In this document: positions 1 to 64,000 of the stretch, piece by piece
Numbering within the stretch: position 1 is the stretch's first letter
Layout of the letters: every line of letters starts with the position of its first letter
Assembly (NCBI GenBank): GCA_961205875.1
Contig: OY540810.1
Span: 26,722,001 to 26,786,000, forward strand
Source of the DNA: Sialis fuliginosa
Lineage: Eukaryota > Arthropoda > Insecta > Megaloptera > Sialidae
Length of the DNA: 64,000 nt
Reading direction: 5' to 3'
The notes under the pieces: generated by a model
The model's input: the letters and a program-made list of their open reading frames with translations, nothing else
Databases searched by the model: none
Told to the model about the DNA's origin: nothing
Program-made: the position numbers and the translations under genes

Positions 1-518
1 ATGTGCTTATGGGCCGACCCAGATATGACATTAATTAATGAAATTGATGCATATTTGTGTTTTTATTTAAAATGATGTAACTATATAAGCTCCGCCCTAT
101 AAAAAGATAGCCGATGATGTTTGTCTTAATATTTTTGAATCTGTTGTAAGCGATTCTGACCTTTAGGTTGGTAGACGACTTCTGAATCCCACAGTACAAT
201 TTAATTGTTGAACACTTCAGATAGTTAATGTATCATCAAATGTTATTATCAAGCATCTTATGTAATTAATTTTAATATAAAAAATCAACGTTTAATTGAC
301 CATGTATAATTTCATATAACTACATGTTCTCAATGATTTATAATTGTCAAGATAACAACAGTTAAAGTTCGTTTGTACAAATAATTTTGACACGCACACA
401 GAGGCCACGATTTGATGTACGAGCAGCTTCTATTGTTCTCAGATTTTGATTGTTCCTATCGGCTACGAGAGAAGACCGGAGTTTATCAGTGCATTTACTA
501 GATCTCCAACTTACTCAC
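1..518. other. AT-rich DNA, no gene seen
   Basis: No open frame of note, no terminal repeats and no tandem array are visible. A slightly more CG-containing patch lies at about 400-560 and leads into the candidate micro-exon at 519-559; the rest is low-complexity A/T sequence. Confidence 0.5.
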
Positions 519-559
519 CCGGACTTCTAGACCCCGCAATGGTGCTAATAGCGTGTGTG
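519..559 (-). other. candidate 41-nt micro-exon (minus strand)
   Basis: Read on the minus strand, a pyrimidine-containing acceptor (TTATCTTCACTAACAG) is followed by 41 nt and then a strong donor, CCGG|GTGAGTAAG. Two of three frames are open through the segment; one reads HTLLAPLRGLEVR and the other THAISTIAGSRSP. Neither is recognised. The patch contains more CpG than its surroundings. The evidence is only splice-site quality plus an open frame. A chance acceptor-donor pair is quite possible, and no neighbouring minus-strand exon could be tied to it. Confidence 0.22.
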
Positions 560-2929
560 CTGTTAGTGAAGATAACTCCAAAACAGTGCTGCATTTAAAA
601 ATCAAAGTTTTTAGTAAATGAAGACATTTTGCGATGTTTTTGACAAAAGATATATATGAAAATATGAAAATTTATTCGGAATATTCTACTCACGTGCACA
701 TGAAGTGCTTCAGTGCTTTCTCTTTATTAAAAGTTGAGAAAATTAATTCATTCAAATTGGTAGCTTATTCTTAAGTAATGCACATAAAAAGAACCGTAAT
801 GGTAGGGTAAGCAAGATAAGCAAAAATTAGGGACTCAATGCTGTTGTATTTTATTGATGCGAATTAATTTCAACAATTTTAAACTTTCTCCGACAGAAGA
901 AAGAGATAATAAACCATTATAAAGTAGGTGTACCATACACTTCATACAAGTGGAAGCAGCGTTTAAATAATAATAAGAGAATGAAAATTTCAAAATGGTT
1001 GTGTTTTTGTCTTTTGAATACGTTTTCAGAAAGTATTCTGCACATGTGACATTTAAAAAAGACAGATTCATTCCCTTTTAGATTAATTCATATTCCTCTT
1101 TCTCTTTCTTCCAAATATTTACTGCCTGTAAAATTAAATAAAAACCTGTCGTGTACGACTTCAGTCGAAGCCCGTCGAATATTGTCCGGCTGAGTAGACA
1201 GCGCAAGACTCATTTTTTTGTTAAAATATCCAAGCAAAGTAGGTTTGGGGTAAATTTTTCTTTTTTTTTGTAAAGATACCTACATTGAAAAAAATAAAAA
1301 AATATTATACTTTATTAAAATTTTCTTGTTTTATAAATACCTAATAAAATATAATTAAATAATAATACTTAATTTTTGGAAGTGACGAAGAAAAATTAAA
1401 TGTTTAGTTAAAAAAAAATTAGCTATGGCTTTGTAAATGTATATGTAAAAGATAATCATATATGTATGATAAAATTCAATATTTTTTTTGTAAAATTATC
1501 TTGGAAAGAAATTATATACATTGATAAAAACAATTCATCATTATAAAAAACCTGTTATTTAAATGTTAATGAAATCTCATTTTAATGCAAATAAAAATAA
1601 ATCAATATGCACAGTTCGGTTAAATAAACACATATATAGATATGTATTCCACACAAGACTGATTTAAAAGAATATACATATCTTTTTGAAGGTTTTATTC
1701 CAATTATTATAATCGTTCGCATCAGAGACCTAAAAATATGATTTTATTTCGAGGTTCATTTTTCTCTATTAAGTATGTAATGCTTTGGGAGGAAGTGAGG
1801 TCCCGAAAACCTTACGAAAGGAGGTAGAGAGGTCAAAAACGTTACATGAGGATTTTTTAAAATTAATTATTTTAAAATACCTACATTAATTGAAATAAAT
1901 TTCGGATTTCTAAATCACTTTTTCGTATTTTGAATTAGTAAATTTATTTAATTACAGAACATAAAACAGCTGTCTAAATGAACTACCAGTTCAATAGACA
2001 AAATTTATAATAATAATAAAAAAAATTATTTAATCAATGTGATCAACATTAACATTACATAAGAATAGAAGGGAGTGCCAGTTTTTATTTACGGACCTTA
2101 ACAAAGGGTGAGTAGGTTCGAAAATTTCGAAAATCAACTTTACGTACCTAATTAATGGACGCGTGAATTTTATTTGTATCAGTACCTAATTTTTATAATT
2201 TTATAAAAATAAAACATCAGAATATGATAAGTTAAACATGAACTGAATATCTGAACGAACAATCGATAAACGCAAACCAGCTCATGTTTTAAATCCACCA
2301 CTGACCAGATTGTTTGCCTCTGACTGACTCAATGGTGATAAATCGAGATACAGAACGAGGATCACATTGAGTAAACGAACGAAATGATATCTTGGGATTA
2401 GGGTTTTGATAACGACGAACTGACGATTTGTTTATTATTACTATATATTTATTGTTATACCCATTTTAAATATTTTGACTTCTGCATATAAGTCATCTTC
2501 TACCAGAGTTTTGTCAATGATTTATAATATGTTATATATGTTGTTTTTTTTTCACTAACAAAAATATACAGAAATAGAGTTAGTACTAGTATGAATTGAA
2601 ATATTTAATGTAAGAGAGTTAAATAGATTTCATTTTTTTTTAAGTCTAGAACATTTTATTACAGGAAAAACCGATTCAGAAGAAAACTTCAAAATATAAA
2701 GAAATCTTTTCTTAACAAATATAAAGCATTTTCTTTTCATAAAATTTAAAACTTTCTACTAAATAGCACCTTTGTGCAATATAGAAAAAAGTTTTAGAAA
2801 ATAATTCCTTTTTCTTTCACGAAAGAAAACAAAAACGTTACAATAAATTATCAAGTCATTGACATATTTTACGTACATATTCAAATATGTGTTTTTAAAA
2901 GGCACAAATCGAATTTGTTTCTAACAATG
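560..2929. other. AT-rich non-coding stretch
   Basis: Mostly A/T sequence with short homopolymers. A CG-containing patch at about 1148-1215 includes the small hairpin CGACTTCAGTCG. At about 1795-1850 there are CCTTACGAAAGGAGG-like words that recall, weakly, the TTA-flanked element at 50645-50905 and may be a decayed relative. A moderately complex unique-looking patch lies at about 2230-2430. No coding sequence was found. Confidence 0.45.
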
Positions 2930-3010
2930 AACCGATTTGAAATCGGTTGAAGGAGGCCATTTAAACTCGAGTAATAGTTTCTAGTTCCGGCCGAATGCGG
3001 CGGACAAGAT
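2930..3010. other. CpG-containing patch with 9-bp-arm palindrome
   Basis: AACCGATTT-G-AAATCGGTT (2930-2948) is a perfect palindrome with a single central base. It is followed within 60 bp by a CG-rich segment containing TTCCGGCCGAATGCGGCGG. This is distinct in composition from its A/T flanks. It could be a regulatory patch or the remnant of a transposon end; nothing in the sequence decides. Confidence 0.3.
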
Positions 3011-3106
3011 CAGCTTTAAGCTACAACAGATAGGATAAATGCTTGGGGACGGTAAATTCACCACCTTTCCCTTTTCACAGAGTTTCGCATGCAACACACA
3101 CGATAG

Positions 3107-3127
3107 CACACACACACACACACACAC
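3107..3127. repeat. (CA)n microsatellite
   Basis: An uninterrupted 21-nt CA run, with further interrupted CA-rich sequence on either side (about 3093-3150). The open frame running across it (3043-3267) is an artefact of the repeat. Confidence 0.9.
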
Positions 3128-3567
3128 TTCACACACAAATACCACACACAGGAGTATATAAAGGATATTTAAAAAAAAATGTATGTAAGCTTAATAGTTA
3201 TATTTTTAAATTTAAATTAATATTAACTGTGAAACTCACAGCAAAAATAACTGTAACAAGTGGATGAATCTTCGACCTTTCGATAATTGTGGCTATCCCT
3301 CGATTATTAATTCAGCGATTTATCGCAAATGATATCATATCTTAATTATTTAATATCTTAAATTTGTTATATTAAAATTGTCGTCCTTCCGTAACTTAAT
3401 GTACAGTAATGATATAGCTTACGTATATGTTTACTAGTGTTTTTTTTTATTTTTGATAAGCTCCTTTGGGTTGTAACCTAATCAACTGAGGATAAAAATT
3501 CCACCTCCCTTAAAAACTTTCTATGGACCCCCCTGGATCTATGATTTTATTGTAACTCTTACTATAA

Positions 3568-4757
3568 TCCATAATATATATAAAGCTCAACGTCTCTCTG
3601 TCTGTCTGTCTGTCTGTCCGTTCGTGCGCTTATCACTCGAGAACCACTTATCCGATTTACGTGTTTTTTTTTTTAATTCATAGGTACGTTCTCTGGCCAG
3701 GTTATAGGCTATATTTTGTTAGGTTAGGTAACATAACAACTAAGCAGTGACGATAATAGTAAATCAAGTCGGAAAAAATTTTGCCGTCGGCGCGCTGTTT
3801 TGTAATACGCTGCCTAAACCGTTCAATATAGAATAAAATAATGTATTATAGAATTGTGTGGAATCAAAAGTTCTACAATAAAGTCCGCGACACGATATGT
3901 CTAACTTTTATATTTAAGCCACAATGACTGCTTTTATGTTACAAAGAAAACATAAAATATTTGGGTTCTGTTTACATGGACTTATGACCTGCAAAATATT
4001 AATCCTTATCGAAATAAATGATTTCATCGTCATAAGTACTTAATGTAGATATTATTTGCTTTTTACAACATCCAATTTGGTCGTATAGTTTAGAAAATAT
4101 CGAAATATATGTTATACGGGAAAATATTATTCGTGCGATGGTGACGTACCAACTAGAGACGCAGGGCAGAGTGAAGGGAACAGGCCGGTATTCTTTTGAT
4201 TGTCAATTGTTTATTTTGTTTTCAATAATTAACTTTTTTAAATAGAACAAAAATTATTTTTACTTTTTGTTCTAATTCGCTTAGTACAGGGATGGGGAAC
4301 CTGCGGCCTTAAGGCCGCATGTGGCCTTTTCAATACTTCATTGCGGCCGGTAAATATTTCAATTATTTATAATATATATTTTTCTTCTCAATTTATTTTT
4401 AATTTTATTCTGCCAAGAGACAAAAATAAAAATGTTTGAACAAATAATCTACAATAATCAAACGTAAATTAAAATTGGCCATTGCGCGTATATTTGATAT
4501 GAACATCCTAGTGGGGATATATTTCACGACGAAGACTACTTCAAGAAAGACGGTAAGTATGCGGCCTGCTTATTATTTTTAAATTTAAATGTGGCCTTCT
4601 ATGATAAAAAGGTTCCCCACCCCTGGCTTAGTAGGTAGGTAATTTAAGTGTTGTTTGGTTTTTATTACAATAATAACTAATCGTGTTTGTACTTAATTCA
4701 ACTATATATTTTTTAAATACTAAACAATAATTCCGTACTCCACGCGAGCGAAGCTAG
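3568..4757 (+). mobile_element. non-autonomous Helitron, copy 1, 3' end damaged, with nested hAT-type element
   Basis: It starts TCCATAATATATATAAAG after an A and is followed by a TCTG/TGTC microsatellite, like copies 2 and 3 at 5362-6260 and 36035-36937. It ends CTAG followed by T, the A^T insertion pattern of Helitrons. The 3' hairpin is broken: sequence runs from GCGAAG directly into CTAG, so about 14 bp (CCGCGTGGGCCCAG) are missing relative to the intact copies. The body diverges more from copies 2 and 3 than those do from each other, so this is the older insertion. No Rep/helicase coding sequence is present. A 339-bp hAT-type element sits at 4287-4625. Confidence 0.75.
4287..4625. mobile_element. 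hAT-type non-autonomous element nested in Helitron copy 1
   Basis: The terminal inverted repeats are CAGGGATGGGGAACCT and, reverse-complemented from the right end, CAGGGGTGGGGAACCT: 16 bp with one mismatch. The flanks are a perfect 8-bp duplication GCTTAGTA (4279-4286 and 4626-4633), diagnostic of hAT transposition. The uninterrupted sequence in Helitron copies 2 and 3 (near 6110 and 36785) serves as an empty site. The interior (339 bp) is too short for a transposase. A TTCACGACGAAGACTAC segment before a GTAAGTATG donor-like site may be relict coding sequence. Confidence 0.9.
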
Positions 4758-5361
4758 TACATAATAAGAATCAACTGCGGTCAGCGTTGTAATATCATAT
4801 TGTGATTTTGTGAAAGTAATCAACGACTTTATGATCACATGTATATGCACACGCCTACGACATATATACGCACTACATTATATACATATATGTACCTATT
4901 TATTTCTATCGTACACAAATGTAATAAATCGTTATTGAATCTAAAACGGAATTTATATTATGCGTTATATATTATTCGATATTATACAAAATTAATTTAT
5001 ATTATCTGAATTAGTGTATTAATATAAATCGCATTGTAAAAGATGTCACCTAACTCACATAGGTTTAAAAATATTATAGTTAAAATTAGAAGTGTACCGG
5101 AATTCCGACCGGAACTCACGATGTAGAATTACAATGCATATTTTAACGTCACTACTATTACATTTTAAATGCTTTATACCTAGATTATTATCTTAAATTA
5201 ATATAACATCATTTTATATGGTATTTCTTTAAGAGAATACATTAAATTATTAAAAAAATAGTGTTTTCTACATATTGTAATTTTTACAGCTTCGTACAAT
5301 TATTTGTATTGTATATGTTTTTTTCGATCGAATCTAATTTCATTTCTAGTGTTAGTTATAA
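4758..5361. other. AT-rich spacer between two Helitrons
   Basis: No inverted repeats, tandem arrays or open frames are seen beyond A/T-rich low-complexity sequence. TATA/CATATA-type dinucleotide runs lie at about 4840-4910. Confidence 0.5.
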
Positions 5362-5390
5362 TCCTTAATATATATAAAGCTCAACGTCTC

Positions 5391-5432
<42 letters not shown>

Positions 5433-6260
5433 CGTTAGTTACCTTATCACTCGAGAACCACTTATCCGATTTACGAGTTTTTTTTTTAATTCATAGGTAC
5501 GTTCTCTGGCCAGGTTATAGGCTATATTTTTTTACGTTAGGTAACATAACAACAAAGCAGTGACGATAATAGTAAATCAAGTCGGAAAAAATTTTGCCGT
5601 CGGCGCGCTGTTTTGTAATACGCTGCCTAAACCGTTCAATATAGAACAAAATAATGTATTAAAGAATTGTGTAGAATCAAAAGTTCTACAATTAAGTCAG
5701 CGACACGATATGTCTAACTTTTATATTTAAGCCACAATGACTGCTTTTATGTTACAAAAAAAACATAAAATATTTGGGTTTTGTTTACATGGACTTATGA
5801 CCTGCAAAACATTAATCCTTATCGAAATAAATGATTTCATCGTCATAAGTACTTAATGTAGATATAGTTTGCCATTTACAGCATCCAATTTGGTCGTATA
5901 GTTTAGAAAATATCTTAAAATATATTTATAAAGGTAACATTTTAAATGTATGGTGTCGTGCCGCATCGAAGCGATGAACATCAGACTGGATTCGCTTACG
6001 TTCGGTAGATATTCGGAGTCCCTCGGCTGACGTTTGAGTTAATTTTGTTTTCAATAATTAACATTTAAATTTAAACAGAACACAAATTATTTGTACTTTT
6101 TTCTTCTGATTCGTTTTTGTTAGGTAATTTAGGTATTGATAAATTATTATTACAATAATAACTAATCGTGTTTGTACTTAATTAATTAAACTATATTTTT
6201 CAAAAATCCTAAACAATAATTCCGTAGTCTACGCGAGCGAAGCCGCGTGGGCCCAGCTAG
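5362..6260 (+). mobile_element. non-autonomous Helitron, copy 2 (intact ends)
   Basis: The 5' end is TCCTTAATATATATAAAG after A. The 3' end is a short hairpin ACGCG-AGCGAAGC-CGCGT followed by GGGCCCAG and CTAG, then host T. TC...CTAG ends, a subterminal hairpin and A^T insertion are the established Helitron signature. It is 899 bp with an internal (TGTC)10 tract near the 5' end and no coding capacity. Read by eye it differs from the 903-bp copy at 36035-36937 by one TGTC unit and one substitution (GATGAACATC versus GATGTACATC), so both derive from a recently active source. Confidence 0.85.
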
Positions 6261-7025
6261 TATAATATAAAAATAATAATATATAATGGTGTTGACGTTA
6301 AACTATTCACTTTAATTACTTCGTGAGTTCCAGTAAACTTCTAGTTAAAATTATTTTATTCTCCCTATAGCTGTAGTGCATTTCAGAAAAGCTGTTTAAA
6401 AATAAATTGTGTTTATTGTTCAAAACATATGAAATCGCCGGTGATATTTGTAAAGGTAGAACATATACTTTTATATTATGAAGCACGAAAATGACTTTAG
6501 AAATGTAAACAATATGTTAAATATAATATACCACATTGCACTGTTTGCTAACTTATATTAAACGCAATACAAGTACATGAACCACTGACGGCAAACATTT
6601 GGGCCACAATAATGAAAATATTGTTTTAAAGGAAGGTTTTCACACAAAATTCAGTCACACCATTGCAATGAGAAACAATTATTTTGAATGGATACTTTTA
6701 AAATGTCCATTCAAAATATTTTTTTTATTTGGGTTATTGGTTTTTCTTTAAAATATAAATAACTAGAAATTATATTTTATTCTCTAAGGAATACGATCTC
6801 AATATAATCTAATATTCTATAAATAAAAATATAGATAATTTTAGTTCGCCAGAATGAATTTTGATGAAGTTTTGAAATATTGTTCATAAATGTATATAAT
6901 ATTTTTTTAATTAACAGAGCTCTTATGAGAAAACGACATATTATCTAATATTAATAATAGATATTTTAAAGACAATCAATAGAAATAAAAACTAAATTTT
7001 CATGAAACCTGCAATTCATAAATAA
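6261..7025. other. AT-rich DNA, no gene seen
   Basis: No supportable feature. A short imperfect inverted repeat around 6690-6720 (AATGGAC/GTCCATT with flanking A/T) is visible but has no target duplication. Confidence 0.45.
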
Positions 7026-7029
7026 TTAA

Positions 7030-7460
7030 CCCTACACTGCACAGTGATGCATATTTGCATCACATAAGTTTTCCGCCTATAACTTAAAAACAAAGGAATT
7101 AAAAAAAAAAAAACAATAGAATGTAAGAGAAAGAAACCTAACCACAAGACATACGACGGATAATGTTAGTCATTTTCCAATTTGAAATGCTACAAGACTG
7201 CGATGTAAAAACCCCATATGCAAACCACAAACAAATATTCTTTGTGATACATGTTAAATTGCGTTATGATTTAACAAAGACATAAATTATTCCATGAAAT
7301 ATAAATATATTCATAATAAGATTTACTAAAATGTATACCAATATAATTTATATACCTATATAAACTTAAAGTTAATTTTTTTAATTATTTTTCCCGTATT
7401 TCCAATATACACTTACATAGATTTACATAATTTCTAATAAAAAAAATGTGCAGTGTAGGG
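7030..7460. mobile_element. piggyBac-type MITE
   Basis: It has perfect 14-bp terminal inverted repeats, CCCTACACTGCACA and TGTGCAGTGTAGGG, flanked on both sides by TTAA (7026-7029 and 7461-7464). A TTAA target with termini beginning CCC is the established piggyBac signature. Just inside the left end lies a small hairpin GTGATGCA-TATT-TGCATCAC. The 431-bp interior has no transposase frame, so it needs a source element in trans. Confidence 0.88.
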
Positions 7461-7464
7461 TTAA

Positions 7465-8049
7465 AGAATACTGATACAAAATTTCATCAATATTCACCAT
7501 CTCGTATGCGCAAGATATTACATAAAAGTTGGAGAATATCACTCAGTGAAAGTGATGAATCGGCAACAATGTACAGAACAATAATGGTGTACACAAAAAT
7601 AACGACAGTTCAAATTGAGCCAATCATATAGCAGTTAATCAATGTGAGGTTGTCACGTTTAATATTTTTAATTGTCACCATATATTTTCATATATTTTTA
7701 TATGTAAACAACTTACCTTCATCATTATTTTTATTATACAGATATGTTATTTAATTATACTTTAATTGTTGTAGTCATTTATGATAATAAAATATTTGTT
7801 TTTCATATATTCGAAAATAACTCATTTCAATTTTTCATTTTTATTTTTTTTTATGAAATTCACAAAAAAGTGCATTCATTTTGGGTGTTTTAAATGACTA
7901 CAGCAAAATTTACAATCAGAGAAATTAAAAAACTTATATTTTTACTAGTTTGGCTTCTTTTGGGAGAAACTATTTATATTTCATACTTCTATAATTGGAA
8001 ATATTTTTAAAATTTACTTATATATTTTTTTATTCGGAACGTATTCTAA
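7465..8049. other. AT-rich DNA, no gene seen
   Basis: A 61-codon frame beginning in the right end of the piggyBac-type element crosses the boundary and resembles nothing known. The rest is A/T-rich sequence without terminal repeats. Confidence 0.45.
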
Positions 8050-8080
8050 GGGCTTATGGGCCGCGTCTTTGACACCACTG
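8050..8080 (-). mobile_element. solo hAT-type terminus (fragment)
   Basis: On the minus strand this reads CAGTGGTGTCAAAG followed by ACGCGGCCCATAAGCCC. It matches the common hAT end type CAGxGGTGTCAAAC..GGCCCGCGGGCC from general knowledge. No partner terminus with the same sequence was found within the window, so it is a one-sided fragment. Confidence 0.45.
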
Positions 8081-8840
8081 GTCTAAATTTAGATTATTTT
8101 TAACATAGACTAATCGTATATTCTTAAATAAGTATATTATAAATTATTTAAAGAAGCAAAAAAAGTAAAATAATACTGTATAATTAAATAATAATATTTG
8201 CGTAGGTTTTTATTTTTATAATATAGGAAGACTAAAGAATAAGTAAATGTCAAGTGAATAAAAACAGATGTTATATTATAATGTATAAATTTTATTTTAT
8301 TTGATGAAGGTATATATTTATTTTCATTGTATACTTTATTTCATTAAAATATAAATGACGTTCATCTTTTGATATTGACAGATAAAATATAGACTGCTGA
8401 TTTAAATAATCCTTGTTTTACATTTTTAGAAATTCATGCAAAGTATAATAAAGAATAGTCATCACAAAAAATGTTGAATTCATTATTCGAGTTTAATTAT
8501 GCTGTTTAAATTTCTGAACGACTCATCTTTACTTTATCATTAATACAAAATAAAAAATATAATAATAATGAAATAAATGAAGTAGACATTTGAACAGGAT
8601 TACATGTCTGAGTGTCTCTAGGTCTGTTTATACGTGAACCTTAGATTAGGAAAGCAATCTAGTTCATTATATTTATATACGAAAATGTTACCAAAACTTG
8701 ATGGTTGCCATCTATTTTATTTCAAATTTTATAGTATGCAATAATGCTTTAAATTTCAATTGAATTTGGTCTGTAAGAAAGCTGATTGTTCTAAGTAGAC
8801 GTTTTTCTGTTAATGAATTATCACCGAAATAGACAATAAA

Positions 8841-9468
8841 AACATCTGCTAAGTAAATGCACAGTGCTTCCTCTTACTAAATTCACCAAATGTTAATTAT
8901 CGAACAATTTAATTTTTAGACGATTTTACTAAAAAATAATAGTTCGAAATTTATCTTAAGACGCACCTGATTATTTTTTCATATATTTTTAATTTTTTGC
9001 CAATTTCAATCTAAATTTAACTTTTTCTGTTATGCAAACGTCATATTGACATTTAATAAGTCAAAATGACATTTAATATGCTAAAGTAAATAACTATTAA
9101 AAAAATACTATTTTTTAAATAAAATTGAGATAAATCTTTGTAAGGGAATATTTTCATTATATACCTATATATTCTTGAAAAATAAATATTTTAAGATGTG
9201 ACCCCTTCCCCCTACACACGATTTTGAAATCGGACCGTCCTCAAGTCAAACCCAACCATCCAACCAAATTTCGTTTATATCGGTTCAGTAGTTCATGAAT
9301 AATGTGACAATGATTCAGGGGACAGACAGACACGGATCGAAAAGTATTCGTCATAACCTGAAATGGAAAGATCAATATAAAATTTTGAAATCGGAGAACA
9401 ATTTTTTTGTCTCATTTTAAAATGATCACAAAGCTTCTCATATCTTTGATATTGCAAAGAGGCAAAAT
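8841..9468 (+). repeat. dispersed repeat Rep-A, copy 1
   Basis: It shares an ordered series of blocks with copies at 10492-11034, 20843-21456 (minus), 29871-30624 and 60851-61440. These are a 5' block GCACAGTGCTTCCTC..TAAATTCACC, a middle AATGACATTTAATATG block, an AAATCTTTGTAAGG block, a GACCGTCCTCAAG..CCAACCATCC block ending GGTTCAGTAGTTCATGA, a GACAGACAGACA stretch, and a 3' AAGCTTCTC..ATATTGCAAAG block. There are no terminal inverted repeats, poly-A or coding frame. The class is unresolved; it could be a non-autonomous Helitron-like or retroposed family. Confidence 0.7.
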
Positions 9469-10491
9469 CATAATCATTTATAATTAATTGATATTTATGT
9501 TAAGATCCAAATAACATGTCATTCACTTTACGGAGCACATTTTTGCGTAAAATTTTATACACTCTAATTTTATACGTAAAGAATTATTGAAAATAAATTA
9601 TATTGTTAGTTAAATAATTTTTTTTATATAATATAGTTATTATTTTCTAAAAAAATCATTTTATTAAAGATATTTGATTTTTTCTAGTCAAAAACAGTAA
9701 TAACATCAAATCGGAATAGTATTTTAAAACAAAAAAAAACGTGAATTCGGAACAGAGGGAGTAAATAATAATCCATATACCACCTAATAATACAGCTCTA
9801 CAAAATTTATGATAAAAAAAATTACAATAACAAGTTTATTAATTTAGGCTCATATAAAATGAAAATCAATAATTTATGAAGACTAACAAAACATACATAA
9901 TAGTAATATATAACTAGCAATATAAGCTTACTATTTATTTAGGGTGGTATGATATATGTACAGTACATTGTACATATATTGTAAATGCTGAGAAATGACT
10001 AGCCATAGTAATATTTAATTTTCAGTGTATGTCGATTATGACAAATATGGTTGAAGTCCCCTAATTGTGAGAGGATTTAGGGGATTGGGACTGTGGAAGT
10101 GACGGTTATGTAAATATATAGCATAAATCATTGTATAACTAATGGATAGATACACAGACGCATGCGTACATGTGTGTATACACATGCATAAAATAACTGT
10201 ACAAATTTGTACAATGAAAACACAATTTTTCATTATGTTGTAATATACACAAGAACAATAATTCATACCGAACACGTTTACGTTATTGTTTGTTTGAAAT
10301 CAGTGGTTGTAAAAATTTTATTTTGTTGAATAACGAATACAATCGTATGTTATTGATTTCAGATTGTATTTTATGCGTGAATAAATATTACTGGTGTAAT
10401 GTAAATTATTATCTCTTTTTGAGTTATCAACGTTTTGATGCGCGCAGAGAATAATACTTTTGTGATTTTGTTATATTTATTTTTATTGAAA
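9469..10491. other. AT-rich DNA with short palindrome
   Basis: A shared terminal word TTTACGGAGCACATTTTTGC lies at 9527-9547 (see entries at 18342, 29527 and 45955). ATATATGTACA/TGTACATATAT inverted arms lie at 9952-9979 around a 6-nt centre. Nothing else is supportable. A 79-codon minus-strand frame at 10036-10275 has no recognisable content. Confidence 0.45.
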
Positions 10492-11034
10492 AAAACATCT
10501 TCCATGTAAACGCACAGTGCTTCCTCGTGCTAAATTCACCAAAGGTAGTTAATTATTGAACAATTTAAATAAAAACCAATAATGTTTAGATAAATTGCCT
10601 GGATTTGTTTTATCATTTAATTTTTATACAATTTAACTAAAAAATATAGTTTGAAATTTTTCTTAAGACGCACGTAGTTATGCAAATGTCAAAATGACAT
10701 TTAACATGCCAAAGAAAATAACTAATAAAAAAATGTCGATTTTTTTAAAGCAAATTGAGATAAATCTTTGTAAGGAAATATGTTGTAGACCCATATTATA
10801 GGAAATTGAATGCTCTACAAAAAATATTCTATAAAATTTTCACGTAACATGTGTCGTTCTGAAGATATTTTGAAACACACACACACAGACAAACAGACAT
10901 GAAACGAAAAGTGTTTAGCTTAACCTGAAACGAAAAGATCAATTTAAAATTTTGAAATCGGAGAACATTTTTTTTGTCTCAATCTAAAACTATCACAAAG
11001 CTTCTCGTATCTTCGATATTGCGAGGAAACAAAA
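10492..11034 (+). repeat. dispersed repeat Rep-A, copy 2 (internally deleted)
   Basis: Both outer blocks are present: GCACAGTGCTTCCTCG..TAAATTCACC at the left, and AAAGCTTCTCGTATCTTCG ATATTGCGAGG at the right. Most of the GACCGTCCTCAAG..GGTTCAGT block present in the other copies is deleted after the GTCGTTCTGAAGATATTTTG block. The left boundary follows a run of A. Less than 1.1 kb separates it from copy 1 in the same orientation. Confidence 0.7.
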
Positions 11035-11149
11035 GTAAATTATATCTTCAAATAATTATAATCATTCTCTTTTCAACCAAGTCACAAAGATTGCTTTGCA
11101 AAAACGTTTTTGTTAAAGTATAATTTAAATAAAACTTTAATAGCTATTA

Positions 11150-11215
11150 TATAATGAGCTATTTTCTCTAATGTTGTAAACTGTATTTTGAATTTCATAA
11201 CTTAACAATTATATT
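11150..11215 (+). repeat. dispersed repeat fragment shared with 43328-43390
   Basis: GCTATTTTCTCTAATG-type sequence, then TTGTAAACTGTATTTTG and CATAACTTAACAATTATATT, aligns to 43328-43390. A GATGCGCGCA word also lies upstream in both places (10437 and 43311), about 700 bp away here but adjacent there. Class unknown. Confidence 0.45.
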
Positions 11216-11354
11216 TATGTCTAGCACCCAGAAATCAGGTGTTATTTTAAGAAAAATTTTCAACTACAAATACCTTTGTTTTCTTTTTTGCTCTACACTT
11301 TGTATATTTCTCTCTTATAAATTATAGGGACCTTTCTTTTGTTCTACACTTAAG

Positions 11355-11635
11355 TCCGGTATTATAAAGGAGCTAATAAGCACTTTCAAATGGGGTATTA
11401 ATTCTATGATAGTATCTATGGATTAGCTATGGAATTTAGAGCAGTGATACTTCAACTAATTACTTGGAGACTCTGGTCGTACAAAATAATTTTCATAATA
11501 TCGCCACTGTTTTAATACCGTTGGTGTTTACATATCACACGTGCGAGAAAATTGTCAAACACTTCATGAAACTACAAGAGAACTGGCGGATAGGCTAGAA
11601 ACCTCATTTTTTGCTAGTTCGTTTATAATACCGTA
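11355..11635. mobile_element. short inverted-repeat element (MITE-like)
   Basis: The left end TCCGGTATTATAAAGGAGCT and the right end, reverse-complemented TACGGTATTATAAACGAACT, form an imperfect terminal inverted repeat of about 20 bp around a 240-bp non-coding centre. A target duplication is not clear, so the superfamily is left open. Confidence 0.55.
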
Positions 11636-12894
11636 ATTTTTCAACTACACAAATTAGCTTTAACAACTGCAGTTTTCATTTTTGGAACTGTAGAAACAAG
11701 CTGCAACTACACACTAAAATAACCACAACCAGAAATCATTATTACGTTACTGAAGAACGAGCACGTAAATAAAAGCCAAAAAAATTATATCTGAAGCAAT
11801 TAAGCCAAGATCTTTGATACCTTGTCTAATTTATGGCACGTGGTCTGAACAATATAGCTGTCACCAAATTTTTCTATTTCTATAAAATTTTATCAATGAT
11901 AAATATTCCCTTTTTACACCTGAAAATAAAGGTTACCGTATTGTTTAAATGTTGACTACCTTTGTAAAAATTTGGTATGATTTTAAAACACGGTAAATAG
12001 TAATTTATTAAATATTTCACAGATTTTTCAAATTTACTACCTATTTATACATTGTATATACTTTATAATTATGCATGCTGTAATATAAAATAAATTAATA
12101 TGGAATTGCAGTTGATATGGGGTATTTGTTTATCGTGCGCACAAAAGACGATAGGTTTGTTAATGCACGTTTCACCCTCTTCTGGTGAAATGAGACACAC
12201 TCCGTGAGATGGACCACCAACCAAGACGTTGACTGCACTCCGGGGGATCTAGCTCAATACAGTGGCGTAAGGTAACAAGAAACAAGGGTCTAATTCGTTT
12301 TAATATCTTTAAAAATATATATAGTAAAGTTAGGTAAATAGAGATTAGACCAAAAAGCGAGCAAAAATTAAATTAACGTTTGTAAATAGTGTTAAATGTG
12401 ATATGGTATTTTGAAAAGTAACTAAAATTCTTGTAGAATTTGGAATACAAAAATATGGACTTTAAAAAATTATAAATAGATCGACTTTTTAAATGTAAAA
12501 CAAATTCGGACATCTCGTAATTATGTTGATTAACATCTCGCGTTGTTCAAATTTGAACCAAACGCCAATCTCCTTTATAACGTTATTAATATCAATATTA
12601 TACTGTAATAAAAAACGCATTTCATTATATTATATAATTAAATCATATTGACAAGAGATATGACGATATTATAAACGGCCAGAATTTATTTCATATAAAT
12701 AAATAATTTATAATTATAATTAATAAATAATTTATTTTAATATAGGTAACAAAATATGATGTATATTAACTAAAATATCAATTAAGGCATTTAATTAATA
12801 AAAAGATGATGAGAGAAGAATTTGGCCTCTGTTTTCGCGCTTGACATTTTCTTAATTAGATACAACTTACTGAAGTTATTTTATTTAATCATAT
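11636..12894. other. AT-rich DNA with one CG-richer patch at about 12130-12260
   Basis: The patch contains the hairpin TTTCACC-CTCTTCT-GGTGAAA and several CpG sites, and ends near CAGTGGCGTAAG|GTAACAAG, which resembles a weak splice donor. All frames through the patch are short. It may be a conserved non-coding element, an eroded exon or part of a transposon; no choice can be made from the sequence. The remaining bases are A/T-rich and featureless. Confidence 0.35.
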
Positions 12895-12897
12895 TTA

Positions 12898-13087
12898 GGA
12901 TCGATTCACACTATCGCTCCAGTCAAATATTCAGTATAGTAAATACTGTATTGGAGCGTGACTGGACCGAGATCGGCACGATACCTATAGTGTGAATGCT
13001 TTCATTGTTTATTATATATTTATATATGATTGGAACGAGACCGGACCGAGATCTGACCGGGATCGGCACGATAGTCTGGATCGACCC
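12898..13087. mobile_element. TTA-flanked palindromic MITE, copy 1
   Basis: The ends are GGATCGATTCACACTATCG (left) and, reverse-complemented, GGGTCGATCCAGACTATCG (right), with TTA on both sides (12895-12897 and 13088-13090). A 3-bp TTA/TAA duplication suggests the PIF/Harbinger group. The interior holds several copies of a GGACCGAGA/GGAACGAGA word in direct array. A second copy is at 57370-57569. Confidence 0.7.
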
Positions 13088-13408
13088 TTAATATAAAAAC
13101 TGGATCTACTGTATATAGTTTGATATAAGTACATACAAAATGAATTACACATATGAAAATATGTTTGATATCATTTTTGATAGCAATAATAAAAACTAAA
13201 TTATTTCATCATTTGACTACTTATTTTTATATATAAAATTTTTAAAAAAATCATCATCAGAAGTATAATTTATGTAGAAGGGGGTGATAATTAACAAAAC
13301 ATTTACTGTGAAAACTCTTTTTCTTCTTTATATTTGTTGATATATGAAAAGTATAAAAAACATATTATAGTTTATATCTTCTTCTGTAGGCTTTCGTGGC
13401 CGTTTTCC
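13088..13408. other. AT-rich spacer
   Basis: No feature supported. A/T-rich sequence lies between the TTA-flanked element and the palindrome that follows. Confidence 0.4.
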
Positions 13409-13610
13409 ATAGTAGCTAACTTTTCGGGCTGTTGTCCACGTTGTCGTATTTTTCTTACACTGACGTTTCGACTCTCATGTCGGAGTCTTCTTCAGAAGTG
13501 ATTCTGAAACTGAGAATCACTTCTGAAGAAGACTCCGACATGAGAGTCGAAACGTCAAGTGTAAGAAAAATACGACAACGTGGACAACAGCCCGAAAAGT
13601 TAGCTACTAT
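13409..13610. repeat. near-perfect 202-bp palindrome carrying hammerhead-like motif
   Basis: The left arm 13409-13505 (97 nt) and right arm 13513-13610 (98 nt) are reverse complements except for one inserted base, around a 7-nt centre GAAACTG. Each arm contains CTGAAGA-A-GACTC-CGACATGA-GAGTC-GAAACGTC; on the plus strand the motif starts at 13523. A 74-codon frame crosses it only because both arms are open. Related single copies are at 18196 and, more diverged, at 47119-47149 and 39897-39924 (minus). It is likely a fold-back mobile element or an inverted junction of two element ends. Confidence 0.85.
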
Positions 13611-14096
13611 AGTTTATATCTTTTTAATGAATCTAAAGTCAAATAATAATAGATAGAAATTGTGAAAGTATTTAAAAATTTAAATATATGTAATCTGTAC
13701 GGGATGTGTCATGCCACTGGTGGCTTATATCCTCACTATTCCTCACTGCCTACAGAGTGTCTTTGTGAGAGTTAAAGTCAGGAACTAAAAGTACATAACT
13801 GAAATCGCTACGTTATCCTTTACGACAGATTTACGATTAATTCGTTTAAAAGTGTTTGTTGCAGGTTTCAAGTTAAGATACATTTTCACGTGAGTGTAGT
13901 TTCTTTTTACTCTAGTCTTACAATTAATATTATCGTAAAATTGAGTCAAGTATTTTTCTTACTTTAAATATACATATGTCATATGTTAGTTTTTAATAAA
14001 GTATTGGTTATTTGATAGTGTGGATTCAAAAAAAAAAATTTTTTTTTACTTTGATGACAAATGGCGTTTCATTTCTTGGAGATAATGTACTGGCAC
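13611..14096. other. AT-rich DNA, no gene seen
   Basis: No supportable feature. A mixed-composition stretch at 13690-13870 has no good frame. Poly-A/poly-T runs lie next to the following element (14028-14048). Confidence 0.4.
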
Positions 14097-14609
14097 CAAT
14101 CTTGGATCATCGTATTGGACTCTTGTTTATTTAAATGTACTAAATTACAAATATTTATTGATATTTGATTACTGCCATTACTGAATCATAATCTATAAAC
14201 AATTAACTGTAAAACAGCTTTATTTGATAACAATCAGCCAATGGGTGTCAAAATGGTAGACATTTAAACTAATTATTAGTGTAATCTATTTATTAATTAT
14301 TATATTATCATAGCATCTAGGCTACATTGTTTCAAATTTTACGATTCTTTATTTTATAACTTTTGTGTCGGTGTACTTATCATTTTGTAATCATTAGCAA
14401 GTGTCCATCACAGAAAAAATATAAACAAAATAAAAGGCTATAATTTAAAAAAAAAACTTTATTTGCGGATATTGGTAATTAAATTGATTTAATAAAGAGG
14501 TACTTGTAACATTAGTAACATTAGTTAATGAGAATTACTAAAAGAAGCCCATCAATTCCAAATAACAGTATACCTTGCTCTTAAAGCGGCCAAGACTGGT
14601 GCCAGTACC
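14097..14609. mobile_element. inverted-repeat element (GGTACTGGCACC family), copy 1
   Basis: The left end TGTACTGGCACCAATCTTGG and the right end, reverse-complemented GGTACTGGCACCAGTCTTGG, form terminal inverted repeats. The interior aligns block by block with the copy at 47598-48247; shared words include GGTGTCAAAATG, GACATTTAAACTAATTATTA and CATTAGCAAGTGTCCATCAC. No transposase is present and the target duplication is eroded here. Confidence 0.7.
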
Positions 14610-15054
14610 TTTCAAAACGTGAAATATTTTAGTTTCATTCGTACTCTTGAGGTTACTCTCCGATACCACCAAGGAAGACGTAGTTCTACGTCAAAAAGTA
14701 ATATTTTAGGGTAAACAATTTTATTGATACTGTCCTTCTTTAGTTAGAATTTAAAAGTACGTAATGTTTTATTGATTTTTCTATTGTAAATACAACTTTA
14801 GCATGCATCATAACTAAGCGTATCTTCTTAGCGCCTCCTCTTTTGTTTTAATGTTTTAAAAATGTTAAACCAACGTCAGTTTTATAAATAATTGACTGCA
14901 TATAATTTTGCAGGGATAAGCCATGGCCGTTAACATGTTTATATAAATAAACATCAACAGAGAGAAGAATCGCGATGAGGAAGAAGGTTACATAAACCAT
15001 TCAAGCGTACTACAATGACGGTTTCGCTAAATTAGAAACTACACCGCAATTTTT
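14610..15054. other. AT-rich DNA, no gene seen
   Basis: Mixed sequence with a CG-containing stretch at 14640-14690 (CTCTCCGATACCACC..GACGTAG). No open frame or repeat structure could be established. Confidence 0.4.
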
Positions 15055-15250
15055 AAGGCTCAGCTTTCGCTATTCATTAGTCCACGCGTAATCCGGATAT
15101 TGTGGGACAGAGAAGCGAGAAACGAGCTTAACAACAAACTAGTCCAGGATACCGGAGGAGCTGCTCCGGTGAGCGCGAGACATTCCTCTTCCGGAGAACG
15201 ACGTATAGTGGTCAGACATAACGTTTGCCCTGTCACGTGAAATTGCGCGT
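15055..15250. other. CpG-containing patch, possible exon or promoter segment
   Basis: This stretch is much less A/T-rich than its surroundings and is open on both strands. A plus-strand frame without Met starts after a stop near 15040 and reads about 70 codons to TGA at about 15240; it includes RILWDREARNELNNKL. A GGAGCTGCTCCG|GTGAGCG donor-like site lies at 15171. On the minus strand it forms the end of a 129-codon frame. Neither protein is recognised. A CpG patch with non-coding function is as likely as an exon. Confidence 0.25.
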
Positions 15251-15723
15251 TTGTGTATAATGTGTACTGTATATTTGCACACCTAAAAATGATTAATTGT
15301 GTCATTTGTTTTGCTGCCGACATTTTGAGATAATTTAATTTATATGTATATGTATACTGGTAGTCCCTTTCTGTATGATGACGTACTAAAAATAATACAA
15401 CACCCTCAAAATTAAGAACAAAGAAAAACTGTTCGTATGAAATATTCAAATTTTAAGTCATAAAAATAAGTCGTTTCGTTTTATTTAGTGTCGGAAAATG
15501 AAAAATGAGGACAAATATGAAAGCAACAAAATGAAATGTAAATAAGTCTATAAGAATACTCAATACAACTTTATCTTTTTTAATATTGTTCTCATTTGAT
15601 ATATTTTTATTTGACCTTGTTTTTAAAATGTATTTATTATTTTATATCGAACTCGATATTGAGTTTAGTAGTAAAATATAATTTATTGGAAAATTTCATT
15701 ATTACTTTCCTTTTTGTTATAAA
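15251..15723. other. AT-rich spacer
   Basis: A/T-rich sequence without terminal repeats or credible frames; short TATACA runs sit next to the fold-back element that starts at 15728. Confidence 0.4.
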
Positions 15724-15727
15724 TATA

Positions 15728-16778
15728 CAGGGTGTCCCGTTAACATACCGATACACTTTCAAGAGATGTCAAAGACATTAAAATAATCGATTTTTGTTAA
15801 TAATCCCATGCCCGTAAACGAGCCGTTTCAACACACTGGTAGAAAGGTTGATTTGGGCCAAGAAATCCTTGTTTTCTATATAACGAAAAAAATATTTTCT
15901 TAATTTAAGAATATACTCTTAATCCAGAAAATTGTTGTTTCTATTTAAAGAAAGAATAATAACTAAATTCTTATATTAAGAAAATATTGTTTTCGTTATA
16001 TATAAAACAAGATTTTCTTGGCCCAAGTCACTTTTCTACCTGTGCAGTAGAGCAAAAGTAAGGACCACGCACAAAAGTAATAGATTTTGTCTTTTGGTTG
16101 AAATTTTTTGTAACTTAAGGAAATGATAGTCGAAAGTAAGCTGATTAAAAGTTGTAATGGATACAACCAACGAAAATCCATAATTTCTGGTTCAGGGAGC
16201 TCCCAAACATTCTATGTTTGTGTTTATTTTTATGTTTATCTTCTAAAAGATTAACTTTTAGAATTTTTTACAAAGTATGAAAAGTTCTTAATCAATATAG
16301 AGATTTTTTTTTTTTTTTTATATAACATTTATTAATTTTGTACAAAAACACCCATCCAAAAAAATATCACCAAATTTTCTTTAAAAATTTTTTTTTGATT
16401 CATTGACCAATTCGGAGCACTTTTTATTCTTTGCAATTTTTCTAAAAGTAGACCCTACAGGAGATAAAAATAAATATGTATTAAATATAAATTATTTCGA
16501 TGCCCCCTGAAGCAGAAATTATAGATTTTCGTAGGTTGCGCCCATTACAACTTTTAATCAGCACACTTTGAACTATAATTTTTACACAAAATTTCAACCA
16601 AAAGGTAAAATTCATTGCATTCTTGTGGGAACATTTCGTTTGCTCTACTGTTAAAACGGCTCATTTGCGGAAATGGGTTTTATTAGTAAAACTTTCAGGA
16701 GTTGAAGAGTATATTAAAACAACTTTAACTCTTTTTTTGACTCCTGAAAGTTTGTCGGTATATTTACGGAACATCCTG
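15728..16778. mobile_element. fold-back element (CAGGGTGTCCCG family), copy 1
   Basis: The left end CAGGGTGTCCCGTTAACATA and the right end (reverse-complemented CAGGATGTTCCGTAAATATA) are flanked by TATA on both sides. The inverted homology continues far inward; for example AAACGAGCCGTTT and AGTAGAGCAAAAG recur inverted near 16645-16670. The arms are therefore long and the element can fold back. No coding capacity is seen. It is interrupted by a 211-bp element at 15834-16044. A sister copy is at 48654-49346. Confidence 0.75.
15834..16044. mobile_element. nested inverted-repeat element inside the fold-back
   Basis: The ends are CACTGGTAGAAAGGTTGA and, reverse-complemented, CACAGGTAGAAAAGTGAC. 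Both continue into TTGGGCCAAGAAA and TATATAACGAAAA-type sequence, so the two halves are inverted over about 90 bp each. It interrupts the AAACGAGCCGTTT..AGTAGAGCAAAAG block of the host element, whose continuous form is visible at 49237-49268. A clean target duplication longer than CA is not evident. Confidence 0.7.
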
Positions 16779-16782
16779 TATA

Positions 16783-18190
16783 TATATCAAGTATCATATT
16801 AGTATATCAATTCAGTGATATATAAAAAGTTGATATATATAAGTTATCCAGTATCTTATAATGTCTTTAGTTAAATGTTATTTTATTCATATAAAAATTA
16901 ATATCAGAATGCTCAATTACTCACTATGTATGGAGTTGTATAAAAATAGTATAAAATATACTTTTTGTTTAATAAATGTATGTAAAATTTAATATTCTTG
17001 TAAACGGACTACCTTTATTCGTGAAACATCAGTTTAGCAAATAATGCCTGGGGCGGCTTATATTATCTAAGTAAATTGATATATTAAATTTAGTTATTGT
17101 AAATAAAAAAAAAGAAAACATTATGTACTAACGTAGCTTACAAGGTAAATATTTGTTTAATATATGTTCATCATTTTAAAAAGAAATATAATCAATTTTG
17201 GTAGTTTTAAAAAAATATATATGTATATGTCTCTGTTTGTTCCGACTTGATACGAAAATTACTGAACCGATTCCAAAACGACGACCCTAAATAAGTTAAG
17301 GCTATTTTACAACTTATATTTTCTAATGGAATTCTATAAAATATCATATCCACTTAATTTTTAATTTACATTTGTTAATTAATAAGAAGTAGTAGCCTCT
17401 TTTAAAGTTTTAAAAAAATCAATTTTATTTTAAAATTATTTATTGGTTGTTATTTATATAAAGGCTGTTGACAAATAATAAACCCATTTTACTGCTTCCT
17501 AACGGAAAACGATGAGTGAACATTTTTATCTCTTTTACACTTAACGTTTATCTTAATAATATCATAAAATATCGGTAGTTATCTTACTTCAGAGACATCT
17601 TAAATACTCTGCTTTGGTTCCGATAACGACGTCATAAAAAAGTAATTCCGTTTGAAAAAGTTCTGTGTATAGCTCAGAAGTAGGTATATTTCGGGAATAT
17701 AATAGGTGTTTGTATGATGTTTGAAAGATTATAAATGAGTTAATTTTAAAGATTTCTATTTGTTGTAAATGAAATGGTCATTTTTTATGATTTTGAAATT
17801 TCAACTTTTTCCATACAAATAACGCTATATAGTTTTAAAATTACATGTGTGATAGGTTAATAAGCTTGCATAACGTATCATATGCTTAAATTAGGAAAGT
17901 TTATGAATACATAACAAGCTATTTAAACCATTATACGGTGGAGCAAAACGACAGCGGCCACATTTTCTCAATTGTCAATATTTCCTATTAAAATTACATT
18001 TTTGCTCTGTAAAAATATGAAAAACTGTGTACCAACATTAGAAAAAATTTGATCATACAATATTTGAATACCTTTTTTTGGTCTTGAAATTATTCTCGTA
18101 TAGCTTTATTTTCAAGAAAAAACTATTGTTGTCTAAAGTACCTACTGTATGACGCACCACTGAATAATGGTTGCAAATATTTTATTATTT
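16783..18190. other. AT-rich DNA with a Helitron-like 5' fragment at about 17210-17300
   Basis: The words TATATGTCTCTGTTTGTTCC and AAAATTACTGAACCGATTCC at 17225-17275 resemble the subterminal part of the minus-strand Helitron at 23621-25192 (ACTACTGAACCGATTTC). This is probably a truncated copy. The rest is A/T-rich with no gene or paired repeat; a CG-containing word GGTGGAGCAAAACGACAGCG lies at 17938. Confidence 0.4.
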
Positions 18191-18195
18191 CACTT

Positions 18196-18227
18196 TTGAA
18201 GAAGACCACGACATGTTGGTCGAAACA
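18196..18227 (+). repeat. single copy of hammerhead-like motif
   Basis: TTGAAGA-A-GACCA-CGACATGT-TGGTC-GAAACATC has the same loop (CGACATG) as the palindrome at 13409-13610. The stem changes from GACTC/GAGTC to GACCA/TGGTC, so pairing is preserved by double changes. The first core base is T instead of C. It is followed by AAGTGATATTAAAATGCGACG, like the AAGTGTAAGAAAAATACGAC after the palindrome's motif, so homology extends past the stem. Confidence 0.6.
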
Positions 18228-18341
18228 TCAAGTGATATTAAAATGCGACGCGAGATTTATCTTATTTTAACCCAAAAATCATAAGTCTAAACAATTGAAT
18301 AACCGCGAAAGTATCAAACAGTTTATATTTGATTTTAGCCC

Positions 18342-18415
18342 CGAATGATGGAGCACATTTTTATGGAGCGAACTTTCTTCAATGTTTGGTAGCGTGTTAT
18401 GAGTCCTATATATTT
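18342..18415 (+). repeat. dispersed repeat end (GGAGCACATTTTT..GCGTGTTATGAGTCC)
   Basis: Shares GGAGCACATTTTT and GTAGCGTGTTATGAGTCCTA with 29527-29600, the minus-strand copy at about 45955-46040, and partially 9527-9547. Orientation and order are kept in each. It probably represents one end of an uncharacterised mobile element. Confidence 0.5.
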
Positions 18416-20842
18416 CCTTATTTTAAATCGTATAGAAAACGTAGTTAAATATCGTTTTTCGTTCATAAAAGGCAAAAAAATCAGATAGTTTTCTAGCATA
18501 ACTTCTATAGTGTGGTTTGAAGCAACGCGAAATTTGTTTCAGTGATTATATTAAGAATAAGCTAATCACTAGACGATACAAACCTCGAAAACCTAACCTT
18601 ATTCATATACGATAAGATTTTGAGGTCCGTATTGTAGTCAAGAAGAAATGTTGTGTAATTTTCATTTAAAAAATGTAGATAAATAATATCATTAAGAAAT
18701 GTATAAGGTCAAAAAACTCTGTATTCCTGAATAGATATCACGTCGTATGTAATTGCTTCACGATATTGCAAAATAAACCACTAAAAAAGAAAAATTGAAG
18801 TTCAAAGTTCTCCTTTGATTTTCTTGTTCTCCTGACCTTTCACTCACATACTATCATTTTTTAAGTACTTGGGAGGATTTTTGATAGGAAATCTGTGGAA
18901 GAAGTTGATATAAAAACTGCATTCAATGAATTTATTGTTTTTCGATCTCCCGATTTATTTCAGAAAGACATCGATGTAGGTTGTATCACGTTGGGAAAAG
19001 TGTGTCGAAGTAAATCCAAACTGCAAACTATTTCAATTGAGAAAGTTCGTATTCAGTCAATGAAATAAATATTTAAACTATATTTTCAAAAACGGTAATT
19101 TTATTTACAAGAACCGATTCTTTGAATAGTTACAGAATTAATTTTAAAAATATTACAAATTTTAGTAATTACTAGTATTGCCAATGGTCAAAATTCGACC
19201 AATATTTTATCTACCTTAACGGCAGCATACACACATGATTTTTTTGTGCACATCTATGACACAGTACTTAACCTAACCTAACCTAACCTGCTATTACAAC
19301 AAAAATTTCCAAATAAAAACACTGCAAGTGATCGTGAATTAAATTCTCTTTACGCATTCTCTACGTTTGATAGAAACCCAAAACTACTTATTTTTGCCGC
19401 TTAGTGGCACTAGGAGTATTGCGTTGAACGATGTGAGAGGAAATAAACAAACAGCGAGAAGGGGAATCATGTGTGTTTGTTAACTTTATTTTACCTACCT
19501 TAACGGCAACATACACACATGATTTTTTTTGTACGACAATTTTCGATGTTCACATATAATATACATATTATTATATAGATTAAGTACGATGAGAAAAAAG
19601 AGAAACTGTGTTCTTGTATTTTAATTCAAATATATACCTTTACCCCAATATACAACGTACCTCGATAAGTGTTACAACTTTACAAGAAGATATTATCATT
19701 ATTTTTAGTATTGGGTACCTAAATATTTCACTGATTAAATGTTCTAGCTCCAATTTCAGTTTTTGGAATAACTCAATTAAGATTCCGGAAAGGTGAAAAT
19801 GTAACTATATAATCACAATCTTAGAATAGAATTTTAATTGTTTAAATTCTTTACAAATAATACGCAAGCATGCATTGTAAAAATTAAATTTCTTAAAACA
19901 TTTACATATACAAATAACTAATTTTCTATTTTAAATGAAAACATTGCAATAATATTTATATATTTTAATTAATTAATTTGCTTTAGTTTTTTTCTAATTC
20001 AATTAACTCTGGCTTCAAGCAAAGAACAAAACTTTTCTGGGTCTCATCTTCTTTACTAGTTTCTAGGTGCGATATAATTAATATTTACCATATGTTTAAA
20101 TTAAAAGCATGTTTAAACGTAAAACAGAGTTTAGGTTAGGGTTAGGTGACGAGATGGCTGAATTTCTTACGATACCTAAACTTACAATTAGTATCAAATT
20201 AAAACATGGTACTATATTTCTTTGAAAATATAACTTAATACCTTAATAACAAATAGTTTTTAAGATAAGCTTATAAAATACGAAGTAAATTTAAATTACA
20301 AAATTATAATAAAATAAATTGGTATTATTTTCAAACTTTGAATATAGATGCTCATTTATGTATTGAAACATAAATACGATTCGTATATTTCATTAGCAAT
20401 TGAGATAAAACAAACAAATACAAAACGTGATATTAGAAAATATACGCATTTGGAATTTATGTAGCCATTTTCTGATAATTAAATCGAGAAATAAGTCATA
20501 AAATAAATTGATAACGGCGTGGGTTTACCTAACAAATAACACTTATAGTATAGAATACAACAATATTTATTTTTATAACAACGCATTAGTAAAATGAGTG
20601 TCCGTATGTCCATTAATGAAAAAAGTATAGGTATATTTTCATAAGTATATAAAACATATATATACCATTAAAGGGCTTTATTATACTTAATTTAAATAGG
20701 TATAATAATCAATCATTTGTACGATATGTATTTAACTGTGTCTCAGCCTTTTAGTTGACAGCAAATACGTTTAACTAAACATGGCTACCACATTACTTTT
20801 TGTACCGAAATAAGAATATAACTATAAATTAATTTAGTTATT
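18416..20842. other. AT-rich DNA with short direct repeats
   Basis: A direct repeat of about 32 bp (TACCTTAACGGCAGCATACA..) occurs at 19212-19242 and 19496-19528, about 285 bp apart. Between the copies are a telomere-like run and CG-containing sequence (TTTTTGCCGCTTAGTGGCAC). The remainder (19560-20840) is A/T-rich with no frame worth calling. Confidence 0.45.
19269..19289 (-). repeat. interstitial telomere-like repeat
   Basis: Four consecutive CCTAA units, i.e. TTAGG on the minus strand, the usual insect telomeric repeat unit. Such a short run is probably interstitial chance or a repair scar, not a chromosome end. Confidence 0.6.
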
Positions 20843-21456
20843 ATTGCTTCTTTGTAATATCGAAGATACGAGAAGCCTTGTAATCGTTTTAAAATGAGAC
20901 AGAAAAATTGTCTTCCGATTTCAAAATTTTAAATTGATCTTTCCGTTTTAGGTAAAGACAAACACTTATAACTGTCTGTCTGTCCCCATAAAGTCATGAA
21001 CCACTAAACAGATATTAATCAAACTTGGTTGGATGGTTGAGTCTGGCTTGAGGACGATCTTACTTTAAAATCATCAAAATCGTATGTAAGAGTGAGGGGT
21101 GGCATCCTAAAATATTTATTTTTTCAAGATATCTCAAGAACGACACATGTTACATGGAAATTATATAGAATCTTTTTTTAAATATTCCCTTACAAAGAAT
21201 TTGCTTTAAAAAAAGTCGTTTGTTTTTTTAAAATTGATATTTAATTTGACATATTAAATGTGATTTTGACATTTGCATTTTAGATTCTGATTAAAATTGC
21301 CAAAAAATTAAAAATAAACGAAAAAATAATCAGGTGCGTCTTAAGAAAGGCAATTTATCTAAACAGTATCGGTTTTTATTTAAATTGTTCAATCATGAAC
21401 TACCTTTGGTGAATTTAGCACGAGGAAGCACAATACATTTACTTGACAGAATTTTT
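20843..21456 (-). repeat. dispersed repeat Rep-A, copy 3 (minus strand)
   Basis: On the minus strand it starts with CAAGTAAATGTATTGTGCTT and the TAAATTCACC block, and ends with CGTATCTTCGATATTACAAAG. All internal blocks, including CTCAAGCCAGAC and the GGTTCATGA-type word, are present in the same order as the plus-strand copies. No coding frame or terminal inverted repeat. Confidence 0.7.
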
Positions 21457-22560
21457 TTAACCTAAGCAAATTAAAATTTTCAAAATGGCTTTGGCTACAA
21501 GAACGAATTATAAATCATTAAATTCATTTTGACAGAACATCCCACTATCCATAATATCATCGAGATACTAAAACATACTAAAAACTTAAATAGAGATGCT
21601 TATCCATTGGCAAACTCCTGTAGTATCTTTATAGCCTTCACTCATATCCGCTGAGAATAGTACGTTACTATCACAGCACCAGTTTGACACCAACGGTATT
21701 CCATTTTGTCGCATTTTCGGAGAGCCATCAAACAGCTCTAAGAATAAACGAAAACCACTGGAATGTCGCTCAGTATACGCAATTATTTGAAACTAAACAC
21801 TTACAGTTTATAATATTTTATCAATAATCTCCTCAAAATACTAAATACTTTGAAAATATCAAGACGCATGCAGAAGTGGTCTTCCAGTTTTCATTCATAT
21901 TCGCTTATCACAAATTTAGTAGGCTCCTCCCATTTTGTTATTATAATATTTAAATCATTTCTCCATGTACCAAACAAAGACAGATATTTTGAAACTCATT
22001 TGCTAGATAAAGAAGTACTCTTCGTTTATAGTACTCATATATATTTGTGCGATTAAATTATTATGTAATCTATTGAAAATTTTATACGTAAATTTGATGG
22101 CAATAATATAAATATCTAATTTCATTATATTTTTATTTTGTTTGAAACAAACCGCCAAATCAACATATACAGAGTGTAACATTATTCCAGGACCAAACAT
22201 TTGATTATATCATAAGAGTTAAAATAAGAAATACGTTCTTCCAATTTCACTTTACATAAAAAATTAATAATTTTTTTTAAACAAGCTTTTATTAAAAATA
22301 CACTAAAAATTAAAAAAACAAAATTTTGGTTATCACAAAATTTTTAAAACTTATAAAAGTGTGGAGCTTTGTCTTTTTGAAAGCTATAATCAATTTCTTC
22401 TTTTACAAAAGCTATACATTTGCCTTCATAAACGCCCCACGCTTTTATTGATTTTAGCCATACAAACCTGACAATTTTGTGATTTTATTTTTAATTTTTT
22501 GTGCATTTTTATTTTATTAATAACTAAACTAACAAACTAACAGGTAAATCTCGTCAAACC
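21457..22560. other. mostly AT-rich DNA; one unpaired transposon end at about 22168
   Basis: TATACAGAGTGTAACATTAT at 22167-22186 resembles the CAGGGTG-type ends seen elsewhere in the window, but no partner end was found. A stretch of average composition at 21540-21780 has no usable frame. Small frames at 21850-22200 on both strands are unremarkable. Confidence 0.4.
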
Positions 22561-22768
22561 CTTTCATTTGATACCCATATCAAGAGGGTTCTGAAGAAAA
22601 AGTTATCCGCCATCTTGGGGCGTCCGCCATTTTGGGTTTAGAATGACGCCACATAATTTATCGTATTTTACTCATTAAAATCTTTCATTTAATACTCATA
22701 TCAAGGGGTTGTGACGAAAAAGGTAACCCACCATCTTTGGGTATACGCCATATTGGATTTAGAATGAT
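22561..22768 (+). repeat. two-copy tandem repeat, about 87-bp unit at 121-bp spacing
   Basis: Unit 1 (22561-22647) and unit 2 (22682-22768) share CTTTCATTTGATACCCATAT, then CAAGAGGGTT, a GAAAAAG block, CGCCATCTTGGGG and TTTAGAATGA, with about 15-20% differences. A CGCCATxTTG word pair recurs inside each. This is probably the body of a dispersed repeat; ACAATTTCAAATCGATACAA at about 22816 belongs to the same type of sequence. Confidence 0.6.
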
Positions 22769-22969
22769 ATTAGATATACTACATTGCATTGTCACCGGAC
22801 TTATATATGTGTACACAATTTCAAATCGATACAATTAGAAGTGTGTGAAAAATAAGTTGGAAGGTTTTCTTACATAGTGACAATACAAGTGAAGCTAATA
22901 AAAGTTTTTTAAATAAAAAAGAACAGTGCTACAAATATATGCTTCCTTGAAAGTACTCTTTTCTTATAG

Positions 22970-23008
22970 CTCTTGGTCTACAGCTGGATCGAGGCCGTAT
23001 CTACTTGG
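22970..23008 (+). other. candidate 39-nt micro-exon (plus strand)
   Basis: A strong pyrimidine-rich acceptor (TACTCTTTTCTTATAG) is followed by exactly 39 nt and then a near-consensus donor, CTTGG|GTAAGTACT. All three frames are open: LLVYSWIEAVSTW, SWSTAGSRPYLL and LGLQLDRGRIYL. The segment has far more G+C and CpG than its flanks. A length of 13 codons with both splice sites makes this the best exon candidate in the window, but the frame and protein are unknown and chance cannot be excluded. Confidence 0.35.
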
Positions 23009-23620
23009 GTAAGTACTATTCTTTATTTATATTTTTACAGTAAAACCTATTTATAGACACAATCCAAATCATTTGACGTAGAACAACGCCTTCCCTGGCG
23101 GTATTATGGGGTAACTTTATGAGCTCGAATGCATGGATTTTATGTCACAATTTGATAGTTTATATCTTCGTAACTAATAACCGTAGAGCAATAAATAAAA
23201 CGTCAATAGATATTTTAAATAGTCTATTTTACAGTAAATAATAAAATTTAATTCACCATCCATCAATCCATAAATACAGTAGCAAAAAATGGTTGCTAAT
23301 TTTCATAGGATTTCTACATATTCAATATTTCGCCCCTTGTCATAGATGAAGGATTGTAGATAGTCTCATTCAATCGAATGGCAAAAACCCTACGGAGATG
23401 TAAGTGTTCTAAGGGAAAAAATTACCGACTATAATAATAAATAGTGAAAAAGGGAAAAATTCAATATTTTGCTCCTTTTCACAGATGAATGATTTTGTTA
23501 TATAAATCTGCAGACTGTTTGTAGGTAGGTATAAATTTAATAAAATAAAAAGTTACAAAAGACCAGTGGTGTTTTTATATTTTTTAAAATACGATTTTTT
23601 TATTTTATTATTATTTATTA
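23009..23620. other. AT-rich DNA, no gene seen
   Basis: Possible intronic sequence if the preceding micro-exon is real. A weak direct repeat of ATTTCGCCCCTTGTCATAGA and ATTTTGCTCCTTTTCACAGA (23326 and 23466, about 140 bp apart) suggests a diverged tandem duplication. Confidence 0.4.
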
Positions 23621-25192
23621 CTAGCGCGTTGGATCCGGTGTTACCCGGTGATATTAAATTCAAATAAACATAAAGTAATCATGCTCACCCGACATGCCCA
23701 CCAGACATGACCACCCAACATGCCCATAACTCACGATTCACCGCTAATTGTTTTTTTTCCGACTTCATAAAATTTACACAAAATATACAGAAATTATATA
23801 CCTAAGCTTTGCCTATTCATTAGTGAAAACCGGAATAAAATCCGTTCAGTAGTTATTGAAAAAATTGTGTAAAATTATATTTTCAAACTCCCAGGAAACA
23901 CCAGGTCTTCTTGTCTTAGAATTTGTAATAAAATCAAAAATAAATAAATAAATAAGTTAGCAATAATATAATAATTAATTTCGATATTTTACCTTTCACG
24001 GAAGTGAAATGTTTCAATTTTCAACCAATATATTTCAAAATATGTAATTGTTAATCATCTATTTGTTCGACAAAATATTTGAAAATATACCTAAATAGCA
24101 GTTCTAAGCTGCGACATCATGGAAATAAAACACGACTTGATAAAGATTTTTTAGTATTTTGATGTCAAATCTTAGATTTTCATAAAATATCAATAACCAC
24201 GATACTTGAATGAAAAATTATATAACTATTGTTGAAAACCGCATTGAAATCGGTTCAGTAGTTCTGGAGTCTATAAGCCTCATACAAACGAACATTCATT
24301 TTTATACAGGGTGGGGCATTTAAAGTGTTACAGTTGATTATCTCAGAACCATCGCATATTTGAAAAAAATGTTTCAACCAAAAAATGTTTGGTTGTAAGG
24401 GGGTAATCAAATAGTAATATTTATTTGTTATTTTAACGTGGCCTTCAAGGATATTTGAAGGTCAACATCATTTTTTTAATAGGAACCTATAGTTTTTATT
24501 TAGTAATCTTATTCTACGTGAAAAAACACGAATCTTTCATTGAAAACTTTTTTTTGAACAACCCAAGCTTTCCAAGGTATCTAACAAAATAATTTGAGAA
24601 TTTGAATTTTCAAGAATTTTTTACTCAGAAACCATAAACTTTAGAAGAAAAGTACAAGATACAAAAAATGTTTATTTTGGTCTAATGAAACTTGGAGAAT
24701 TATTCTAGATTTTTTTTAACATTTCGTACTTTTTTTTGTTTTTGCTAAAATAAAATAAATAGAAAAAGTTTTTAAATTTTTTAAACTAATTCTCCACGCT
24801 TTATTAGACCAAAATAAATATTTTGTGTATCCTGTACTTTTTTTCTAAAGTTTGTGGTTTCTGAGTAAAAAATTCTTGAAAGTTCAAAATCTCGAATTAT
24901 TTTGTTAGATATCTTGGAAAGCTAGGGTTGTTCAAAAAAAGTTTTCATTGAAAGATTCGTGTTTTTTCACGTAGGATAAGATTACTAAATAAAAACTATA
25001 GGTTCCTATTTAAAAAAATGATGTTGACCTTCAAATATCCTTGAAGGCCACGTTAAAATAGCAAATAAATATTACTATTCGATTACCCCCTTACAACCAA
25101 ACATTTTTTGGTTAGAACATTTTTTTCAAATATGCGATGGTTCTGAGATAATCAACTGTAACGCTTTAAATGCCCCACCCTGTATATAGAGA
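23621..25192 (-). mobile_element. non-autonomous Helitron (minus strand), second family, split by a fold-back element
   Basis: Read on the minus strand it begins TCTCTATATAAAAATG when the fold-back at 24307-25182 is removed. It continues through ACTACTGAACCGATTTC and ends with a CG-rich tail (ACCGGGTAACACCGG..CGCG) and CTAG followed by T. TC start, hairpin-prone tail, CTAG end and A^T flank fit Helitrons. It is unrelated in body to the copies at 3568, 5362 and 36035. A 14-bp tandem (CACCCGACATGCC type, 3 units, 23686-23728) lies near the 3' end. No coding capacity. Confidence 0.6.
24307..25182. mobile_element. 876-bp fold-back element (CAGGGTGGGGC family)
   Basis: CAGGGTGGGGCATTTAAAG at the left and its near-exact reverse complement at the right, flanked by TATA on both sides (24303-24306, 25183-25186). 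The inverted match continues to the centre: arms of about 400 bp with only scattered differences surround an A/T-rich core of about 80 bp (24704-24785). There is no open frame of note. It lies inside a Helitron, six bases from that element's 5' end. Confidence 0.88.
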
Positions 25193-26436
25193 TTAATTGC
25201 AGGTGGAAACCTATAATCCCATTGATAGGATTTACTAATGAAGCTGGTAATTTTTTGTCTGGATAAAAAAATACCAAGTATCACACGTTAGTTTCTAAAA
25301 AGCTATAAAGAGAAATTGAATAATTCTATTCAGAATCTGGAATAATTAAATCGTTACCTTAAAATTATTTCATGAAATTACCAACGAATTGTTCAAAAGG
25401 TCAAGAACTAGTTTAAATTCTAAATAAATATCTCTGAACAGGAAAAAACAACATTATCAATCAAAATATGTAGTTATTTAGAAGACATTTATCTAAAAGT
25501 GAAAGTCAAATAAAGATAATCTATAATTCAACATCTTCAGAAAATAAAAGCGTTTTCACTAGACGATAAAAATCAATCAAAATTCATACAAGCACTACAG
25601 CTCGTTTGTCATTGGGACAAAAACATCGGCATAAGATAAAAGTAAAGTGAGATATTTTAACTCAATGAGTTAACACCCTTTTTGCACGGTTTTCGCTTAA
25701 ACTCCTTATGTCTGATCTAAACAAAACCAAACAGAACTCGACCATGCGTTACTTTTATTGTTTAAACATGCATATGTAAATCTTCGTTAAACATTTATCA
25801 AATATAAAACATCGTTTTATATTTGATAAATATTTTATTTTACCTTTATGAAACAAAGACTTTTATTGATAACCTATGTTTTTAAGGCAATATTGCAGCG
25901 TGACACCTAAAATTTTAAGCGTATCATGATGTTTTCTTCGTAACAAAATAAAATATAATCTTTTCAGTATTTTTATATGTTTTTATGTTTATCTTAAACT
26001 ATACAAAAAAAATGTTTTGTGTTTTTAGAGTCAAAGCGGACTCCTCGAAAAAAAGGTGGCTGGGTGGTGGGAAGCATATCTCTACTTGAAGTGATTTGAA
26101 ACAAAAAAATTAAATATATTTTCATTTTATAGACTTGTCTTTATCGTATTAACACAAAACAAAATAACGATCTTGTAAAAAAAAATGCAAAAATCGTTTT
26201 TTTTTTCGATGATAATCGAGAAAAAAATATTTTTTTAGATTATACGATAACTATCACTGTCTAAAATAATGTTTTAAAATTATAGCCCGATCGGTTGGTT
26301 AGAATTTCATTTCTGCTTCCCACCAACTGAAAAAACGCGTTTAACGATTTAATAACATTTTACACCGTTCTCTTCTATGTGCTATAACTTCGTAAATACT
26401 TTGAATTTCGGTTTACAATTTTCACATTATACTCTA
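25193..26436. other. AT-rich DNA, no gene seen
   Basis: No supportable gene or element. A small inverted repeat AAATATAAAAC-ATC-GTTTTATATTT lies at about 25799-25823. A mixed patch GGTGGCTGGGTGGTGGGAAG lies at 26055. Confidence 0.4.
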
Positions 26437-27593
26437 ATAGTATAGGAGCCAGCTGCAAAATCGGTGTAGATTTAACAACCGTCTGCCGTTATGGTTTTTT
26501 TGAAGTACTCACTCAGACAAAGCTCGGACGATGAGTCCGGTCCACCAGCTTGTAGGGATTTAATAGATAGGGCCCACGAAAAATACGCACAAAAAAATCA
26601 CGTAACAACCGTTTGAATGAGACGGTTGCTTATAGTAGACCCCAATTAAAGATGTTTTGGATATACGGCAGAAATTTTTGCGTAGGGGTTTAATTACAGG
26701 GGTCTATCAAAATTTCGACCCAAAAAAATCAGATAACAACCGGACCAGACCTGGTGCAAAATGTTTATTTGGACGTATACTTACATAAAAACATAATGGC
26801 AGAATTTTTTATGTAGGGACTTCGGTGCTATAAGGCCTACAAATGGCCAGAATTGGGCCCCAATCTTAAAAATGCTGTAAAATCTAAAATACCGAATGAA
26901 AATTTCTGCCGCGCGGTGTATGCCTTTGTTATGAACTATAAAATAGATATATACCCATGGCAGAAGTTTTTATTCATGCAGTTCCCTCTCCCAGCTCCCC
27001 CAAAAGGTAAATTTGGATTAGTAATAAAATGCACTAAAAAAATCATAACAAATAGGCCTATAAAGTCTTATAAACATAAAATGGTAATATATTATTGTAT
27101 GTAATGTTAGACACCGCGCGGCAGAAATTTTCATTCGGTATTTTAGATTTTACAGCATTTTTAAGATTGGGGCCCAATTCTGGCCATTTGTAGGCCTTAT
27201 AGCACCGAAGTCCCTACATAAAAAATTCTGCCATTATGTTTTTATGTAAGTATACGTCCAAATAAACATTTTGCACCAGGTCTGGTCCGGTTGTTATCTG
27301 ATTTTTTTGGGTCGAAATTTTGATAGGCCCCTGTAATTAAACCCCTACGCAAAAATTTCTGCCGTATATCCAAAACATCTTTAATTGGGGTCTACTATAA
27401 GCAACCGTCTCATTCAAACGGTTGTTACGTGATTTTTTTGTGCGTATTTTTCGTGGGCCCTATCTATTAAATCCCTACAAGCTGGTGGACCGGACTCATC
27501 GTCCGAGCTTTGTCTGAGTGAGTACTTCAAAAAAACCATAACGGCAGACGGTTGTTAAATCTACACCGATTTTGCAGCTGGCTCCTATACTAT
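26437..27593. repeat. 1.16-kb inverted repeat with 483-bp near-identical arms
   Basis: The left arm 26437-26919 and right arm 27111-27593 are reverse complements; read by eye only one difference was found (GGGGTCTATC versus GGGGCCTATC). The outer ends are ATAGTATAGGAGCCAGCTGC and its complement. Each arm is built from a module of about 130 bp: GTAGGGATTTAAT, GTAGGGGTTTAAT and GTAGGGACTT start at 26552, 26682 and 26813, and AAAAAAATCA..AACAACCG recurs at 26591 and 26722. The 191-bp spacer holds another diverged module. Short frames inside (e.g. 26853-27104) are incidental. It is probably a fold-back mobile element or a hairpin-RNA locus. Confidence 0.92.
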
Positions 27594-29526
27594 AAATATA
27601 TTTTACTTAAACAAATTATCAAAATATGTATAAAAAATCGAATATTTTAAATTGTCACAAACAACAAATTTAAAACAAAATTAATTTTAATTTTAGATCG
27701 ATCCGATGAATTTGGCTTAGATATTTTTACAAGAATTAGTAAACCATTTTCATTGTTAAAACAGTTGGTTGTAATTATCGGTGCAGTGGAACAGGGTTGA
27801 AACAAAAACAAAACAGCAACTGGAAACGAAGTTTCATTTTTGTTTTCAAAATAGGCATATGTTTTTGTTGTTGCTTTGTTTCTACTTACGATAAATCATT
27901 GCCTTAATAACAGGAAATCGGTTTTTGACTTATTAAGTCTACTACTAAAATTTACATTTTTTTTACTTTATTTTATTACTCTATAACTGAATTACAATTT
28001 CAATTTGCATAAAAAAGACTAATAATGTTTTCTTTTCTTCAGAAAATGTTTTATTTGTTAATCATAATTTTTTTCGAACAAATTATTTTCTTTCAATTAC
28101 AAACTTGAACCTGAATCCGAACCCGACCCTAAAAAAATAATGGTTTTTGAACCCAAATAATTTGCACCATGCTGAACCCAAACCTGAATCAAAATTTATA
28201 TTTGAACCCGAACCATAAATAAACTCCAGTAATGTCCCTGAATGTATAGGTAACATTAATATCATAATAATTTTAATCACCACTTGTTTTTTATTTTCTA
28301 TATACACTACGCTTCTATACGTTTAAAGTCTTTATATATATAGAGCTTGTTTTTGAAAGACGTCGAGGTTAAATTAATTGTAACTTTTCTCGAATCAACT
28401 AAATGTAAAAATAAAATGAAAAAGTGTTCTCGTTTAACGTTTTAACGGCAGTTTCTATATATCAAATATAAAGTTAACGAATTCACTTTCACATCGTCAT
28501 TTTACAAGAAAATCGTTTCAGTTGATTAAATAAAGAATACGGTGTGTAAATGAATGTAACGCAACGTCGAGCGCCTCGACATGAAAAATAGTATATAAAT
28601 ATTTACATTTATAATACTGAAAAGAAAAACTGTGGTTTTTAAACAGACATTAAACTGCCGATTCATCTAAATCACAAAACTGACGCCACTAATTGCTTCA
28701 GATGAATTATTATTGTAGTGATTTACGTTTCTTACAGTTTTAATTGGAAAGCAGGCGTGTAAAATGAAATAGTGAAACGGTTTCAATAACGGGTGTTTTC
28801 ATAGTGGTTTTGAAAAAAGTGATTTTTTTATATTATATTATATGTTTTTATCTACAATTTCATTGAATACATACATCTACACGTCCGTTGCAAATAGGGT
28901 TTTACACGAGACAAGACTAAGTTTGGTACGAGACACAAACTTAAACTTTTCTCTATCGAATTTTCATATTTTACATGTGAAATTTTTATTTTATACATCG
29001 AAAACTTTAGATTAAATTATCTATCATGGTAGACATGTTGGACTTTCTTATACGTAACACTGAGAGTGAACAGTGTACGTGTGACACACAGATATAATGG
29101 CGAAAATAGTCAGAAACGATTCTGAGAAGATCAAAATGGATAATTCTATCAAAATCCGGATTTCGAAAAAAATCGGCTTTACAATACTTATATGTATAAT
29201 ATTGTATACATTACTACAATATGTATATTTCATATACTTACATGGGTACTTATAAGAAAATAAAAAGTTTATTGATTCCTAAGAAACCACCTTGGTCCTA
29301 GTGTATTATTCGAAATGACCAAAAACAAATTATCAAATGCCAAATTCAATGAATATTTCCTATTACATGCATAAAAATTATTACAATTGAATTTTATTTG
29401 TACGAGACATGATTGTTCCAAACAAAAGTTTCTCCGTTAATGAATTATAGCTGACATTTTTTTAATGGCAATAAAAAACATTTATAATTAATTAATTTTA
29501 TAATTTCAAACAATTGGTTATAACAT
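27594..29526. other. AT-rich DNA with a GAACCCGAACC-rich patch
   Basis: At 28100-28215 there are repeated AACCTGAATC/GAACCCGAACC words like those at 42015-42130; such sequence commonly lies near the ends of hAT-type elements, but no termini are visible. A good acceptor-like TTTACGTTTCTTACAG at 28728-28743 has no matching donor nearby. The rest is A/T-rich. Confidence 0.4.
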
Positions 29527-29600
29527 TACGGAGCTCGTTTTTGCGTAGTACAGTGGTTAGGTTAGGTTAGGTAACGTGTTATGAGTCCTATATATTTATT
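29527..29600 (+). repeat. dispersed repeat end with TTAGG-like insertion
   Basis: Shares TTACGGAGCxCxTTTTTGCG and AACGTGTTATGAGTCCTATA with 18342-18415. Here the middle carries a GGTTAGGTTAGGTTAGG run (29555-29572), i.e. three to four TTAGG-type units, absent from the other copies. Confidence 0.5.
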
Positions 29601-29747
29601 CAGTTTAAACATATGTATTATTGAAATTGTATACATTGATAATGTTCGAATACTAATTGTTGGCAATCCATTAAAACCGAGAACTTCAGAGAAACTATAC
29701 AAAATGAATTTATATTGTCTCAAGCTCTCTCGTTTATGTCAGTAACA

Positions 29748-29767
29748 CCGATAAAGTCTCTTATCGG
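29748..29767 (+). other. compact hairpin CCGATAA-loop-TTATCGG
   Basis: A perfect 7-bp stem with a 6-nt loop AGTCTC. A second stem TTGCC..GGCAA follows 30 bp downstream, around TTTTTGG. Neither matches the histone or iron-responsive stem-loop consensus. It may be structural noise in a decayed element. Confidence 0.3.
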
Positions 29768-29870
29768 CGTGAAGCCCTTGTTGCCTTTTTGGGGCAATAT
29801 TAAAAGGATTGGTGATTGATTTACATATTGCGCAATTAATTATTTTATTATCAATTATATTTAGAAAAAA

Positions 29871-30624
29871 AACATTTGCCAAGTAAATTCACAGTGCTTC
29901 CTCGTACTAAATTCACCAGAGGTAGTTAATTATTGAACAATTTAAATAAAAACTGATAAAATGTTAAAATAAATTGGCTAGCATTGGTTAACCATTCAAT
30001 TTTTATACAATTTTACTATAAAATATTAGTTCGAAATTTTTCTTAACTGATTATTTTTCGTATATTTTTAATTTTTTGACAATTTCAATCTAAATCTAAA
30101 TTCAAAATGACATTTGAAAAAGTTAAAATGTCATTTAATACGTCAAAATAAATATCAATTTAAAAAAACAAATTAAAATAAATCTTTGTAAGGAAATATT
30201 TTACAACAAACGTTGTATACCTATAATTTAGGAAATTGAATGCTCTACAAAAAAGATTGTAAAAAATGTTCACGTAATATGTGTCGTTCTTGAGATATCT
30301 TAAAAAAATATTTTGGAATGTCACCCCTCCCCCTTACACCCGATTTTGATGATTTTGAAATGAGACCGTCCTCAAGCCAGACCCAACCATCCGAACAAAT
30401 TTCAAAAATATCGGTTCAGTGGTTCATGAGTTATACGTGTGACAAGGATTCATGGGACAGACACACGCACACAGATACACAGACAGATACGGAGCGAAAA
30501 GTGTTTGTTTTGGCCTGAAATGGAAAAATCAATTTAAAATTTTGAAATCGGAGAACAATTTTTTTATCTCACTCTAAAACAATCACAAAGCTTCTCGTAT
30601 CTTCGATATTGCGAAGAAGCAAAA
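29871..30624 (+). repeat. dispersed repeat Rep-A, copy 4 (longest)
   Basis: This is the most complete copy. It has the 5' block CACAGTGCTTCCTCG..TAAATTCACC, then AATGACATTT, ATCTTTGTAAGG, GTGTCGTTCTTGAGATATC, CACCCCTCCCCCTTACACCC, GACCGTCCTCAAG, ATCGGTTCAGTGGTTCATGA and a CACACGCACACAGATACACA-type tract. The 3' end is CTTCTCGTATCTTCG ATATTGCGAAG, where CTTCG/CGAAG can pair. No Met-started frame of value; a 66-codon frame at 30318-30518 reads the repeat itself. Confidence 0.75.
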
Positions 30625-31003
30625 TACAAAAACAAGTTACATTGTTTAAATGAATATAAGTACAAAAAACCTTTGTGATTTATTGTATTCCATTGTAGCA
30701 AACATTGCTCTTGAAACGAAGATTAATTCAGTAAAACATTCCAATCGGAAACGGTTCCAATATCAATAATGTACGAATATGTTGTATATTTATTGCCGAC
30801 CCTGTGCCAAGCAAGTAAACGGCAGATAACGGTGATGGACAGTGGCCAGCCAACGGACAAGATTGTGTAAAGGGTCATAGCTGCCTTATCTCGTGCACAA
30901 TATTGATTTAATTTGATATATTAGTGTACGAACTGAAATAGAAAAGGTACGAACTGCACGGAACAAAACGTGTTAGGAATTCAATATTTTCTTGCAATTA
31001 GAG
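30625..31003. other. unique-looking segment with a CG-richer patch at 30795-30905
   Basis: The patch holds two GATA-type sites (CAGATAACGG and, inverted, CCTTATCTCG) and several CpGs, and has no repeat relationship to the rest of the window. It lies about 130-240 bp downstream (minus strand) of the promoter candidate at 31036, so it could be first-intron regulatory DNA. This is inference only. Confidence 0.3.
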
Positions 31004-31009
31004 ACTCAC

Positions 31010-31066
31010 CGCTCTTCCTCTTTCAATGTTTGTGTTGATTGAAGCTGGTCGCTTTTGAATTTATAG
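31010..31066 (-). promoter_or_regulatory. candidate TATA promoter with a 27-nt first exon (minus strand)
   Basis: On the minus strand: TATAAATTC with its first T at 31065, an initiator-like TTCAATCAACA with its A at 31036 (29 bases downstream, the standard distance), and then a short purine-rich leader ending GAGGAAGAGCG|GTGAGTCTC, a strong donor at 31009/31010. The predicted exon (31010-31036) has no ATG, so it would be a 5' untranslated exon. A 76-codon minus-strand frame overlapping this site (31006-31236) starts upstream of the TATA box and is judged spurious. Downstream exons were not identified. Confidence 0.33.
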
Positions 31067-31239
31067 ATCGTGATTCGGATTGGAGATGAGACCAAAGAGA
31101 AAGAGATGGATGTCGAGTAAAAAGAAAGGAAATTAATGAAAATGTGTTGAGGTGGGATGAACGTAGATAAAGAGAGAAATTCTATATCTACCAAATAAGA
31201 GAGAGAAATGTATATCATGCTAACAAAAGTTTTCAAGAA

Positions 31240-32380
31240 ACTCGTCTGCCAAATCGAATGCAGTTTATTATTTTAGAATTCAATTACTCTTTTGTATAAA
31301 ATAGATTTGATTAATTACCGTTTTTGAATTCGGTGTAAATGCCCACTTTAAATTGGATCTTGCTGTATTGTTTACTTCTCTCCTCTGTATTAAGAAATTC
31401 AAAAATTATACACTATTTCGGGCTTTTCTTTAAATATATTATGTACATATTTATTTCATTGTTTCACAATATAAATTTAATGTTTATATTAAAAATATTG
31501 AAATGATATTATAAATAAACATTATTCTAATTTTTTTATTAATCATAGAACATAATTGTCGTGACTTCAGAAGCTCAGGATAAAAACAACTCTTTACATG
31601 TTGGATGATGTATTATCCCTCGGTGTCTGGTAAATTCATCGCCACAATTCGCCACCGGGAAAGACAAAAATATATTATTAATTTTATTTATCTATTTATT
31701 AAATTGGAATGAATTGTAAAACAAATAAAGTATTCAATCTGAAAACATGTGGTTTTACTTTTTTACAAAGTATCCACAAATGTATATTGCACATCGTTGA
31801 GAAAAGTCTAATCTAATAAATTAATTAAATTAATCATTTATTTTTTATTTTTTTCGGCGGTGAATTTGCAAGCGTTGAACTTTCCTAGCGGTGAACTTTC
31901 CGGCGGTGAACTTTCTCGACGGTGAATTGTGGATGGTGAACTTACTTAGATCTAGACCCTTTTCCCTCATATTTACTGTGGTGCACCAAAAATTTAGAAA
32001 AAAAACTTTATCCTATAGATGTTGGATATACGAAATAAATACGCATAAATTACCTACAAGTTTATAACTGATAGATCTTTAAAAGTATTTTAAATAAGTA
32101 TAACCGAATATTTTAAAAGTATTTTAAATAAGTATAACCGAATATTTTTATGAGACATTTAATATAATATATCAAAGCAAGAATCAAATAAAGATTTCTA
32201 CAAAGGAATCATGTTCCAATATTCACAAACATTTCTTCAGAATGTTTACAGTCGATATAATTCCGAAAATCTGTGGTTATGTTTACCTCAGATATCCAAG
32301 ATATCTCCAACTTGATAAGTTTACGGCCACGCGTTTTGTACGTTGTTATAAGCAGTAATCGTGTTAGTATTTCCCAACAG
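31240..32380. other. AT-rich DNA with a minisatellite and a 34-bp tandem duplication
   Basis: Contains the GGCGGTGAACTTTC minisatellite (31855-31944), an inverted relative of it at 31632-31659, and a perfect 34-bp direct duplication at about 32081-32148 (AAAAGTATTTTAAATAAG..). The rest is A/T-rich. Confidence 0.45.
31855..31944. repeat. minisatellite, unit about 14-19 bp (GCGGTGAACTTTC)
   Basis: Six irregular units: CGGCGGTGAATTTGC, GCGTTGAACTTTCC, GCGGTGAACTTTCC, GGCGGTGAACTTTC, ACGGTGAATTGTGG, ATGGTGAACTTA. The same word in opposite orientation (AAATTCATCGCC, AATTCGCCACC) lies about 200 bp upstream, so transcripts could pair. Confidence 0.75.
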
Positions 32381-32437
32381 GGGCATTAACGTACTTAAAC
32401 ATAGCATTTGCAAGTAGAACTACTCGACTGCTCCCTG
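32381..32437 (+). other. candidate 57-nt exon (plus strand)
   Basis: The acceptor TATTTCCCAACAG is followed by 57 nt and the donor CCCTG|GTGAGTGTC. A second donor-like site, AAAC|GTAAGTATG, lies at 32507. One frame is open throughout (ALTYLNIAFASRTTRLLP). The acceptor's pyrimidine tract is short, the protein is unrecognised, and the strand is opposite to the promoter candidate at 31036. Weak evidence. Confidence 0.2.
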
Positions 32438-35400
32438 GTGAGTGTCTAGAGATTGAAAGAGGAGACTACCGATCAAATAATAGCAACACTGTGTTTAATA
32501 AACGTAAGTATGTACTTACTATATCTATAAATGAGTGGGTAATTTCCAATACATCTTCAAAGCAGCTTTGATATCCGTCAGATTGAAAAATATTGTTTGT
32601 AGATAGATACACTAGTTTTTTTTCAGGGTCGCGACATAAAATCTATACTTACAAGTAACACTAAACACGTGTTTTTTTTTATTTTGGCTAACAAGGCGTT
32701 AAATACAATTTTTGAAACTTCTACGATTTTGTCCATCATTTTATATTGCCATTCTAAATATCGTTAAACTAATGTCAAAATCGTCATTAGCGATCTCAAA
32801 AACACGCAGACAATGAAATTATGATAGAAAAATGTCGTAAAAGCTGCAAGAGAATGACACTCATGAGTAGCGTTAGTTAGCATTGTTAAACTTTCGAATG
32901 AGTTTTCTAACCTTAAAACGCGTTGTTAATCAAAATAAAAAGACACGTGTGAAATCTTTTTCGATATACTACGTGTGTGCAAAGTTTCAAGAATATCGGC
33001 GAATGGCGCTTGAATAGTGTTACTTATTAGTACTCATGATAAAAATGGTAAGTAATATGACTTAACTAGACTTCCTTTTTCAATTTGTTTTAACAATTTT
33101 TTTTCGCCACACATAATGATTGAAAGACAACTAAACCGAATGAATTTAGTTCAAATGAATCACTAAAATAACTAATTTTTCCCATTAATAATGCGTATTG
33201 TTTTATACTCATGGGAAAATTGCTTAGGTATTGGTAATATGTAAAATAATTAAAAAGTAAGAAATATTAATATTTATACCAACATATTATTATATCAAGT
33301 GCTTTTCTTCACATGAAGCGTAGATATGTTTCAATAAAAAATGTTATTTGTACAATGTACTAATTACTAATTAAAAGTAAGTATTAAAAAATTTTGAAAT
33401 ACCTATCTTAAAAGAATTAAAAATGATAAAAAAATTTTATTAATTTATGGCATTTATTTAAAAAAATATATATACAGCCGGTTAATTAAACAACATTGTT
33501 TATCACCAGATAGGAATTACAACTGGATGAGGAATTTATCCTGAGACGATCAGGACGGATGACGTTTATGAGGCTCAGGATTCGTTGAAATATTTTTTTT
33601 TAATTTTGCTGATATGAGGAAATAATTTAGCTAAACTTTTCATAACTCAAATCTCTCACTACGTGCCTAATTCTTTATTCAGAACATTATACGATGTGTG
33701 AAAAACACGAACTAAAATAATAAATTTCAAAAAGAAACATATAATATAATACATAAATATGTATGCACATATGCATTTTCGTATATATAGTACATGCATA
33801 ATATATTAAATTATATTGAAACTTTATTTTTATGATCTAGAGTAATGGACACAATTTAAATATTTATTACTAAATTTTGGCATTCCGTATTGTTATATAT
33901 TACATAAATCCACTTTTAAACTGTGTATAATTCAAAAAGAATTCTAGAACAGACCGTCTTTGAAATTTATATAACATTGCAAAAAACATGTATGAGTCAG
34001 TGAATTTTAAATGTCTATGTAGATATCATGAAAATATTTTTATGTTTATATACGCATCGATTAATTTGAACATATATAATTTATATAAACTATATATTTC
34101 TTAATTGATCCTAATAAATGGCAACTTCAATATTTGAAAAATAGAACGAGGGTGAAGTAGGGTAAAGGCAAACTTCATTGCTAATATTGTATATTATAAT
34201 ATATCGTGCTAACATTTACTATATAGTTTTATAGTATTGTCTATTATAAACTGAACACGTTTATTTATTTTTTTTAATTAGAGTTTCTAAATATTTTAAC
34301 CATAAGTGAAAGAAAATAATTTAAATTCAGAATCACTTGAAACTAGACCCTTTAGGCTTTGAAATGATATCAAGTTCATTATAATGGCTTAATTAGAACG
34401 CGTGCTATAGCGAGTTAAAAAAATGAAAATCGACAAAATCTTCATATCTTACGAGAGTAAAACGGTCATCAACCAAAATTAAAAATAATGTAAGATTTTG
34501 GCAACCTCATTCTTTACATCTTTCTGAATGTAAATCATCAACTCTTATGAATCCTAACGGTTTTTGAAACGGAATGTTTCTTGGCGCCCGGACTATGAAG
34601 TTATAGAAATAAAATTCACAATTTTAAATCAACTTTGATTTTTTTTATTGAGATGAGATAGGAACTTTCTGAGATATAACCTGGTTAGTAGCTAATAAAT
34701 AAAGAATTTAATGAAATTATAATAGAACATTGCTATTTCTACCCCATTATTGTATTTACCTCACTGCATCCGACATAATTCTTTCTACAAATTAATACAA
34801 CAAAAAATTAATTCATGCAGTATACATTTACGTTATTCCAGATATGTAATATTAATTATGTAATTATATATACACCAATAAATAAATAAATCATATAACC
34901 TTCTTGAAATGTCTTAAACTCAAGTAGCGATAATAAAAGAAACAAAACAAAGAAACGTAAAAATCCCGCTTAATTAATTCAACGCATTAAATTTTATATA
35001 CAGCTCCACGAAGCCAATGATTTTCATCTAATGGTTCGTGAATCCTTGGGGGCTTTTTAACTTTAATTTAGAGAGGCCTTGAATCTTTCTTCATTGAAAG
35101 AAATACGTCCAGAATTACTAATATAACAATAAGTAATCATGCAACAAAAGTTAAATTTGATTCTCTTTTATCTTTAACGATCTAAGAATTACTGTCTTGG
35201 GAAAAGGTAAATATAATATAATTGTCTCGCAGGAAGTAACGGATGTATTTTTTTTATATCCGCGGATACTATATCTAACCAAACTAATGTATCAAATGTC
35301 GGATTATTCGGGCAGATATTTAAAAATTGTATTTATTTCGTTAAAATAGTTATGATTCTATATTCTATATATACCTATATATTCAAATACATATGTTATT

Positions 35401-35666
35401 TATACCAATGGTCACTAAGCTCAAAAAAATTGAGGGTTCTTTTTGAAACTTGAATTATCTGATGAGCTTCACAACTAAACTATTTTTATTTTATTTTTTA
35501 TTGCCTAATATTAGAAAAAGCAATTAGAATATTAGGTTTCTCACATAAACTAATATCGCCAGCTCGTAATCGACAGTTTTACGACCACTGATTTTTTTCT
35601 CCAATAATAATAATAATACATTTAAAAAATAAATAAGACACTTAAAACTAAATATGTACCTAGACC
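32438..35666. other. long AT-rich stretch, no gene seen
   Basis: No terminal repeats or credible frames. Moderately complex patches lie at 32740-32960, 33520-33580 and 34340-34620 (the last contains GGCGCCCGGACTATG) and could be decayed transposon bodies. Short A/T microsatellites (e.g. AATAATAATAAT at 35604) occur. Confidence 0.45.
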
Positions 35667-35910
35667 CAGAACTATCACAAGTACTCAGTGAAAGTACTTG
35701 AAGTAAAAGTACCAAGTACTAAGAAAAATTATTTGAAGTATCAAGTAGTTTTTACTGTTTTCAAATATGCTTGATGTAAGTACTTAACGTGTTTTACTTA
35801 TTAACCCTTAACTGGTATCGTAAATTTCACACACGTAACTGGTATCGTGGGATATTTGCAGCCCCCACTGAAGATTAGCTTTTGGCAAGTTGTTTCAATA
35901 TACCAATTAT

Positions 35911-35998
35911 AAAAAGAAAGATCGAGCGAAAATTTTGAAATCGTAGAACAATTTTTCTTTAAAAAATGATCACAAAGCTTTTCATATTTTTGATAATA
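35911..35998 (+). repeat. Rep-A 3' fragment (copy 6)
   Basis: AAAATTTTGAAATCGTAGAA, then ATGATCACAAAGCTTTTCAT match the last 90 bp of Rep-A. It lies inside the piggyBac-type element just before the Helitron and lacks all 5' blocks. Confidence 0.5.
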
Positions 35999-36034
35999 AA
36001 TAACTCATAACAAAGATACAACGCATTTTATTCA

Positions 36035-36063
36035 TCCTTAATATATATAAAGCTCAACGTCTC

Positions 36064-36109
<46 letters not shown>

Positions 36110-36937
36110 CGTTAGTTACCTTATCACTCGAGAACCACTTATCCGATTTACGAGTTTTTTTTTTAATTCATAGGTACGTTCTCTGGCCAGGTTATAGGCT
36201 ATATTTTTTTACGTTAGGTAACATAACAACAAAGCAGTGACGATAATAGTAAATCAAGTCGGAAAAAATTTTGCCGTCGGCGCGCTGTTTTGTAATACGC
36301 TGCCTAAACCGTTCAATATAGAACAAAATAATGTATTAAAGAATTGTGTAGAATCAAAAGTTCTACAATTAAGTCAGCGACACGATATGTCTAACTTTTA
36401 TATTTAAGCCACAATGACTGCTTTTATGTTACAAAAAAAACATAAAATATTTGGGTTTTGTTTACATGGACTTATGACCTGCAAAACATTAATCCTTATC
36501 GAAATAAATGATTTCATCGTCATAAGTACTTAATGTAGATATAGTTTGCCATTTACAGCATCCAATTTGGTCGTATAGTTTAGAAAATATCTTAAAATAT
36601 ATTTATAAAGGTAACATTTTAAATGTATGGTGTCGTGCCGCATCGAAGCGATGTACATCAGACTGGATTCGCTTACGTTCGGTAGATATTCGGAGTCCCT
36701 CGGCTGACGTTTGAGTTAATTTTGTTTTCAATAATTAACATTTAAATTTAAACAGAACACAAATTATTTGTACTTTTTTCTTCTGATTCGTTTTTGTTAG
36801 GTAATTTAGGTATTGATAAATTATTATTACAATAATAACTAATCGTGTTTGTACTTAATTAATTAAACTATATTTTTCAAAAATCCTAAACAATAATTCC
36901 GTAGTCTACGCGAGCGAAGCCGCGTGGGCCCAGCTAG
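36035..36937 (+). mobile_element. non-autonomous Helitron, copy 3 (intact ends), innermost layer of the nest
   Basis: The ends are identical to copy 2: TCCTTAATATATATAAAG after A, and the hairpin followed by GGGCCCAGCTAG before T. It is 903 bp with (TGTC)11. The body is almost base-for-base the copy at 5362-6260, about 30.7 kb away. It interrupts the left part of the piggyBac-type element, so it is the youngest of the three nested insertions. Confidence 0.88.
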
Positions 36938-38079
36938 TTACTAAATAAAAACCACAATTGCCATGGAAAACTAAAATATTTTTGTTAGTCGAGGCGTCAT
37001 AAGCCAAAACTACAACAATCACTCGAGTGCAATTAAAAAGTCAAGTAAGCTTTGGAAAAAAGAATGGTTGATGTTTAAAAATTTTATGTTTATTAAAATT
37101 CGTTGCTTATTTTGTTAATGTATAACAGCAATGCTGACTTTAGGGAGGGAGGCTGGGAGACTGCTCTGGGTTCCAGTTCAGAAGGGGCGGCGTACGGCCA
37201 CATGGAGAAAAACTGATTTTTTTAAGAAAAAAATTAAGAACAAAAAAAATAGATATAACTCAATGGGCCCACTGGTCGGACTGGCCCCATATATCCCTGG
37301 TCTAAAAAATCATTGGTTGATACTGGAAATCGACAACACGTATAATATTAAACCGGGTGTCAAATTTAAGTACTGTATCACAATGGGTTCTGAAAATATT
37401 AAATAAAAACTAATTTGAGACTGTAGCTCCCTCACGAAGAGTTTCTGGACACATGGTTATATGAATTTTTTTTCTTAATAAATTGTTCAAGTTCGTTCCA
37501 CCAGATATGACTCTCCTGTATATCAAAGATTTTTTTAAATCTCCAATTGTTATCGTTATAAGACTTGTTCTGAATTTTTTAATAATACTGTAGCCCTAAA
37601 TATGTTTTCTTCAAAAACTATCTGAACTTAGCTAATAGTATTAAGATAATGCAGTATTGTTTATGATACACGCACTATAATAGTAATGTATTGGTGTTTT
37701 TATTTCGAGTAGTAGGCATTCTTTTATCTGTACAAAATACAATCTTCTCTATTGTGAATATGTCAAGATGCTGTTTGTGATTTATCACATTTATTATTTG
37801 ACACTAGAAATGTAATTAGATTCGATCAAGAAGAACGTATGATATGCAAACAATTTAAAACAATCGATCTTACGAAGCTGTAAAAAATTACAAGATTTGT
37901 AAAAAATAATATTTGTTATAATATACCTACCTAATATAGGACTCTACGCCTCTACTATTTAAGAAATACCATATAAAATATTAATTTAAGTTAACAACAT
38001 AATTCAAGAAAAAAACATACATATATTGTTTTAATTATTATTATTAGTTAAAATAAAATGTTTTTTTTTTTTAATTCAT

Positions 38080-38156
38080 GCCGGATTTTTTTGTGAATTC
38101 CGGCGATGATTCCGGTTGCGGTCGGAATCTAAAAATCCAGTTTCGGTACACCCCTG
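38080..38156 (-). mobile_element. hAT-type terminus fragment
   Basis: On the minus strand it reads CAGGGGTGTACCGAAACTGG, then GATTCCGACCGCAACCGG. CAGGGGTG..-type starts with CCGxxACCGG-rich subterminal sequence are typical hAT ends. No partner terminus is visible; it lies within the piggyBac-type interior. Confidence 0.4.
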
Positions 38157-38564
38157 TAAATTATCTTTACTTTAGTAAAGTTTTTAACAAACAAAAATTA
38201 TTTCTTATCTAATATGAACCAATTAAGCAAAAAAAACATGTTTATATGGCTCTTATTAACAATTAAAAAAAAGCAACTGGTATCGAGTGGGCCGACCGGC
38301 GAACACGCACGTACCTCCGTCCCTGAAGGTATTAAAGCGCCGTCGAGTCGCGATGTAATGAGATTACTTAAAATGGCGAGTGCGCACGATGCTTATAAAA
38401 TGATGCTTTTATTTTTTAAAAACATCAAAAGATGACTTGTGGAGGCCGGCTGACCCTCATGATACCAGTTAAGAGTTAAAATAAAATATTATATTCAAGT
38501 ATTATGTTTAAAAAGTACTTGAAGTACTTTTTCAACTATTTTACTTAAAGTATTGACAGCTCTG

Positions 38565-39896
38565 TCTACACTTTAATCATAATAAAACAATGACACATAG
38601 AGTATTGTCTCCCCATTTTCTAGTAGTTTTAGAAATTGAATCACAAAAAATAGAAAACATTTAATAATAAATAATTTATCTTGATTTAAACATTAATACG
38701 TTGATATGTTCAATTTGACAGTAATTGTATTAAGTATCAACTATAATCTAATGAATTACATTTAACTCAATGCTATAAAAATTAAATTACTCTGAATGCA
38801 CACGGTGGATTAATTAGGACAGTATTTAATGACTCGACTGTATTTGTAATTCCATATTTACATTCAACAAACGTGACAAGTTGTTTTATTTGTTGAACAG
38901 TATATTACTGTTCACTATAAGTAATTGCAAATTCTTTTCTTGATCTCTCGCAACATGAGCAGACGTAATCCCAAAGACAATCGATGTTAATTTTAATGTC
39001 AAAGTGAGAATTGAAATTAAAGTGTCTTTAAACAGTCGTGAATTTGCTCATATGCCATTATTAAGAATCAGTGAACCTGACAGCAACTGTGCGACACATT
39101 CTATCCCTTTCTATGTATCTTTACTGTTCTCTGTTTCCTTTACTGCTCTAAATTGTATCAAAGTTTACTCTGTCAAAGAGTCGACTCTAAGAAACTATAA
39201 TTAATATCAACTGTCCTGAATTTCTCTTATACTCTACTATACACATTATTACACATATGTGCAAGCTACGTGCGTGTATAATGACTGATTCGTAAGTTTG
39301 GAAACTTTAGAAAATATTTTATACTATTTGTTAGGGTATATGTCGAATTGTCACCTCGCCATTAATTTTGAAATGTTGAAAATTAATATTTTTTTATGTG
39401 TATATTATGTGTATATTTTAAATTCATATTATTTCTTCTGAACTGCATTTCTAGTACAAATAATAGCAATCAAAACAATAATAAAATGAAGCTACAATGC
39501 ATTTTTAAATCTTTTTTTTTTGGTATTCTGATAGAGTTGGCAATACTGACCATGTGAAAGGGCTTCTAAAAATGATATTTATTTTTAATTCTCTATCTTT
39601 TAGTGTCAAAATTCGTTTTAAAACATTATTATATCTTATATCTCTTTGCATTATTAGTTCAGATATTAAAAAAATATATCAAATAAGTTTATAAAAAAAA
39701 TTATCTTCAAAATATACACACCGGACTCATGCACAAGAAAAATGTACTCATGCACGCTTACGATTTGAAAATCGCTCGCGCTCACGGCCGTGACCCGAAA
39801 AATTCACAGCCCGCGCCCATCTAATGGAAGATACCATGCCCACAAACAAGTTTACAATATAGAATAACTAGTGTAAGAAAACATTTTTTAATCAAA
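38565..39896. other. AT-rich DNA, no gene seen
   Basis: No repeat pairing or credible frame. A CG-richer patch at 39740-39835 (ACGATTTGAAAATCGCTCGC, CACGGCCGTGACCCG) stands out from its A/T flanks and may be part of a decayed element. Confidence 0.4.
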
Positions 39897-39924
39897 CGTT
39901 TCGATCTTTATTAGTCTTCATCAG
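39897..39924 (-). repeat. diverged hammerhead-like motif
   Basis: On the minus strand: CTGATGA-A-GACT..AGATC-GAAACG. The core words CTGATGA and GAAACG are present and spaced as at 13523, but the stem between them is weak. It lies 31 bp left of the hAT-type element at 39956. Confidence 0.35.
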
Positions 39925-39955
39925 TTTCTTTAATTAAAACAGTTGATATTGTAAC

Positions 39956-40936
39956 TAGGGTTTGCAATCCCGCAATGCGGGATCCCGCATTCCCGCGGGA
40001 TCCCGCACGTTTTGGAGATCTGCGGATCCCGCACTGAAAATGCGGGATCCGCGCGGAATTTTTTGAACATTAAATTTGTAGGTCGCGTGCGTTTTGAATA
40101 CTAATAAAGCGTAAATGTGGATAAAAAAGGTAACAATTTTGAAAAAAAATTAAGGTTGAGATGACTGAATATGAAACTAGTGAAATAAATTATATCTTGT
40201 TCACGATTAGTTAAGTGGTTACATACCTCCAGAATTAAAAAAAAAACTTTCGAAAAATGTGACCGCACAACCGATTAAAACATGCCAGGATTCGCGCGAC
40301 TCAGGCGACGAAAGAAGTTCGAACAGCCCGTAGATTACAAAAAAAAAACATAAAAAATACGAAATACAAAAATTTAGAAGAAGAATGACAGATTAAATGA
40401 AAGTTAACCACAAAAATGTAATACACAAAATTCGTGTTTTCTCAAAACTATCTTTTTCTATACGATCTACACGATATTTTTTTAACAGATTGTCCCTAAA
40501 ATGCAACCGTAAATAATGATATTTAGTGGTTTAGTTTTAGGTGACATACCGTATATACCAGCGCGGCGTAAAAGGCGACCTACGTATAAAACAAGGGCTA
40601 ATTTATATGCAACGAAAAAAAAATTGAAATGGATAATCGAACAAAAAGACGTAATTAGAAGCATCTTGTACTTGTATCTAACATTTTAGACAGTCTCCTA
40701 TTCACAGGTGTATTTTATGGATTTTACGTCGGTCTATACGGTACATGTTACGTTTATGTATCATATGTTACCGCTATGAAACTATTTTTCATTATTTAAT
40801 TGTCATGTTAACTAAATAATAGTAATTTTAAGCATGAATAATAAAAATTTTGGAAAAACTGCGGGATCCCGCGGGATTTGCAGATTTCCCGCAAAATTCC
40901 CGCGGGAAAAAAAAGTCTGCGGGATTGCAAACCCTA
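39956..40936. mobile_element. hAT-type element with GCGGGATCCCGC-rich ends
   Basis: It has perfect 19-bp terminal inverted repeats, TAGGGTTTGCAATCCCGCA, and a perfect 8-bp duplication ATTGTAAC (39948-39955 and 40937-40944). Subterminal regions at both ends are arrays of CCCGCGGGATCCCGC words (39970-40060 and 40860-40915), likely transposase-binding repeats. The 981-bp interior is A/T-rich with no intact transposase, so it is non-autonomous or heavily deleted. Confidence 0.92.
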
Positions 40937-40944
40937 ATTGTAAC

Positions 40945-43327
40945 AGTTTATTAAAATTAAAAATGTTTCAATATCTACTGTTTTAAGTAAGATTAATAAA
41001 GGTCTAAAAGTTTAGTTAATATTTTTTTTTAATTCAATGACCCAACCTCGTTATAAAACTGTTATACAACTTTGTACATAAAGAATAATTTGTATAAAAT
41101 ATCTTATTTCTTGCCACATTTGTGATGAAACTGAATGATACAATTTATATTTACATAAATACATATTTCACAAGACTTTGTACATGATAATTCACAAAAT
41201 ATTATGATAAAATAAAGTTTTAAAAAGATTTATAACTTTAAAATAATATAGATTATATTTAACTTAACATTGAATACAATAAACTCATATTGTACTAAAG
41301 TCCTTTGTTCACATAGATTTTAATAACAGTATTATTATTATAATTATTGTTATCGATCGGGTAAAATTACAAAAAGGAGATAGGGATGGTGCTTGTAAGC
41401 CACAGTATCATGTTTACAAACAATGTTGTGGTCTTAACATGAAATAGTTCAGTTATCAAAATATATTACATAAAGTTTTGCATACATTAGATATACTTAC
41501 TAAGCGTACGTAACCTTATATTGCATATCAGTTTGCGCGACTGGATTTTCTTTTAAAATTACATTATTGTAATTTTCTATATTTTCCAATATATCATTTC
41601 AAATCAGTAAACAATTTCATTTCGGTTTATGGATTTCACTAACTTTTTTACCCCTGTGAAAATTTAACGGCAAATATCGGTTAAAGTTATTTTAATAATT
41701 ACATTTCAGTAGTTTTAAGTGTGGCGAAATAATTAAGGCTGGTATCTTAGGCGAAATGGTTTATACACCCCCCCCCCCTAAATAACCTTTTTTTCATTGT
41801 CAGGTCTTTGGCACCTCCTAAAAATTATTTTTGCGACTTCCTGCAGTTTGTGAAGATCTGTTGTTTTTAGTCCTCGAGTAAATTTTCAATTATCATCAAG
41901 CTTTTCTACCTCATTTTGGTACTTCCCTGTACCTTGACCTTTCCACCCCCCACCCTTAGTCCATCACTAACTGGCACTTTGTTTATTTTTTCCGATTTAG
42001 TTTTTTTGTGCAGGTACTTGAACCTGAACCCGAAACCCAAAAATCCCAGTATTTTTCATTAACCTGAAACCCGAACTGAACCGCTATATTTTAAGATCAA
42101 CGAACCTGAACCTGAATCTGAACCTTTTTATGGATAACCGGTAACCATTTATTTTTAAAAGGTTTAATAAATTATATATTTTTCTTCAATTATTTTTAAA
42201 AAAGAATATAAAATGTGCTAACTGGAAATCTGTTTCAATTTTATGGTTTAATGTGAGTTATCACACTCAGAATTTAAAATGTTATTGCTCAAATAAAATA
42301 TATTTAATGCTCAAAGTATATAAAATATTGCGCACTTAAATACTACCCGTTTAGTATTACTAAAGTGCCAGTCTGTGTGTCTGTCTGCCTAGCTAAGTAG
42401 CTGATTAAAGATGAAAACTATTATTTATTATTTTAATCCATTTTCCCATTCTACTGGGCACACATACTATAGTAAAAATGTTATTTTTCATAACCGATAT
42501 TTTTTTGATGGAAATTAAAATTATATATTGATGTCTAGGTTTATTATTTAAAATAATATGATGAAAAGTCCTAGGTAAATGTTTTTTATATTTAAAGTTC
42601 ATGTCCGGGTTGCAGGTTACCTTTGATTTTATATATAGTACCTAAATATGTCAACTGCCAATTAATTATTGCGAAATATTGTGGTGACGACTATTCACAT
42701 ACAAAATTAGTTTAGTACTTAAATACGGTTGTCAGTTTAAATATACATATTATGTAGATATGTATGTATGTAGGGAAATTTACTTAATAAACGTTAAATG
42801 TACGGTTTGTACGGTCATGCAGAAAAGTGGAACCGATTAGTAAAATACACTGATTTGTATTGTTGACTAAAGCGTTTCCTCTATGGTTACAAAATCATCC
42901 TGAGTGTAGGGGAGAGTGGAGTTATTACGAAAACCTAAGGGAAATTTAAATAAATTAAAACCAGAGAATGAAAGCAACGGATGTATTGTGTATTATTATT
43001 ATATTATCTATAAGTTATACATTTTTATAATCAATTTTAATAAAATATAAGAATAAAATCAACTTTAAAGAAAAAAGCAAATGTGTTCATGACGACTAGC
43101 ATTATTGATAAAAATAAAACATAAATAAAACATGTTACTGCATTAACAAATATGATTTTCAATAATATTCATTAAATTTTTTAAATATTAATTACAATAT
43201 TTTTTTAAATTATATCATTTTACAAATCTATACTCGTATATGGACACTGAAATGCAGTAATGTATGAACTCGCACATAGCGCATTTCAAGATATAAAGCG
43301 TTTTTTTGATGCGCGCAAAGAAAGCTG
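40945..43327. other. AT-rich DNA with isolated repeat fragments
   Basis: An 11-nt C run lies at 41768-41778, inside a stretch with GGCACCTCCTAAAAATT and TTAGTCCATCACTAACTGGC (41810-41980) that looks like a decayed hAT-type element. A GAACCTGAACCCGAAACCC-type patch lies at 42015-42130, similar to 28100-28215. No gene. Confidence 0.4.
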
Positions 43328-43390
43328 TTTTCTATACTGTTGTAAATTTTATTTTGCATTCATAACTCAAAAATCATATTTATATTATAT
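43328..43390 (+). repeat. dispersed repeat fragment shared with 11150-11215
   Basis: GCTGTTTTCTATACTGTTG, TAAATTTTATTTTGCATTC and ATAACTCAAAAATCATATT align to 11150-11215 with scattered differences; GATGCGCGCA precedes it at 43309-43318. Element class unknown. Confidence 0.45.
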
Positions 43391-43948
43391 TATTGCATAA
43401 CAAAGTCCATATATAAATTTGTTTTATGCTTTTCTAACTGCTGCCTTGAAATATTTAAGAGAGAAATATTTTCTATAATATTTTATTATTGTGTTATTTT
43501 TTTACGGTACCCTCAAATATTTTGTGTATAGAGACCGTGTTATATTTTTTATACTTTATACCAATATTGTTCAAGGCATAAAACATATAATAAAAACTAA
43601 ATATTAAAGTGAAAACATCATACAATATAACTGACCTTCATGAAAATGTCCATTACAAAACATACAACGCGAAAAAAATGAGCCTTAACCCATTTTTTGT
43701 CAGACTTTAATGTAGATCATAAACATTGTTCGTTGTGTATGTAGTAGGTACTATTTTAAACGAAATAACATATTTTTATTATAAAAATATCACGGAGGTA
43801 AAAAATAAATAAATATTGCGTTCAAAATTTTTTACCATTTACAAATATCGGGTGGATAAAAACAATATCCTGTTTGCCGACATAGTACTCAGAAACTATA
43901 AACAAAAACTTTGGAATAATCTTATGAATATTTTAGTAGTTACAGCCA

Positions 43949-44277
43949 GTGGTGCATGAACCAAATTTTTTCTGACCGGCGTTTTTAAAATTCAAAATTG
44001 TATTTTGTCCCCCTCCCATCTAACTCGGTAACCACTGGTTCAAAAAATCTGAAAAATTTTTGGTAACGAGGCTTTGGTGGGACTACCAACGACAAATACT
44101 AAAGTCAACAATATCATTTTCATATCTAGGTATATGGGGTGTCAAAATATAGATCTCAATTAGTAGTATATATGCTATTTATATATTATTTTCTAATTCA
44201 AAAATACACCTGTGGTTCCAAACACTTCACGTCTTCCAAAAAATTTGCGCATGGTATACAAAAGGTTGGCCACCCCT
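43949..44277. mobile_element. possible decayed hAT-type element
   Basis: The left CAGTGGTGCATGAACC and the right, reverse-complemented TAGGGGTGGCCAACC, are recognisable hAT-type starts about 330 bp apart in inverted orientation. The match between the ends is partial and no 8-bp duplication survives, so the pairing is tentative. A 101-codon frame at 44139-44444 overruns the right end and is not credible. Confidence 0.35.
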
Positions 44278-44444
44278 ACTCCACGTATAGTACGTACTTC
44301 GGAACCCTTATGGCATATACCCGTGTATGTTTTGCCCGAATTATTTTAATTAAGTATACTTTAAGTTATGGATGTAAAAGATGTTCCTTAAAAAATAAAA
44401 ATATAATAGTAGCTACTTTCATTAAGCAGACCCACGCTGGATAA

Positions 44445-45465
44445 TTTTCGAAGATTAAAATTGTCTTGATAATATCTGCATCCAGCTCTTTATCGTTTCT
44501 AGCTCAATTTTAACTAGACAATTTATTAAAGGACAGAATAGGACAAAACCCAGCAAGCCCAAATAGATTTTACTCGTTCCAGTCTTTTTACTCGATTTTC
44601 CCCCATACACTCAGTTTTCACTGCAGAGTTTTAAACTATACTGTTAAAACCATGAGTGTACGGGAGCATTTAGTAATTGTTCTTCAAGACAACCCATTTC
44701 GATAAGAGCTGCGTTTATTTCCCTATTTAGACGCAAGCGTCTCGCTGTTCAAGCTGTTCACAATTTGATATCAATTTTGTAATAATTATGTCAAATACAT
44801 CATTTGGTCAATATTAAATATGAATTTATATTCACTCTGAATACATTTCGAGTAATGATGATGAAATACTACAACTACGATTTTGTTTTGGTCGTTTCTC
44901 ATTTTATACAAAAACTGTATGTATTTTACTGGTATGTAAGCGAGTTTTATTTTATATCGCTGTAACATAAAACAAGAAATCAGTGTACGTCAACATTATG
45001 GAAGTACTGTGGCAAGGGAATTGTAGTATATATATTTTCATTCAAATCGTTGTTTTCTCTTGTGAATTTTATTTATAACGCTTTAAAGAATATTATAAAC
45101 AAGTCTCTTTAATAATAATCTACTGGGGTTATTTATTTTTGTGCGTTTCAATCACGCTTTGATAACCACAAAGTAATTATAATCAATGGTTAATAATAAT
45201 ATGTTGCATACACCTTAAAATATAAAATGTTTGATCTTTTACGTATTTCCTTTACTTTGTTGTATTATTGATCAATCTTTTTCATTATTGTAATATTAAT
45301 TTTATTCGTGTAGGTGTAAACAATCTAATTTAAAACATTCAATACAAGCAGTTATTACTTGAAAGAGTAAAATAAATCAAAGAAAATATAATGGTGTTAG
45401 GTGTTTTGATACAACAAAAATATGGAGCTATACAATAATTTTTATTTAAAAGTTTTGTCAAAATA
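44445..45465. other. AT-rich DNA, no gene seen
   Basis: A mixed patch at 44540-44760 contains ACGCAAGCGT and CACTCA..TGAGTG words but has no frame or repeat partner. The remainder is A/T-rich. Confidence 0.4.
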
Positions 45466-45952
45466 AAACGACCAAGTGCGCCTTGGGCACGTACATGATA
45501 TAGGGTTCCGATATCATTCTCAATATGATTTATAAAAAAGAGTTATTTCAAAATGTTTCATAAATTATTTTTTCTATAATGTTCATTATAAAATTCATTA
45601 AAAGTACTGATAAAAAACTACATTCTGAAATTTTCTCAGTTTTTTTTTCTGATAACCACATTGAAAAGCAAATTTATCGTGACTAAGGGGTTTAAATTAA
45701 AAGGTCATTTGATTATTTTTTTGCATTTTAGGAGAACTAACTCAATGGGATAAGTAAAAAAAATTGAATATACTTCTCAGTCTATTGGAAGGGAGTCCAA
45801 AAATATTTTTTTTTAATCTCATCATTTATGTTTTTGGGTTATTAATCTACGTCCGTATACCAAATTTCATCTTAATCGGTATAAAATTTATATAGACGGA
45901 CGAACGGACAGAGCAAAACTATAAGGTTTCCCAGTTTTCTACGGAACCCTAA
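45466..45952 (+). repeat. dispersed repeat AACGACCAAGTGCG..TACGGAACCCTAA, copy 1
   Basis: It starts AAAACGACCAAGTGCG, then GGGCACGTACATGATATAGG and GTTCCGATATC, and ends ACGGACAGAGCAAAAC..TTTTCTACGGAACCCTAA. AGGGTTCCG and CGGAACCCT form a short inverted pair. This start/end combination is well known as an abundant repeat in moths and butterflies and occurs in other insects. No coding frame. A second copy is at 55254-55882. Confidence 0.7.
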
Positions 45953-45954
45953 AC

Positions 45955-46040
45955 GTCGTATTTGTAATAATGGATGCATAACACGCTACGTAAAAATGAA
46001 ACCAATGTACTCCGCAAAAATGTGCTCCCTAAAGTCAGCA
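45955..46040 (-). repeat. dispersed repeat end (minus strand)
   Basis: On the minus strand: GGGAGCACATTTTTGCGGAG, then ATTTTTACGTAGCGTGTTAT. This matches 18342-18415 and 29527-29600 (GCGTGTTATGAGTCC there, GCGTGTTATGCATCC here). It directly abuts the end of the preceding repeat. Confidence 0.5.
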
Positions 46041-47118
46041 GCGTATCATCCGGATCTTAAAATAGTTTGGAATTATAAAATTTTAAGCATATACATTATA
46101 CATACAGGCTGATTCAGGACTGATGTAACAAAATTAACAGTAAATCGAAGAAGCTACATCCTCGCAAAGATTTTGTCTAAAATTAGTTTTTATTTCATAA
46201 CTTGAGAACCCACCAAATCAACCAACAATTATTAAAACCTGTGGGCTCCCCGATTTTTATCTCATAATTTTTACTGTTCTTTAATTTTTGCCTATGACAA
46301 AAAAAATATAAAGATACTTTGTTAATTTGACGTCCAAATCAAAAAAATAATTATTCCATTTTATTTACCCCCATTTTCACATTAATTTTCAAAATAATTA
46401 TCATGATAATAATCACTTCACACCGTGTTTATAGTCTTCATAAAAAATTCACATTTCCATATGTAAGTGGAGGATATACAATGCATTTTAAATGAAAGTT
46501 ATAAAAATGGTATGTTGTATATTTTCTTGCAATTTCAACAAACGCCGAAATCCGTTTACTTTTGTTCTAATTCTACTTTGTATTTCGTTTACGCTTTTAA
46601 TTCAGCGCTGTATTTACTGATTGTTTTGAGTTGTTCTGCACTTTTTTGTTTGATATTTGGATTGAAACAAAACAATTGGGTTTGTTTATATAAGAATATG
46701 TTTTAAATACATTATTGATTCCAATTCTGTATCCCGTATTTTAAATTAATACCGCTTAAAATGGTTATAAATACGATTTTTCGGTGCTTTGTAGAGTGGT
46801 ATATTTTGCATCGAAAAATATAAAAAAGGATTTTGTTCTTTAGGGTATGTGAATGAATTAGGATTTTTAAATTATATATTTTTTTGTGATTAAAAATGGA
46901 TATAATAATGAATCTTTAACCTGTACAGTATTCTAAATTATATTAAATATTATTAATATGATATTTTAATATATATATATTTATAGATATTTATACTTCG
47001 TCTTGAATATCTAAACTCAAACTGCACGAATGAGGAAACTGGGAGGTTTAATAATATTCAATATTGTAAAAACTTTATAAACTTACAATTAGAAGAGTAA
47101 CACAATGTCACTCGACAC
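46041..47118. other. AT-rich DNA with one unpaired transposon end
   Basis: TACAGGCTGATTCAGGACTG at about 46107 resembles CAGGGTG-type termini, but no partner was found downstream. The 79-codon frame at 46467-46706 is low-complexity and rejected. Confidence 0.4.
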
Positions 47119-47149
47119 GTATTTCGACTTCGCAGGAAGTCCTCATCAG
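47119..47149 (-). repeat. hammerhead-like motif with 6-bp stem (minus strand)
   Basis: On the minus strand: CTGATGA-G-GACTTC-CTGC-GAAGTC-GAAATACG. The core words CTGATGA and GAAA flank a perfect 6-bp stem with a 4-nt loop. Stem and loop differ completely from the copies at 13523 and 18196, yet pairing is kept. One unpaired base lies between CTGATGA and the stem in every copy. Confidence 0.55.
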
Positions 47150-47592
47150 AAGTCGAGTATCATTGTTTTATTGTGAATAAGATATTTATATATTTACAAT
47201 TAGTTTAAGTGACTAAAAAACCATAGTATCTCCATTTTGAAGTAGAAACTTAATTTTAGCACAGTAAAAATTCTATTATATATTTAACTAGATTGTAGTT
47301 TAATATAAAAAATATTACATTCAACGATTATAACTAGGAGGCTATCTATATATTTGATTCTAACAAAACGTTTAAATTAAATCAATTTAACTAAATTACC
47401 AAAGCAAACAAAATCCCGATTTTTAAAAATTATATTTTAGATGGTTACAAAAAAAATGTTAAGAATAAACGTTCTAGTGAACGTAATTTTCTATCATTAA
47501 TGTCCCATTTATTTTTTGTTTCAACGCAAATATAATTTTCTATTTTTTTTTCTTAAATGGCCATATATGAAGAAAATTGTCTCTATATTATA
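47150..47592. other. AT-rich spacer
   Basis: No feature supported; A/T-rich sequence with short poly-A and poly-T runs. Confidence 0.4.
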
Positions 47593-47597
47593 TTATA

Positions 47598-48247
47598 GGT
47601 ACAGGCGCCAGTCTTGGATATGACTCCAGTAATGGCTATTTTTTAATTAAATGTACTGAATTAGAAATATTTGTTGATTTTTGATTACAACCATTTCTGA
47701 ATATTAATGTATATACATTCATTTAACAACAATACAACGTGATTTGATGACAATCGGCCAATAGGTGTCAAAATGATGGACATTTAAACTAATTATTAGT
47801 ATAATTTATTTATTAATTATTATATTAGCATAGCAACCGTTTCACATTGTATCAAATTTGACGATTCTTTCTTTTATACCTTTTGTATCATAGTACTTAT
47901 CATTTTATACCTTTTGTATCATATACTTATCATTTTATAATCATTAGCAAGTGTCCATCACTGCGTGCTCATTACTGGTTTTACTTTATCCATTACTGGA
48001 GAAAAAACGTAAACAAAATAAAATGCTATGATTTAAAAAACAAACTATATTTTCGGACTTTGGTAATTAAATTGATTAAATAAAGAGTTACTATGTATAT
48101 TTGCAGACTTTGGTAATTAAATTGATTAAATAAAGTGTTAATTGTTTTATTAGTAACATGAGTTCATGAGAATTGCAAAAAAGAAGCCCGTCAATCACAA
48201 GAACAGTAAACCTTGCTCTTATAGTGGCCATAACTGATGCCAGTACC
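47598..48247. mobile_element. inverted-repeat element (GGTACTGGCACC family), copy 2
   Basis: The left end is GGTACAGGCGCCAGTCTTGG and the right end, reverse-complemented, is GGTACTGGCATCAGTTATGG. TTATA flanks both sides (47593-47597 and 48248-48252), a 5-bp duplication. The interior aligns with 14097-14609 but contains two internal tandem duplications: TTTTATACCTTTTGTATCAT at about 47872-47935 and GGTAATTAAATTGATTAAAT at about 48061-48140. Non-coding. Confidence 0.75.
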
Positions 48248-48653
48248 TTATAATTTTAAAAGCATGCATGTATTTTTTGTATAAAATAAAATCCTCATAA
48301 ATATGTAGGTATATACGTAAGTTTTGTCAAATTAATGATAATGAAATATGTTAATAAAATTGAATTAATAATTTATGAGTGTTTTTTTGTTATTATTAAT
48401 GCAAAATGTTATTTTATTTTGTGTATTAAATTAAAATGATTAGCTGTTCAAATAGATGACATTAATATACATTAATAGTTTTGGACGTAATTAGGTATAA
48501 TCATGTATGTGTTCACACAAGCAAATATTTTGAAACATGTGACAAGATAATTAGCATTTTGGATTTAACAAAGCCGCATGTGTTTTTCACTTTTTGGAAA
48601 CATTCGTTAGTTTATATTTTGTGTAGTTGTTTTTGTTTGTTTGCCAAAATATA

Positions 48654-49346
48654 TAGAGTGTCCCATAAACATACCGACGAACTTTCAAGAGTTGTCGAGG
48701 ACAACTTCGTAAAATAATCAATTTTTGTTAATAAACTCATGCTCGCAAACGAGCCGGGCAATGAATTTTGCCTTTTAGTTGAAATTTTTTGTAACTTTTT
48801 TTTTGAAAAATGATAGTTCAAAGAGTATACTGATCAAAAGTAATGGGCGCAATCTACTCAAATCCATAATTTTTGCTCCAGAAGGCACCCAAACATTTAT
48901 GTTTATGTTTATCTCCTAAAATATTAACTTTTAGAAAATTTTGCTAAGGATGGAAAGTTCTTAGAATAAGCCAAACAATATATAATTCTTTTTAGAATTG
49001 TTCATAACATTTATTAATTTATAAAAAAAAATTAAAAAATTGTCACCAAAAAGTTGAACCTTTAGGTCACTTTAGGTGATAAAAAAATGAATACAAATAC
49101 AAAATAATGCATTAAACATTTAAAAAGTTTAGGTGCCCTTAGAGCAAAAATTATGGATTTTCGTAGGTTGCGTCCCTAACAACTTTTGATCAGTACACAT
49201 TGAACTATCATAATAATACTGCTCTTGTGCGGGGTCCTTTCTTTTGCTCTACTGCTTAAACGGCTCGTTTTTATAAACAAAAAGCGATTGTTTTAATGTT
49301 CTCGGCAATTCCTTAAAGTTTGTCAGTATGTTTACGGGACACCCTG
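48654..49346. mobile_element. fold-back element (CAGGGTGTCCCG family), copy 2
   Basis: The right end is CGGGACACCCTG followed by TATA. The left end is TAGAGTGTCCCATAAACATA, with the first bases mutated. The inverted homology includes AAACGAGCCG near 48748 facing CGGCTCGTTT at 49261, and CAATCTACxCAAATCCATAA facing TTATGGATTTTCGTAGGTTG. It aligns with 15728-16778 minus that copy's nested insertion. Confidence 0.75.
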
Positions 49347-49350
49347 TATA

Positions 49351-50641
49351 AGTTGACTGGAGAACACACGAGATAAATTTAATGTTTTTGTTAGTTAAAT
49401 ATTTAATACAGTGAAAATATAAATTTTTTTTTTGCCTTGCAAATCAGAAAGATTAGTAAACATAATGTTTGTAAATATTTAATCTTTAGATAAATTTCGC
49501 TTTCATGAATTATAATTTTGTTATTAATTCCATCGAAACAGTTGAACTTTCAAGAATATTGATAATTACATTTTTTATAGAAAATGTTATTTTTCAAAAT
49601 ATTTAAGAGAAAATAACAATTAAATATGTTTCTGTAATAGAAAACCATCGTAATATATCTAATCTAATTTTATTAGCCGAATATTAATGAAAATAAGTGC
49701 TACTATATTGAGTGACGTATATTTATTTATTTGTATTATTATATCTTTTACAGATGTAGAATAAATAAAAAATAATAATAATAGAAATAATTAATTTAAA
49801 TTTTACAAATTATTTAGTCTTAATATTCATTTGTATGCTATTTGATCTCATTTTTTTTTATTTCTATTATATGTTAAAAATATACCTATATCTTCAATTT
49901 TATTTCTTGAAAATTGGATGTTTTGATGTATTATTTTTTTCTTCTTGTTTTATAAATACTTTTTCTTTGTTATGTAAATTATAAGCTAATTTATTTTATT
50001 TAATTTCTTCAAAAGAATTTTTTCAAATTCGGCCTTTTTCCCTAAAATAAGAAACGTTTAACTGCAACATTATTCAACCAATCATTACCTTTTATGTATA
50101 ATTGTAAGTCGCAAACAAATAAAAAAAAAAACTTTTGAACGTATAATTCATTTTTAAAATGACATACTGTAAGAGATTTCACGCATTAATTACCGCCTAC
50201 AAAAAAGCATTTTTTTGTATTAGTTTACTTAGGAGACCTATTGAAATTTTCTTTAGGGCTGTTTTAACAAGTTTCATAATACGTTCTCGCATTTTAATAA
50301 TAATGCAAATTTCCTTTTTACGATGAGTTTTCCCCATTACAGCATGAAAATGCCTCCGTGTGCTATTGAACTGAACTTCTTTGTGTGTTAGCAAATACTC
50401 GACGAAAAGCCGGAAATAATTAAGGATTTTTTTATAAATATTTTTATAAATAAATGTTTCTATTCTTACAAATAAACCATACATTATTTTTCAAGTGAAA
50501 TTGTAAAAAATGATATCCATACGTATTTTTTAAATGCTAGCTACTTCAGATATTTTTTGCGGACCACAATAAGAAATACATTTTAAGTCTATATAATTTT
50601 TAAAATATATTTGGTAACTAAGCACCTATATTTTATTAAAT
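49351..50641. other. AT-rich DNA, no gene seen
   Basis: Low-complexity A/T sequence throughout. A 95-codon minus-strand frame at 50197-50484 is K/I/F-rich and has no recognisable domain. Confidence 0.45.
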
Positions 50642-50644
50642 TTA

Positions 50645-50905
50645 GGGAGCGTCCATTTATTATATACATAAGAATGATTTGCTAATTTTTTAACTCCCTC
50701 CCCCCTTGTAAATATTTATAAATTTTAGGTGCCCCTCCTCCCTTTCCTTACGTAATAGATTGATAAAAAAATTGTATTGTCATAATAATTAATTAGAAAA
50801 AATCCTTCCTTACGAAACGCTTTTGACTCCCTTTCCCCAACGTAAGGAATCGTAAGGTGTTACGGACCCTCCCCCCAGAACCTTACGTAATTAATAGATG
50901 CTCTT
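50645..50905. mobile_element. TTA-flanked MITE (GGGAGCGTCCATTTATTA type)
   Basis: The left end is GGGAGCGTCCATTTATTATA; the right end, reverse-complemented, is AAGAGCATCTATTAATTACG. TTA lies on both sides (50642-50644, 50906-50908). C-rich subterminal blocks (CTCCCTCCCCCC and CCTCCCCCCAG) and repeated TTACGTAA words are typical of this common invertebrate repeat type. The TTA duplication suggests PIF/Harbinger affinity. No coding frame. Confidence 0.65.
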
Positions 50906-50908
50906 TTA

Positions 50909-52144
50909 TTAATAATATAGTCAAATTAAAACATTTCTAGTAAAAAATACAATCTGTGTACAATTCAAGAATTTTTGATTAGGATTCTAATCAATAAAGT
51001 TAAAATTAAAAACAAAACAAATTTAATAAAACAAACAAAGAAAACAAAACAAAATGACAAAAACAATTTACTAAAATACTCATCTGTGAACAATTAGTGG
51101 AGAAATAAATTAATAATACCAAATACCATAACGAAAGTTAAAAATAGATACACGCAAATAAATCAAGCATAAAATCACATCAGCCGAATTAATTCCCTAC
51201 AAAGTGTTTGAAAATTGAACAAATCACCAATTTGTTAACTTTTTCTGTAATAATACAATCGTCCAGTCTAGCAACCCCGCTTTCGTTTGGCAATACAGGT
51301 GAAATTAATTACAATTCACGTTTTGTATGGGGAAGTAAAAGGGGTGAGATTTGGGAGTGGGGGATTTTAACCTTTTAATTGCTCAAATGTGTAAACTTTG
51401 GTATTGCACTGTAAATAGTACTTAAATTGTTTATAATTATTGTGTCTATAGATAATGTATCAGGATTTTTAACGACATACAGTCAATATTATCTAAACAG
51501 CAAAAACAAATGCGTTCTTTTTTACCCAGCCAAAAGGAGGGTTATGATTTTATATGGTTATGAATATTTCTGTATGTAAGTTCATTTGATCCCTCATAAA
51601 ACCCGAGCTACTTAACTGATGTCAACAAATTAGGTTTTAATTAATTAATTAATAAATGGCAGCTGTGAGACTCCATGTTGTAATAGATGAAAAACATTAT
51701 TCCATTAAAACTAATCATGATTGGTAAAGAGCTTTAAAAGAGGATTTAAAAATATGTAACACAAATAATGTGATGTAAAACAAAATGTTCATATTACAAC
51801 AAACCAGTAAATCTATTTACTTGTTAATAGATCTAAAAAATCTTTATAAATAGAAATAGAAGTTTAAAAAACTAAAACTCGAGTACGCTAACATATTTTA
51901 GCTAAAAAGTTATAAACAAGTTGTCTTTGAACAGAACATACGTAATCGCATGTCACAAAAAGGTGGGAAAAGAATACATGAAATTTATTTTAGAGAAGTA
52001 TGACTTTGTCTGTTCTGTGAAAATTCTTCATTTTAAAGATAACTTGCTTTTAATTTTTTAATTGAATTATCTTAGCGTTTTCGGATTTTATTTTTTTAAA
52101 CTTTATTTAAAACAATAATCATATGTTTAATTTTAAATATGTTG
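50909..52144. other. AT-rich DNA with dispersed-repeat fragment at about 51528-51610
   Basis: TTTACCCAGCCAAAAGGAGG, then GGTTATGATTTTATATGG and CATTTGATCCCTCATAAAA, resembles a common insect repeat (ACCCGACTG..GGAGGGTTATG). No termini are visible. A mixed patch at 51255-51370 is unassigned. No gene. Confidence 0.4.
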
Positions 52145-52152
52145 TCACTATT

Positions 52153-52371
52153 CAAGGTTATTAAACAATACAGGTTGTCTCATAACTAAGGAAAATGAGT
52201 GGGAGGGGAGTGCATGTGACGTCACTGGTCGGCTTATGTAAATATTTCGCATATAATTAAATTGCACGCTTGTAGTTTCCATGGATGTTTGACGGCTGAC
52301 TATGCCACTAACCGTCAACCAATAGCGTGAAACTACCCTACGAGACAACCTGTGTAGTTTAATAATCTTGG
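52153..52371. mobile_element. hAT-type MITE, 219 bp
   Basis: The terminal inverted repeats are CAAGGTTATTAAACAATACA and, reverse-complemented, CCAAGATTATTAAACTACAC; both continue into CAGGTTGTCTC, for roughly 30 bp in total. The flanks TCACTATT (52145-52152) and TCACTGAT (52372-52379) are an 8-bp duplication with two changes. The interior is non-coding. Confidence 0.72.
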
Positions 52372-52733
52372 TCACTGATATCTGAGCAATATATTCAATT
52401 TACATACCAATCTATTAAGCTGTTTACAGATTACTGAATCATGCAAGTACATTTTGATTCTGACGTTTACAATAATACACATCAAGATTACAACAGACAG
52501 AACTAACACTGATATACAATATATATACAAGTAATCTGATAACATACACTGCCACGTCGTCGAAATAAACCGTTTTGGCTTTTATACACTTTCTCCCAAT
52601 AACTATTTTGTGAAGGAGAGTCAGAATTAATTTTTATTTAATACTTAACACGAACTTTTATTCTAATTAGCGTTTTAAGAAACATAACAAAGATAATTTT
52701 GTAATAAATTATTCAATTTTTTTTAATGTAACA

Positions 52734-53195
52734 ACATATTTTTTCTATTTTGCCTGGTTACTAAAGAAATGTTGAACCTATTGTCTTTATATTTCTGGCA
52801 CATAGCAGCACATTTCAACACATATATTTTTTATAAAATTAAAAATAGTGGGGCTAACTTATGTAGAAAAACATATTTTGGTTCATAACTAAAAAAATTT
52901 TGAACCTAACTTTTTCATATACAGCAAATAGTAGCACAAGTCGAGCACAATCTAACATAACCAAATTTTTTTATAAAATGAAAAATGACGAAACAGACTT
53001 TTTTTCAAAGAATGTTTTTGTTCATTAATCAAAAATATTGGTGCTCAATTTTTTTCTTTGCTACACATAGTAGCACAAATCGAATACATATCAGCACTAC
53101 TTTATTTTTATTTTTCGAAATCAAAAATGGCAGAACTAACTTTATCGACAAAAAAATCTATTTAGTTTTTAGAAAAACGAAACTTTAGGTTCTAT
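52734..53195 (+). repeat. degenerate tandem array, about 125-140-bp unit, 3.3 copies
   Basis: Recurring blocks in order: GGTTACTAAAG / GGTTCATAACTAAA / GTTCATTAATCAAA (at 52756, 52880, 53020), then AATxTTGAACCTA-type, ATAGCAGCACA / ATAGTAGCACAAGTCGA / ATAGTAGCACAAATCGA, and TATAAAAT(T/G)AAAAAT. The array is old, judging by divergence. The small frames inside are by-products. Confidence 0.6.
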
Positions 53196-55253
53196 CTATC
53201 TATCAATAACTGCTATGTGTTAATGTTTTCCAAAGACTATTGACAGTAGAATTGCAAACCCTGCTAATTGTAAGTTAAATACGAATCAAGTAATATTATA
53301 CAATTTTTTATGTGTCCTAAAAAATTATACGTCTGTGACATAGCAGATATTATAGGTACGTGCAACATCGATTTCAAAAGGGGCAGTATTCAATCACGCA
53401 ATATTTTATATACCTATTTTGAACATTAAATAAATTGTATTTGAGCAATACCATTTTGGATTCTGAGCATTAAACTAAAAATAAAGTGTGACATTAAAAA
53501 TAATTTTTTTGAGTAATAACATTTTCCGTTTTGAGCATTAAAATTTTGTTTTGCGTTCGTTACTATTGTATTATTGAATTTGCTTTAATTCTATAACTTT
53601 TAATTTTGGGGGGGGTGGATGTTCCATTACCCAAATAAAATAAGGTTTACCTGAAGAATATGTCGGTACTAACGTCACAACTATCAAATATCACGTGTTG
53701 ATGTGTTAGAATAGACCATAACCAAGGACAGTTAACTTGTATTTTATTAGAACATCAACTCTGTACGATTTATAAAATATTATATAAATACATGATATTG
53801 CTCATTTATTACAAATCTCACCAACCTAATACTCATTTAGCCATTTTCAAGAGCAATTTTTTTTCTATCTGTCATTTTATTTTTTTCATGAATAAAAAGT
53901 ATTTTCTTAATGCTAGTTTATATTAACTATTACTAAAACACAAAAAATACTGTTCAATATTGTTTACAAATGCTTTAATAGTTTATTAAGTGTTAGAATA
54001 GTTTATTTAATGTTCTTCACTATTTCTCATTTCATATAATATAATGCGCGTTTAATTTGTTCCCTTTGAAAAGAATACAATGGTCAGCACATGCTCATCC
54101 AAGTAACGTTAGCAACAAAGCGTAACTAGGATACATCTTCTACGAATGCCAGTGCGAAGCATCATCCCGAAATAAAAATATTTTATGAATCTATTTTTAA
54201 ATTCGTGAAGAGGAGACAATAAAATAAAAGTTTTTTACCAGGCCAGCAACTCTATTTTTTTTGTATATTCTGATATAAAGTAGAAGTTATAATTTCATCG
54301 CTTTGAGTTGCTTAAAAACACATCTAATTAAGCAAATTTTATAAACAAAGTAATAAATACAAGATAATTTTAAATCCATTATGATTATCTTCATATCAAA
54401 ACACATTAATGCATAAAATCTACAACAAAACAAGATAGGTTGGCGTCCTGTCTGAATTAGGTGAAATGTAGTTTGTCGAGAAATGTGCAGTGACCCAAAT
54501 AAAATTGTATACTATATACCTATATACATATAAACATGACTATAGAAACACAACCATAATATATTTACGTATAAACATATACAATAAATATATTTAAGTT
54601 GGATCTCTTGGGACGGACTGACAAAACTTTCAGAAGTGCAATCCCCGTGTAATTCTAATTACATATGTTTAAATTACATATGTTTAAATTAAGAAGAGTT
54701 CACTTGTACCAATTATTGACATATTACAGCATGCAAACTTATTTAATATCTGCACCAAAAGGAAGGTTTCAAGCCTGTAAATTTAAATTTTAACGCAATT
54801 TAAGCTAAAATTACGTAATAACAATTTATTTTTGGCAGGATAATTGTATTACTTCAATATCTCTTTTCTCTTAAAAAATATTAAAATTTTTAATGATATT
54901 TTAAACAATGGCATTAGTAAGATTTTTATTTGAGGGTTGGGGGGGCAATATTAGAAAAAAGTATGTGTGTGTGTAGGTACTTTGCCTTAATTGATCGATT
55001 GTTTTTTTATTTTCGCTTAAAAATATTGTTTGGCTCAACTAAATGATATTTTTTTGCTCTTCAATTATCAAAATTTTTCATTATTCCGATATTCTACAAT
55101 TGCCTTCTTTAATTTTCATAAAACAGCTGGGGGAGTGGGACAAACAAAACCGTTTATCTGTACATACTTTTGCATAGTCCACTCACCACTTCGGGAGTGG
55201 GGGTATATATTGTACCTCTCTAAAGATCTCCTTAACAAGAGTTAAAAAAGAAA
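53196..55253. other. AT-rich DNA, no gene seen
   Basis: Contains a 9-nt G run at about 53608-53616, a small direct duplication (AATTACATATGTTTAA twice at 54656-54690), a GT run at 54964-54975, and a mixed patch at 54060-54170. A 71-codon frame at 55030-55245 is not recognisable. Confidence 0.4.
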
Positions 55254-55882
55254 AATAAAACGGCCAATGCGTGTAGGGCACACACATGATAGGGTTCCGT
55301 AGTCGTTCTCACTAGCATTATCTTCATCATAAAAGTGTACATGTTTGTGTGAAAATTTATAAAAAAAAGTTATTTCAAAATTTTTCATAATTTTCTTTGA
55401 AAGTACTAATTAAAAGCTTCAATCTGAAATTTTTTCAGATTTTTTGCATCGAAAGTTACAATTTGGAGGGTAGAACGCTCTGATAATCACTTTAAAAGGC
55501 AAATATATCGTGACTGAAGAGTTAAAATCAAAAGGTCATACAACATTTTTTGTTGCTTTTTAGAAGACCTATCCAACTAATGAGATAAGTGAAAAAAAAT
55601 TAAGTTTACTTTTCAGTTTATTAAAAGGAGGTCTAAAAAATGTTTTATCAAAAATCTTATCATTCAATGGAATAAGTGAAAAAAATTTAAGTTTACTTTT
55701 CAGTTTATTAGAAGGAGGTCCAAAAAAATGTGTTTTTTTAAAATCTTATCAATTATGTTGTTGGGTTATCAATCTACGTTCGTATACCAAATTTCACCGT
55801 AACAGTTATAAAATTTATATAGGCAGACCTAGGGACGGACAGAGCAAATCTATAAGGATTCCTAGTTTTCTACGAAACCCTA
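55254..55882 (+). repeat. dispersed repeat AACGGCCAATGCG..TACGAAACCCTAA, copy 2, with internal duplication
   Basis: The same ordered blocks as 45466-45952: AAAACGGCCAATGCGTG, ATAGGGTTCCGTAGTCG, AAAGGCAAATATATCGTGAC, GACGGACAGAGCAAAT and TTTTCTACGAAACCCTAA. An extra segment of about 97 bp arose by tandem duplication: ATAAGTGAAAAAAA..GTTTACTTTTCAGTTTATTA occurs at about 55583 and 55680 but once in copy 1. Confidence 0.7.
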
Positions 55883-56689
55883 ATAAATGGATGTTCCATT
55901 TAAAAATTAATAATTTATTATACACTTTTTTCGGGACCGCTCAAAAATATACATTTATTTAAATTCAAAATAATTAATAGTAAATAACCAGTACTTTTTA
56001 ACAATGAATTAGGAAACTTTATCTTTGATATTACAAAATCAGTATACAAAAATGTAAATTTAAGTTAGTATTAAATTGAATCTGATTTGATTTTATAATT
56101 TAAAAGATATTTGTTACTCTCCAAATAATTTCAAAGCTTCATCTGCTCGCTCTTGGCTTATTCATGTAACTCTTCAGTTCGAGGATAAGGAATTTGCATA
56201 TCTCAGTAATGGTTTGAAATTTAACCCTTAATATTTTCACTCAATTGCACGTACAATTCACTTCTAAACATTCTGGGACAGCCTGTATAATGTATATCAT
56301 TAATTTAAATAGTTTACTCGTTTGTCGACAATCATACATTATTTATAAAGGTACACATTATAATAGCTTATATTAATTGCTTTATTTGTGCTTGTATATT
56401 TATTGTGAACTGCTTTGTTAATTATATTAGTTCGACACATATATATCTCAATTTATTAATAGTGCCTAGTACCTAGCTCGATTTAAATTGAAATAAATTT
56501 TGTTTATAATTATAATTTACATTGAAATGTTTATGTATATACAGATTTAATTATATCTTAGCACCTTATTAACTCATACCTAAATCCAATGTTGTTAACT
56601 AAATACAATTTTAAATAGTTTCTATGTTGTTAGTTCGTATGTTTGCTATTTATTTATTTTAACAAAGGAAAAAGATACCCACAATCAGG
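55883..56689. other. AT-rich DNA with one unpaired transposon end
   Basis: CTGGGACAGCCTGTATAATG at 56272-56291 is the complement of a CAGGCTGTCCC-type terminus; no matching left end was identified. No gene. Confidence 0.4.
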
Positions 56690-57145
56690 CGGTTTTTTTT
56701 AAGTCCAACCCACCGAGTTTTATTGGGTTTTATAACCGGGTTTCTTGGGTTTTATAAGTATATATAAAATATATTTTTTTTATAAAGAAAAACTGTACTG
56801 AAATTATGTTAAAACTCGACAAACAAAATTAAATGTTTCTCTGGTAATGACCAATATTTTATTTTTGAATAAAAGATTTAGCAATAAGTACGTAAAAATA
56901 TTGAAATAATTTTTCAAATGAGCTTGTATATATAGGTACTATTTTCTACTATTATTATAATTAGAAATAAAATATATACTTCTAGAATGATTATATTACA
57001 AATATTTCCATATAAAATAAAATATTTCTTTTAAATATACCATAAATAATATATTTTTTTAAATCCACTGGGTTTTGAAAGTTATTTTGCCCAAAAAAAC
57101 CCACGTGGGTTTTTTGGGCTACCCAGTGAATAACCTACCCTGCCC
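56690..57145. repeat. GGGTTTTAT-rich repeat element
   Basis: Repeated GGGTTTTATAACCGGGTTTC / TTGGGTTTTATAAG words at the left (56710-56760) face CCACTGGGTTTTG, AAAAAACCCACGTGGG and GGCTACCCAGTGAATAACC at the right (57060-57135). The right side includes the perfect palindrome AAAACCCACGTGGGTTTT. Probably a hAT-like element whose precise ends are not resolved. Confidence 0.4.
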
Positions 57146-57369
57146 TCAAACGAACATCTATTTTTTTAACTAAATAAACCGAGAACTCAATCACAAATTG
57201 ATTTTTCTTTTAGATGGCGAAATAAAAAATCGAGGGAATTTATTTTAAAAGTTGACTTTTGAATTTTGACTTACATCAAAAATCTATACATAATCTTTCG
57301 CAAAATATTTTGGTTTCATAATTTATTTATTTTAAATAGTCTAGACTAAAATAAAACCAACGCCACTAT
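57146..57369. other. AT-rich spacer
   Basis: A/T-rich, no feature supported. Confidence 0.35.
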
Positions 57370-57569
57370 GTGTCGATCCAGACTATCGAGCCGGTCTCGG
57401 CCCGGTCTCGCTTCAATTAAATATAAATAAACAATAAACAATTAAATCGTTCACACTATAAGTATCGATCAGGTCTCGGTCCAATCACGCTCCGATACAG
57501 TATTACTATACTGAATATTTTACTGGAGCGAGACAGGACCGAGACGGGCTGGATAGTCTGGATCGACCC
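57370..57569. mobile_element. TTA-type palindromic MITE, copy 2
   Basis: The ends are GTGTCGATCCAGACTATCG and, reverse-complemented, GGGTCGATCCAGACTATCC. The flanks TAT/TAC approximate a 3-bp duplication. The interior repeats CCGGTCTCGG / CAGGTCTCGGTCC / GAGCGAGACAGGACCGAGAC words and aligns, in opposite orientation, with 12898-13087 (both share CAGTATAGTAxATACTGTAT-type centre sequence). Confidence 0.7.
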
Positions 57570-57570
57570 T

Positions 57571-59454
57571 ACATCTGCAAAATATCAAATTTAAAAACCA
57601 GTTTTTGAAATGTATGAAATCTAGACCAAATTCATCCCGATTTTACACCGCGTATAAAGTATTTGGTTTGTTTATATTTTTAACAACGGTATAATATTAA
57701 ATTAATTTTTTTGCACGTTCACTAAACGAATTCCAGTCGTACTTCGAATTCTAAATTTTGATCCCCGTCCACATTTTTTTCTGAAAAAAATATTTTGATG
57801 ACATACTGGTTTGAGAATTTCATTTATACCAATTTTTTATATAAAACAGAAAATATTTGCTGTTTAATATAAATAAAATGGAATTGCTCACATACCTTCA
57901 TAAATAAAAAATTCTAAATGAAGTGCTATAGCAAAATCCTGTATAGTATACAATGTACACCTTTATAACATAAATTTATCTTAATTTTATGTGCAAATGG
58001 GGACCGATAAAAACCAAAATGGCATTCATTAAAGATAAATAGTACTTTTAAGCAAATCCGTAGGTAATGGTATTACCTGCTTTGGATAAAGAAAGAGAGA
58101 ATACTACAATCTAGTGGAAATAAATATAAATTTCGTGTTTTGGAAATATAAGTGAGTAATCAACCACCACAGTTTTCATATTATGTATCGGATATTAATG
58201 CTAATGAACACGAAAAAATTCGAAATAAATTATTGATATCTGTAGTTATGTATATCTGTCAGTCAATCACAAAAACAATAAAACTTACAAACGTGAATTT
58301 TTAACAACGCGAATTATACTGACCTGTCGATCTAAAAAAATACATGCACCATGTATTGTACACGTAAATGTACGAAATATGCTATTCGATAGACAGGTGT
58401 TTTTTTACGTGGTACGTCGTGAATATATTAATAATAAAGAAATGCAAAAAAATGGTTAACTCATTAAAAAATTGTCTGGAGATGATAATAATTCTTTAAA
58501 TAATTAAAGTAAATTTTAAGGTTTCGCTTTTTCGAAACGAGATCATTTTTTTGTTTTCGAAGAGTATTAAACTTAAATTGATTTAAGACGATACCAGCTT
58601 AATATTTTATTATTAGAGCGGCATAGATTATTAAAGGAATACGATTATTTTTTAAGAGTCAGGTAAGTCTAGTCTCGTTTCGGTTTTTAGAACTCTCGGT
58701 CTTGAATTTTACAATAGATTCGTTTCATGAAAATTGAAGCAGTGTCGTCTCAGGCTCGTCTACTTGTCAACATTTATTCTTATGTAATAAACAGAGACAC
58801 TGAAATAAAACGAATCATAATAATTTAAAAAAGAATTGTTAATAGTATTAATTACTGATAACCTTTTAAAGCTTAGACTTATAAATTAAGTTTATATCGT
58901 CTCTATCTCGTCTCATCTCGTCAAATTTCACATGATCTCATCTCGTTCAAGATTAAGGCAATCTCGTCTCGGTATCGAGACCGAAATCGATAATACTATC
59001 ATTTTTCGAGCAGCCCAATTTAAAATATATATATCAAAATTTATTAAGGATTAATTGAATTTCGTCTTGAGATATTGAAATGTATTAAAAACTGAATTTT
59101 TTTTAATTCATCTGAATCATTTCTTGTTATTAAAAAAGTAAAATTCAATGTTTAATTAATTTAAAAAACAGCTTTTTCTTTAAACTATAAAACATTGAAA
59201 TAATATGGTCATATTTTCATCATCACTAATTATAATTACAGTCATGAATATTTTGACTTTATACTTTAATTAAAAATAAAATCATTTATTTATAATAATT
59301 TTAATTGGAAATTTCATTAAACAACATTTTTTTAAATTACATCTAATTAGGTCAAAATACTTCAATACCCTTTACCAGATTCTTTTCTTCGTCTTTTACA
59401 AATAAAAATTGCAGTCACGCATTTATATCACAATATATGTATATATTTTTAATA
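57571..59454. other. AT-rich DNA with a TCTCGTCTC-rich patch at 58660-59010
   Basis: AGTCTAGTCTCGTTTCGG (58670) and ATCTCGTCTCGGTATCGAGA (58962) bracket a segment with several CTCGTCTC words; this could be a decayed hAT-like element with Y-rich ends. A consensus donor CAG|GTAAGTCTAG at 58665 follows a 47-nt open stretch after ATTTTATTATTAG, but it sits at the edge of the repeat patch. No gene. Confidence 0.35.
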
Positions 59455-60131
59455 CTATATTGTATAGGCATTCTATATTTTTCCTCGGAATTCTGTACAA
59501 TCCCTAACGATTTCAGGTAAAGTGTGAAATATTTTCTTAGTAAAAATTTATTATATACTTTGCCTAGGCAATATATAGAATATCTAGGAATTCCATAGAA
59601 AGCAAAAAAAAAAAAACAATATGGTATTATTAAAGCAGATAGGTATTATTTAATTAATTTTAAAAATTCCAAATTCATATTAAATAAAATTTAGGACCTT
59701 TATTATTAAAAGAACAAAATCAGATAAACAATATTGGAACTTTTGATATTTATTATAATAGATTAAATAAAATATTAGTTCAGAAACATATTATGTATAA
59801 TATGTATATGATTTAAAATTGTTAATAACATATTAGTTCAGACGTGTATTAAGTAAGATAAATAATTCAGTATGATGTATGATTTTTGTATTATTCATTA
59901 ACATCTGAAGTATTTTATAACATAAAGTACATCTGTACCTTGACCTAAATTGGTCGGTTCATCCTATTTATGTTTATATTTTATACATTGCTGGCTATCA
60001 GTTAGGTAGCCTATACAATGCCTAGGAAATGTATATAATTAAATTAATTTCATACATTGCCTGGTGGTTTTAGGTATTCTATAGAGTACCTAGAAATTCT
60101 ATACATTGCCGGATTTCATACATTGCCGGTA
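59455..60131. repeat. degenerate repeat of TATACATTGCCTAGGAATTCTATA-type words
   Basis: Repeated palindromic-looking words: TATAGGCATTCTATATTTTTCC (split across 59463-59484), TTGCCTAGGCAATATATAGA (59560), TATACAATGCCTAGGAAATG (60011), and TACCTAGAAATTCTATACAT followed by TGCCGG twice (60090-60128). Orientation alternates. Likely one or more decayed short elements; the ends are unclear. Confidence 0.45.
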
Positions 60132-60156
60132 ACATATACATATACATATATATCAT

Positions 60157-60597
60157 CAACGGCGGATTTAGGCATGGGCAACATGGGCTACTGCCCAGGG
60201 CGGCAGATTCTGGAAGAATACAACTTTTTTATTTTGTTTAATACACAACATTCTAAAAAAAATTACTTCGATTATCAAAACGATTTTTCTACATCTTGTA
60301 AAAATTTTCTGACGATTTCGATTGTCCTCATTTTTCAAATATCCAATATCTGCCTCTATCAATTAAACTATTGATTAAGAATTAGCGTACGATTTTCGTT
60401 CTGAATGACCTGATCAACTTGCTGCCATTTGTGTACCAACTCATTAATAATTAACTACATCCGCCCATATTTGTTTTCTTCAACAATCGCATATTTGAAA
60501 TATGCGATTGTTGAAGAAAATAGGTTATATTTTCCATTGGTAGAGGAGCGGCAATATTTTTTTGCCCAGGACGGCACTTAACGTAAATCCGCCGCTA
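60157..60597. mobile_element. hAT-type element, 441 bp
   Basis: The ends are CAACGGCGGATTTAGGCATG and, reverse-complemented, TAGCGGCGGATTTACGTTAA, both followed by a GGGC/TGCC-rich subterminal region (CTGCCCAGGGCGGCA and TGCCCAGGACGGCA). The flanks TATATCAT (60149-60156) and CATATCAT (60598-60605) are an 8-bp duplication with one change. CGGCGGATTTA is a familiar hAT end. It contains a 47-bp palindrome at 60474-60520; frames of 64-105 codons on both strands are incidental. Confidence 0.78.
60474..60520. repeat. perfect palindrome with 23-bp arms
   Basis: TTTTCTTCAACAATCGCATA.. (60474-60496) and its exact complement (60498-60520) surround a single G. It lies inside the hAT-type element and would extrude as a cruciform or form a near-loopless RNA hairpin. 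Confidence 0.9.
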
Positions 60598-60850
60598 CAT
60601 ATCATACAAAACACGAAGGATTTTATTATTGAATCAGTGTTGGGTTGCATAGAACAAAAATAATCACTATTAGTTAATCGTCCGTTTCCAAACCATAATT
60701 AACAGCAATCCTAAACTTAATCTCGATTAAACTCACTGTGATTAAAGTTAATAACTAACATAATGATGGTTTGAAAACAGCTAACAAGCTAATCATCACC
60801 AATTTTGTTTTATACAACCGAAAGTATGTATTAGAAGACTACACTGATAA

Positions 60851-61440
60851 AAAAATATCTGCCAAATAAATGCACAGTGCTTCCTCGTGCTAAATTCACC
60901 ATAGGTAGTTAATTATCGAACAATTTTAATAAGAACGTCGATAAATAGAATATTAACCATTTAATATTTGTACAATTAATTCAAAATTTTTCTTGTGCCA
61001 GATTATTTTTTTGTTTTTCATTTTTTTTTAACAATTTCAATAAAAATTTAAATGCTTCTATGCTAAGCAATCGTCAAAATGATATTTAATATCTTACTAC
61101 AAAAAGTAGTGAAAAAAGATTCTATAAAATTTTCACGTAACAAATTTCGTTCTTGTGATATCTTAAAAAAATAACTATTTTGAGATGTCACCCATCCCTC
61201 TACTCGTAATTTTGATGATTTTAATATAGGACCATCTACTAGCCAGACACACGCAACTAACAAAGTTTCATTAATATCGAATTAGTTGGACACGCACACA
61301 CACGGATAGACAAATATACAGACAGACAGACATGGAACGAAGTAGATGTCTTGGCCTGAAACGGAAATATCTAATAAAAATTTGTAATCGAAGAACAATT
61401 CTTTTTCTCTTTGAAAAATTACCATATAGCTTCTCGTATC
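60851..61440 (+). repeat. dispersed repeat Rep-A, copy 5
   Basis: CTGCCAAATAAATGCACAGT, then GCTTCCTCGTGCTAAATTCA at the left and ATAGCTTCTCGTATCTTTC at the right. The GTAACAAATTTCGTTCTTG, CCATCTACTAGCCAGACAC and GGACACGCACACACACGG blocks lie in between. It is more diverged than copies 1-4. Minus-strand frames of 66 and 89 codons read this repeat. Confidence 0.65.
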
Positions 61441-62142
61441 TTTCAGATAAATGTATATGGCAAAGAAACAAAAACATTGAGGGAATTTGAAATATTAAAA
61501 GTAATAAAAGCTTGTAATAAAAGTAATATTTATTTTCCACTTTACAGGGGTAATTTTAAGAAAATTTTAGAACTACACAATTTAATTAAGCCAAAATGTA
61601 AAAAATCACATACAAAAAAATTATTAACACTCGTTTTTTGCTGAGACTTCAAAATCCGATGTTAATTGATTGAACAATACATTATAATTATACGTTAGAA
61701 ATATTATAAAATGTAACCGACTTTGTAGAAAATACATCGTCGATAATAATAATTGTAATAAAATAAATTGTAACATATCCAGTAGTTTTGCTACCTCGTT
61801 TGTGACTTCGCTTCCGCTGTATCGTTTTTATGAACATTTATATACGTTATTTATAAAATCTTGCGCCATTTGTGCTGTTAGTGAGGAACAATTTTTTTAA
61901 CCCCAATTAGAGCGAACATTAAAAATTGTGTTTTTTAATTCTTTTTAAATAGTATTTTGTTCAAAATTCACCTTAGGGGTTACATCTAATCGTCTGTTCG
62001 GAAAATGAGACTTTTTAAAAGATTTTTTTTAGAATAATAAAAAAAGCAATCAAATGAAATTTGGAGAGTTTATTGTATATGTCTCAAAACATAAAAAAAA
62101 TTGTTTAATGAAATATAAAACAAAATAGTGACTTTAGCATGT
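61441..62142. other. AT-rich DNA, no gene seen
   Basis: No supportable feature. A 77-codon plus-strand frame at 61411-61644 starts inside Rep-A and is lysine/isoleucine-rich without domains. Confidence 0.4.
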
Positions 62143-62382
62143 ATATAAAGTTAGCAGGGTACTTTTAGCAGGATCAAAAAAAAAGTATTTGTCATTTTGT
62201 CACTTTTTTGTCGCTATTTTGTCCCGCCAGAATTAATTTTGTACCTTGAGCCGTTTTCAAAAAACTAAGACCCTGCTAACTTTAATCTAAAGTTAGCAGG
62301 GTTCGCGATATCTCAGCCACTATTGAAGCTAGAGTAAAAATTTTTGTGTCCGAATTTGTTACTTGGGCAGTTCTTTCGGCTC

Positions 62383-62385
<3 letters not shown>
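62143..62385. repeat. GTTAGCAGGG repeats with a 14-bp-arm palindrome
   Basis: TAAAGTTAGCAGGG occurs at 62146-62159 and again at 62288-62301. The second is the right arm of a perfect palindrome CCCTGCTAACTTTA-ATC-TAAAGTTAGCAGGG (62271-62301). Direct and inverted copies about 140 bp apart could be ends of a small element, though no target duplication is clear. Confidence 0.55.

Positions 62386-62465
<80 letters not shown>
62386..62465. repeat. 80-nt poly-T tract
   Basis: An unbroken run of 80 T. It lies exactly at the left edge of the tandem array. If the array is transcribed on the minus strand this is its poly-A tail; alternatively the length may be inflated by assembly. Confidence 0.85.
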
Positions 62466-62467
<2 letters not shown>

Positions 62468-64000
62468 GTTAGAAATGTAAGTACATGAAGGTTATAGCCA
62501 ATGCATCCAGTACACATTTATGAGTTAATTCTGATGAAAATTAGTGACTGACTAAACTTAAATTAAAGAATATTCTATCTATTTTACATAAAACCCCCAT
62601 AAAAATAATATGATTCCGGAAACAAATTATTTCAGGCTCTCGACTATTTAAATAAGGTCTAAAAAAGATAATGACACACATTTGAGTAGGGTCTGCTGAG
62701 AGTAACAAATTAAAAGTTCATTTTAATATTTAAAATTGTAAAATATTCTATCTATTTTACATAAAACCTCCATAAAAATAATATGATTCCGGAAACAAAT
62801 TATTTTCTGCTCTCGACTATTGAAATAAGGTCTAGAAAAGACACTGACACTCATTTGATTAGGGTCTGCTGAGAGTAACAAATTAAAAGTTCGTTTTAAT
62901 ATTTAAAATTGACGAAAATTCAATCTATTTACATAAAACCTCCATAAAAATAATATGATTCCAGAAACAAATTATTTTCTGCTCTCAACTATTGAAATAA
63001 GGTCTAAAAAAGACAATGACACTCATTTGATTAGGGTCTGCTGAGAGTAACAAATTAAAAATTCGAATTAATATTTAAAATTGACGAATATTCTATCTAT
63101 TTTTTATATAAACCTACAAAAAAATAATATGATTCTGGAAACAAATTATTTAAGGCTCTCAATTATTTAAATAAGGTCTAAAAAAGACAATGACACTCAT
63201 TTAATTAGGGTCTGCTGAGAGTAACAAATTAAAAGTTCTTTTTAATATTTCTTTTTTTTTTTGCGTTAGAAATGTAAGTACATGAAGGTTATAGCCAATG
63301 CATCCAGTACACATTTATGAGTTAATTCTGATGATAATTAGTGACTAATTACAACTAAACTAAAATTGAAGAATATTCTATCTATTTTACATAAAACCTC
63401 CATAAAAATAATATGATTCCGGAAACAAATTATTTTCTGCTCTCGACTATTGAAATAAGGTCTAGAAAAGACACTGACACTCATTTGATTAGGGTCTGCT
63501 GAGAGTAACAAATTAAAAGTTCGTTTTAATATTTAAAATTGACGAAAATTCAATCTATTTTACATAAAACCTCCATAAAAATAATATGATTCCAGAAACA
63601 AATTATTTTCTGCTCTCAACTATTAAAATAAGGTCTAAAAAAGACAATGACCCTCGTTTGAGTAGAGTCTGCTAAGAGTAACAAATTAAAAGTTCGTTTT
63701 AATATTTAAAATTGACGAATATTCTATCTATTTTTCATATAAACCTACAAAAAAATAATATGATTCTGGAAACAAATTATTTAAGGCTCTCAATTATTTA
63801 AATAAGGTCTAAAAAAGACAATGACACTCATTTGATTAGGGTCTGCTGAGAGTAACAAATTAAAAATTCGTTTTAATATTTAAAATTGACGAATATTCTA
63901 TCTATTTTTCATATAAACCTACAAAAAAATAATATGATTCTGGAAACAAATTATTTAAGGCTCTCGACTATTGAAATAAGGTCTAAAAAAGACAATGACA
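62466..64000. repeat. higher-order tandem array: 106-112-bp leader plus ~173-bp units, running off the window
   Basis: The leader GCGTTAGAAATGTAAGTACA.. at 62466-62571 is followed by units starting at 62572, 62745, 62918 and 63090. Then come a C, T11 and the leader again at 63263-63374, with units from 63375, 63548, 63721 and 63895 (cut by the window end). Units share ATAATATGATTCC, GGAAACAAATTATTT, AAATAAGGTCT and AGGGTCTGCTGAGAGTAAC. Unit 2 of block 1 matches unit 1 of block 2 best, 3 matches 2 and 4 matches 3, so the whole block (about 797 bp) is the higher-order repeat. Non-coding. Confidence 0.9.

Follow-up and report, generated by a model that had tools for sequence, protein, structure and literature searches.

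A shortened member of a dispersed family of palindromic fold-back elements in Sialis fuliginosa

Galileo, a Drosophila element of the P superfamily, duplicates 7 bp of its target, PIF-Harbinger elements duplicate 3 bp of the form TWA (or TNN), and CACTA elements carry CACTA/CACTG termini. Excerpts of the Galileo literature give 98-100% identity between the terminal inverted repeats (TIRs) of one copy and explain how TIRs expand by a model based on repair (PMC3573991), and place the binding sites of the transposase THAP domain in tandem repeats (PMC3688188). Another foldback, Tetris/DAIBAM of Drosophila virilis, is described in part of PMC4079207 as having tandem repeats in its TIRs, with no coding copy found. 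A section of PMC10045372 lists duplications of 4-10 bp for Mutator/MULE foldbacks, of 3 bp for PHIS elements and Zator, and of 3 or 4 bp for AcademX; the portions consulted of PMC4168063 (Galileo) and PMC9783078 (aphid mobilome) added nothing decisive.

We have analysed a 1.16-kb palindrome in a stretch of 64,000 nucleotides (the window) from a genome of 392 Mb in 20 contigs. The window copy is a shortened member of a new family of a known kind of mobile DNA, very probably a non-autonomous, non-coding fold-back DNA transposon (a long-terminal-inverted-repeat MITE), and its striking hairpin is explained without any new mechanism. Among the top-ranked results of keyword literature searches no description of this family was recognised, although a named repeat-database entry may exist.

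Structure of the window copy

The palindrome is made of a left arm (26437-26919) and a right arm (27111-27593), reverse complements of 483 nt each that differ once, at 26703 (T, with C in the partner), for an identity of ~99.8%. The paired segments are separated by 191 nt. A preliminary description of this DNA had claimed 483-bp inverted arms with one difference and a 191-bp separation, all of which was borne out by the arm comparison. The outermost bases of the palindrome, 26437 and 27593, are part of a TAA target-site duplication and do not belong to the element, whose features are as follows.

26435..26437, unstranded: left copy of the target-site duplication TAA (3-bp duplication exact in 33/35 end pairs)
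26438..27592, unstranded: fold-back transposon copy (very probable reading), 1155 bp, with ends TAGTATAGGAGCC...GGCTCCTATACTA; deletion derivative of the ~1.5 kb element
26438..26919, + strand: left arm, segment with its partner retained; single mismatch at 26703
26474..26818, + strand: three ~130-bp modules of the left arm, with AACAACCG at 26474, 26604 and 26735 and GTAGGG at 26552, 26682 and 26813
26920..27110, + strand: orphaned inner segment of the left arm (the former '191-bp spacer'); continues the arm in fuller copies
27111..27115, unstranded: junction of the internal deletion, with ACACC microhomology; ~333 bp missing relative to the consensus
27111..27592, - strand: right arm, reverse complement of the left arm, without the inner ~190 bp present in fuller copies
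27212..27556, - strand: three ~130-bp modules of the right arm, with 5' ends of AACAACCG at 27556, 27426 and 27295 and GTAGGG at 27478, 27348 and 27217
27593..27595, unstranded: right copy of the target-site duplication TAA (exact in 33/35 end pairs, as above)

In fuller copies of the family the inverted partner of the 26920..27110 sequence is also present. Given the ~333-bp internal loss in the window copy, the 191-bp spacer is what remains of the innermost left arm after the loss of its partner, and although the separation noted in the preliminary description stands, it is not a loop. The two edges of the loss both carry the 5-bp ACACC.

Within each arm, GTAGGG and AACAACCG occur three times apiece at a spacing of 130/131 bp, and AAAAAAATCA occurs twice, with a third one in the spacer. 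Such internal repetition, here of two motifs three times per arm, is a feature of the TIRs of fold-back and long-TIR elements. The repeat is a diverged one, with ~62 bp of the 130-bp unit alignable at 77% identity, and Tandem Repeats Finder reported no ~130-bp array in 26300-27700. The proposal that each arm is built from a 130-bp module is right for the three-fold periodicity of GTAGGG and AACAACCG, but the module is weak and AAAAAAATCA does not recur with it a third time within the arm. The three small stems named in the same proposal can be read in the sequence. By analogy with Galileo, the modules are a possible transposase-binding array.

The dispersed family and its insertion sites

With TAGTATAGGAGCC at its ends and a 3-bp duplication of the target, the family comprises hundreds of dispersed copies with a palindromic plan of ~1.5 kb, together with a tail of shortened derivatives. 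A genome search with one arm gave 43 matches (40 of 499 candidates scored), 40 of them near full arm length, the window's own two at 100% and the other 38 at 98-99%. The terminal 28-mer, allowing up to 2 mismatches, was found 389 times genome-wide (204 forward and 185 reverse, a complete copy being one forward plus one reverse end), and the control, the same pattern read backwards, had 0 matches genome-wide; the search for other copies that the preliminary description had proposed has in this way returned hundreds. Exact ends, obtained with an 18-mer split on the preceding base(s), amounted to 70 + 44 + 74 + 105 = 293, of which 288 were carried into positional comparisons. The copies studied are not a random sample, having been chosen for their likeness to the window arm or for their exact ends.

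In fuller copies the arm extends ~190 bp further, resulting in arms of ~675 bp, a palindromic centre and an element of ~1.5 kb, most of which consists of long inverted repeats, as in fold-back and long-TIR elements. Neighbouring + and - exact ends less than 20 kb apart formed 68 pairs: 31 measured 1440-1520 bp, 9 measured 1120-1300 bp, 13 less than 1120 bp and 5 more than 1700 bp, with 10 between classes. From arm position ~568 several copies have another centre, and we read these as a putative subfamily. Three single-frame pieces, among them the element's one frame of at least 75 aa, had no Pfam match; the end sequence had 0 matches to viral contigs. The high copy number, the lack of coding capacity and the narrow size class are those of a MITE.

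The exact ends are uneven across contigs, with 52 of the 288 on C1, 4 on C13 and 3 on C14, and none beyond C14 among the 288 listed; matches to DDE_Tnp_4 crowd on C14. Of the four contig ends examined, two (C1 end, C2 start) carry arrays of TTAGG, the usual arthropod telomere repeat, the C2 end has none, and the C1 start is N.

An exact 3-bp target-site duplication flanks the element in 33 of 35 end pairs, the exceptions being L012 and L037. At 106 distinct ends, not independent of one another since many copies contribute two, the triplets were TTA (16), TAA (13), TAT (10), ATA (9) and others in smaller numbers. TTA and TAA together make up 29 of the 106, by simple arithmetic ~3 times the expectation for a 72% AT genome. 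Other duplications seen were AAG, CAT, ATC and TGT, and C is common at -4 and -5 (42/106 ends each). When flanks were joined without the element, 8 of 33 copies had a spanning match elsewhere in the portion of the genome retrieved. Junction alignments were viewed for six of these eight, the spanning matches of L041 and L082 lying outside that set: those of L009, L011, L027 and L031 are ungapped with a single copy of the 3 bp (one base different in L011), and those of L073 and L090 are noisy. The empty relative of L009 lies in the same 64-kb window, at 12916-13048 (94%). These pre-insertion sites confirm the boundaries of the element. Moreover, a duplication of fixed length combined with empty sites is what characterises fold-back and long-TIR elements, and, added to the hundreds of copies, supports the fold-back element suggested in the preliminary description.

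Similarity between arms and alternative explanations

Clear ends, target-site duplications and a copy number in the hundreds make arm-to-arm homogenisation measurable in this family, and the two arms of one copy are on average more alike, and have more derived changes in common, than arms of different copies. The comparison covered 86 arms, with 32 copies represented by both, arm matches below 500 nt, or with a start past arm position 130, having been set aside. The mean arm-to-arm distance within a copy was 0.0238 versus 0.0352 for random left/right pairing (the lowest of 20,000 permutations being 0.0318), and derived changes common to both arms numbered 132, ~6 times the permuted mean of 20.9 (maximum 49). 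Likewise, 29 of the 100 variants found in exactly two arms occupied the two arms of one copy, where ~0.9% would be expected. Divergence between arms varied widely, at 0.2% in the window copy, 0.6% in L084 and 0.7% in L020 but 7.3% in L062, 4.5% in L083, 4.4% in L087 and 4.3% in L036. With 4 of 32 copies diverging by 4.3-7.3% between their arms, homogenisation is not universal. The inner versus outer position of the arm-shared variants followed no clear pattern.

The excess of arm-shared changes points to a recurrent, Galileo-like homogenisation between arms, with which conversion after insertion and inheritance from homogenised master copies could both be compatible; part of the shared changes could also come from assembly read correction. 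It had been stated that so high an arm identity needs recency or gene conversion, which agrees with a window copy whose arms lie close to the sampled-arm consensus, departing from it 3 and 2 times, and with arms that are closer within than between copies. The 99.8% identity of the window copy probably reflects youth, homogenisation or both, and not a regulatory hairpin. As no transposase with these ends was found, mobilisation in trans is what we infer: a transposase made elsewhere would bind the outer ends, perhaps also the 130-bp repeats, and would cut and paste the element. The arms may then be repeatedly homogenised through arm-to-arm gene conversion or template switching in gap repair, and similar repair would account for internal deletions, the ~333 bp missing from the window copy among them.

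The palindrome might instead be a hairpin-RNA locus, transcribed through and diced as a hairpin into small RNAs that silence targets. A very high arm identity would suit such a locus, and a read-through transcript is predicted to form one ~480-bp stem (-944.9 kcal/mol, a value that comes without a shuffled control at that length), but the single long stem is a consequence of the palindromic sequence, and any palindromic transposon would fold alike. Moreover, the window copy is one of hundreds with target-site duplications, for which reason its palindromic shape is explained by transposition, and Rfam gave no match at gathering score in 25800-28200, two sub-threshold miRNA-like matches both falling outside the element. 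None of the results supports a dedicated hairpin-RNA locus, and we hold this explanation to be improbable, with the qualification that the element could be a transposon and a small-RNA source at once; such palindromes could plausibly give rise to double-stranded RNA and to chromosome rearrangement. Near-identical inverted arms are also what an assembly palindrome or a chimeric read would leave, yet here the flanks differ and TAA frames the element, which makes this unlikely for the window copy, and 31 further copies with both arms, which differ by 0.6-7.3%, show the same structure. The duplications and the empty sites of other copies exclude it as a general explanation, and we give it practically no credence.

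Other palindromes are found in the window. A second whole-element palindrome of 884 bp (24303-25186) is 91% self-complementary along its whole length and has unrelated ends, TATACAGGGTGGGGCA, and one of 202 bp (13409-13610) is 97% self-complementary with ends ATAGTAGCTAAC. An older element of 1.07 kb (15719-16787) is patchily palindromic (65-83%) and has TACAGGGTGTCCCG-like sequence within its ends, and a pair of ends similar to those lies at 48645-49355. In the genome, a decayed Harbinger-type gene occurs in inverted pairs ~3-4 kb apart at seven places (in Mb, C11 6.629/6.633, C6 16.870/16.875, C12 11.059/11.063, C7 9.668/9.673, C6 19.922/19.926, C7 19.167/19.171 and C5 22.938/22.942), as if that family too formed large palindromes; the second copy of the C5 pair is only a short match, and the first copy at C7 19.167 only a weak protein match. 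It is on account of these unrelated palindromes and inverted gene pairs that a wider explanation was considered, in which DNA transposons with no relation to each other would become whole-element palindromes in this genome, their arms being kept similar by continuing conversion of one arm by the other. We deem it unlikely; if true, palindrome formation and upkeep would be a property of host repair and not of one transposon family.

Superfamily affinities and comparison with known systems

A refinement of the transposon reading, possible although we would sooner doubt it, is that the element belongs to PIF-Harbinger (or a PHIS relative), with an autonomous copy that would be missing from the assembly or have diverged ends. 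The 3-bp duplication and the ~3-fold excess of TTA/TAA agree with this, but duplications such as AAG, CAT, ATC and TGT do not fit TWA. A decayed DDE_Tnp_4-like gene (E = 0.025 and 14.6 bits against Pfam DDE_Tnp_4, whose cut-off is 24.8) begins 1.6 kb from the outer end of the truncated copy L072, but its homology to other copies of the gene ends at L072:712. The 185 bp that follow match only one other place (40 of 106 candidates scored), the L072 arm ends, by eye, near the subfamily centre, and of 146 DDE_Tnp_4 (PF13359) matches, obtained with 150 of 189 candidates scored, 0 fall within 15 kb of the 288 exact ends. For these reasons the gene looks like a chance neighbour, and L072 is better seen as a truncated copy with a decayed gene, unrelated to it, alongside. 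The idea that L072 is an element carrying the DDE_Tnp_4 gene within its arm was rejected as proof of a Harbinger origin on these same four grounds.

This proximity comparison set the 146 PF13359 matches and 47 of 131 Harbinger-type gene matches (about one per cluster) against 288 of the 293 exact ends; among the 47, only the L072 gene is within 15 kb of an exact end. One of the five exact-end pairs above 1700 bp, L073, contains 3.3 kb of inserted sequence in which no frame reaches 70 aa, and the other four, C3:34998896-35002830, C5:32229316-32233996, C9:3652001-3654125 and C5:24585786-24587942, have no PF13359 match inside. An ISAzo13/Zator-related Pfam profile gave no match, its control being likewise silent, and a PDB search with one gene piece returned no result. 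The ends, TAGTATAGG, are not the termini of CACTA elements, and a duplication of 3 bp is not that of Mutator/MULE foldbacks.

Taken as a fold-back DNA transposon, the element resembles Tourist-like/PIF-Harbinger MITEs in its 3-bp duplication and TTA/TAA excess and departs from them in duplications beyond TWA and in the 0/146 DDE_Tnp_4 matches near an exact end; the TIRs of typical MITEs are, besides, far shorter than arms of ~675 bp. AcademX (3 or 4 bp) and Zator (3 bp) are alike in duplication length, according to part of PMC10045372. Tetris, as far as the excerpts of PMC4079207 describe it, is likewise a fold-back element with repeats within its TIRs and no coding copy, but it makes duplications of 8-10 bp instead of 3 bp, its repeats are of ~220 bp instead of ~130 bp, and it has three structurally complete copies in comparison with the hundreds found here. 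Galileo shares the very long, internally repeated TIRs and the many non-autonomous two-TIR copies, and differs in its longer duplication and in having a known transposase, whereas the present family duplicates 3 bp and is known from non-coding copies. Altogether, on the portions of its literature cited above, Galileo is the closest known behaviour.
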